From: an uncultured Mycoplasmatota bacterium
Lineage (GTDB): Bacteria > Bacillota_I > Bacilli_A > RF39 > UBA660
Direction of reading: 5' to 3'
Length of the DNA: 33,908 nt
Assembly: GCA_947302655.1 (NCBI GenBank)
Contig: CAMYVW010000005.1
Coordinates: 1 to 33,908, forward strand
Numbering within the stretch: position 1 is the first letter of the stretch; each line of letters opens with the position of its first letter. Of this stretch, positions 1 to 33,908 are shown in pieces. A model generated the notes under the pieces. It saw only the letters and a program-made list of their open reading frames with translations. It was not told the origin of the DNA and did no database searches. The translations under genes and the position numbers were made by a program.

Positions 1-1582
1 CAACTATTGGTCTAAAATATCTAAAGAACAATGTTAATAATAATACTCTAATATGTGCACCATCAACATCAGCATCGGTCATAATTACAATTTTGTCATA
101 TCTTAATTTAGATAAATCAAATTCTGCTCCAATACCAGTACCAAAAGCAGTAATAATAGATCTTATTTCTTCATTAGATAAAGCCTTATCTAATCTAGCT
201 TTTTCTACATTTAAAATTTTACCTCTAAGTGGAAGAATTGCTTGAGTCATGGAATCTCTACCTTTTTTAGCAGAACCACCAGCTGAATCTCCCTCGACTA
301 TAAATATTTCAGAAACACTTGGATCCTTACTTTTACAATCTGTAAGTTTTCCAAAAAAATTACTAATGGAAAGATCAGATTTTCTTGATGCTTCTCTTGC
401 TCTTTTTGCAGCATTTCTTGCTCTACAAGCTGAAATAGCTTTTTCTACAATTAATTTTGCTTCGCTAGGATTTTCCATTAAGAATCTTTCAAATCCTTGT
501 GAGAAAACACTATCAGCTAATTTTCTTACTTCTGAGTTTCCTAATCTACCCTTAGTTTGTCCTTCAAATTGAGGATTTGGATGTTTACAAGAAATAATCA
601 TAGTAAGACCTTCTTTAACATCATCACCAGTTAAAGATTCATCTTTTTCTTTTAAAATATTATTTTTTCTTGCATAACTATTTATTACTCTTGTTAAGGC
701 TCTTCTTACACCTTCTTCATGAGTTCCACCATCATGAGTATTAATATTGTTAACAAATGATAATATGTTGTCTGAATATGTAGTGTTATATTGCATAGCA
801 ACTTCGAACATAACACCATCTTCTTCACCTTCTAAATGAATAATATTTTCATGAATTGGAGTTTTTCCTTTATTTATAAATCTAACATATTCAGATATAC
901 CACCTTCATAAAGAAAAGTTTCTCCAGTGGTATCTTCTTCATCTCTATCATCTCTTAAATTTAAAGATAATCCTTTATTTAAGAAAGCTAATTCTCTAGT
1001 TCTTACCTTTAATGTTTCATAATCATATATTTCAGAATCAAATATTTCAGAATCTGGCTTGAAAGTTACAGTTGTTCCTGTTCTACTCTCTTCACATTCA
1101 CCAATTACGGTAAGTTTTTGAACTGTTTTTCCACCATTTTCAAATTTACATTCATAAATTTTACCATCTTTATATACAGTTACATTTACCCATTTAGATA
1201 GTGCGTTAACAACGGATGCACCAACACCATGTAATCCACCAGATACTTTGTATCCTCCACCACCGAATTTTCCACCGGCATGAAGTACGGTATATACGGT
1301 TTCTACTGTAGATATACCAGTTTTTTCATGAATTCCAACAGGTATACCACGGCCATTATCTTTTACAGTAATAGAATTATCTTTATTTATGACTATTTCT
1401 ATATTATTGCAATATCCTGCTAATGCTTCATCTATTGAGTTATCAACAATTTCCCATACTAGATGATGTAATCCTTTTACATCTGTAGTACCAATATACA
1501 TACCAGGTCTTTTTCTAACCGCTTCTAAACCTTCTAGTACTTGAATATCACTAGCATCATAATGCTTGTTATCACCATTCAT
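1..1582 (-). CDS. gyrB: DNA gyrase subunit B (3' end outside window)
   Basis: GyrB is the ATPase subunit of gyrase, which introduces negative supercoils ahead of replication forks. Reading leftward from the ATG at 1582-1580, the protein begins [18 protein letters not shown] and has the GHKL ATPase signatures [20 protein letters not shown] and [15 protein letters not shown], then the transducer domain, then the TOPRIM start [16 protein letters not shown] and the acidic [10 protein letters not shown] motif close to the left edge. About 527 residues are visible; the remaining roughly 110, including most of the C-terminal TOPRIM region, lie outside. The start is supported by a GGTGGAGG ribosome site that lies inside the end of recF; only one base separates the recF stop from this ATG, so the two are very probably translationally coupled. 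ParE is the alternative, but the position after recF near oriC favours GyrB. Confidence 0.97.
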
Positions 1583-1583
1583 A

Positions 1584-2669
1584 TTATTCCTCCACCTGAC
1601 TATTGTTTACTTTAATCAATTTAGCTTTTGATAACATATCATCACTAAAATAATCAATATTAGTAGTAGTAATAAAAGTTTGTACTTTACTACTTAACAT
1701 ACCTAAAATATTATTAATTTTATTTTTATCAAGTTCACTTGATAAATCATCAAAAATTAATATTGGATAATAACCTTTAATTTGTTTTACAATATCAATC
1801 TCAGATAATTTAAATGATATAATTGCGTTTTTTTGTTGGCCCTCAGACCCACAATCTTTTAAAGATAAATCATCTAAATTAAAATTGATATCATCTCTAT
1901 GAATTCCAAATGTTGTTTTACCCAAAAATAAATCCTTTTTTAAATTAGAACTATATTTTGACAAAATTTCTTTTTTAGATAATGAATAATCACTTACATA
2001 AGATATAGATAATTTACCAGAACCAAATATTTGATAATAATTATCACTAATAGATTCTTTAATCATATTTAAAAATTTATTTCTAGCTTCGTAAATTTTA
2101 ATACCATAATCTACTAGTTTTTCAGTCATAATATTTAAATAATTTTTTGATAAATTACCATTAATGTTCATTTCTTTTAAATAAATATTTCTTTGTTTTA
2201 AAATTTTGTTATATCCATTTAGATATAAAACATAATTTCTATCCAATTGTGATAGTTCTATATTTAAAAGTTTTCTTCTAAGTGCAGGTGAATCTTTTAT
2301 TATTCTTAAATCATCAGGATTAAATAAAATCATGAACATATTTGAAATATAATCACTTAATTTATTAACCTTATTATCATTAATTTTTAATCTTTTTTCG
2401 TGGTTTTGAAGTATTAGTTGATAATTATTAGTTTCATTATTAGAAGTGATATTAGCCTCCACTTTTAAAACATTTTTTCCATTCATTATCATTAATGAAT
2501 CGTTATTTGTTCTAAAAGACTTCGTTAATGAAAGTGCATAAATAGCTTCAACTACATTTGTTTTACCATGACCATTTAATCCATATATAATGTTTATATT
2601 TGGATCAAAATCAAAATTAATTGATGAATAAGAACGAAAATTTAGTAATTTTAAACTATCAATTTTCAT
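1584..2669 (-). CDS. recF: DNA replication and repair protein RecF
   Basis: RecF is an SMC-like ATPase that, with RecO and RecR, loads RecA at single-strand gaps behind stalled forks. The 361 residues match the usual family length. The N-terminus has the expected [14 protein letters not shown] segment followed by the Walker A motif GLNGHGKTN near residues 30-38. The signature motif [17 protein letters not shown] lies near residue 272 and the Walker B motif [12 protein letters not shown] near residue 303. An AAAGAGGTAAT ribosome site precedes the ATG. The gene is in the standard dnaA-dnaN-x-recF-gyrB order, and gyrB starts one base after its stop. An upstream promoter and a palindrome at its expected transcription start are listed separately. 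Confidence 0.97.
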
Positions 2670-2713
2670 AATTACCTCTTTTTAGGCTCATATTTGATTT
2701 TTTATATTTTTGC

Positions 2714-2725
2714 GTACACCTGTAC
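2714..2725. promoter_or_regulatory. Palindromic element upstream of recF (possible operator)
   Basis: GTACACCTGTAC consists of two 5-base inverted arms (GTACA and TGTAC) around a 2-base centre. It falls just downstream of the predicted recF -10 box, about where transcription should begin, which is a common repressor position. I found no second copy in the window. The regulator is unknown; the motif does not match the Bacillus LexA box. Confidence 0.35.
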
Positions 2726-2734
2726 CTAATAAAA

Positions 2735-2763
2735 ATTATAACATAAAAATTGATTATTTTAAA
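2735..2763 (-). promoter_or_regulatory. Predicted sigma-A promoter for recF-gyrB
   Basis: On the minus strand a TTTAAA -35 (2763-2758) is followed after 17 bases by a perfect TATAAT -10 (2740-2735). The -35 overlaps the stop codon of the comK-like gene. In such AT-rich DNA the -10 is the convincing part. Confidence 0.5.
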
Positions 2764-3211
2764 GTAAATTCACATTTTTTCTATATCTAATTACACTTTC
2801 TAATCTCGAAGATCTCATAATTTGATTATTAATAATATCATAGGAACAATTTAATATAATTTCCTTGCCATTTATTAAGAATAATTTACAACTAGACGGC
2901 ATTTTTATATATCTATTAACATATTTATTTCTGATCCATGAACAATTACATAATCTAGGAGAATATGTAGGAAAAAATACTATTTCTTTACTTTCTTCAA
3001 TAATTATAGGTGCTTTATGAGTTAAACCTGTTAAGTTTTTAGTTCCATCTACTCTACCCTTATAACTTGATCCAAAATATTCACAACTATATTTAATAAT
3101 ATCAGTTGGTAACTTATTAACTATAAATGTATTATCTTTTTCATATACTATAGTTCTATAGTTATCAAATATTAATGCTATTGTATTATCATTTATTTCA
3201 TAAGTATTCAT
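2759..3211 (-). CDS. comK: ComK-family competence transcription factor-like protein
   Basis: The 150-residue protein resembles ComK, the master activator of DNA-uptake genes in Bacillus, which binds AT-rich boxes in DNA. The best-matching stretch is SCEYFGSSYKGRVDG (residues 42-56), followed by LTHKAPIII, a FFPT segment and CNCSWI (residues 88-93), the same order as in Bacillus ComK (CRFFGSSYAGR, SHKPPI, FPT, CGWI). It is about 40 residues shorter than the Bacillus protein (192), lacking the C-terminal tail. The ATG has a strong GGGGGAT ribosome site. It sits between dnaN and recF, where yaaA (an S4-domain gene) normally is. It has dnaN's terminator upstream and a promoter for recF overlapping its stop, so it may be a separate transcription unit. 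Whether it still activates competence genes is unknown; no uptake genes are in the window. Confidence 0.85.
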   Translation of the reverse strand: MNTYEINDNTIALIFDNYRTIVYEKDNTFIVNKLPTDIIKYSCEYFGSSYKGRVDGTKNLTGLTHKAPIIIEESKEIVFFPTYSPRLCNCSWIRNKYVNRYIKMPSSCKLFLINGKEIILNCSYDIINNQIMRSSRLESVIRYRKNVNLL

Positions 3212-3255
3212 AAAAATCCCCCAATAAAAAATTAAATAATTTATTTATAACACAT

Positions 3256-3285
3256 AAAAAGACCATATTTTGTCGAATATAGTCT
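3256..3285 (-). terminator. Intrinsic terminator after dnaN
   Basis: On the minus strand AGACTATATT (3285-3276) pairs with AATATGGTCT (3269-3260) in a 10-bp stem containing one G-U pair, with a 6-base loop and then a run of five T. The stem begins inside the dnaN stop codon. It separates dnaN from the comK-like gene. Confidence 0.8.
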
Positions 3286-4396
3286 AATAAGTTTTAATTG
3301 GTAAAATTAATTGAATTAATGATTCATCATCAACTGATTTTATGATAATTGGTTTTATATCACTATTTAAAAGTAATAATACATCTTCATCTTTAAATGT
3401 CTTTAAAGCATCAATCATATATTTAGAACTAAATGAAATTTCTAATTTTTCTTTATTATTAGATTCAATAATTAAAGTTTCTTCAACCTTTCCAATTTCA
3501 GAAGCAAATGAATTAATAATCATTTTATTATCTGAAATTGTCATCTTAACAATATTTTTATCTTTTCCTTGTGTTAATAAAGCAGCTCTATCAATTGAAG
3601 AAAAGAAATCATTTAAATTTATTTTAATTATATATTTAAATTCAGTAGGAATTAAATTGTTAGTATTTGGGTAATTACCAGCTAATAAATTTGTTTGAAA
3701 ATATATATTTAAAAATTTAAATAATACTTTGTTATTAAAAATATGTATTTCAACATTTTCATCATTAGGAAGCGTTTTTTCAAGTTCTATAATATTTCTA
3801 CCAGGAAGAATAATATTTAATTCTGACTTACTATCAACTTTTTCAGTTTTTTTAGCAAGTCTATAAGAATCAGTTGCAACACATTCTAGGTTATCAGCCA
3901 TTATTTTAAAATTTAAACCAGTAAGTAATGGTCTTAATTCTTGTGTTGATATTGCAAATATTGTTTGATGAATAATATTTTTTAATTTATTACTATTAAT
4001 AATAATAGGATCTTTACTTTCTTCTATTTTGATTGTTGGATATTCACTTGCTTCCATGCAATTTAAATTATATTGACTATTTTCTGTAAAAATCTTAACT
4101 TTTAATCCATCAACTACCTCAAAATTAATAACATCACTAGGCATCTTTCTTATTATATCTAGTAAATATTTACTTTGAATAATAATAATACCTACCTTAT
4201 CAACATTTTTTATATCTTTAATATCAATAAGTTGTTTTATATTTAATTCACTATCACTTGCAGTTAAATATAAACCTTCCTTTTTTAATTCAAATTTAAT
4301 TCCATTTAATATAGGTATTATATTTCTTGATGATATTGCTTTAGATACATTATTTAAAGCTTCTAAAATAACACTTTTTTCAATTGAAAATTTCAT
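3284..4396 (-). CDS. dnaN: DNA polymerase III sliding clamp (beta subunit)
   Basis: The beta clamp is a ring-shaped dimer that tethers DNA polymerase to its template and recruits repair and replication partners. The protein has 370 residues, close to the family norm, with the typical three-fold repeat of clamp domains. It begins MKFSIEKSVILEALNNVSKAI and ends in LIQLILPIKTY, the C-terminal strand lining the partner pocket. Recognisable stretches include CVATDSYRLAKK near residue 173 and AGNYPNTNNLIPTEF near 239. The ATG has an AAGGAT ribosome site. It follows dnaA in the same direction, with a 130-base gap containing four DnaA-box-like 9-mers, and ends in its own terminator. Confidence 0.98.
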   Translation of the reverse strand: MKFSIEKSVILEALNNVSKAISSRNIIPILNGIKFELKKEGLYLTASDSELNIKQLIDIKDIKNVDKVGIIIIQSKYLLDIIRKMPSDVINFEVVDGLKVKIFTENSQYNLNCMEASEYPTIKIEESKDPIIINSNKLKNIIHQTIFAISTQELRPLLTGLNFKIMADNLECVATDSYRLAKKTEKVDSKSELNIILPGRNIIELEKTLPNDENVEIHIFNNKVLFKFLNIYFQTNLLAGNYPNTNNLIPTEFKYIIKINLNDFFSSIDRAALLTQGKDKNIVKMTISDNKMIINSFASEIGKVEETLIIESNNKEKLEISFSSKYMIDALKTFKDEDVLLLLNSDIKPIIIKSVDDESLIQLILPIKTY

Positions 4397-4445
4397 ATTA
4401 ATCCTTCTTTCTATTTTCTATTAATATTATTAATAGAGTTAATAA

Positions 4446-4531
4446 TGTTAATAACTTAATCTAATTCCTAAATATGGGAAAAACTAAGTGTTAATAACTT
4501 TTAATTTATAAACATTATGTAGTGTTTATAA
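4446..4531. promoter_or_regulatory. DnaA-box cluster between dnaN and dnaA
   Basis: Four 9-mers close to the DnaA box TTATNCACA occur in 86 bases: TGTTAATAA at 4446-4454 and 4489-4497, TTATAAACA at 4506-4514 and TGTTTATAA at 4523-4531. The last overlaps the dnaA stop codon. Each differs from consensus at one position. With the larger cluster upstream of dnaA, this suggests a bipartite origin like that of Bacillus. The same boxes may control dnaN transcription. Confidence 0.6.
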
Positions 4532-5872
4532 ATTTGATTTAATTTTATTTATTGTATCAGCAAGGTCAACATTTTCTTTTAATTCTTTTTCTATTTTATC
4601 ACAAGCAAATATTACTGTAGAGTGATCTCTTCCGCCAAACTCAAGTCCTATTTTAGGAAAAGTATCATTTGTTTCCATTCTACATAAATACATAGCTATT
4701 TGCCTTGGTATAACTACTTTATTATTTCTCTTTTTACCTTTTAAATCATCAATAGAAATATTGAAAAAGTCAGCTACAGTTTTTTGTATTTTAGATATAT
4801 TACTTTCCACATAGATATTTTTATTTACAAAATCTTTAAGAGCTTCAATAGCAAACTCTAAATCTATTTTATCAGGAACAATCATTGCTGTATATGCAAG
4901 TAGTCTATTTATTGATCCCTCAATATGTCTTACATCGTTTTGACATGAATTAGCAATATATTCGATAACTTCATCACTTACTTTGTTTTCTATAGATGTA
5001 TTTTTTAATTTTTCTCTAATTATTCTACATCTTAGATCAAAGTCAGGTGGATAAATATCAACAGGTAATCCCCACATAAATCTTGATCTAAGTCTCTCTT
5101 CTAATTTTTTTAAGTCATCAGGTGACCTATCTGAAGAAATTATTATTTGTTTATTTGTTTTGTGTAAATAATTAAATGTATTAAAAAATTCTTGTTGTGT
5201 TTTTTCTGCACCTACTAAAAATTGAATATCATCTATAATAAGAACATCAACATTTCTATATTTACTTTTAAATTGATTTGCATAATCAATTGTATTTGTA
5301 TTTTTAGAAATATCAGCAATACCAGTAAAATCATTCATAAATTCATCGCTGGTAACATATAGAACTTTTTTCTTTAGTTTTTCTGATATTTTATTACCAA
5401 TAGCATGCATTAAATGAGTTTTTCCTAATCCACTTTTTCCATATATAAATAAAGGATTATGGATTGTTCCAGGTGCATCAGCAACAGCATTTGCAGCTAT
5501 AAAAGCTAATTTATTTGATGCTCCTACAACAAAATTATCAAAATTTAAATTAGGATTTAAATTAGAGTTCCAATCTATTTTTTCATCTAGATCATTATTA
5601 AGTTTATCGATAAAATTATTTTCTTCCTCAAGTATAAATTGAATCTTATCTTCATAATCTATACCAGTTAATGATAAAAATATATTTTTTATTATTTGAT
5701 AATAGGTAGTGGATAGGGTTGTTTTATGTGTTAACATTGGAACTTGAATTATTATTTTGTCTTTATCCATGTTGATTAACTTTAATTCACTAAACCATAC
5801 TTGATAAGAAGTTGGTGCTAGTTCTTTTGAAACTTCATTTAAAAAACTAGACCAAATAGAATCAACTTTCAA
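4526..5872 (-). CDS. dnaA: Chromosomal replication initiator protein DnaA
   Basis: DnaA is the AAA+ ATPase that binds DnaA boxes and melts the origin. All four domains are seen: an N-terminal interaction domain (DSIWSSFLNEVSKELAPTSYQVWFS in two pieces), a variable linker, an AAA+ core with Walker A GKSGLGKTH (near residues 145-153) and Walker B VLIIDDIQFL, and a C-terminal helix-turn-helix with the box-binding signature GGRDHSTVIFAC. The reading frame opens at a GTG at 5881. I prefer the TTG at 5872 because a GGTGAT ribosome site ends four bases before it, the same spacing used by several other genes here; a GTG start at 5881 would overlap that site. That gives 448 residues. Confidence in the gene is near certain; the exact start is less so. 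Confidence 0.97.
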   Translation of the reverse strand: MKVDSIWSSFLNEVSKELAPTSYQVWFSELKLINMDKDKIIIQVPMLTHKTTLSTTYYQIIKNIFLSLTGIDYEDKIQFILEEENNFIDKLNNDLDEKIDWNSNLNPNLNFDNFVVGASNKLAFIAANAVADAPGTIHNPLFIYGKSGLGKTHLMHAIGNKISEKLKKKVLYVTSDEFMNDFTGIADISKNTNTIDYANQFKSKYRNVDVLIIDDIQFLVGAEKTQQEFFNTFNYLHKTNKQIIISSDRSPDDLKKLEERLRSRFMWGLPVDIYPPDFDLRCRIIREKLKNTSIENKVSDEVIEYIANSCQNDVRHIEGSINRLLAYTAMIVPDKIDLEFAIEALKDFVNKNIYVESNISKIQKTVADFFNISIDDLKGKKRNNKVVIPRQIAMYLCRMETNDTFPKIGLEFGGRDHSTVIFACDKIEKELKENVDLADTINKIKSNL

Positions 5873-5918
5873 CCTTATCACCCCACTAACCTAACGATTA
5901 AGTTTATTTTAAAACAAT

Positions 5919-6093
5919 TGTTGATAAATTAAAACCCTAAATTTGGTAAAATTAGTTATCAACATCACTTATAAACATTTATTTGTAGGAATAATGGTTA
6001 ATAAATTAAGTTATTAACATTATCCACAATTTTATATTTAGTTATAAACAATCCACAATTATTAATTTTTTTATCAACAAAAAATGTTAATAA
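5919..6093. other. oriC: Replication origin region (oriC) with DnaA boxes
   Basis: The roughly 305-base gap between the divergent dnaA and rpmH genes carries one perfect DnaA box, TTATCCACA at 6020-6028, directly abutting TTATTAACA (6011-6019). Around it are near-consensus copies: TGTTGATAA 5919-5927, TTATCAACA 5956-5964, TTATAAACA 5969-5977, TTATAAACA 6042-6050, TTATCAACA 6071-6079 and TGTTAATAA 6085-6093. The DNA is almost all A and T between boxes, so a discrete unwinding element cannot be picked out by eye. Position beside dnaA, box density and both-strand orientation make this the likely initiation site. Ordinary sequence in so AT-rich a genome will produce some one-mismatch boxes by chance, so the count should be treated cautiously. 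Confidence 0.85.
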
Positions 6094-6116
6094 CTACATT
6101 TTTATAAGGTTTTTCC

Positions 6117-6146
6117 TTGACTTTCAATTGTTTATAATATTATAAT
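6117..6146 (+). promoter_or_regulatory. Predicted sigma-A promoter for rpmH
   Basis: TTGACT (6117-6122) is followed after 18 bases by TATAAT (6141-6146), about 32 bases ahead of the rpmH start. It is one of the best -35/-10 pairs in the window and lies just past the last DnaA-like box. Confidence 0.7.
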
Positions 6147-6177
6147 AAACACGCTTATTAGTTTTGGAGGTGGAAAT

Positions 6178-6309
6178 ATGAAAGCTAACGGATGTACATA
6201 TCAACCAAATAATAGAAAAATGAAGAAAAAACAAGGTTTTTTTGCAAGAGTAGAATCTAAAATTATCAATAGACGTCGTGCAAAAGGAAGAAAGAGATTA
6301 ACAAAATAA
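6178..6309 (+). CDS. rpmH: Large ribosomal subunit protein bL34
   Basis: This 43-residue basic protein is ribosomal protein L34. It starts MKANGCTYQPNNRKMKKK and ends RRRAKGRKRLTK; the TYQPNNRK and RRRAKGRKRL blocks are family hallmarks. It is preceded by an ideal TTGGAGGTGG ribosome site and by a promoter. Compared with the common form (MKRTFQPNNRK...), it has three extra residues after MK (ANG) and about four fewer in the middle, where the family has an NGR-containing loop. It lies divergent from dnaA next to oriC, the standard place, with rnpA downstream. The L34 identity is secure; the two length changes are unusual. Confidence 0.97.
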   Translation: MKANGCTYQPNNRKMKKKQGFFARVESKIINRRRAKGRKRLTK

Positions 6310-6331
6310 CCACTTTATTGTGGTTTTTTTT
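6308..6331 (+). terminator. Hairpin terminator or attenuator between rpmH and rnpA
   Basis: AACCAC (6308-6313) pairs with GTGGTT (6320-6325) around a 6-base loop and runs into eight T. The stem is short, so read-through to rnpA and yidC is likely; it may set the high rpmH to low rnpA expression ratio. Confidence 0.7.
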
Positions 6332-6358
6332 GAATAATTATATAAGAAGGGATAAAAT

Positions 6359-6700
6359 ATGAAGAAAAAATTTATAATTAAAAGTCCTGATGACTTTAAT
6401 AAAATAATTAATGATGGAAAAAAAGTTAAAGGAAATATAATAACTTTATATTATTATCCTTCTGATGATAATAAATCATATTTTGGTTTTGCTGTAGGAA
6501 AAAAAACAGGTAACGCTGTTGATAGAAATAAGGTAAAAAGAAAAATAAAAATGATAGTTCATAATAACCAATTTTTATTTTCAAACAAATATAAATATAT
6601 TATAATGTTAAGGAAAGATTGTTTATTATTTTCTCATGAACAATGGGAAAAAGACTTAATAAACACTATAGGAAAGGTAAACGAAGATGAAAAAAATTAA
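6359..6700 (+). CDS. rnpA: Ribonuclease P protein component
   Basis: RnpA is the small basic protein partner of the RNase P ribozyme, which removes the 5' leader of pre-tRNAs. The 113 residues are rich in lysine. The family signature is GNAVDRNKVKRKIKMIV near residues 52-68, which contains the RNA-binding RNxxKR motif. A FGFAVGKKTGN strand comes just before it. The ATG has an AGAAGGGAT ribosome site. It follows rpmH and overlaps the start of yidC by 14 bases, so the two are co-transcribed. The catalytic RNA gene rnpB was not found in the window. Confidence 0.97.
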   Translation: MKKKFIIKSPDDFNKIINDGKKVKGNIITLYYYPSDDNKSYFGFAVGKKTGNAVDRNKVKRKIKMIVHNNQFLFSNKYKYIIMLRKDCLLFSHEQWEKDLINTIGKVNEDEKN

Positions 6701-7691
6701 GTCAGCAGTTTTAATACTTTTAATGGTAGTATTATTAACAGCATGTGGATCAGCAATAAAAAATAAAGATAAGAAAGCAGAAATTTATAAACCAACAGGT
6801 CAAACACTTCAAAATAATATTTTATGTAAACCAACAAAAAAAGATTTAATTGAGTTATATAATAAATATGATAAACAATTAAAAGTATCAATGAAAAAAC
6901 TTCCAGCATGTAAGAATTTTAAAATAAATTCAAATAAAAGTAAGAGTTTATGGGAGTTTATATTTGTTAAACCTCTTGCATATATAATTTTAAAACTAGG
7001 ATATGCTATAAAGAATTTTGGTTTATCTGTAATGATAGTTGGTATATTGATAAGGATAATACTATTACCATTTTCAAAGAAAAGCCAATTACAATCACAA
7101 AATCTTCAAAAAGCTACCCCTGAAATACAACAACTAGAAATTAAGTATAAGGATAAAACTGATTCAGAATCATTAATGCAAAAGAGTCAAGAAACAATGA
7201 TGATTTATAAGAAATATGGTGTTAATCCATTATCAGGATGTTTACTTGCTTTCATTCAGTTACCACTATTCTTTGCTTTCTTACAAGCAATTAATAGGGT
7301 ACCAGCTATTTTTGAAGGAAAATTCTTAGGTTTATCATTAGGAATGACTCCAACTACAGGAATTTCAAAAGGAAATTATGTATACTTAGTTTTAGTTGCA
7401 TTAGTTCTTTTAACAACATATTATTCATTTAAAAAGACTTTATCTCAAACTGCAACAGCAGGACAAGGACAAAGTAAATCAATGTTAATAATTATGCTAA
7501 TAATGATATTTGCAGCATCATTTAGTTTACCAACAGCGCTTGCATTATATTGGATTTCAACAAATGCATTCATAGTAGTTCAAAATTATATTATTGATAA
7601 ATCTGTACAAAAAGATGAATTAAAAAATAAGAAAAAAACACAAAAGAAGATTTCAATAAAAGAAAAAGTAGAAAAAAGAAGAGGTAATTAA
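6687..7691 (+). CDS. yidC: Membrane protein insertase YidC (SpoIIIJ/OxaA type)
   Basis: YidC inserts proteins into the cytoplasmic membrane, alone or with SecYEG. The 334-residue protein opens with a lipoprotein signal peptide whose lipobox is LLTACGS (Cys20), typical of the Gram-positive short form without the large periplasmic domain. The core begins LWEFIFVKPLAYIILKLGYAIKNFG (in two pieces) near residue 88, followed by RIILLPFSKKSQ, PLSGCLLAFIQLPLFFAF and ALALYWISTNAFIVVQNYI. The conserved Arg of the hydrophilic groove is in the GILIRIILLPF segment. The tail is strongly basic, suited to ribosome binding. It overlaps rnpA and is followed after one base by khpB. In spore formers one paralogue supports spore development; only one copy is visible here. 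Confidence 0.96.
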   Translation: MKKIKSAVLILLMVVLLTACGSAIKNKDKKAEIYKPTGQTLQNNILCKPTKKDLIELYNKYDKQLKVSMKKLPACKNFKINSNKSKSLWEFIFVKPLAYIILKLGYAIKNFGLSVMIVGILIRIILLPFSKKSQLQSQNLQKATPEIQQLEIKYKDKTDSESLMQKSQETMMIYKKYGVNPLSGCLLAFIQLPLFFAFLQAINRVPAIFEGKFLGLSLGMTPTTGISKGNYVYLVLVALVLLTTYYSFKKTLSQTATAGQGQSKSMLIIMLIMIFAASFSLPTALALYWISTNAFIVVQNYIIDKSVQKDELKNKKKTQKKISIKEKVEKRRGN

Positions 7692-7692
7692 T

Positions 7693-8301
7693 ATGAATTA
7701 TGAAGTATTTACTGCAAAAACCTTAGAAGAAGCTTTAGAAGAAGCTAAAACAAAACTTGATTTAAAAGAAGATACATATATATATAGTTATGAAGAAACA
7801 AAAGGTAAATTATTTAAATCAGGAAGTTTTAATGTAAAAATATATCTAATTGAAGATGTTTGTAAATATTTAAAAGAATATTTAAAAAAATTAACTTCAG
7901 ATATGGGAATTGAAGTTAACTTTGAATCAAAAATTAGAGAAAAAAATATTGAAATTAAAATGATATCTGATAATAATCCTATATTAATAGGTAGAAATGG
8001 ACAGACATTAAAGGCATTAGAATGTATTTTAATGCAAGTTGTTAATAAGGAAACTGGTAAACATATAAGAGTAATGCTTGATGTTGAAGGTTATAAAGAA
8101 AAACAAATAAAGAGACTAGAGAGACTTGCTATTAACTTAGCTAAAGATTGTGTTAGAACAAAAACTGATATACATATGGATTCAATGAATGCATATGAAA
8201 GAAGAATAGTTCATAATAAACTAACAGATTTTAGAGGAGTTAAGACAGAAAGTATTGGTGAAGAACCAAATCGTCATCTAGTAATTAAATATGATAAATA
8301 A
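7693..8301 (+). CDS. khpB: RNA-binding protein KhpB (Jag/EloR)
   Basis: This 202-residue protein has the three Jag parts in order: an N-terminal Jag domain (VFTAKTLEEALEEAKTKLDL), a type II KH domain with the RNA-binding loop IGRNGQ (residues 99-104), and a C-terminal R3H domain with NAYERRIVH near residues 166-174. In other Firmicutes this protein works with KhpA in binding RNAs and influences cell elongation. The distance to yidC is one base, the usual yidC-jag pairing. A GAGGTAAT ribosome site lies inside the end of yidC. A strong terminator follows. Confidence 0.95.
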   Translation: MNYEVFTAKTLEEALEEAKTKLDLKEDTYIYSYEETKGKLFKSGSFNVKIYLIEDVCKYLKEYLKKLTSDMGIEVNFESKIREKNIEIKMISDNNPILIGRNGQTLKALECILMQVVNKETGKHIRVMLDVEGYKEKQIKRLERLAINLAKDCVRTKTDIHMDSMNAYERRIVHNKLTDFRGVKTESIGEEPNRHLVIKYDK

Positions 8302-8326
8302 GATATTTCCCAGGAAATATCTTTTT
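8302..8326 (+). terminator. Intrinsic terminator after khpB, also a Noc-site match
   Basis: GATATTTCC (8302-8310) pairs perfectly with GGAAATATC (8313-8321) across a 2-base centre, followed by five T. Within it ATTTCCCAGGAAAT (8305-8318) differs by a single base from the published Noc-binding palindrome ATTTCCCGGGAAAT. As an RNA hairpin the two-base loop would open to four bases. It ends the rpmH-khpB unit. Confidence 0.8.
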
Positions 8327-8345
8327 ACATTAGAAAGGTGATTTT

Positions 8346-9707
8346 ATGGAAGATACTATATGTGCCATATCCACTTCTAAAGGAGTAGGGGCTATTTCAA
8401 TAATTAGAGTTAGTGGTAATGAAGCAATAGAAATTGTAAGTAAAATATTTAAAGGAAAAGATTTAAAAAAAGTTGAATCCCATACTATTAACTATGGTCA
8501 TATTGAATATAAAGATGAAATAATTGATGAAGTATTAGTATCAGTTATGAAGGGTCCTAAAACATTTACGACAGAAGATATAGTTGAAATAAATACTCAC
8601 GGTGGTATAGCCCCAACAAATAAAGTATTAGAAATACTTTTAGAAAATGGTTGTAGACTGGCTGAACCAGGAGAATTTACTAAAAGAGCATTTTTAAATG
8701 GAAGAATAGATCTTTTAGAAGCTGAAGCTGTTATGGATATGATTGATTCTAAAACAGAAATTCAAAGAAAAATGGCTTCAAACCAAATAAATGGTAAAAC
8801 TTCAAATTTAATTAATGAACTAAGAGATGATATGGTTCAGATTATATCTAATATTAATGTTAATATTGATTATCCTGAATATGATGATGTAGATATTGTT
8901 ACAAATGATGTTTTAATTCCAAAAATTGCTAAATTAAAAGAAAGAATTAATAAAATATTAAAAGAGTCAGAAAATGGTAAATTAATTAAGGAAGGAATTA
9001 AAACTTCAATAATTGGTAGACCCAATGTTGGAAAGAGTAGTTTACTTAATGCTCTTTTAGAAGAAGATAAAGCTATTGTTACTGATATAGCAGGAACTAC
9101 AAGAGATATAGTAGAAGGACAAATATCTATAAACGGAATATTGCTTAACATTATAGATACAGCTGGTATTAGAAATACTGATGACATGATTGAAGCTATA
9201 GGAGTAGAAAAAAGTATTAAAACTATGGATGAATCAGATTTAGTATTATTTATGCTTAACAATAACGAAGAAATAACTGATGATATTAAAGAATTATTAT
9301 CAAAAGTAAAAGATAAAGAATATCTTATACTTATCAATAAAACAGATCTAGAATCCAAATTAGATTTAAATAGTATAAATGTTGATAAGAATAGAGTAGT
9401 GTACTTAAGTATCATTAATAATAAAGGAATTGATGAATTAAAAGAAAAAATTTCTGAATTATTTAATATTAGTGATATAACATCAACAGATCCTACATAT
9501 TTAAACAATGCTAGAAGTATTAGCATATTAAATAAATGTTTAAATAAAGTAGAAGAAGTAGAAGAAGCTGTTAAAAATAATATGCCTATAGATATGATAG
9601 AACTTGATATCAAATCTATATGGGAAGAATTAGGTACTATAAATGGTAGTACTTATGAAGAAGAATTATTAGATGAAATGTTTAAAAGGTTCTGCCTAGG
9701 AAAATAA
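8346..9707 (+). CDS. mnmE: tRNA uridine-34 modification GTPase MnmE
   Basis: MnmE acts with MnmG to add the carboxymethylaminomethyl group to the wobble uridine of certain tRNAs. The 453 residues begin with the folate-binding N-domain (MEDTICAISTSKGVGAISII), with AEPGEFTKRAFLNGRIDL near residue 106. The inserted G domain has G1 GRPNVGKSS (224-232), the AGTTRD switch, DTAGIR and NKTD. The C-terminus is FCLGK, matching the conserved CxGK ending whose Cys is catalytic. The start follows a GGTGAT ribosome site. MnmG follows nine bases after its stop, or 18 with the start preferred here. Confidence 0.98.
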   Translation: MEDTICAISTSKGVGAISIIRVSGNEAIEIVSKIFKGKDLKKVESHTINYGHIEYKDEIIDEVLVSVMKGPKTFTTEDIVEINTHGGIAPTNKVLEILLENGCRLAEPGEFTKRAFLNGRIDLLEAEAVMDMIDSKTEIQRKMASNQINGKTSNLINELRDDMVQIISNINVNIDYPEYDDVDIVTNDVLIPKIAKLKERINKILKESENGKLIKEGIKTSIIGRPNVGKSSLLNALLEEDKAIVTDIAGTTRDIVEGQISINGILLNIIDTAGIRNTDDMIEAIGVEKSIKTMDESDLVLFMLNNNEEITDDIKELLSKVKDKEYLILINKTDLESKLDLNSINVDKNRVVYLSIINNKGIDELKEKISELFNISDITSTDPTYLNNARSISILNKCLNKVEEVEEAVKNNMPIDMIELDIKSIWEELGTINGSTYEEELLDEMFKRFCLGK

Positions 9708-9725
9708 AAAAAGAAGGTGAAATGT

Positions 9726-11600
9726 ATGGGTTATGAGATTATTGTTGTTGGTGGCGGTCACGCTGGTTGTGAAGCTGCTCATGCATGTGCAAAAAAAGGA
9801 CATAAGACATTACTTATAACTGGAAATATTAAAAATATTGCGGATATGCCTTGTAATCCACACATTGGTGGTAGTGCTAAAGGCATCGTAGTAAGAGAAA
9901 TTGATGCACTTGGTGGAGTAATGGGTAAAGTTGCTGACAAAACTCACTTACAAATTAAAATGCTTAATAGTGCTAAAGGACCTGCTGTTCAATCATTAAG
10001 AGCACAAGGAGATAAGATTACTTATCCAAAAGAAATGCTTAATACTCTTAATTCTTTAGAAAACTTAGAAATAAGAGAGGGAATGGTTGAAGATTTAATT
10101 GTTGAAGATAAGGTTGTCAAAGGAATTATATTAGAAAATGGTGAAAAAGTAGATTCTAATATAGTTATTTTAACAACAGGTACTTACTTAAAAGCTGACA
10201 TTTTAGTAGGATCAACAAGAACAAGACAAGGTCCTCATGGAGAAAAACCGTCTCAATACTTAAGTGATAAGTTGAGAGATTATGGATTTACTATTAAAAG
10301 ACTTAAAACAGGGACTCCTCAAAGAATTGATCGAAGTTCTATTGATTTTTCTAAAACTAAACCAGAATTAGGTGACGATAAGTTATTAACATTTAGTTTT
10401 GACTTAGAACCTCAATATAAGATTGAAGATCAAGAACCTTGTTATTTAACATATACAACTCCAGAAACTCATAAAATAATTATGGATAATTTAAATAAAT
10501 CATCAATGTATGGTGCACTTGATGATATAGAAGGTATTGGTCCTAGATACTGTCCTTCAATTGAAGATAAAGTAGTTAGATTTTCAGATAAAGAAAGACA
10601 TCAACTATTTATTGAACCAGAAAGTAGATATTATGATGATATGTACTTACAAGGTTTTTCAACATCAATGCCTCCAGAAGTTCAAGAGCAAATGGTACAT
10701 AGTTTACCTGGTTTTGAGCATGCAAAAATATTAAAATATGGATATGCAATTGAGTATGATGCAATATATCCAACACAACTTCATGCATCACTTGAAACAA
10801 AAGTATTAGAAAATTTATTTACTGCAGGTCAAATTAATGGAACAAGTGGATATGAAGAAGCTGCATGTCAAGGTTTAATGGCAGGTATTAATGCATCATT
10901 AAAGTTAGAAGGTAAAGAACCACTAGTACTTAAAAGAAATGAAGCATATATTGGTGTATTAATAGATGATTTAATAACAAAAGGAATCAGAGATCCATAT
11001 AGATTACTAACATCTAGAGCAGAATTTAGATTACTTTTAAGAAGTGATAATGCAGATCAAAGATTAAGACAACATGGATATGAAATTGGTTTAATAGATG
11101 ATGAACAAATATCTAGATTAAATAAAAAACTTGAAGATATAGACAAATGCATGGAATTCTTAAAAGAAAACAAACTTAAAATAACTAGTGAAGTAGAAGC
11201 AGTGTTTAATGAGAACATTATACCTGTTCCACAAACAACTCTATCTTATGAACAATTATTGAGAAGACCAGAAATAACTATTGAATTTATAGAAAACTTC
11301 ATAGAAATACCTTTTAGTGATGAAATAAAAGAACAAGTATATATTAATTTAAAATATGAGGGTTATATTCAAAAAGCTTATAAAGAAGCTGAAAAGATGT
11401 TAAAACTAGAAGAAAAACAAATACCTGATGATATTGACTATGATAAGGTAAAAAATATTGCTAGTGAAGCAAGACAAAAATTAAAAGAAGTTAGACCTAC
11501 AACTATAGCTCAAGCAATACGAATTAGTGGTGTAAATCCTGCAGACATATCAATATTATCTGTATATTTAAAGAAGGAATATGCTAATGACAATAGATAA
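9726..11600 (+). CDS. mnmG: tRNA uridine-34 carboxymethylaminomethyl enzyme MnmG (GidA)
   Basis: MnmG is the FAD-dependent partner of MnmE in wobble-uridine modification. The protein opens with the dinucleotide-binding motif VVGGGHAGCEAAHACA, followed by the family stretch DMPCNPHIGGSAKGIVVREIDALGG (quoted here only as DMPCNPHIGG and KGIVVREIDALGG). TGTYLKADI and GQINGTSGYEEAACQGL are also family signatures; the second contains a conserved Cys. The frame is open from a GTG at 9717, but the ATG at 9726 is preferred because AAGGTGAA ends four bases before it. That gives 624 residues, the usual length. The end overlaps the start of rsmG. Confidence 0.98.
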   Translation: MGYEIIVVGGGHAGCEAAHACAKKGHKTLLITGNIKNIADMPCNPHIGGSAKGIVVREIDALGGVMGKVADKTHLQIKMLNSAKGPAVQSLRAQGDKITYPKEMLNTLNSLENLEIREGMVEDLIVEDKVVKGIILENGEKVDSNIVILTTGTYLKADILVGSTRTRQGPHGEKPSQYLSDKLRDYGFTIKRLKTGTPQRIDRSSIDFSKTKPELGDDKLLTFSFDLEPQYKIEDQEPCYLTYTTPETHKIIMDNLNKSSMYGALDDIEGIGPRYCPSIEDKVVRFSDKERHQLFIEPESRYYDDMYLQGFSTSMPPEVQEQMVHSLPGFEHAKILKYGYAIEYDAIYPTQLHASLETKVLENLFTAGQINGTSGYEEAACQGLMAGINASLKLEGKEPLVLKRNEAYIGVLIDDLITKGIRDPYRLLTSRAEFRLLLRSDNADQRLRQHGYEIGLIDDEQISRLNKKLEDIDKCMEFLKENKLKITSEVEAVFNENIIPVPQTTLSYEQLLRRPEITIEFIENFIEIPFSDEIKEQVYINLKYEGYIQKAYKEAEKMLKLEEKQIPDDIDYDKVKNIASEARQKLKEVRPTTIAQAIRISGVNPADISILSVYLKKEYANDNR

Positions 11601-12300
11601 ATTTATTGAAGAATTAAAAAAAATTAACATAGAACTAACAGAAGATCAGTTAAATAAATTCAAAAAATATGCTGATTTTCTTCTTGAATATAACAAAACC
11701 ACTAATCTAACAGCTATTAGAGATATTGAAGGTGTTTATCTTAAACATTTTTATGACTCATTATTAGTTTTAGATAACAATATAATAGATTTCTCAGAAG
11801 TTGAAAGTTTAATTGATATTGGAACAGGAGCTGGTTTCCCAGGTGTAGTTATAAAAATAATGTTTCCAAATATCAAAGTAACATTACTTGATTCAAATAA
11901 TAAAAAAACAACTTTTTTAAAAGAACTAATTAGTGTCCTTGGATTAGATAATGTAACTATAATAAATGATAGAGCTGAAAATTACGTAAAAGAACATAGA
12001 CAAAAATATGATATATCAATTGCTAGAGCAGTATCTGAATTAAGAGTAATTTCAGAACTTTGTTTACCACTTACGAAGATAAATGGATATTTTATTGCAC
12101 TTAAAGGAAACTATGTTCCTGAAATAAAAGCTGCATCAAACACAATAAAAAAACTAGATTCTGAAATCGTAAGTATAAAAGAAAAAATGTTACCAATTGA
12201 AAAGTCATATAGATCATTAATATTTGTTAAAGTTAATAAGAAAATAGATGAAATTTATCCACGTAGATATGAACAAATTATTAAAAAAGAATTGAAATAA
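11587..12300 (+). CDS. rsmG: 16S rRNA (guanine-527-N7) methyltransferase RsmG (GidB)
   Basis: RsmG methylates G527 of 16S rRNA using S-adenosylmethionine. It shows the NLTAIRD motif after an N-terminal helical segment, then the SAM-binding loop LIDIGTGAGFPGVVIKI, the LLDSNNKKTTFL acidic loop and SIARAVSELRV, in the expected order. Two ATG codons compete: 11581 and 11587. GAAGGA at 11573-11578 is only two bases from the first but eight from the second, so I chose 11587 (237 residues). The coding region overlaps the end of mnmG by 14 bases, as is common for gidA-gidB. Confidence 0.97.
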   Translation: MTIDKFIEELKKINIELTEDQLNKFKKYADFLLEYNKTTNLTAIRDIEGVYLKHFYDSLLVLDNNIIDFSEVESLIDIGTGAGFPGVVIKIMFPNIKVTLLDSNNKKTTFLKELISVLGLDNVTIINDRAENYVKEHRQKYDISIARAVSELRVISELCLPLTKINGYFIALKGNYVPEIKAASNTIKKLDSEIVSIKEKMLPIEKSYRSLIFVKVNKKIDEIYPRRYEQIIKKELK

Positions 12301-12360
12301 ATGACTAAATAAGATAGAATTAATATAGAATAAAATAGAAAGTAAAAAGGGGTCTATATT

Positions 12361-13827
12361 ATGGATGAAACAAAAGAAGTAAGGCAGATACCGGTTGAGG
12401 ACATAATACCTAATCGATTTCAGCCACGAATTAGTTTTGATGAAAAAGCCTTAAATGAATTATCAAATTCCATAAAACAATGTGGAATCATTCAGCCGTT
12501 AGTTGTTAGACCACTTGGTGATAAATTTGAAATAATAGCTGGTGAGAGAAGATATAAAGCATCAACTATGGCAGGACTTACTACAGTACCTGCAATTGTT
12601 ACAGAAATGGATGATAACACCAGCGCTGAAGTAGCTTTAATAGAAAACGTTCAAAGAAAAGATTTAACAGCAATAGAAGAAGCAAAATCATACAAAAATA
12701 TGCTTGATAGAAACAATCTTACTCAAGAAGAACTTGCAAAAAAGATGGGTTTATCTCAATCAACTATAGCTAATAAATTAAGATTACTTAATTTATGTGA
12801 TGAAGTTCAAAATGCATTAATGAATGAAAAAATATCAGAAAGACATGCAAGAGCTTTATTATCAGTAAATGGTGAAGCAGAACAAGTAAGATGGTTAAAT
12901 AGAATTATTAATGAGCGATTAACTGTCAGACAGTTAGATTTAGCCATTAAGGACGAACAAAATGAAAAGAAACAAATGCCTCAAACAGATGGAGATATTC
13001 CTATCGTTGATATTAACCCAGATATAGATAGTATTATAACAAATGCAACAGATATAAATGCTCCTGAATCAAAACAAAACGTTAATGTCTTTGAGGGTCT
13101 TGCAAGTGTTGATAATAATCAAGATATAAACACTAGTGAAAATAACAATGTTGATTTAGGTAATAGTAAAAATAATGAAGTTCCAAATAAATTTTTTAAT
13201 TTTCTTGAAGATGAAGCAGCAAATATGAATACAGTAGAAGAGCCTACTAATAATGTTGTTGAAGAAAATCAAAAAGAAGAAATATTTAATTTTACTCCTC
13301 AATTTGAGTCACCAAATAATGAGGTCGAAGAGGCAGTTAATGAAACATTAAATAGTAATGTTTCAGAACAAGTTGTTAATGATAACTCTACTGGTGTAGA
13401 AGAAATAGAAACTTTAGAAGTTCTAGATGTTCCGCAACAAGATGTTCCTGTGGAAACAGCTGTTACTGAACCGGTTGAAAATACTGTAGATAATTCTAAA
13501 GAAGACAGTTCATCAAATGATTATATTACAATATCTGATGCAATTGATAATCAAACTTCACCAAATAATAACGTTGAAGAAATTAATATTGAACCAATAC
13601 CAATTGTTGAAGGTAATAACATCTTAGATCCAGTAAAATTATTTGATACACTTGAACCAGGGTTCTATGATAAAGTAAAAGAGAATATTGGTGCTGATTT
13701 AAAGACAGCTATTAATAAATATAGAGATTTAACAACGGATTTAATAAATAGAGGATTTAATATTAACATTGATGAAATTGACGAAGAAAAGAAATATGTC
13801 ATACAAATAGAAATAGGAAAAGAGTGA
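12361..13827 (+). CDS. noc: Noc/ParB-family chromosome-binding protein with long acidic linker
   Basis: This ParB-superfamily CTPase-clamp protein most resembles Noc, which binds palindromic sites and blocks division over the nucleoid. The nucleotide-binding part has GERR (61-64) and ENVQR (95-99). The helix-turn-helix LTQEELAKKMGLSQSTIANK is followed by LRLLNL and SERHARALL, closer to Noc than to Spo0J. About 210 residues of low-complexity Asn/Glu/Val-rich acidic sequence follow (roughly 205-420), then a C-terminal dimerisation region with ADLKTAINKYRDL and a final basic GKE. Bacillus Noc is about 283 residues; this one is 488 because of the linker. It starts directly at DETKEVRQIPVEDI and lacks the amphipathic N-terminal helix that anchors Bacillus Noc in the membrane. 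The position after rsmG is standard for noc, but soj and spo0J are missing after it. Confidence 0.9.
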   Translation: MDETKEVRQIPVEDIIPNRFQPRISFDEKALNELSNSIKQCGIIQPLVVRPLGDKFEIIAGERRYKASTMAGLTTVPAIVTEMDDNTSAEVALIENVQRKDLTAIEEAKSYKNMLDRNNLTQEELAKKMGLSQSTIANKLRLLNLCDEVQNALMNEKISERHARALLSVNGEAEQVRWLNRIINERLTVRQLDLAIKDEQNEKKQMPQTDGDIPIVDINPDIDSIITNATDINAPESKQNVNVFEGLASVDNNQDINTSENNNVDLGNSKNNEVPNKFFNFLEDEAANMNTVEEPTNNVVEENQKEEIFNFTPQFESPNNEVEEAVNETLNSNVSEQVVNDNSTGVEEIETLEVLDVPQQDVPVETAVTEPVENTVDNSKEDSSSNDYITISDAIDNQTSPNNNVEEINIEPIPIVEGNNILDPVKLFDTLEPGFYDKVKENIGADLKTAINKYRDLTTDLINRGFNINIDEIDEEKKYVIQIEIGKE

Positions 13828-13849
13828 TTATAAATAATCACTCTTTTTT
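13821..13849. terminator. Terminator shared by convergent noc and PBP genes
   Basis: AGAGTGATTA (13821-13830) pairs perfectly with TAATCACTCT (13835-13844) around a TAAA loop, followed by T on the plus strand to 13849. The stem contains the stop codons of both genes, which face each other. It is strong for the plus strand; the minus-strand T tract is short. Confidence 0.85.
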
Positions 13850-15763
13850 ATTAACTATTTCTGATCCTTTAAAAAAATAGAATAAAGCAGTTCTTGATGG
13901 ATCTTTTGTTTCTTCTCCTGTTATTGCATCTAATGGAATAGCAACAACATCCTCTGGTGTTTTATACCATTTAATGTTATTTTCATTATAATGAATTTGT
14001 TCAATTGTATCAGCAAATATATTCTTTGCATATGAACTTTTAGTTATTGATACATCAGAACCATCATCATTACCAGTCCAAACAAGCATAAGTTTATTTG
14101 GATTATAACCAACTGTCCAAAAGTCCGTATTGGTTGAACCCGTTTTGATAGCATATTTTTCTTTAAGTTTATTCTTAATTACTAACGCAGTAGGTTTTGT
14201 ATAATCTATAAATACATCATTGGTTGTATTTGATAGCATCTCGTTAAGAATATAAACATAATTTGAGTTTAAAACTTCAATTTCTTGTTCATCAAATTCA
14301 TATAAAATATTTCCATCTGAATCTTCAACTTTATTAATTAAATGTAGAGGAATATATTTTCCTTCGTTTGCAAGTGTATTGTAGCCTTGTGCAAAATCAA
14401 TCATTTTTATTTCATTTGTTCCAAGTGGAAATGATGGAACATCCTTAAGTTTTTGCTTAATTCCTGATTTATACACATTGTTGATAACTTTATCTCCACC
14501 TAAAAATAAATAGGTTTTAACAGCGTATATATTATCAGACAATGCAATTGCAGCTGTCATAGTAATTTTTTTATTAGCATATTTATCTCCATAATTTTTT
14601 GGTGTATATGTTTTACCGTTTTCAAGATTAAAAGTAGTTTCTTCATTTAAGAAAAGAGATGATGAGGTAAGATTGTTTTCTAATGCAGTATAATATAGAA
14701 AACTTTTCATTGTAGATCCGACCTGTCTTTTTGCCATTGTTGCTCGATTAAATTGACTTTTGGAATAATCTAATCCACCAGTTAATGCAGTTATACCTCC
14801 TGTTTTGGGATTTGTAATTATACTTGCAACTTGCATGTCTTCGTTTTTCATATAACTATAGATGCTTTTTTCTAAGTTTTCCTGAGCATTTGGATCAAAA
14901 TTGGTGTATATTTTAATTCCTTTTTGCTGAATTATTTTTTGAGGAATAGATACTTTTTCTTTTAATTCATTCATAACAGCATCCTGATAATACATAACAG
15001 TGTTAAGCTTTTGAGATTCATTACTGGCATATATATCAATTTTATTTTTGAATAATTTATTACTTTCTTCTTTTGTTATCTTATTATTTTTTATCATACA
15101 ATTTAAAACCGTTTTTGCTCTTTTAATTGAATTATTATAATTAGAAACAGGATTATAATTTGCGGGACTTTTAGGTATTCCTGCTAATATAATTGCTTCT
15201 TCAGTAGATAAATCTTTAGGATCTTTATTAAAATAATATTTTGATGCATTATATATACCAATATTGCCTTGACCATAATTTATAGTGTTAATATAACCTT
15301 CTAAAATTTCTTTCTTTGAATAATGCACTTCTAAATTTAAAGTTAAAATCATTTCATTCCATTTTCTCGACCATGTTTTATCAAAATTTTGATAAAGGTT
15401 TTTTATATACTGCTGCGATATTGTTGATGCACCTTCAACAATTTTTTTATGAGAAATATTATTAAAAACGGCTTTAATAATTCTTGGATAATCAAATCCG
15501 TTATGTTTATAGAAGTTTTTATCTTCAACCGATAAAACAGCATTAATATAATCTTTAGAGACTTCATTAATCGTGACCCATTTTTTAGTACTAGATCCAG
15601 TATTAACAATGTTTCCATTTATATCATATATATAGTAAGTGTTAGCATTTTTTATAATTGTTTTCGGTTTAAAATAAGCATATAAATAAAGAGAAACAAT
15701 AAAAAATGAAATGCTTAAAATCAAGAAAAGAAAGAGTTTTATTGATAACTTTATTATACGCAT
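13838..15763 (-). CDS. Class A penicillin-binding protein (transglycosylase/transpeptidase)
   Basis: This enzyme polymerises lipid II into glycan strands and cross-links peptidoglycan on the outer face of the membrane. A single membrane segment occupies about residues 5-30. The GT51 glycosyltransferase motifs follow: VEDKNFYKHNGFD (catalytic Glu near residue 80), EGASTISQQYIKNLY and the KKEILEGYINTINYG region. The transpeptidase domain carries STMK (350-353, nucleophile Ser), SDN (409-411) and KTG (540-542), complete and in order. I chose the ATG at 15763 over the upstream TTG because GGTGAA lies four bases before it, giving 641 residues. It stands alone, convergent to noc and divergent from the DUF1934-argS operon. 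Confidence 0.95.
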   Translation of the reverse strand: MRIIKLSIKLFLFLILSISFFIVSLYLYAYFKPKTIIKNANTYYIYDINGNIVNTGSSTKKWVTINEVSKDYINAVLSVEDKNFYKHNGFDYPRIIKAVFNNISHKKIVEGASTISQQYIKNLYQNFDKTWSRKWNEMILTLNLEVHYSKKEILEGYINTINYGQGNIGIYNASKYYFNKDPKDLSTEEAIILAGIPKSPANYNPVSNYNNSIKRAKTVLNCMIKNNKITKEESNKLFKNKIDIYASNESQKLNTVMYYQDAVMNELKEKVSIPQKIIQQKGIKIYTNFDPNAQENLEKSIYSYMKNEDMQVASIITNPKTGGITALTGGLDYSKSQFNRATMAKRQVGSTMKSFLYYTALENNLTSSSLFLNEETTFNLENGKTYTPKNYGDKYANKKITMTAAIALSDNIYAVKTYLFLGGDKVINNVYKSGIKQKLKDVPSFPLGTNEIKMIDFAQGYNTLANEGKYIPLHLINKVEDSDGNILYEFDEQEIEVLNSNYVYILNEMLSNTTNDVFIDYTKPTALVIKNKLKEKYAIKTGSTNTDFWTVGYNPNKLMLVWTGNDDGSDVSITKSSYAKNIFADTIEQIHYNENNIKWYKTPEDVVAIPLDAITGEETKDPSRTALFYFFKGSEIVNKKE

Positions 15764-15827
15764 ATATTTCACCAAATTTATTATGTAATTTTTTTATTAA
15801 AATATGAGTGCAATATACTAATCAATG

Positions 15828-15836
15828 TGTTATAAT
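15828..15836 (+). promoter_or_regulatory. Extended -10 promoter for the DUF1934-argS operon
   Basis: TGTTATAAT is a perfect -10 (15831-15836) with the upstream TG of extended -10 promoters. A weak GTGCAA lies 17 bases upstream as a possible -35. It lies 24 bases before the start of the first gene. Confidence 0.55.
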
Positions 15837-15860
15837 GTGATACGAAAAATTGGTGATTTT

Positions 15861-16208
15861 ATGAGATTGACCCATGTTATAAATAATAAAGTTTATAGTA
15901 CACATATGAATTTAAAAAATAAATGCAAAGAAAAAGGTAAAAAATATGAATTTTTCCTTGATAATATTATAAATAGCATTTATATTACTGATAGACTTAT
16001 TTTTATAAGAGAAAGTGATGAATATAGTTTTAAATTAGAAATATCTGATATTTCATCATGTGAGTTATTTTTAAAACAAGAAAATAAATCATTTAATATT
16101 GGAGTCATTAATGCTCATTATGATATCTCTAATGATAAAATTGAATTTTGTTATAAGTTAGAAACTGATGAGGATCAACATCAAATAATATTAGAAATTG
16201 GTGATTAG
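15861..16208 (+). CDS. DUF1934 (YwiB-like) beta-barrel protein
   Basis: The 115-residue protein looks like the DUF1934/YwiB family, small lipocalin-like beta barrels of unknown function that commonly sit directly upstream of argS in Bacilli. The sequence alternates short beta strands (for example IYITDRLIFIRESDEYSFKL) and ends with QHQIILEIGD, which matches the final strand of the family. The frame is open from 15825, but the ATG at 15861 follows GGTGAT by three bases and gives a family-sized protein. Its end reaches the argS ribosome site with one base between the stop and the argS ATG. Assignment rests mainly on synteny and fold-like pattern. Confidence 0.75.
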   Translation: MRLTHVINNKVYSTHMNLKNKCKEKGKKYEFFLDNIINSIYITDRLIFIRESDEYSFKLEISDISSCELFLKQENKSFNIGVINAHYDISNDKIEFCYKLETDEDQHQIILEIGD

Positions 16209-16209
16209 T

Positions 16210-17868
16210 ATGAAGAATGAAATTATTAATGAAGTATCTTCTATTCTTAATGTAGATAAATCTTTGGTAAAGATTGAATACCCAAAAGATAGAAGTATGG
16301 GTGATTATGCAATTCCATGTTTTAATTTTTCAAAGGAGTTACATAAAAGTCCTATCGAAATAGCCAACTATTTAAAAGAAAAATTAAACTATTCATCGAA
16401 TGTAGTTAATGGCTATTTAAATATATTTATGGATAAAAAACAAACAACTAAATCTCTACTTGAAAAGATTCTATTAGAAAAAGAAAATTATGGTTTTAAT
16501 GATTACGGTGCTGGTAAAAACCTTGTTATTGAATATTCTTCACCAAATATTGCAAAGCCTTTTGGTATGGGACATTTAAGAACAACTGTTATAGGTCAAG
16601 CATTATACAACATTTCAAAAAAATGTGGATATAATGTAAAATCTATAAATTATCTTGGTGATTATGGAACTCAATTTGGAAAACTTATATATGCATATAA
16701 AACATGGGGTAATAAAGATGTTTCAGATAGTGAAATAATTAATGAATTAAAAAGAGTTTATGTAAAATTTCATGAGGAAGCTGAAAAAGACCAAAGTCTT
16801 GATGATGAGGGAAGAAAATGGTTTAAATTACTTGAAAATAATGATGAAGAAGCATTAAGTTACTGGAATAGGTTTAAAGATGCTTCAATAAAAGAGTTTA
16901 ATAAAACATATGAATTATTAAAAATTGATAAATTTGATGAAATAAGTGGAGAATCATTTTATAAGGATTCAATGCAAAAAGTAGTAGAAATGTTAGAAGA
17001 AAAAAATCTTCTTACTATAAGTGAAGGTGCTACAATCGTTCCGTTTGATGATATTGCACCTGCAATTATAAAAAGAACTGATGGGGCATCACTATATATT
17101 ACACGTGATCTTGCAGCCATCTTTGATAGAAAAGAAAGATATAACTTTGATGAAATCTTATATGTTGTTGGAAATGAGCAAGCCCTACATTTTGAACAAC
17201 TTAAAAGAATTATAAATTTATTAGGATATAACTGGGAAGATGAGGTAAAACATATCGGATTTGGTATGTTGCTACAAAATGGCAAAAAAATGTCTACAAG
17301 ACATGGAAAATCAGTTGTCTTAATGGATGTTTTATATGAAGCAATTGATCTTGCTAAAAAATATATTCAAGAAAAAAATCCAAGTTTAGAAAATATAGAT
17401 GAAGTTAGCAAAAGCATCGGAGTTGGAGCAGTTATTTTTAATGATTTAAAGAACTACCGAATTAATGATATTGAGTTTAATTTAGAAGATACATTAAGGT
17501 TTGAAGGATCAACTGGTCCATACTTACAATATACTTATGCAAGAATACAATCACTACTAAATAATAAACAAAATATTGAAGTAGCATATGATAATATAGA
17601 AATTAGTGATGATGTTTGGAATTTAATTTGGAACTTATCTAAATATCAAGAAAATATCATTTATGCAAAGGAAACAAATGATCCATCAATTATAGCAAAA
17701 TACTTACTTGATTTAGCATCTGACTTTAATAAGTTCTATGCTCATGAAAGAATTATTGATGATATAAAAGAGTATACTGAATTTAAATTAAATCTATCAG
17801 AAGCTGTATCAATTGTTATTAAAGACGGATTAAATTTATTAAATATAGATGTTATAAATCAAATGTAG
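16210..17868 (+). CDS. argS: Arginyl-tRNA synthetase
   Basis: ArgRS charges tRNA-Arg. The 552-residue class I synthetase has an N-terminal tRNA D-loop-binding domain (about 1-85). The HIGH-like motif follows in SSPNIAKPFGMGH (GMGH at 119-122), then YLGDYGTQFGKLIYA, and the KMSK-equivalent KMST at 360-363 followed by RHGKSVV. The anticodon-binding DALR domain contains GPYLQYTYARIQSLL and occupies the C-terminus, although the end (DGLNLLNIDVINQM) replaces the usual LGVxxPxRM. The ATG at 16210 follows GGTGAT by four bases. It lies between the DUF1934 gene and rpoE, as in Bacillus. Confidence 0.98.
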   Translation: MKNEIINEVSSILNVDKSLVKIEYPKDRSMGDYAIPCFNFSKELHKSPIEIANYLKEKLNYSSNVVNGYLNIFMDKKQTTKSLLEKILLEKENYGFNDYGAGKNLVIEYSSPNIAKPFGMGHLRTTVIGQALYNISKKCGYNVKSINYLGDYGTQFGKLIYAYKTWGNKDVSDSEIINELKRVYVKFHEEAEKDQSLDDEGRKWFKLLENNDEEALSYWNRFKDASIKEFNKTYELLKIDKFDEISGESFYKDSMQKVVEMLEEKNLLTISEGATIVPFDDIAPAIIKRTDGASLYITRDLAAIFDRKERYNFDEILYVVGNEQALHFEQLKRIINLLGYNWEDEVKHIGFGMLLQNGKKMSTRHGKSVVLMDVLYEAIDLAKKYIQEKNPSLENIDEVSKSIGVGAVIFNDLKNYRINDIEFNLEDTLRFEGSTGPYLQYTYARIQSLLNNKQNIEVAYDNIEISDDVWNLIWNLSKYQENIIYAKETNDPSIIAKYLLDLASDFNKFYAHERIIDDIKEYTEFKLNLSEAVSIVIKDGLNLLNIDVINQM

Positions 17869-17880
17869 GAGGAAAATCAA

Positions 17881-18318
17881 ATGAAATTAAAAAATATGTC
17901 TCGTGAAGAATTAGAAATGTTAAGTTATGCTGAAATAGCATCACTTATACTAACTGAAAACAAGAAAAAAATGAAAATAGCTGAGGTATTTAAAAAGATA
18001 TGTGATTTACTTGGTTTATCAAACGCAGAGTATGAAAATGGAATATCTGAGTTTTTTGAAATAGTTTCAACAAATAAGCTATTTACCGTTCTTCCAGGAG
18101 GTTTCTGTGACCTTAAAGTTCGTCATAAGACTAAAGTTGTTGTTGATGATGAAGATGAAGAAGGTTTAGTTGAAGAAGAATCTGAAGATGAAGAAATTGA
18201 ATCAGATGAGGAAAATGAAGAAATCTTCTATGATGACTCAGCTGAAGATGATGATGTTTGTGACGATGATGAGTTACAAGATTTTGTTATAATTGATGAA
18301 GATGAAGCAAACTCTTAG
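17881..18318 (+). CDS. rpoE: RNA polymerase delta subunit
   Basis: Delta is a Bacilli-type RNA polymerase accessory subunit that promotes enzyme recycling and promoter selectivity. The 145 residues split into an N-terminal HARE-HTH fold (about 1-85, including MLSYAEIASLILTENKKKM and FTVLPGGFCDLK) and a C-terminal tail of nearly continuous Asp and Glu from about residue 90. This acidic tail is the hallmark of the subunit. An ideal TAGGAGGAAAA ribosome site precedes the ATG. Its presence is good evidence for a Bacilli host. It lies 12 bases after argS. Confidence 0.95.
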   Translation: MKLKNMSREELEMLSYAEIASLILTENKKKMKIAEVFKKICDLLGLSNAEYENGISEFFEIVSTNKLFTVLPGGFCDLKVRHKTKVVVDDEDEEGLVEEESEDEEIESDEENEEIFYDDSAEDDDVCDDDELQDFVIIDEDEANS

Positions 18319-18370
18319 ATTATTTAATTGTTTTTATAAAGTTAAATAATTAATAATATAGGAGGAAATT

Positions 18371-19435
18371 ATGTTTAAAAGATTAGACGCAATCGTTGAA
18401 AAATATGAAGAATTAGAAAAAGAATTATCTACACCTGAAGTTTTAAATGATTATAATAAATTAAAAAACCTTTCTAAAGAAAAAAGTGATTTAGAAGAAA
18501 CTTATTTAAAGTATAATGAGTACAAAAAAACAAAAAATGATTTAGAAGAAGCAGAACAAATGAAAAATGATCCTGAACTTGGTGAAATGGCTCAGCTTGA
18601 AATTAGTGAACTTAAAACTAAACTTGAGCAACTTCAATCTGAATTAGAAATACTTCTTGTTGCTAAAGATGAAAATGATGGCAAAAATGTTATCATGGAA
18701 ATAAGAGGTGCAGCAGGTGGTGACGAAGCAAACATCTTTGCTGGAGATTTATTTAGAATGTATTCATATTATGCAGAAAGGCAAGGTTGGAAAATTGAAG
18801 TAATCAATGAAGTTCAGGGAAGTAGTGGAGGATTTTCCCAAATTGAGTGCATGATTAAAGGAAATGACGTTTATTCAAAGTTAAAGTATGAAAGCGGTTC
18901 ACATAGAGTGCAGCGTGTTCCTGTAACAGAGACTCAAGGAAGGGTACATACGTCAACTGCAACAGTATTGGTAATGCCTGAAGTTGAAGATGTAAATATT
19001 GATGTTAAAGAATCTGATTTAAAAATAGATGTATTTCACTCAAGTGGTGCTGGAGGACAGTCAGTAAATACATCAAATAGTGCAGTTCGTATAACACATG
19101 TTCCTACAGGAGTAGCTGTTGCTTGTCAAACTGAAAGAAGTCAATTACTTAATAAGGAAAAAGCAATGCAACTTCTTAAGATTAAATTAAATGATGAAAT
19201 TCAACATAAACAAGAACAAGAACTAGGTGCTGAAAGAAAATCAAAAATTGGTACTGGAGATAGATCTGAAAAAATTAGGACTTACAACTATCCTCAAAAC
19301 AGGGTAACAGATCATAGAATAAATTTTTCTGTAATGGAATTAGACAGAGTTATGAATGGTCATTTAGATGCAATTATAGATGCATTAATTAATGAAGATT
19401 TAAAATTAAAATTAGCTGGTGAATCATTTGAATAA
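18371..19435 (+). CDS. prfA: Peptide chain release factor 1
   Basis: RF1 recognises UAA and UAG stop codons and triggers peptide release. The 354-residue protein has the N-terminal coiled coil, the codon-reading PxT motif as PVT (184-186) within GSHRVQRVPVTETQGRVH, and the catalytic GGQ (228-230) in HSSGAGGQSVNTSNS. The PVT form marks RF1 rather than RF2, whose motif is SPF. The ATG follows an ATAGGAGGAAA ribosome site. The next gene, prmC, methylates the GGQ glutamine and overlaps its last bases. Two thirds of the window's stops are TAA, as expected in so AT-rich DNA. Confidence 0.98.
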   Translation: MFKRLDAIVEKYEELEKELSTPEVLNDYNKLKNLSKEKSDLEETYLKYNEYKKTKNDLEEAEQMKNDPELGEMAQLEISELKTKLEQLQSELEILLVAKDENDGKNVIMEIRGAAGGDEANIFAGDLFRMYSYYAERQGWKIEVINEVQGSSGGFSQIECMIKGNDVYSKLKYESGSHRVQRVPVTETQGRVHTSTATVLVMPEVEDVNIDVKESDLKIDVFHSSGAGGQSVNTSNSAVRITHVPTGVAVACQTERSQLLNKEKAMQLLKIKLNDEIQHKQEQELGAERKSKIGTGDRSEKIRTYNYPQNRVTDHRINFSVMELDRVMNGHLDAIIDALINEDLKLKLAGESFE

Positions 19436-20162
19436 TAGTGTTTCACAAGCAGATTTAAATGAAATAAAAAAACAATATCAAGGAGAAGACCTTGATATTG
19501 TTTTAAATAAAATAGCAAGTGGTTATCCAGTACAATACGTTTTAGGAAATGTAAACTTTTGTGGAAATAATATAAAAGTAAATGAAAACGTACTTATACC
19601 AAGATTTGAAACAGAGTTTCTAGTGGATTTAATAAAAAGAACTATACCAAATGATGCATCTTTAAAAATGATTGATTTAGGAACTGGTAGTGGATGTATA
19701 GCGATATCATTAGCAAAAATATTCCCAAATAGTAAAATAACTGGAATAGATATAAGTAATAAAGCAATTGATATTGCTGAACACAACAAAGAATTAAATA
19801 AAGTAACAAATGTTACTTTCAATACTTCAGATATGAAATTAATAGAAAATTATAATGGATTTAATATTATTATAAGTAATCCACCATATGTATCAAAGGA
19901 AGAAGAAACGGGTCCTGAAACTAAATATGAACCTCAAAATGCAATTTTTGCATCAAATAATGGTTTATATTATTATGAAGATATATTAAAAAAAGTGTCA
20001 TTAAGTACTAATAAACCAGATCATATATTTTTTGAAATTGGAATGAATCAATCAAATCCAATTTTAAAAATTTCAAATAAATACTTACCTAACTACACAT
20101 GTGATACACATAAAGATCTAGCTGGTAAAGATAGATATATTCATATCTATTTGAATAAATAA
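19428..20162 (+). CDS. prmC: Release factor glutamine methyltransferase PrmC (HemK)
   Basis: PrmC methylates the glutamine of the GGQ loop of release factors. It has the linker LIPRFETEFLVDLI, the SAM-binding MIDLGTGSGCIAISLAK and the substrate-gripping NPPYV (ISNPPYVSKEEE). The ending is GKDRYIHIYL, typical of the family. I propose a TTG start at 19428, four bases after GGTGAA; a GTG at 19419 is the alternative. Either way the protein is about 244-247 residues, roughly 35-40 shorter than usual, because the N-terminal helical substrate-binding domain is reduced. The last eight bases of prfA overlap the start, implying coupling. Confidence 0.94.
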   Translation: MNNSVSQADLNEIKKQYQGEDLDIVLNKIASGYPVQYVLGNVNFCGNNIKVNENVLIPRFETEFLVDLIKRTIPNDASLKMIDLGTGSGCIAISLAKIFPNSKITGIDISNKAIDIAEHNKELNKVTNVTFNTSDMKLIENYNGFNIIISNPPYVSKEEETGPETKYEPQNAIFASNNGLYYYEDILKKVSLSTNKPDHIFFEIGMNQSNPILKISNKYLPNYTCDTHKDLAGKDRYIHIYLNK

Positions 20163-20215
20163 AAACTATTTTTCCCATTATTATCTTAGGTGATAATATG
20201 AGAAAAATAGTTTTT
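20161..20215. promoter_or_regulatory. Long inverted repeat enclosing the spoIIR ribosome site
   Basis: AAAAACTATTTTTC (20161-20174) is perfectly complementary to GAAAAATAGTTTTT (20202-20215). The 27 bases between them hold the spoIIR ribosome site and its ATG. The right arm lies in codons 2-6 of spoIIR and is followed by two more T, so the hairpin could act as a prmC terminator and also hide the spoIIR start in read-through transcripts. Confidence 0.55.
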
Positions 20216-20698
20216 TTATTGTTTATCTTTATTGTAATAATTCTTGTTATATGTAGTAAAGAGAAATATCTAATTCCAGATAATGCAATAAGAATTAGAA
20301 TTATTGCTAATAGTGATGATATTAACGATCAGAAAGTTAAAAGTGAAGTTAAAAATAAAGTAAATGAATTTTTATATGAAAAGTTTCAAGGAATAAAGAC
20401 ATATAAAGATGCAGATAAAGTTGTTAAAGATAATATTAGAGAAATTGATAGAATTGTATCAGAAATATCTAATGATTTTAATATATCATATGGGCAAAAT
20501 TATTTTCCTTCCAAAGAATATAAAGGAATGACATATAAAGAAGGAAATTATAACTCACTAATTATTAAACTTGGAAGAGGAGAAGGACTTAATTTCTGGT
20601 GTGTATTATTTCCTCCATTATGTTTAATAGATGAAGAAAACATGGACAATATAACGTATACTTTGTATGTAAAAAAACTTCTAAAAAACATAAAGTAA
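20198..20698 (+). CDS. spoIIR: Stage II sporulation protein R
   Basis: SpoIIR is made in the forespore and secreted to activate the SpoIIGA protease, which processes pro-sigma-E in the mother cell. The 166 residues start with one membrane or signal segment (about 3-20, mostly Ile/Leu/Val/Phe). Next comes IPDNAIRIRIIANSDDINDQ, with the family's conserved RIxANSD. The end has GEGLNFWCVLFPPLCLID, the most conserved block of SpoIIR. The gene lies after prmC, as in Bacillus. The ATG has GGTGAT three bases before it, but that site falls within the loop of a 14-bp inverted repeat. This gene is strong evidence for endospore formation. Confidence 0.95.
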   Translation: MRKIVFLLFIFIVIILVICSKEKYLIPDNAIRIRIIANSDDINDQKVKSEVKNKVNEFLYEKFQGIKTYKDADKVVKDNIREIDRIVSEISNDFNISYGQNYFPSKEYKGMTYKEGNYNSLIIKLGRGEGLNFWCVLFPPLCLIDEENMDNITYTLYVKKLLKNIK

Positions 20699-20711
20699 CA
20701 TACAATTAATT

Positions 20712-21233
20712 ATGGTATTAATATTATATATAGAAACAATTTTAATAGCGATAAGTTTAAGTATGGATGCGTTTTCTCTTGCGATAAGTTTATCCACATT
20801 AAAGTTAAAAAATATAAAAGTATACAGGTATGCTTTTATGGTAGGTTTATTTCATTTTATAATGCCTATTGGGGGGAACTTGTTAAGAAAAATAATTGAT
20901 AAAATAATAATTGTTCCTTCAAAAACCTTATTTATAATAATAATTATATTTATTATAATTGGAATATTGCTTGATAAGGAAAACAATATATCTAAAAAAA
21001 TCTTAAATCCAATATTATTTGCATTCATAGTAAGTATAGATAGTTTCTCAGTTGGTGTATCGCTTAATAAAAGTATTCTTATAATATCTTGCGGTATATT
21101 TTCTGTAACAAGTAGTTTATTTACATTAATAGGTTTTAAAATTGGAAATATTATTTATAATAATTCAACTAAATATACTAAATTTATATCGATATCAATA
21201 CTTATCATAGTAATTATTTTAAAGTTAATATGA
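20712..21233 (+). CDS. MntP/YtaF-like membrane protein (putative manganese efflux)
   Basis: The 173-residue protein consists almost wholly of membrane segments (about six). It shows the two internal repeats of the MntP family: SLSMDAFSLAIS near residue 16 and VSIDSFSVGVS near residue 108, each with the Asp expected to contact the metal. MntP pumps Mn2+ out of the cell; YtaF is a sporulation-linked relative. A mntP-like gene also occurs shortly after spoIIR in Bacillus, so synteny supports the call. No good ribosome site precedes the ATG at 20712, which lies 13 bases after spoIIR; translational coupling to spoIIR would explain this. The substrate is inferred from the family. Confidence 0.85.
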   Translation: MVLILYIETILIAISLSMDAFSLAISLSTLKLKNIKVYRYAFMVGLFHFIMPIGGNLLRKIIDKIIIVPSKTLFIIIIIFIIIGILLDKENNISKKILNPILFAFIVSIDSFSVGVSLNKSILIISCGIFSVTSSLFTLIGFKIGNIIYNNSTKYTKFISISILIIVIILKLI

Positions 21234-21256
21234 GTGTAAATTAATCATGAGATTTA

Positions 21257-21285
21257 TTGACAAAAAGCGCCCAAAAACATATATT
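21257..21285 (+). promoter_or_regulatory. Sigma-A promoter for the aldolase-murA unit
   Basis: A perfect TTGACA (21257-21262) is followed after 17 bases by TATATT (21280-21285). The aldolase ATG is only 16 bases downstream of the -10, leaving a leader just long enough for GGTGAT. Confidence 0.8.
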
Positions 21286-21301
21286 AAAATTAGGTGATAG
21301 T

Positions 21302-22141
21302 ATGAACTTGAAAGAAATATTATTAAAAGCAAAGAATGAACACTATGCAATTCCACAATTTAACATAAATAACTTAGAGTGGGCAAAATATATATTGGAA
21401 GTATGTGAGGAAGAAAAAAGTCCAGTTTTCTTAGGCGTTTCTCAAGGTGCTATGAAATATATGGGTGGCTTTGATGTAGTTGTTGGCATGATTAATGGTT
21501 TAAAGAAAGATTTAAATATTACTATACCCGTAATGGTGCATTTAGATCATTCACCAACAGTAGAACTTTGCAAAAGTGCTGTAGATGCCGGTTTTGATTC
21601 AATTATGTTTGACGGGTCTAAATATGATTATGAAAAAAATGTAAGACTAACAAATGAAGTAAAAGCATATTTAAAAGACCAATTATTTGAAGCCGAAATA
21701 GGAAAAATAGGTGGAGAAGAAGACGGAATAGCAAGTACAGAATATTTTACATCCTTATCAGAAGCCGAAGATTTTATTAGTAAAACAAATATTGATATGT
21801 TAGCACCAGCTTTAGGTTCTGTTCACGGAATTTATAAGGGAGAACCAAATATTCAAACTGATGTAATGAAAGAAATTTCTGAAAAAACAAATATGCCTCT
21901 TGTACTTCATGGTGGAAGTGGATTACCAGAAAACATATTAAAAGAGTGCATAAAAAATGGAATAACAAAAATTAATTTTAATACCGAATTACAAATTTCA
22001 TGGCATAATGGAGTACTAGATTTTATAGCTAATAATAAAGATGTTTATGATCCAAGAAAAGTTATATCATCTGGTGAAGAAAACATGAAATCAACTATAA
22101 GAGAATATATTAATATCCTAGGTTCAAAAGGGAAAGCTTAA
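21302..22141 (+). CDS. fba: Class II fructose/tagatose-bisphosphate aldolase
   Basis: This zinc enzyme cleaves fructose-1,6-bisphosphate to glyceraldehyde-3-phosphate and dihydroxyacetone phosphate in glycolysis. The 279 residues show FNINNLEW near the start, VMVHLDHSPTVELCKSAVDAG with the catalytic Asp and a zinc His, ALGSVHGIYKGEP with a second zinc His, and LVLHGGSGLPENI with the third. The frame is open from 21257 but the promoter occupies that part. The ATG at 21302 follows GGTGAT by three bases. The fba-murA neighbourhood is common in Firmicutes. Specificity between fructose and tagatose bisphosphate cannot be settled from sequence by eye. Confidence 0.95.
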   Translation: MNLKEILLKAKNEHYAIPQFNINNLEWAKYILEVCEEEKSPVFLGVSQGAMKYMGGFDVVVGMINGLKKDLNITIPVMVHLDHSPTVELCKSAVDAGFDSIMFDGSKYDYEKNVRLTNEVKAYLKDQLFEAEIGKIGGEEDGIASTEYFTSLSEAEDFISKTNIDMLAPALGSVHGIYKGEPNIQTDVMKEISEKTNMPLVLHGGSGLPENILKECIKNGITKINFNTELQISWHNGVLDFIANNKDVYDPRKVISSGEENMKSTIREYINILGSKGKA

Positions 22142-22142
22142 T

Positions 22143-23396
22143 ATGAAAAAAATAGTTATAAATGGAGGGAAACCATTATCAGGAAAAATAGGTATTTCTG
22201 GAGCTAAAAATAGTGCAGTTGCTATAATACCTGCATCTATTTTGTGTGATGAAAATGTTAAAGTGTATAATGTACCTAATATAAGTGACCGTGATGCTTT
22301 AATTGATATTCTTAATTTACTTAATTGTGAAACTATGGTTAAAGATGACATGTTAAGTATTGATACTTCAAATGTTATTAATAAAAAAATACCACTAGAA
22401 CTTAGTAAAAAAATGAGAGCATCATACTATTTTATGGGAGCTTTACTATCTAAGTTTAAACACGTTGAAATGTTTTTTCCTGGAGGATGCAATATAGGTA
22501 AAAGACCTATAGATATACATATTAAAGGATTTGAAGCTTTAGGCGCCAAAGTAACAATAAACGGTGATTTATATACAATTGATGCAGAAGAACTTGTTGG
22601 TACAAAAATAACTTTAGATTTTGCAAGTGTTGGAGCAACAATTAATATAATGCTTGCTGCTGTTAAAGCTAAAGGCAAAACAATTATAAAGAATGCTGCA
22701 AGAGAAGCTGAAATTGTAAATATAGCTACTTATTTAAATAATATGGGTGCAAGAATAACTGGTGCCGGTACAAGTGAAATACATATTGAAGGTGTTGATT
22801 ATCTTCATAAAGCAATGATAGAAGTAATACCTGATAGAATTGAAGCTGGTACTTATATTATTCTAGGAGCTATGATAGGTGATAATTTAAAAATAGACAA
22901 TATTATACCTGATCATATTAATGCATTATTATCAAAACTTGATGATATGAATATAAAGTATGAGTTGAATGAAAATAATATTATTATATCTAAGTGTGAA
23001 AACATAAAACCTACGAATATAAAAACTGCAGTGTTTCCAGGATTTCCAACTGATATAGCTCAACCAATGATGGTTCTACTTACACAAGCAAATGGTGTGT
23101 CAATGTATGAAGAAACTATATGGGAAAGCCGTATGGGACACGTTAAGTATCTAAATAAATTAGGTGCAAATATTAAAAATGGCAACACTAATGCAGTAGT
23201 AATTGGTTCAACACCACTTCATGGATGTGAAGTTGAAGCAACAGATCTACGTGGTGGAGCTGCCATGGTATTAGCTGGTTTAATAGCTGATGGAACAACG
23301 AAAATTATCTCAATAGAGCATATATTAAGAGGATATGATAATATAATTGAAAAACTAAAAAATGTTGGTGCTGATATAGATTTAATCGAAGAATAA
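22143..23396 (+). CDS. murA: UDP-N-acetylglucosamine 1-carboxyvinyltransferase (MurA)
   Basis: MurA transfers enolpyruvate from PEP to UDP-GlcNAc, the first committed step of peptidoglycan synthesis, and is the target of fosfomycin. The 417 residues have LSGKIGISGAKNSAVAIIPA at the N-terminus and FFPGGCNIGKRPIDIH with the catalytic Cys116, so fosfomycin sensitivity is expected. Later motifs include DRIEAGTYI, FPTDIAQPMMVL and DLRGGAAMVLAG, all in order. It starts one base after the aldolase stop, with only a weak AAAGGG site, so coupled translation is likely. Many Firmicutes carry two murA copies; this is one. Confidence 0.98.
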   Translation: MKKIVINGGKPLSGKIGISGAKNSAVAIIPASILCDENVKVYNVPNISDRDALIDILNLLNCETMVKDDMLSIDTSNVINKKIPLELSKKMRASYYFMGALLSKFKHVEMFFPGGCNIGKRPIDIHIKGFEALGAKVTINGDLYTIDAEELVGTKITLDFASVGATINIMLAAVKAKGKTIIKNAAREAEIVNIATYLNNMGARITGAGTSEIHIEGVDYLHKAMIEVIPDRIEAGTYIILGAMIGDNLKIDNIIPDHINALLSKLDDMNIKYELNENNIIISKCENIKPTNIKTAVFPGFPTDIAQPMMVLLTQANGVSMYEETIWESRMGHVKYLNKLGANIKNGNTNAVVIGSTPLHGCEVEATDLRGGAAMVLAGLIADGTTKIISIEHILRGYDNIIEKLKNVGADIDLIEE

Positions 23397-23438
23397 ATAT
23401 TTAAAAGTCAATAAATATTTATATAATATGCCTGCAAT

Positions 23439-23467
23439 TTGACAAATTAGTGTAAATTTGTTAATAT
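23439..23467 (+). promoter_or_regulatory. Predicted promoter for the structured RNA
   Basis: A perfect TTGACA (23439-23444) is followed after 17 bases by TAATAT (23462-23467), which matches the -10 consensus at four of six positions. Transcription would begin near 23474, just before the first hairpin arm of the RNA. Confidence 0.6.
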
Positions 23468-23469
23468 TA

Positions 23470-23950
23470 ATATGTACATGTGGAGCACTATTCTAGTCAC
23501 ATATGTTGTTTGAAGGTAGGGCTAAAAATCTACCAATCGTGTGAAGACACTTTGTATATATGCTTCTTTCGCCCAGATTGGGGCAGTATATAATTTAAAG
23601 CTTAAGGAAAGTTATAATGGCATATAACCTATAAATCCTTTTGCTACGTCAAATTATTTTTTAATAAAGCACGTGTCGTGAGTGATAGTATGGGATATTA
23701 TTTGAAAATGCTACTTGCAAAAGCGAATAAGAACAGCCTCTATAGTGTTAGGGAAAGCCTCTAGAGTGTATATATTGTAGGTATTAAAGTATGGACTAAG
23801 TGGCAATCGAGTATTGTTAACGATCGAATTAAATGTTGCAATAGATTCAGTAAAGAGAAATCGCCCGAGGGTAACTAAAGGAGTGAATCTAGAGAAATTC
23901 AACTCGACCTAAGCCATAAAATTGATTTACAATATACCATCTATGTATAT
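23470..23950 (+). ncRNA. Large structured RNA, probably OLE RNA
   Basis: About 580 bases between murA and the next gene have no convincing reading frame and a less A/T-biased, patterned sequence unlike the other intergenic gaps. The region has its own promoter, many short complementary arms (ACATGTG with CACATATGT near 23476-23506; GCCC with GGGC near 23571-23585; GAGTGAAT with ATTC-ACTC at 23881-23905) and a 13-base near-perfect direct repeat. It is followed directly by a membrane protein with a DxxxD motif resembling OapA. OLE RNA is a roughly 600-base membrane-associated RNA of low-GC anaerobes and extremophiles whose gene usually lies just upstream of oapA. Size, location and neighbour fit. 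RNase P RNA and tmRNA were considered and do not fit. I could not compare it to the OLE covariance model; both ends are approximate. Confidence 0.7.
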
Positions 23951-23980
23951 TTAAGTAGAAGAACTTTATGTGGAGGATTA

Positions 23981-24496
23981 ATGAAAAAATTAAATTGGCC
24001 CATTAAAGTTTTTTTTATTACTTTTATTTTAGCAGCAATATTTAGTGCTGCAAGTAACTTACTTGCTGATTTAAATATTATAATGCTATGTATAGCATTA
24101 GTAATAGTTATATCAATAGGAATACTATTTGATATGATAGGTGTTGCTGCACTAACAAGTAAAAAAGAAAACTTTCATGCTATGGCATCAAAAAAAATTA
24201 AAGGTGCAAAAGAAACAATAAATTTACTTAATAAATCTACTATGGTAGCAACAATATGTAATGATGTAGTTGGTGATATTTGTGGTATTGTTAGTGGTGG
24301 ATTAGGAGCTGTTTTAGCAATAACAATTGCAAATAATACTTCTCTTAATATTGTTATATCAACAATAATTGTAACAGCATTTATATCTGGTTTTACTGTA
24401 GGTGGAAAGGCACTTGGAAAATCAACAGCAACAAAAAATGCTGATAAGATAATTTTTTTAACAGCTAAAATCAAGAAAGTGTTAACTTTTAAGTAA
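23981..24496 (+). CDS. oapA: OapA-like membrane protein (OLE RNA partner)
   Basis: The 171-residue protein has about four membrane segments (near 8-28, 33-55, 103-121 and 124-142). After the second is a basic stretch, SKKIKGAKETINLLNKS. The third is preceded by NDVVGD, a DxxxD motif with Asp95 and Asp99. OapA, the protein that binds OLE RNA in Bacillus halodurans, is a membrane protein with a functionally important DxxxD motif at a similar place. The DUF21-like fold is the wider family. The ATG has an ideal GTGGAGGATT ribosome site directly downstream of the structured RNA. If the RNA is not OLE, this remains an uncharacterised membrane protein. Confidence 0.78.
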   Translation: MKKLNWPIKVFFITFILAAIFSAASNLLADLNIIMLCIALVIVISIGILFDMIGVAALTSKKENFHAMASKKIKGAKETINLLNKSTMVATICNDVVGDICGIVSGGLGAVLAITIANNTSLNIVISTIIVTAFISGFTVGGKALGKSTATKNADKIIFLTAKIKKVLTFK

Positions 24497-24504
24497 TTTT
24501 TTAC

Positions 24505-24532
24505 TTGATAAGGTATTAAAATATGATATAAT
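24505..24532 (+). promoter_or_regulatory. Promoter for rpmE
   Basis: TTGATA (24505-24510) and a perfect TATAAT (24527-24532) are 16 bases apart. The resulting leader of about 50 bases includes a short hairpin (ATGTTA with TAACAT, near 24553-24574) just upstream of the AAAGGAG ribosome site, a possible autoregulatory leader. Confidence 0.65.
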
Positions 24533-24590
24533 ACCTATGCGAATCAAAAAAACTATGTTATGGATTTAACATGGCGAAAGGAGAATAGGA

Positions 24591-24815
24591 ATGAAAAAGA
24601 ATATCCATCCTGAATTAAAAGATTGCACTATTACATGTGCATGCGGAGCATCATTTACTACAAAATCAACAAAAGATAATATTTCAATTGAAGTATGTAG
24701 TGAATGTCATCCTTTCTATACTGGTAAACAAGGAAGAAATAAGAAAACAGGAAATATTGAAAAATTTAATCGTAAATATGGATTAGATAGTAATAAAGAA
24801 AATAAAGCAGCATAA
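24591..24815 (+). CDS. rpmE: Large ribosomal subunit protein bL31 (zinc form)
   Basis: This 74-residue protein is L31. It starts [19 protein letters not shown] and has [13 protein letters not shown] further on. The four cysteines (CAC and CSEC) mark the zinc-binding C+ form rather than the zinc-free paralogue induced by zinc starvation. The AAAGGAG ribosome site is strong. It lies between oapA and rpiB and ends in its own terminator, so it is probably a single-gene unit. In Bacillus rpmE also lies near prfA and murA-type genes. Confidence 0.97.
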
Positions 24816-24828
24816 TGTTGCTTTTTTT
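24804..24828 (+). terminator. Intrinsic terminator after rpmE
   Basis: AAAGCAGCA (24804-24812) pairs with TGTTGCTTT (24816-24824) with one G-U pair; the three-base loop is the rpmE stop codon. The T run continues to 24828. Confidence 0.85.
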
Positions 24829-24874
24829 ATTCATTTATGATTAAGTAATAATTAGAGGGATAAGTGATAAACAA

Positions 24875-25318
24875 ATGAAAATATATATAGCTGCAGATCA
24901 TAAAGGAGTCGCCTTAAAAGAACAAGTTATTGATTATTTAAATAAGAATAATATAACGGTTATTGATACAGAACTAAAAAATTATGAACTAGATGATTAC
25001 CCTGATTTTGCATTTAATGTTTGTGAAAATGTAGTTAAAGATGATGATAGTTTAGGAATCCTTATTTGTGGTAATGGAATTGGAATGAGTATTGCTGCAA
25101 ATAAAGTAGATGGTATAAGAGCTGCAAGAGCAGTTACTGTTGATGATGCATTTAAAGCTAAAAACCATAATGGAGCTAATGTGCTTGCTCTTAGTAGTGA
25201 AGTTGATATAGCAACTACAAAAGAAATCATTGATACATTTTTAGTAACTAAATCTGCAACTGATGAGAGATTCAAAAGAAGAATTAATAAAATTTTAGAT
25301 TATGAGAAAAGGTCATAA
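24875..25318 (+). CDS. rpiB: Ribose-5-phosphate isomerase B
   Basis: RpiB interconverts ribose-5-phosphate and ribulose-5-phosphate in the pentose phosphate pathway. The 147-residue protein has the family's IAADHKGVALKEQV start, DDYPDFAFNVCE, the catalytic CGNGIGMSIAANKVDGIRAA and NVLALSSE. The related LacA/LacB galactose-6-phosphate isomerases are usually paired, whereas this one is alone, which supports RpiB. In Bacillus the equivalent ywlF lies in the same neighbourhood after spoIIR and mntP. The ribosome site is weak; GAGGG lies about 16 bases upstream. It is followed after two bases by a DUF1146 gene. Confidence 0.95.
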   Translation: MKIYIAADHKGVALKEQVIDYLNKNNITVIDTELKNYELDDYPDFAFNVCENVVKDDDSLGILICGNGIGMSIAANKVDGIRAARAVTVDDAFKAKNHNGANVLALSSEVDIATTKEIIDTFLVTKSATDERFKRRINKILDYEKRS

Positions 25319-25320
25319 AA

Positions 25321-25518
25321 ATGAATTATAAAACATATATTTATATTATAAGTGTCTTATTATCCACTTTTGCTTTATCAGGAATTAATTTTAATAATTT
25401 CTTCAAAAAAAATAAAATAATTGAATCTAGATTATTAATTATTTTGTTTTCTTTAGCACTAGGATATTTGGTAGGAACTTTTGTAATAACATTTATTGAG
25501 CTAAGTAAAATTATATAA
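25321..25518 (+). CDS. DUF1146 (YwzB-like) small membrane protein
   Basis: The 65-residue protein has two membrane segments (about 5-23 and 38-60) around a conserved GINFNNFFKKNKIIESRLLI linker. That linker and LALGYLVGTFVI match the DUF1146/YwzB family of Firmicutes, which has no known function. It starts two bases after rpiB and ends 10 bases before spoIID. A family member often neighbours murA and spoIID in Bacillus, so the context here is conserved. Confidence 0.88.
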   Translation: MNYKTYIYIISVLLSTFALSGINFNNFFKKNKIIESRLLIILFSLALGYLVGTFVITFIELSKII

Positions 25519-25528
25519 GGAGATAAAC

Positions 25529-26407
25529 GTGTATAAAAAGTTACTTTTAGTAGTGTTAATTATAGAAGTGTTTTTATATATTTTTATGTTTTCAGATAAA
25601 AAAAATATTTATAGATATGTTAAATTTAAAATTAATAGAATAAATATTAATGATTTAAAGCTTGAAAACTATGTTATTGGAGTAGTAGCAGCAGAAATGC
25701 CTGCTACTTTTTCTTATGAAAGCTTAAGAGCCCAAGCTGTTGTATCAAGAACATTTGCATATCAAAAAATAATTAGTGGTAACATTAGTTACGATGAACT
25801 ACAATTTGATAAAGCTCAGGCCTATATAACAAAAAAAGAAATGAAAGATAAATGGAAAAGTAAATATGATGATTACTATAAAATAATAAAAAGTGCAGTT
25901 AATAATACAAAGGGAGAAATAATAGTTTATAATGGAAAACCAATAAAAGCATATTACTTTTCCACAAGTAATGGTGTAACAGAGAACTCTAAATCAGTTT
26001 TTGGCGAAGAAGAATATTTAGTTTCAGTTGATAGTTCTTTTGATAAATATGTAAAAGATTATGAAATTGAAACAGAGTTTAGTGTAAATGATTTTTTAAA
26101 TAAATTAGGAATAGATGAAAAAAATATAATAGTTGGAGAAATAAAAAAATCATCAACTAATCATGTTGAATCACTAGTTATTAATTCAAGAACTTTCTCT
26201 GGGATAAATTTTAGAAAAATGCTTAGTCTTAGATCTACTGATTTTGATATATTTGTTGATAAAGATAAAGTAAAAATAATTACGAGGGGTTATGGACATG
26301 GTGTGGGAATGAGTCAATATGGTGCCAATTATCTTGCAAGTAAGGGACAAAACTATAGAGAAATTATAAAGTATTTCTACCATAACGTTGAGATAATTAA
26401 AATGTAA
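25529..26407 (+). CDS. spoIID: Stage II sporulation protein D (peptidoglycan lytic transglycosylase)
   Basis: SpoIID degrades peptidoglycan at the septum so the mother-cell membrane can engulf the forespore, acting with SpoIIM and SpoIIP. The 292-residue protein has an N-terminal membrane segment (about 4-21). LENYVIGVVAAEMPATFSYE follows, containing the catalytic Glu of the AAEMP motif. LRAQAVVSRTFA and the C-terminal RGYGHGVGMSQYGA with KYFYHNVEI are also characteristic. The start is GTG, six bases after AAGGAG. It is co-oriented with the DUF1146 gene and spoIIQ. spoIIM and spoIIP are not in the window. Confidence 0.96.
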   Translation: MYKKLLLVVLIIEVFLYIFMFSDKKNIYRYVKFKINRININDLKLENYVIGVVAAEMPATFSYESLRAQAVVSRTFAYQKIISGNISYDELQFDKAQAYITKKEMKDKWKSKYDDYYKIIKSAVNNTKGEIIVYNGKPIKAYYFSTSNGVTENSKSVFGEEEYLVSVDSSFDKYVKDYEIETEFSVNDFLNKLGIDEKNIIVGEIKKSSTNHVESLVINSRTFSGINFRKMLSLRSTDFDIFVDKDKVKIITRGYGHGVGMSQYGANYLASKGQNYREIIKYFYHNVEIIKM

Positions 26408-26435
26408 GTATAATTTATTTAAATAAGACCATAAT
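26408..26435 (+). promoter_or_regulatory. Possible sigma-F/G promoter for spoIIQ
   Basis: GTATA (26408-26412) and GACCATAAT (26427-26435) resemble the forespore consensus GYWTA and GGNNANANT, with one mismatch in the second element. The spacer of 14 bases is one or two short. It lies in the 48-base gap before spoIIQ, a forespore gene in Bacillus. Confidence 0.35.
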
Positions 26436-26455
26436 TAAACTAGAAAGGTGAAATT

Positions 26456-27079
26456 ATGGCAAGAAAATTAAAAAAATTCGTTATACCTTCTGCATTTGGA
26501 ATACTTGGTGTATCTGTAGCTATAGCACTTCCTTTTATGAATTCTGAGAAAAAAGTTGATACAGGATATAAATATACTGTATCAGAAATTAAAGAGAAAA
26601 TATTCCCAGTAATAAACGAAGTGGATGAAAAAAAACCAATGAAACCATTTTTAGAAGAAACGGTTTCAAAAACTAAAGACTATTATAAGAAGGAAGATTC
26701 AGAAGATGTTCAAATTAATTCTCTAATCTATTATGAAAAAACTTATATGCCATCAACTGGTATACTATATTCATCTGATGAAAAGTTTGAGGTAGTAGCT
26801 TCATATGATGGGAAAGTAATAAAAGTTAGTGAAGATAATATTTTAGGAAGATTTGTTGTAATAGAACATATAAATGGTTATAAGACAACATATTATTCTT
26901 TATCAGATGTAGCCGTTAGTGAAGGAAATGAAGTAGTTAAAGGAGATCCGGTTGGTTCAAGTGGTCCAAATAAAATTGAAGGATCTTTAAATAATAACTT
27001 ATTATTTGAAACATACCATGATGGATACTTAATGGATCCAGAAGATTTTTATAATATTGATTTTAATCAAGAAAATTAA
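26456..27079 (+). CDS. spoIIQ: SpoIIQ-like degenerate M23 (LytM) domain protein
   Basis: SpoIIQ spans the forespore membrane and pairs with SpoIIIAH to form the channel-like bridge between the two cells. The 207-residue protein has an N-terminal membrane segment (about 10-26), a linker, and a LytM beta-sandwich with VVASYDGKVIKV, FVVIEHINGYKTTYYSLSDV and GDPVGSSGP. The metal-binding motifs of active M23 peptidases are both lost: MPSTGILYSSD stands where HxxxD should be, and NNNLLFE stands for HxHFE. It should therefore be a structural, non-catalytic domain. Position 48 bases after spoIID, the GGTGAA ribosome site and a possible forespore promoter support the call. A general LytM-like protein is the alternative. 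Confidence 0.85.
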   Translation: MARKLKKFVIPSAFGILGVSVAIALPFMNSEKKVDTGYKYTVSEIKEKIFPVINEVDEKKPMKPFLEETVSKTKDYYKKEDSEDVQINSLIYYEKTYMPSTGILYSSDEKFEVVASYDGKVIKVSEDNILGRFVVIEHINGYKTTYYSLSDVAVSEGNEVVKGDPVGSSGPNKIEGSLNNNLLFETYHDGYLMDPEDFYNIDFNQEN

Positions 27080-27100
27080 ATATTTATTTTAAATTATATA

Positions 27101-27129
27101 TGATATAATCATACTAAGAAGGGTATGAT
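27101..27129 (+). promoter_or_regulatory. Extended -10 promoter and inverted repeat before the DUF1292 gene
   Basis: TGATATAAT is an extended -10 (TATAAT at 27104-27109). An inverted repeat, ATCATAC (27108-27114) and GTATGAT (27123-27129), starts inside it and encloses AAGAAGG. If transcription starts near 27116, the left arm is not in the RNA, so the repeat would be a DNA operator over the start site. Confidence 0.45.
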
Positions 27130-27135
27130 AAAAAG

Positions 27136-27393
27136 ATGAATAAGGAAAAATTGTTCATTGCCAAAGATGAAAATGGTGTGGAACATGAATATGAAATGCT
27201 TTTAGTTAAAAGAGTAGATGACAATTCTGTGGTTTGGTATACCGATGGAACTTATGATGATGAAGGAAGAAAAAATGTATATATTTCCGAATATGAAAGG
27301 TTAGGAAATACATTTATGCTTAATCCTGTTGGAAACGATGACAAATTGGAAAAATACGCTGATATGTTTACAAAAGAGTATAACGAAGAATAA
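27136..27393 (+). CDS. DUF1292 family protein
   Basis: This acidic 85-residue protein matches the DUF1292 pattern of small Firmicute proteins (YrzB-like). The features are an opening DENGVEHEYEMLLV, a central segment with V and Y residues, and an ending with E- and D-rich sequence. Family members commonly sit beside holliday-junction or mreB-linked genes and have no known function. It has an extended -10 promoter and a clear terminator, so it is its own unit between spoIIQ and the agr locus. The distance from AAGAAGG to the ATG is long (13 bases). Confidence 0.8.
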   Translation: MNKEKLFIAKDENGVEHEYEMLLVKRVDDNSVVWYTDGTYDDEGRKNVYISEYERLGNTFMLNPVGNDDKLEKYADMFTKEYNEE

Positions 27394-27398
27394 TATTT

Positions 27399-27424
27399 AA
27401 ATATCACTTAGGTGATATTTTTTT
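27399..27424 (+). terminator. Intrinsic terminator after the DUF1292 gene
   Basis: AAATATCAC (27399-27407) pairs perfectly with GTGATATTT (27412-27420) around a TTAG loop and runs into four more T. It insulates the downstream regulator genes. Confidence 0.85.
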
Positions 27425-27425
27425 A

Positions 27426-27454
27426 TTGAAGAAATTAGTAATAGATTGTATAAT
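27426..27454 (+). promoter_or_regulatory. Promoter for the agrA-agrC-like operon
   Basis: TTGAAG (27426-27431) is followed after 17 bases by a perfect TATAAT (27449-27454). It immediately follows the DUF1292 terminator and lies about 34 bases before the regulator start. Confidence 0.7.
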
Positions 27455-27487
27455 TGCTAATAGCAAAATAGAGGAGTGAATCCAATT

Positions 27488-28192
27488 ATGATAAAGTTTG
27501 TTATAGTCGAGGATGATGAAAAAACCCTAAAGAATATAAAAGAAATTATAGCTAAAGAAAAGTACAAAATTGATACTGAAGTAAAAACATATGAATTTAA
27601 AGGTTATAACAAACAGTTATCTTCATTGATTTCAAATCCAGAAGAAAAAACTATTTATATTCTTGATATTGAACTAGAAAACAGCAAGTCAGGTATTGAA
27701 ATAGCATCCATGATTAGAAGTAACGACTGGGATAGTGAAATAATCTTTATAACAAATCATGATAAAATGTTTGAAACTGTACATCGTAATGTCTATGATG
27801 TTTTTGATTTTATCGAAAAATATCATGATTTAAATAAAAGATTATCAAAAGATATCAAAGCTATATTAAATAGAACAAAAGATAAAAAACTATTCTCATA
27901 TAAAGGAAGGAATATAGATTTACAACTTTATATGAATTCAATAAATTATATTTATCGTGATAAAGAAGATAGAAAAGTGGTTATTGTTACTGATAATTCA
28001 AGTTATTCAATAAATCTTGGAGTAAAAGAAATATTAGCAGAACTTGATGATAGATTTAAAATGGTTCATGGATCATGTATTGTGAATACTGATAAAGTAG
28101 TAACGTATGACTGGAATAAATCAAAAATTATTTTATCAAATGGTGAAGAAGTAAACTATTTATCAAAAAAATATAAGAAGGGTATTAGTTAA
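27488..28192 (+). CDS. agrA: AgrA-like LytTR response regulator
   Basis: The 234-residue protein has an N-terminal receiver domain and a C-terminal LytTR DNA-binding domain, the AgrA/ComE architecture. The receiver carries the acidic pair in IVEDDEKT, the phospho-acceptor Asp60 in IYILDIELE, the Thr in IIFITNH and the Lys in DFIEKYH. The LytTR part includes INYIYRDKEDRKVVIVTDN and the FKMVHGSCIVNTDKV block typical of the family. GAGGAG lies 11 bases before the ATG at 27488; a GTG at 27476 opens the frame but overlaps that site. It precedes the kinase by two bases. Its expected role is to activate the agr operons in response to the peptide signal. Confidence 0.92.
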   Translation: MIKFVIVEDDEKTLKNIKEIIAKEKYKIDTEVKTYEFKGYNKQLSSLISNPEEKTIYILDIELENSKSGIEIASMIRSNDWDSEIIFITNHDKMFETVHRNVYDVFDFIEKYHDLNKRLSKDIKAILNRTKDKKLFSYKGRNIDLQLYMNSINYIYRDKEDRKVVIVTDNSSYSINLGVKEILAELDDRFKMVHGSCIVNTDKVVTYDWNKSKIILSNGEEVNYLSKKYKKGIS

Positions 28193-28194
28193 GT

Positions 28195-29463
28195 ATGTGG
28201 TTATTGATTTTAAAAGGTTTATTAATATTATTTACTTATATATTTTTATACTATGCAACCATTTCAGTTAGTGAAATTAAAAAGAAAACTAACTATATAG
28301 ATATTATAATAATTATTATTGTTGCAACATGTAATGTATTTGCAAATAAATATAGTGAAAACACTTTAAAAGGAATAGTAACTTTACTAGGATTTATAGC
28401 TTTTTCAATTAGAAGAACAAAGGCACCTAAGGAAGGTGTTGTTAATGGTTTTGTTGTTTATGTTTATGCCATAATTGGAGATATACTCTCAGCTATGCTA
28501 GTATCTCTTTCAGGTTACTCAGATTTTATGGTAAAAGCAAGTAATTTAAGTATAGTTAAACTAGCATATTGTTGTTCACTTGGTTTAGTAATGTTTTTAG
28601 TTATTAATATAAAAACGATAAACAAATTTATTAAATATTGTATAAAACATCTGTCAAAGTCTAAATATGTTTTATCATTAATATTATTAGTTGGTTTTTT
28701 ATTTGAAACAAGCATAATTATCTCTATTACAAACATGACAAGTTTAAAACAAAATATTTTAGCTTATATTTTATTAGTTAGTATTGGTGTTGGTGTATTT
28801 GCACTTATATATAACATTACTAAAAAAGATGAATTAAAACTTATTAATCAAAATCTAATTATTAACAATGAATCATTTATGAAAATTATTAACAATTATA
28901 AATTATTTAAACATAATTTTAAATATGAACTAAATGCAATTAGTTTAGTAGGTGACGATAAAGTAAAAAAACTTATTAAATCATATCTTGATGAATATGA
29001 TGTAAAATCAAGTTTTGATAATTCAGATCTAATGAAACTACCAAGTGGTATAAGAAATTTAGTGTATAGAAAGTTACTTGAATCAACTGATACAAATTGT
29101 AACATTGTTGTTGATAACTTTATTAATTATGATCCATTTGAAAATATATCAATTAAAAAAATGTGTAAATTAATGCAGTGTTTAGGAATAATACTTGATA
29201 ACGCAATTGAAGAAGCGATGCAAACTAAAAGCAAATATATTTATATCAAGATTTCTGAAGATGAAAAGAATAATATTATCTTTGAATGTCATAATCAAAT
29301 TAAGAATAATATAGATATTGATTTAATAGGTATAGAAAAAGAATCAAATAAAGCTGACCATATGGGTGTTGGTACAAGCTACCTTGTAAAGCAAAAAGCA
29401 TTTAAGGTAACAAATGTTATCAGAAATGATATATATAAAGTATCTTTAAAATTTAGTGTATAA
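28195..29463 (+). CDS. agrC: AgrC-like sensor histidine kinase
   Basis: The 422-residue protein has an N-terminal sensor of about six membrane segments (residues 3-207) and a cytoplasmic kinase. The phospho-acceptor is His240 in LFKHNFKYELNAI, a variant of the HPK10 motif in which the usual Asp after His is Asn. The ATPase domain is the GHKL_5 type: CLGIILDNAIEEAM holds the N box, IFECHNQI follows, and ADHMGVGTSYL holds the G box. This is the layout of AgrC and other peptide-pheromone receptors. It follows agrA by two bases, the reverse of the agrC-agrA order in Staphylococcus. The stop codon adjoins the terminator shared with the convergent agrBD genes. Confidence 0.92.
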   Translation: MWLLILKGLLILFTYIFLYYATISVSEIKKKTNYIDIIIIIIVATCNVFANKYSENTLKGIVTLLGFIAFSIRRTKAPKEGVVNGFVVYVYAIIGDILSAMLVSLSGYSDFMVKASNLSIVKLAYCCSLGLVMFLVINIKTINKFIKYCIKHLSKSKYVLSLILLVGFLFETSIIISITNMTSLKQNILAYILLVSIGVGVFALIYNITKKDELKLINQNLIINNESFMKIINNYKLFKHNFKYELNAISLVGDDKVKKLIKSYLDEYDVKSSFDNSDLMKLPSGIRNLVYRKLLESTDTNCNIVVDNFINYDPFENISIKKMCKLMQCLGIILDNAIEEAMQTKSKYIYIKISEDEKNNIIFECHNQIKNNIDIDLIGIEKESNKADHMGVGTSYLVKQKAFKVTNVIRNDIYKVSLKFSV

Positions 29464-29494
29464 AAAACCATCATGAAGATATCATGATGGTTTT
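29462..29494. terminator. Bidirectional terminator between agrC and agrD
   Basis: AAAACCATCATGA (29464-29476) pairs perfectly with TCATGATGGTTTT (29482-29494) around AGATA. The plus strand ends in four T and the minus strand in six, so it can stop both convergent units. The agrD stop lies four bases away. Confidence 0.9.
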
Positions 29495-29497
29495 AAA

Positions 29498-29617
29498 TTA
29501 TAACAATTCTTTTGGACATTCAACTGGATCAAAATGCCATATTAAGCAAGCTGAGCTTTCAGCACCAGAAAAACCATTTGCAAGTTTTTCTAACAAGTCA
29601 GATATAAGATTTCCCAT
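29498..29617 (-). CDS. agrD: AgrD-like autoinducing peptide precursor
   Basis: This 39-residue open frame is too short for standard gene finding. It reads MGNLISDLLEKLANGF (an amphipathic leader), SGAESSA, the core CLIWHF (24-29) and DPVECPKEL (30-38). The last part aligns residue by residue with the Staphylococcus AgrD recognition tail DEVEVPKEL, differing only at two positions. In the family AgrB cleaves just before this tail and closes a thiolactone between the Cys and the new C-terminus, predicting a ring from Cys24 to Phe29 (six residues; the common ring is five). The extra N-terminal tail length is not predictable. AAAGGAGGATT lies three bases before the ATG. It follows agrB by 31 bases on the same strand. 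Confidence 0.9.
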   Translation of the reverse strand: MGNLISDLLEKLANGFSGAESSACLIWHFDPVECPKELL

Positions 29618-29648
29618 TAAAATCCTCCTTTCATTTTAGATTAAATAA

Positions 29649-30239
29649 TTATCTATATGTTTTATAATTATTCCTCTCTAATCCTAATAATTTATATGAG
29701 ATTGGATTAATAGCTATTGATGATAAACATAAAGCTACTAATATACAATTTGAATATTTAAATTCAGTTGTAATAATTATTAAAGAATATAAAAGAGAAA
29801 TAATAATGGATATATACTTAAATATCATTCTTTTTTTCTTATTAAGTAGTGGTCTATATTTTGTATCTGAAGGGGCCCAAAAAATAAAGCTTATCAGTGA
29901 AATAGTACATATAGTAATTTTTATAGGAAATATAATTTCAAATGTTTTTATAATAAATATACTTATTGAATAAGAAGATAATGTTATTATCCAACATAAA
30001 ATATTAGAGTTACCATGTACACCATGAATGAATGTTCTTAATAATCCATAGAATATAAATATCAAAACTACCTCCGTTAAAGATTTAAAAATAAGAGCTA
30101 ATAAAATAATAATTGTTGTTTTAATTAAAAAGTTATACATAACTTCTAGTCCGTATTTAATTTTAATTTTTTCATAGTCGCTTAGATGTTTATGTTTAGT
30201 TATAAGATTAAATGAATTATTAATTAATATGTTTTTCAT
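29649..30239 (-). CDS. agrB: AgrB-like peptide-processing membrane endopeptidase
   Basis: AgrB is a membrane cysteine protease that cleaves AgrD and forms the thiolactone. The 196 residues have about five or six membrane segments. The catalytic pair is His75 and Cys82 in RTFIHGVHGNSNILC; the separation of seven residues equals that of His77 and Cys84 in Staphylococcus AgrB. An Arg seven before the His matches the conserved arginine. After the core is DTKYRPLLNKKKR, a basic loop common in the family. The gene lies upstream of agrD, as in the family. The ribosome site is weak (GGTGAA, six bases before the ATG). Confidence 0.93.
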   Translation of the reverse strand: MKNILINNSFNLITKHKHLSDYEKIKIKYGLEVMYNFLIKTTIIILLALIFKSLTEVVLIFIFYGLLRTFIHGVHGNSNILCWIITLSSYSISIFIIKTFEIIFPIKITICTISLISFIFWAPSDTKYRPLLNKKKRMIFKYISIIISLLYSLIIITTEFKYSNCILVALCLSSIAINPISYKLLGLERNNYKTYR

Positions 30240-30524
30240 AATACATTCACCGCGAAAAACATATCATTTAAAAATTATGAAAAATCGTAAGTTGATTTAA
30301 TTAAATTGTTACAGGTTTTAATAATTAATTTATAATTAATAGAAGCAAAAATTTATCGTTTTAAGCATAATAGTTGTTATTTAAAACAAAGTGGAAGAAA
30401 TACTATATTTATATTTGATATATTGATAGAGTCCTGGCAAAAAATGTAATAATTTGTCGACGATTATTTGTTGAAAGCAAAAGGGATGGTGTGATAGTTT
30501 ATTTTTGAGGGAGAGGTGAGAGTT
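30240..30524. promoter_or_regulatory. Divergent control region between agrB and the cold-shock gene
   Basis: About 285 bases with no gene. The right half has a likely csp promoter: TTGATA (30423-30428) and TGTAAT (30445-30450), 16 bases apart, giving a leader of about 68 bases. In the left half I see no convincing promoter for agrB; CATAAT (minus, near 30276) is only weakly supported. TAAGTTGAT at 30288-30296 resembles half of a LytTR-type repeat but lacks a clear partner at the expected spacing. Confidence 0.4.
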
Positions 30525-30740
30525 ATGCGAGGTAAGGTGAAGTGGTTTAACAATGAGAAAGGATACGGATTTATTGAAAATGGTGATCTAGAAGATATAT
30601 TTGTTCACTATTCTGCCATAATAAAAGACGGTTATAAAACGCTTAAAGAAAATTCGTACGTATCTTTCAAACTTATCGAAACATCAAAAGGTTTGCAAGC
30701 TGTTGATGTTATCGAAGAACAACTAACTACAAATATGTAG
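30525..30740 (+). CDS. csp: Cold-shock domain protein (CspA family)
   Basis: The 71-residue protein is one cold-shock domain that binds single-stranded nucleic acid and acts as an RNA chaperone. It has both RNA-binding motifs: KGYGFIENG (RNP1) and DIFVHYSAI (RNP2), with GKVKWFNNEKG at the start. The frame is open from a GTG at 30516, but the ATG at 30525 follows GAGGTGAG and starts at the conserved MRGKVKWF. The end overlaps its terminator. A leader of about 70 bases suggests temperature-dependent RNA folding, as for other csp genes, though not shown here. Confidence 0.96.
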   Translation: MRGKVKWFNNEKGYGFIENGDLEDIFVHYSAIIKDGYKTLKENSYVSFKLIETSKGLQAVDVIEEQLTTNM

Positions 30741-30747
30741 TTTTTTT
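30725..30747 (+). terminator. Intrinsic terminator at the end of csp
   Basis: AACTACA (30725-30731) pairs with TGTAGTT (30736-30742) around AATA, then five more T. It includes the csp stop codon. Confidence 0.75.
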
Positions 30748-30785
30748 CTTTGTTTTGTGATATATTTTAAGTGGAAGGTGAATTT

Positions 30786-31316
30786 ATGCAAATAAATGTA
30801 CGTGGAGATAAAGTTACTGTAACTCCATCAATAAAAAAATATATTGAAGAAAAACTAAGTAAATTAGATAAATATTTTGAAAATCCTGATGATATTAAAA
30901 CATCAGTGTTAATTAAAGTAAAAAATAAAGAACAATCTATCGAAGTTACTGTTCCTACTAATAAATTTACTTTAAGAGCTGAAGAAATCCATGCTGATTT
31001 ATATGCAGCAATTGATTTAGTAATTGATAAACTTGAAAGACAAGTTAGAAAAAATAAAACAAGAATTGCAGAAAAATATAAAAACTCAGTTTTATTTGAA
31101 ATGGTTTTAGATAATATCGATGATGATGAACCAGAAGATCTACAGATTGTAAAAAGAAAAGATATTGAAATGAAACCAATGGATGAAGATGAAGCAATCC
31201 TTCAAATGAATTTAATAAATCACGACTTCTTTGTATTCAAAAATATTGATGAAGAATGTGTTTCTGTTATCTATAAGAGAAAAGACGGCAAATACGGAAT
31301 TATTAATGTTAAATAA
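30786..31316 (+). CDS. hpf: Long-form ribosome hibernation promoting factor
   Basis: HPF binds 70S ribosomes in stationary phase and joins two into inactive 100S dimers. The 176-residue protein is the long form with two domains. The N-terminal HPF/YfiA part (about 1-100) opens MQINVRGDKVTVTPSIKKYI and has EEIHADLYAAIDLVIDKLER. The C-terminal dimerisation domain carries MKPMDEDEAILQMNLINHDF and VIYKRKDGKYGII. A GTG at 30771 opens the frame, but the ATG at 30786 follows GGAAGGTGAA at the usual distance. It directly precedes secA, the common order in Firmicutes. Confidence 0.97.
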   Translation: MQINVRGDKVTVTPSIKKYIEEKLSKLDKYFENPDDIKTSVLIKVKNKEQSIEVTVPTNKFTLRAEEIHADLYAAIDLVIDKLERQVRKNKTRIAEKYKNSVLFEMVLDNIDDDEPEDLQIVKRKDIEMKPMDEDEAILQMNLINHDFFVFKNIDEECVSVIYKRKDGKYGIINVK

Positions 31317-31326
31317 TTAAAGAATA

Positions 31327-31355
31327 AATAAGGAGTGAAAACCCCTTATTTTTTT
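31327..31355 (+). terminator. Intrinsic terminator after hpf
   Basis: AATAAGG (31327-31333) pairs with CCTTATT (31344-31350), followed by five more T. The T run leads directly into the secA promoter. Confidence 0.75.
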
Positions 31356-31363
31356 GCTATAAT
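31355..31363 (+). promoter_or_regulatory. Extended -10 promoter for secA
   Basis: TGCTATAAT combines TG and a perfect TATAAT (31358-31363). The T tract of the hpf terminator occupies the positions just upstream, so no -35 is expected. The leader would be only about 15 bases, enough for GGAGGG. Confidence 0.6.
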
Positions 31364-31384
31364 AATGAGATGGAGGGTATTAAT

Positions 31385-33874
31385 ATGGGACTTTTAAGAA
31401 AACTATTAGATACAGAGTATAAAGAATTAAAAAGATTCGGTTTACTTGCTGATAAAGTTATAGCTCTTGATGAAGACATGCAAAAATTAAACGATAGTCA
31501 ACTTAAAGCAAAAACTGAAGAATTTAAGGATAGATTAAATAAAGGTGAATCACTTGATGATTTAGCTGTAGAAGCATTTGCAGTTGTTAGAGAAGCTGCG
31601 TATCGTGTAATTGGAGAAAAGCCATATAAAGTACAAATTATTGGTGGTTTTGCACTACACTTTGGTAATATAGCTGAGATGAAAACAGGTGAAGGTAAAA
31701 CATTAACTGCAACTATGCCAACATATCTTAATGCCTTAACTGGTATGGGAGTACATGTTGTTACAGCTAATGAATTCTTAGCACAACGTGACTCTGAATG
31801 GATGGGAGCAATCTATAAGTTTTTAGGTTTAACAGTTGGACTTAACACTAGAGAATTATCTCCTAAAGAAAAGCAAGATATGTATGCTTGTGATGTTTTA
31901 TATTCAACAAATAACGAAATTGGATTTGACTATTTAAGAGATAATATGGTTGCTAAAGCAGAAGATAGAGTTCAAAGACCATTAAACTACTGTATTGTTG
32001 ATGAAGTTGATTCTATCTTAATAGATGAAGCTAGAACTCCACTTATAATTTCAGGTGGTCAAGCTAATTCTAGCAATATGTATATTGATGCAGATAGAGT
32101 TGCTAAAAAATTAAAAAACGAAGAAGATTATACAATAGATGAAAAAACCAAATCAGTATCTCTTACTGAAGATGGATCAAGAAAAGTAGAGTCTTTATGT
32201 CATATTAAAAATCTATATGATTTAGATAATGCAGCTTTTGTTCATCATTTAAATCAAGCTTTAAAAGCAAATTATGCTTTTAAAATTGATGTTGATTATG
32301 TAATTGAAAACGGTGAAGTTATTATAGTAGATCAATTCACTGGTCGTTTAATGCATGGTAGACAATTTAGTGAAGGTCTTCATCAAGCTCTAGAAGCTAA
32401 AGAAGGCGTTCAAATTAATGTAGAAACTAAAACAATGGCTACAATTACATTCCAAAATTTATTCAGAATGTATAATAAACTATCTGGTATGACAGGTACT
32501 GCTAAAACAGAAGAAGAAGAATTTAGACAGATTTATAATATGTATGTTATTCAAATACCAACTAATAGACCTGTAATTAGAATTGATGAACCAGATTTAG
32601 TTTATTCAAACATTGCTGGTAAGTATAAATCAATTGTTGATTCTGTTAAATATATTCATGAAACTGGTCAACCAATTCTAATTGGTACCATTTCAGTAGA
32701 AGTTAATGAATATCTTAGTTCTTTATTAACTAAAGCGGGATTAAAACATGAAATATTAAATGCTAAAAACCATGCTCGTGAAGCAGAAATAATCGCAAAA
32801 GCTGGTGAAAAGGGAGCTATTACACTTGCAACTAATATGGCAGGTCGTGGTACAGATATTAAACTTGGTGAAGGTGTAAGAGAACTTGGCGGTCTTTATG
32901 TAATTGGTACAGAAAGACATGAATCACGTCGTATTGATAATCAGCTTCGTGGACGTGCAGGACGTCAAGGAGACCCAGGACATTCTCAATTCTTTGTTTC
33001 ATTTGAAGACGATTTAATGAGAAGATTTGGTACTGATAGTATCAAAAGATTACTTGCTACTATTGGTGTTAAGGGAGATCAATCTATTAGATCTAGAACA
33101 TTAACAAGAAGTATTGAAACAGCTCAAAAGAAAGTAGAAGGTAATAACTACGACATTCGTAAATCTCTTCTTGATTATGATAATGTAATGAATGAACAAA
33201 GAGAGATTATTTATTCAAGAAGAAATGAAATTCTTGATCAAGAAAGTATTCATGATAGAGTTCTTGAATCATTTAGAAATACTGTATCAGTATTAGTTCA
33301 AGGACATATTGAACCAGAAGGATATTTAACTGATAATGATAAATCAGAAATTATTGAGTACTTTAATACTAATTTTATTAAATCTGGTAAACCACTTAAG
33401 GTAAGTAAGATTGAATCAATGAGTGAACAAGAAGTAATTGATTATTTATCAGATGAAGTAATTAAAGATTATGATAAGAAAATGGATGGTAATCCATATA
33501 TTAATGATTTTGAAAAAGCCATTACATTAAGAGTAATAGATGATCTTTGGGTGGATCACATGAATACTATGGAACACTTAAAAGAAGGAATCGGACTTCG
33601 TGGTTATGGTCAAGTAAATCCTGTTCAAGCTTATACAATGGAAGGTTTTGAACTATTTGATGAATTCATGAATAGAATTGATAACAATGTTGCTATTTTA
33701 CTTCTTAAAGCTGAAGTAAGACAAAACATTGAAAGAAAACAAACTCTTGAAGGCAGTGCCAATGACGGAAAAGAAAAAGTTAAAAAAGCACCTAAAAGAG
33801 TAAGCAAGATTGGAAGAAATGATCCATGTCCATGTGGCTCAGGGAAAAAATATAAACAATGCTGTGGTAAGTAG
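31385..33874 (+). CDS. secA: Protein translocase motor SecA
   Basis: SecA is the ATPase that drives preproteins through SecYEG. The 829 residues have Walker A MKTGEGKT (99-106), the DEVDSILIDEARTPLIISG segment with Walker B, the preprotein cross-linking domain, the second nucleotide-binding domain with TNMAGRGTDIKLG and GRAGRQGDPG, then the helical scaffold with GYGQVNPVQAYTMEGFELF. It ends in a zinc-binding SEC-C motif, DPCPCGSGKKYKQCCGK. The frame opens at an ATG at 31370, but the ATG at 31385 follows TGGAGGG and starts MGLLRKLLD, as in the family. The gene is complete. It follows hpf; in Firmicutes prfB usually comes next, and 34 bases remain after the stop with no visible start. Confidence 0.98.
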   Translation: MGLLRKLLDTEYKELKRFGLLADKVIALDEDMQKLNDSQLKAKTEEFKDRLNKGESLDDLAVEAFAVVREAAYRVIGEKPYKVQIIGGFALHFGNIAEMKTGEGKTLTATMPTYLNALTGMGVHVVTANEFLAQRDSEWMGAIYKFLGLTVGLNTRELSPKEKQDMYACDVLYSTNNEIGFDYLRDNMVAKAEDRVQRPLNYCIVDEVDSILIDEARTPLIISGGQANSSNMYIDADRVAKKLKNEEDYTIDEKTKSVSLTEDGSRKVESLCHIKNLYDLDNAAFVHHLNQALKANYAFKIDVDYVIENGEVIIVDQFTGRLMHGRQFSEGLHQALEAKEGVQINVETKTMATITFQNLFRMYNKLSGMTGTAKTEEEEFRQIYNMYVIQIPTNRPVIRIDEPDLVYSNIAGKYKSIVDSVKYIHETGQPILIGTISVEVNEYLSSLLTKAGLKHEILNAKNHAREAEIIAKAGEKGAITLATNMAGRGTDIKLGEGVRELGGLYVIGTERHESRRIDNQLRGRAGRQGDPGHSQFFVSFEDDLMRRFGTDSIKRLLATIGVKGDQSIRSRTLTRSIETAQKKVEGNNYDIRKSLLDYDNVMNEQREIIYSRRNEILDQESIHDRVLESFRNTVSVLVQGHIEPEGYLTDNDKSEIIEYFNTNFIKSGKPLKVSKIESMSEQEVIDYLSDEVIKDYDKKMDGNPYINDFEKAITLRVIDDLWVDHMNTMEHLKEGIGLRGYGQVNPVQAYTMEGFELFDEFMNRIDNNVAILLLKAEVRQNIERKQTLEGSANDGKEKVKKAPKRVSKIGRNDPCPCGSGKKYKQCCGK

Positions 33875-33908
33875 TAGGAAATATAAGGGTTTGCGAGGAT
33901 TTTGTCCA

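Follow-up and report, generated by a model that had tools for sequence, protein, structure and literature searches.

In Staphylococcus aureus the agr genes form one agrBDCA operon, and the divergent promoters P2 and P3 serve agr and RNAIII. Some clostridia are known to have agrBD and agrCA in separate operons and to make six-residue pheromone rings (PMC12312760, PMC10301443); in Clostridium acetobutylicum, which has the split operons and a six-residue AIP ring, agrCA lies upstream of the Agr-controlled CA_C0082 (PMC10301443). The chromosomal order A-C-D-B is that of agr2 in Clostridioides difficile R20291, for which a single transcript (agrACDB) has been reported (PMC3754575). Split operons, this gene order and six-residue rings are each precedented singly; in the open-licence literature we found no description of convergent agrCA and agrBD pairs, of cspA as a divergent partner, or of agr in the family studied here.

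The window, a stretch of 33,908 nucleotides from an uncultured Mycoplasmatota bacterium (contig CAMYVW010000005.1; GTDB lineage Bacilli_A; RF39; UBA660), probably carries a working agr-type peptide quorum-sensing locus of lineage-specific layout, in which AgrA would switch both agrBD and cspA through the divergent spacer. Its features are as follows.

27488-28192, plus strand: agrA, response regulator with a Pfam receiver domain (PF00072) and a LytTR DNA-binding domain (PF04397), Asp invariant
28195-29463, plus strand: agrC, sensor kinase with PF14501 (HATPase_c_5, GHKL) after six hydrophobic segments
29464-29494, no strand assigned: hairpin in the gap where agrC and agrD converge, a putative bidirectional terminator that folds on both strands with an MFE of about -17 kcal/mol
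29498-29617, minus strand: agrD, 39-aa pheromone precursor conserved in position and motif, Shine-Dalgarno AAAGGAGGAT upstream
29649-30239, minus strand: agrB, membrane endopeptidase/cyclase (PF04647) with His75/Cys82
30258-30263, minus strand: putative extended -10 of the agrB promoter (TG-A-TATGTT), 24 nt before the start codon
30293-30322, minus strand: O2, weak second direct repeat facing agrB, an inverted operator copy
30359-30388, plus strand: O1, LytTR-type operator TTTTAAGCA-N12-TTTAAAACA with period-21 repeat, candidate AgrA site
30416-30424 (-10 at 30419-30424), plus strand: extended -10 (TG-A-TATATT) of a putative cspA promoter activated by AgrA
30453-30461, plus strand: Spo0A (0A) box-like TTTGTCGAC upstream of cspA
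30525-30740, plus strand: cspA, cold-shock-domain protein (PF00313, 86 bits), divergent from agrB and linked to agr in the family

The pair agrA-agrC on the plus strand converges on agrD-agrB on the minus strand, as an earlier sequence-only reading had described for positions 27488-30239. The list of open reading frames agrees with it at every coordinate, and that reading was also right to call all four parts intact, with four open frames, catalytic residues kept and an AgrD-like precursor present. The ATG of agrA is preceded by GAGGAG, and the frame is extendable to an upstream GTG at 27476; a small DUF1292 protein that is kept in the genus (27136-27393) is encoded just upstream. The stop codons of agrC and agrD are 34 nt apart (family median, 33.5 nt), and this gap is occupied by a strong 13-bp hairpin, stable on either strand, where a terminator between the gene pairs had been proposed. 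Its folding z-score is about -5 to -6, none of 200 shuffles is equally stable, and most relatives also have a hairpin between agrC and agrD.

Compared to S. aureus agr, the locus shares the AgrB fold with its His/Cys pair, the AgrD motif, a GHKL-type AgrC, a LytTR-type AgrA, and beside agrB a divergent AgrA-controlled spacer, the control being predicted here. However, it is not a staphylococcal-type agrBDCA operon with RNAIII: agrAC is convergent to agrDB, cspA stands in the place of RNAIII, and the predicted ring has six residues instead of five. In contrast to C. acetobutylicum, agrA precedes agrC, the two pairs are convergent, and cspA diverges from agrB (PMC10301443). The order A-C-D-B is shared with C. 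difficile agr2, whereas the gene orientations here point to two opposing transcripts rather than one (PMC3754575).

The family set comprised 83 loci of ~3-8.6 kb, from which HMMs were built, or 84 with the window, all data being from MAGs. AgrB was found in 129 of 193 sampled family genomes (64 had no match), with one copy in the 1.04-Mb genome of the window. The arrangement agrA>agrC> <agrD<agrB is present in 76 of the 84 loci, the window included; six of the other eight stop at contig ends, and two have AgrC farther off. Names and synteny of the relatives were obtained via SecA, and the named ones (SecA identity 70-92%) are MAGs of Bacilli from rumen and gut, Candidatus Coprovivens among them, where the usual site is spoIID-spoIIQ-agr-cspA-hpf-secA. 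Listeria and other Bacilli have homologous genes, but in the outgroup, which sampled only other families of the same class, none of 15 loci with adjacent AgrC (13 distinct) is convergent, and agrB and agrC share a strand in all of them. The layout is not special to this genome; convergence goes back to the ancestor of the whole family. An origin from a phage or plasmid was considered and rejected: no phage match was found, and only two Listeria records bear a plasmid label.

Several family loci contain additional frames. In L057, L067, L079, L109 and L118 two AgrC-like kinase frames lie adjacent to each other, which perhaps reflects two pheromones, and some of these frames may be broken genes. 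In L059 a 424-aa membrane protein (2499-3773, minus strand) sits between AgrC and AgrA; one segment of it weakly resembles AgrB (with H-x6-C), and its C-terminus is HTH-like, and frames of 412-427 aa resembling it occur in several genomes. The interpretation of ~420-aa ORFs with weak AgrB matches as AgrB-AgrC fusions was dropped because the C-terminus of the one examined is not a GHKL kinase. Elsewhere in the window, an OLE RNA (RF01071, 23464-23956, ~493 nt; 194 bits, E 4e-53) is directly followed by a gene for a 171-aa membrane protein, possibly OapA (23981-24496). OLE RNA lies at the same place in seven related contigs, and the gut lineage therefore holds a compact OLE RNA family. An L31-Firmicutes ribosomal protein leader (RF03156, 24553-24583; 34.8 bits) was also detected, as in five of the seven relatives scanned.

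AgrB passes the family model PF04647 with 105 bits (3.8e-30; cut-off 23), a check that had been suggested with the sequence-only reading; a comparison of the AgrB profile with solved structures gave no match. The His75/Cys82 pair, pointed out in the same reading, is conserved in all 83 homologues. AgrC has six TM-like segments followed by the GHKL kinase domain, in which the phospho-acceptor His240 is 100% conserved in 72 homologues and the DNA motif (N box) and the G box are also invariant. The phospho-acceptor of AgrA, Asp64 counted from the GTG and Asp60 from the ATG, is likewise 100% conserved in 70 homologues. On the NCBIfam AgrA equivalog model AgrA reaches only 44.5 of 400 bits and is therefore not a staphylococcal orthologue. 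Identity within the genus is 72-74% for AgrA and only 27-38% for AgrC, which fits a fast-evolving receptor. A CPBP-family membrane protease, encoded once in the genome, is a candidate for removal of the pheromone leader, by analogy with MroQ, which has this role in S. aureus. Decay or loss of function of the agr locus in this genome seems scarcely credible: agrB has been lost in some relatives, as in the 64 genomes without a match, and agrBD in a same-genus locus described below, but here the four frames are open, the catalytic residues intact, and the ribosome-binding sites and operator present.

AgrD has an N-terminal amphipathic helix whose moment exceeds that of more than 99.9% of shuffles, and its predicted core reads ...SSA-CLIWHF | DPVECPKELL, with the acidic, proline-containing tail expected of an AgrD precursor. 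It matched no Pfam or NCBIfam model; its position and motif are conserved in 77 family loci, which answers in the affirmative the earlier question of agrD conservation. For ring size, residues were counted beginning with the nucleophile and stopping just ahead of the DE(P) recognition motif, which presumes the staphylococcal cleavage position. On this count the predicted ring of the window has six residues, and those of the Cys-type AgrDs have six in 60 of 68 cases (including L065, L077 and L101, whose rows were re-read by eye as six), seven in six cases and five in two. Nine precursors have Ser or Thr replacing the Cys; as their position was preset at six in the count, they say nothing of their own about ring size. 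Outgroup precursors mostly have five-residue rings. Known staphylococcal rings have five residues, those from relatives of C. acetobutylicum and from certain further clostridia six, and that of E. faecalis nine (PMC12312760, PMC10301443). With six already known in some clostridia, the predicted ring is unusual but not new. A single family in which rings vary naturally in length, from five to seven residues, and in chemistry (Cys, Ser or Thr) offers material for studying the co-evolution of AgrB and AgrC.

Across the family, agrB and cspA diverge from a spacer with a median length of 279 nt. We searched the spacers by EM for two 9-bp boxes at a fixed period, trying periods 12-31. Period 21 was the best, with a log-likelihood of 198, compared to 151 for the runner-up, which is the cspA 0A/-35 region, and to 31±6 (maximum 44) in 30 dinucleotide shuffles. 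When the model was trained on one half of the loci and applied to the held-out spacers, 35 of 72 passed at p<0.05 (~4 expected); roughly every second spacer has no recognisable operator. The consensus, TTTNARACA-N12-TTTNARACA, differs in its letters from the S. aureus AgrA repeat consensus; 9-bp repeats with 12-bp spacers are typical of LytTR regulators (PMC2766830; PMC6193735), and LytTR-activated promoters have a repeat/-10 geometry resembling that at O1 (PMC6193735). With only the repeats as anchor, 23 of 40 loci have an extended -10 (TGnTAnnnT) 29-30 nt past O1 toward cspA, compared to 0-2 at other offsets. The sequence has the marks of a LytTR-activated promoter, namely 9-bp repeats, a 12-bp spacer and a fixed -10 distance. 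A genome-wide pattern search for this composite O1/-10 promoter yielded one exact match in the 1.04 Mb, at agr, and the next place requires two mismatches. A LytTR-type operator in the divergent agrB-cspA spacer, kept family-wide and accompanied by an extended -10 toward cspA, appears to be new; like the linked divergent cspA and the six-residue ring, it was absent from the sequence-only reading.

On the side of agrB, an O2-type inverted copy recurs 64-67 nt from O1 across the family, and extended -10 boxes gather 22-28 nt upstream of agrB. O2 is weak in the window: its box 1 is poor, whereas the genus conserves box 2 (ATTAAATCA). Scanning the AT-rich window for promoter-like sequences gave nothing informative, and an Rfam search of the spacer gave no match. 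Upstream of agrA, six of 67 regions pass the operator test versus ~3 expected, which is no enrichment beyond chance. The proposal that the split allows independent control of signal production and sensing is partly supported by this distribution of LytTR-type operators, upstream of agrB and cspA and not enriched upstream of agrA; the regulation itself is predicted.

The 0A box of the window, TTTGTCGAC, is one letter off the consensus, TGTCGAA (PMC3485338). TGTCGA occurs in 31 of 72 spacers versus 1.9 expected, mostly 64-102 nt upstream of cspA, and Spo0A is encoded in the genome, which supports the earlier view of a sporulation-capable Bacilli host. The spacer could also be read in another way, which we consider rather unlikely: a standard agr quorum-sensing cassette, repeats that belong to another regulator, and cspA as a mere neighbour with a Spo0A-driven promoter. 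The strong conservation of the 0A box at cspA agrees with it, as does L190, where cspA has a 0A-like box in a locus with neither agr nor O1. In some seven agr loci that have been relocated and are not linked to cspA, the region upstream of agrB likewise has no operator copy. However, the repeat spacing is exactly of the LytTR kind, the single composite site of the genome adjoins agr, and the repeat, missing in L190, is kept in L181, each of these being one locus.

In L181 (same-genus MAG RGIG8154, 5910-8367) agrBD is cleanly absent within a continuous contig. The genes agrA, agrC and cspA are retained, together with a hairpin, the 0A box, and O1 and its -10; genome G002 has a matching agr region. 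Judging from L181, L190 and the relocated loci, O1 accompanies agrA plus cspA. Nearly all named loci without agr at the usual site also have no cspA there. Because the relocated agr loci without cspA have no O1, control of cspA by AgrA is better supported than control of agrB, and the predicted AgrA feedback on agrB is the less secure of the two. Separately, in L187 cspA adjoins a solitary LytTR regulator (7240-7941) whose receiver domain is altered, with no AgrB or AgrC match beside it.

L181 is a candidate listen-only species. Its agrAC without agrBD would also suit a reading in which AgrB/AgrD make a modified peptide directed chiefly at competitors, or at receptors of the host or of neighbours, while AgrCA responds to another signal, and so would the highly divergent AgrC sensor regions (17-38% identity). 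We regard this as very unlikely: agrAC and agrDB are side by side in nearly all loci, as cognate partners should be, and no immunity or export gene is linked.

Altogether, the best reading is an agr variant with a divergent switch like the staphylococcal P2/P3, predicted to have cspA in RNAIII's place. AgrB would cut AgrD before the DP/DE(P) recognition motif to give a six-residue thiolactone (predicted CLIWHF), and the exported peptide would be sensed by AgrC, leading to phosphorylation of AgrA. AgrA would then bind the direct repeats in the agrB-cspA spacer and activate, rather than repress, two promoters, with more signal and positive feedback from agrBD and the output from cspA. The location of the switch between the signal genes and cspA suggests what the signal turns on. 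As agrAC would be transcribed on its own, convergent to agrDB, and no AgrA site was detected for it, the receptor level would lie outside the loop, and Spo0A acting at the cspA box would join crowding and sporulation inputs.

It is possible, and we propose it tentatively, that this uncultivated, small-genome family of gut Bacilli runs quorum sensing essentially via one divergent promoter region, where AgrA acts on its own pheromone genes and on a cold-shock RNA chaperone, a direct output that replaces RNAIII and is co-controlled by Spo0A, and that some species eavesdrop with the listening half only. A divergent AgrA switch beside agrB may thus persist with a protein-coding gene replacing RNAIII and with the receptor genes unlinked from the feedback. 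The lineage is widespread in the gut and has hardly been studied by experiment, and the locus would provide for it a concrete quorum-sensing circuit, with predicted pheromones and a predicted direct target promoter.
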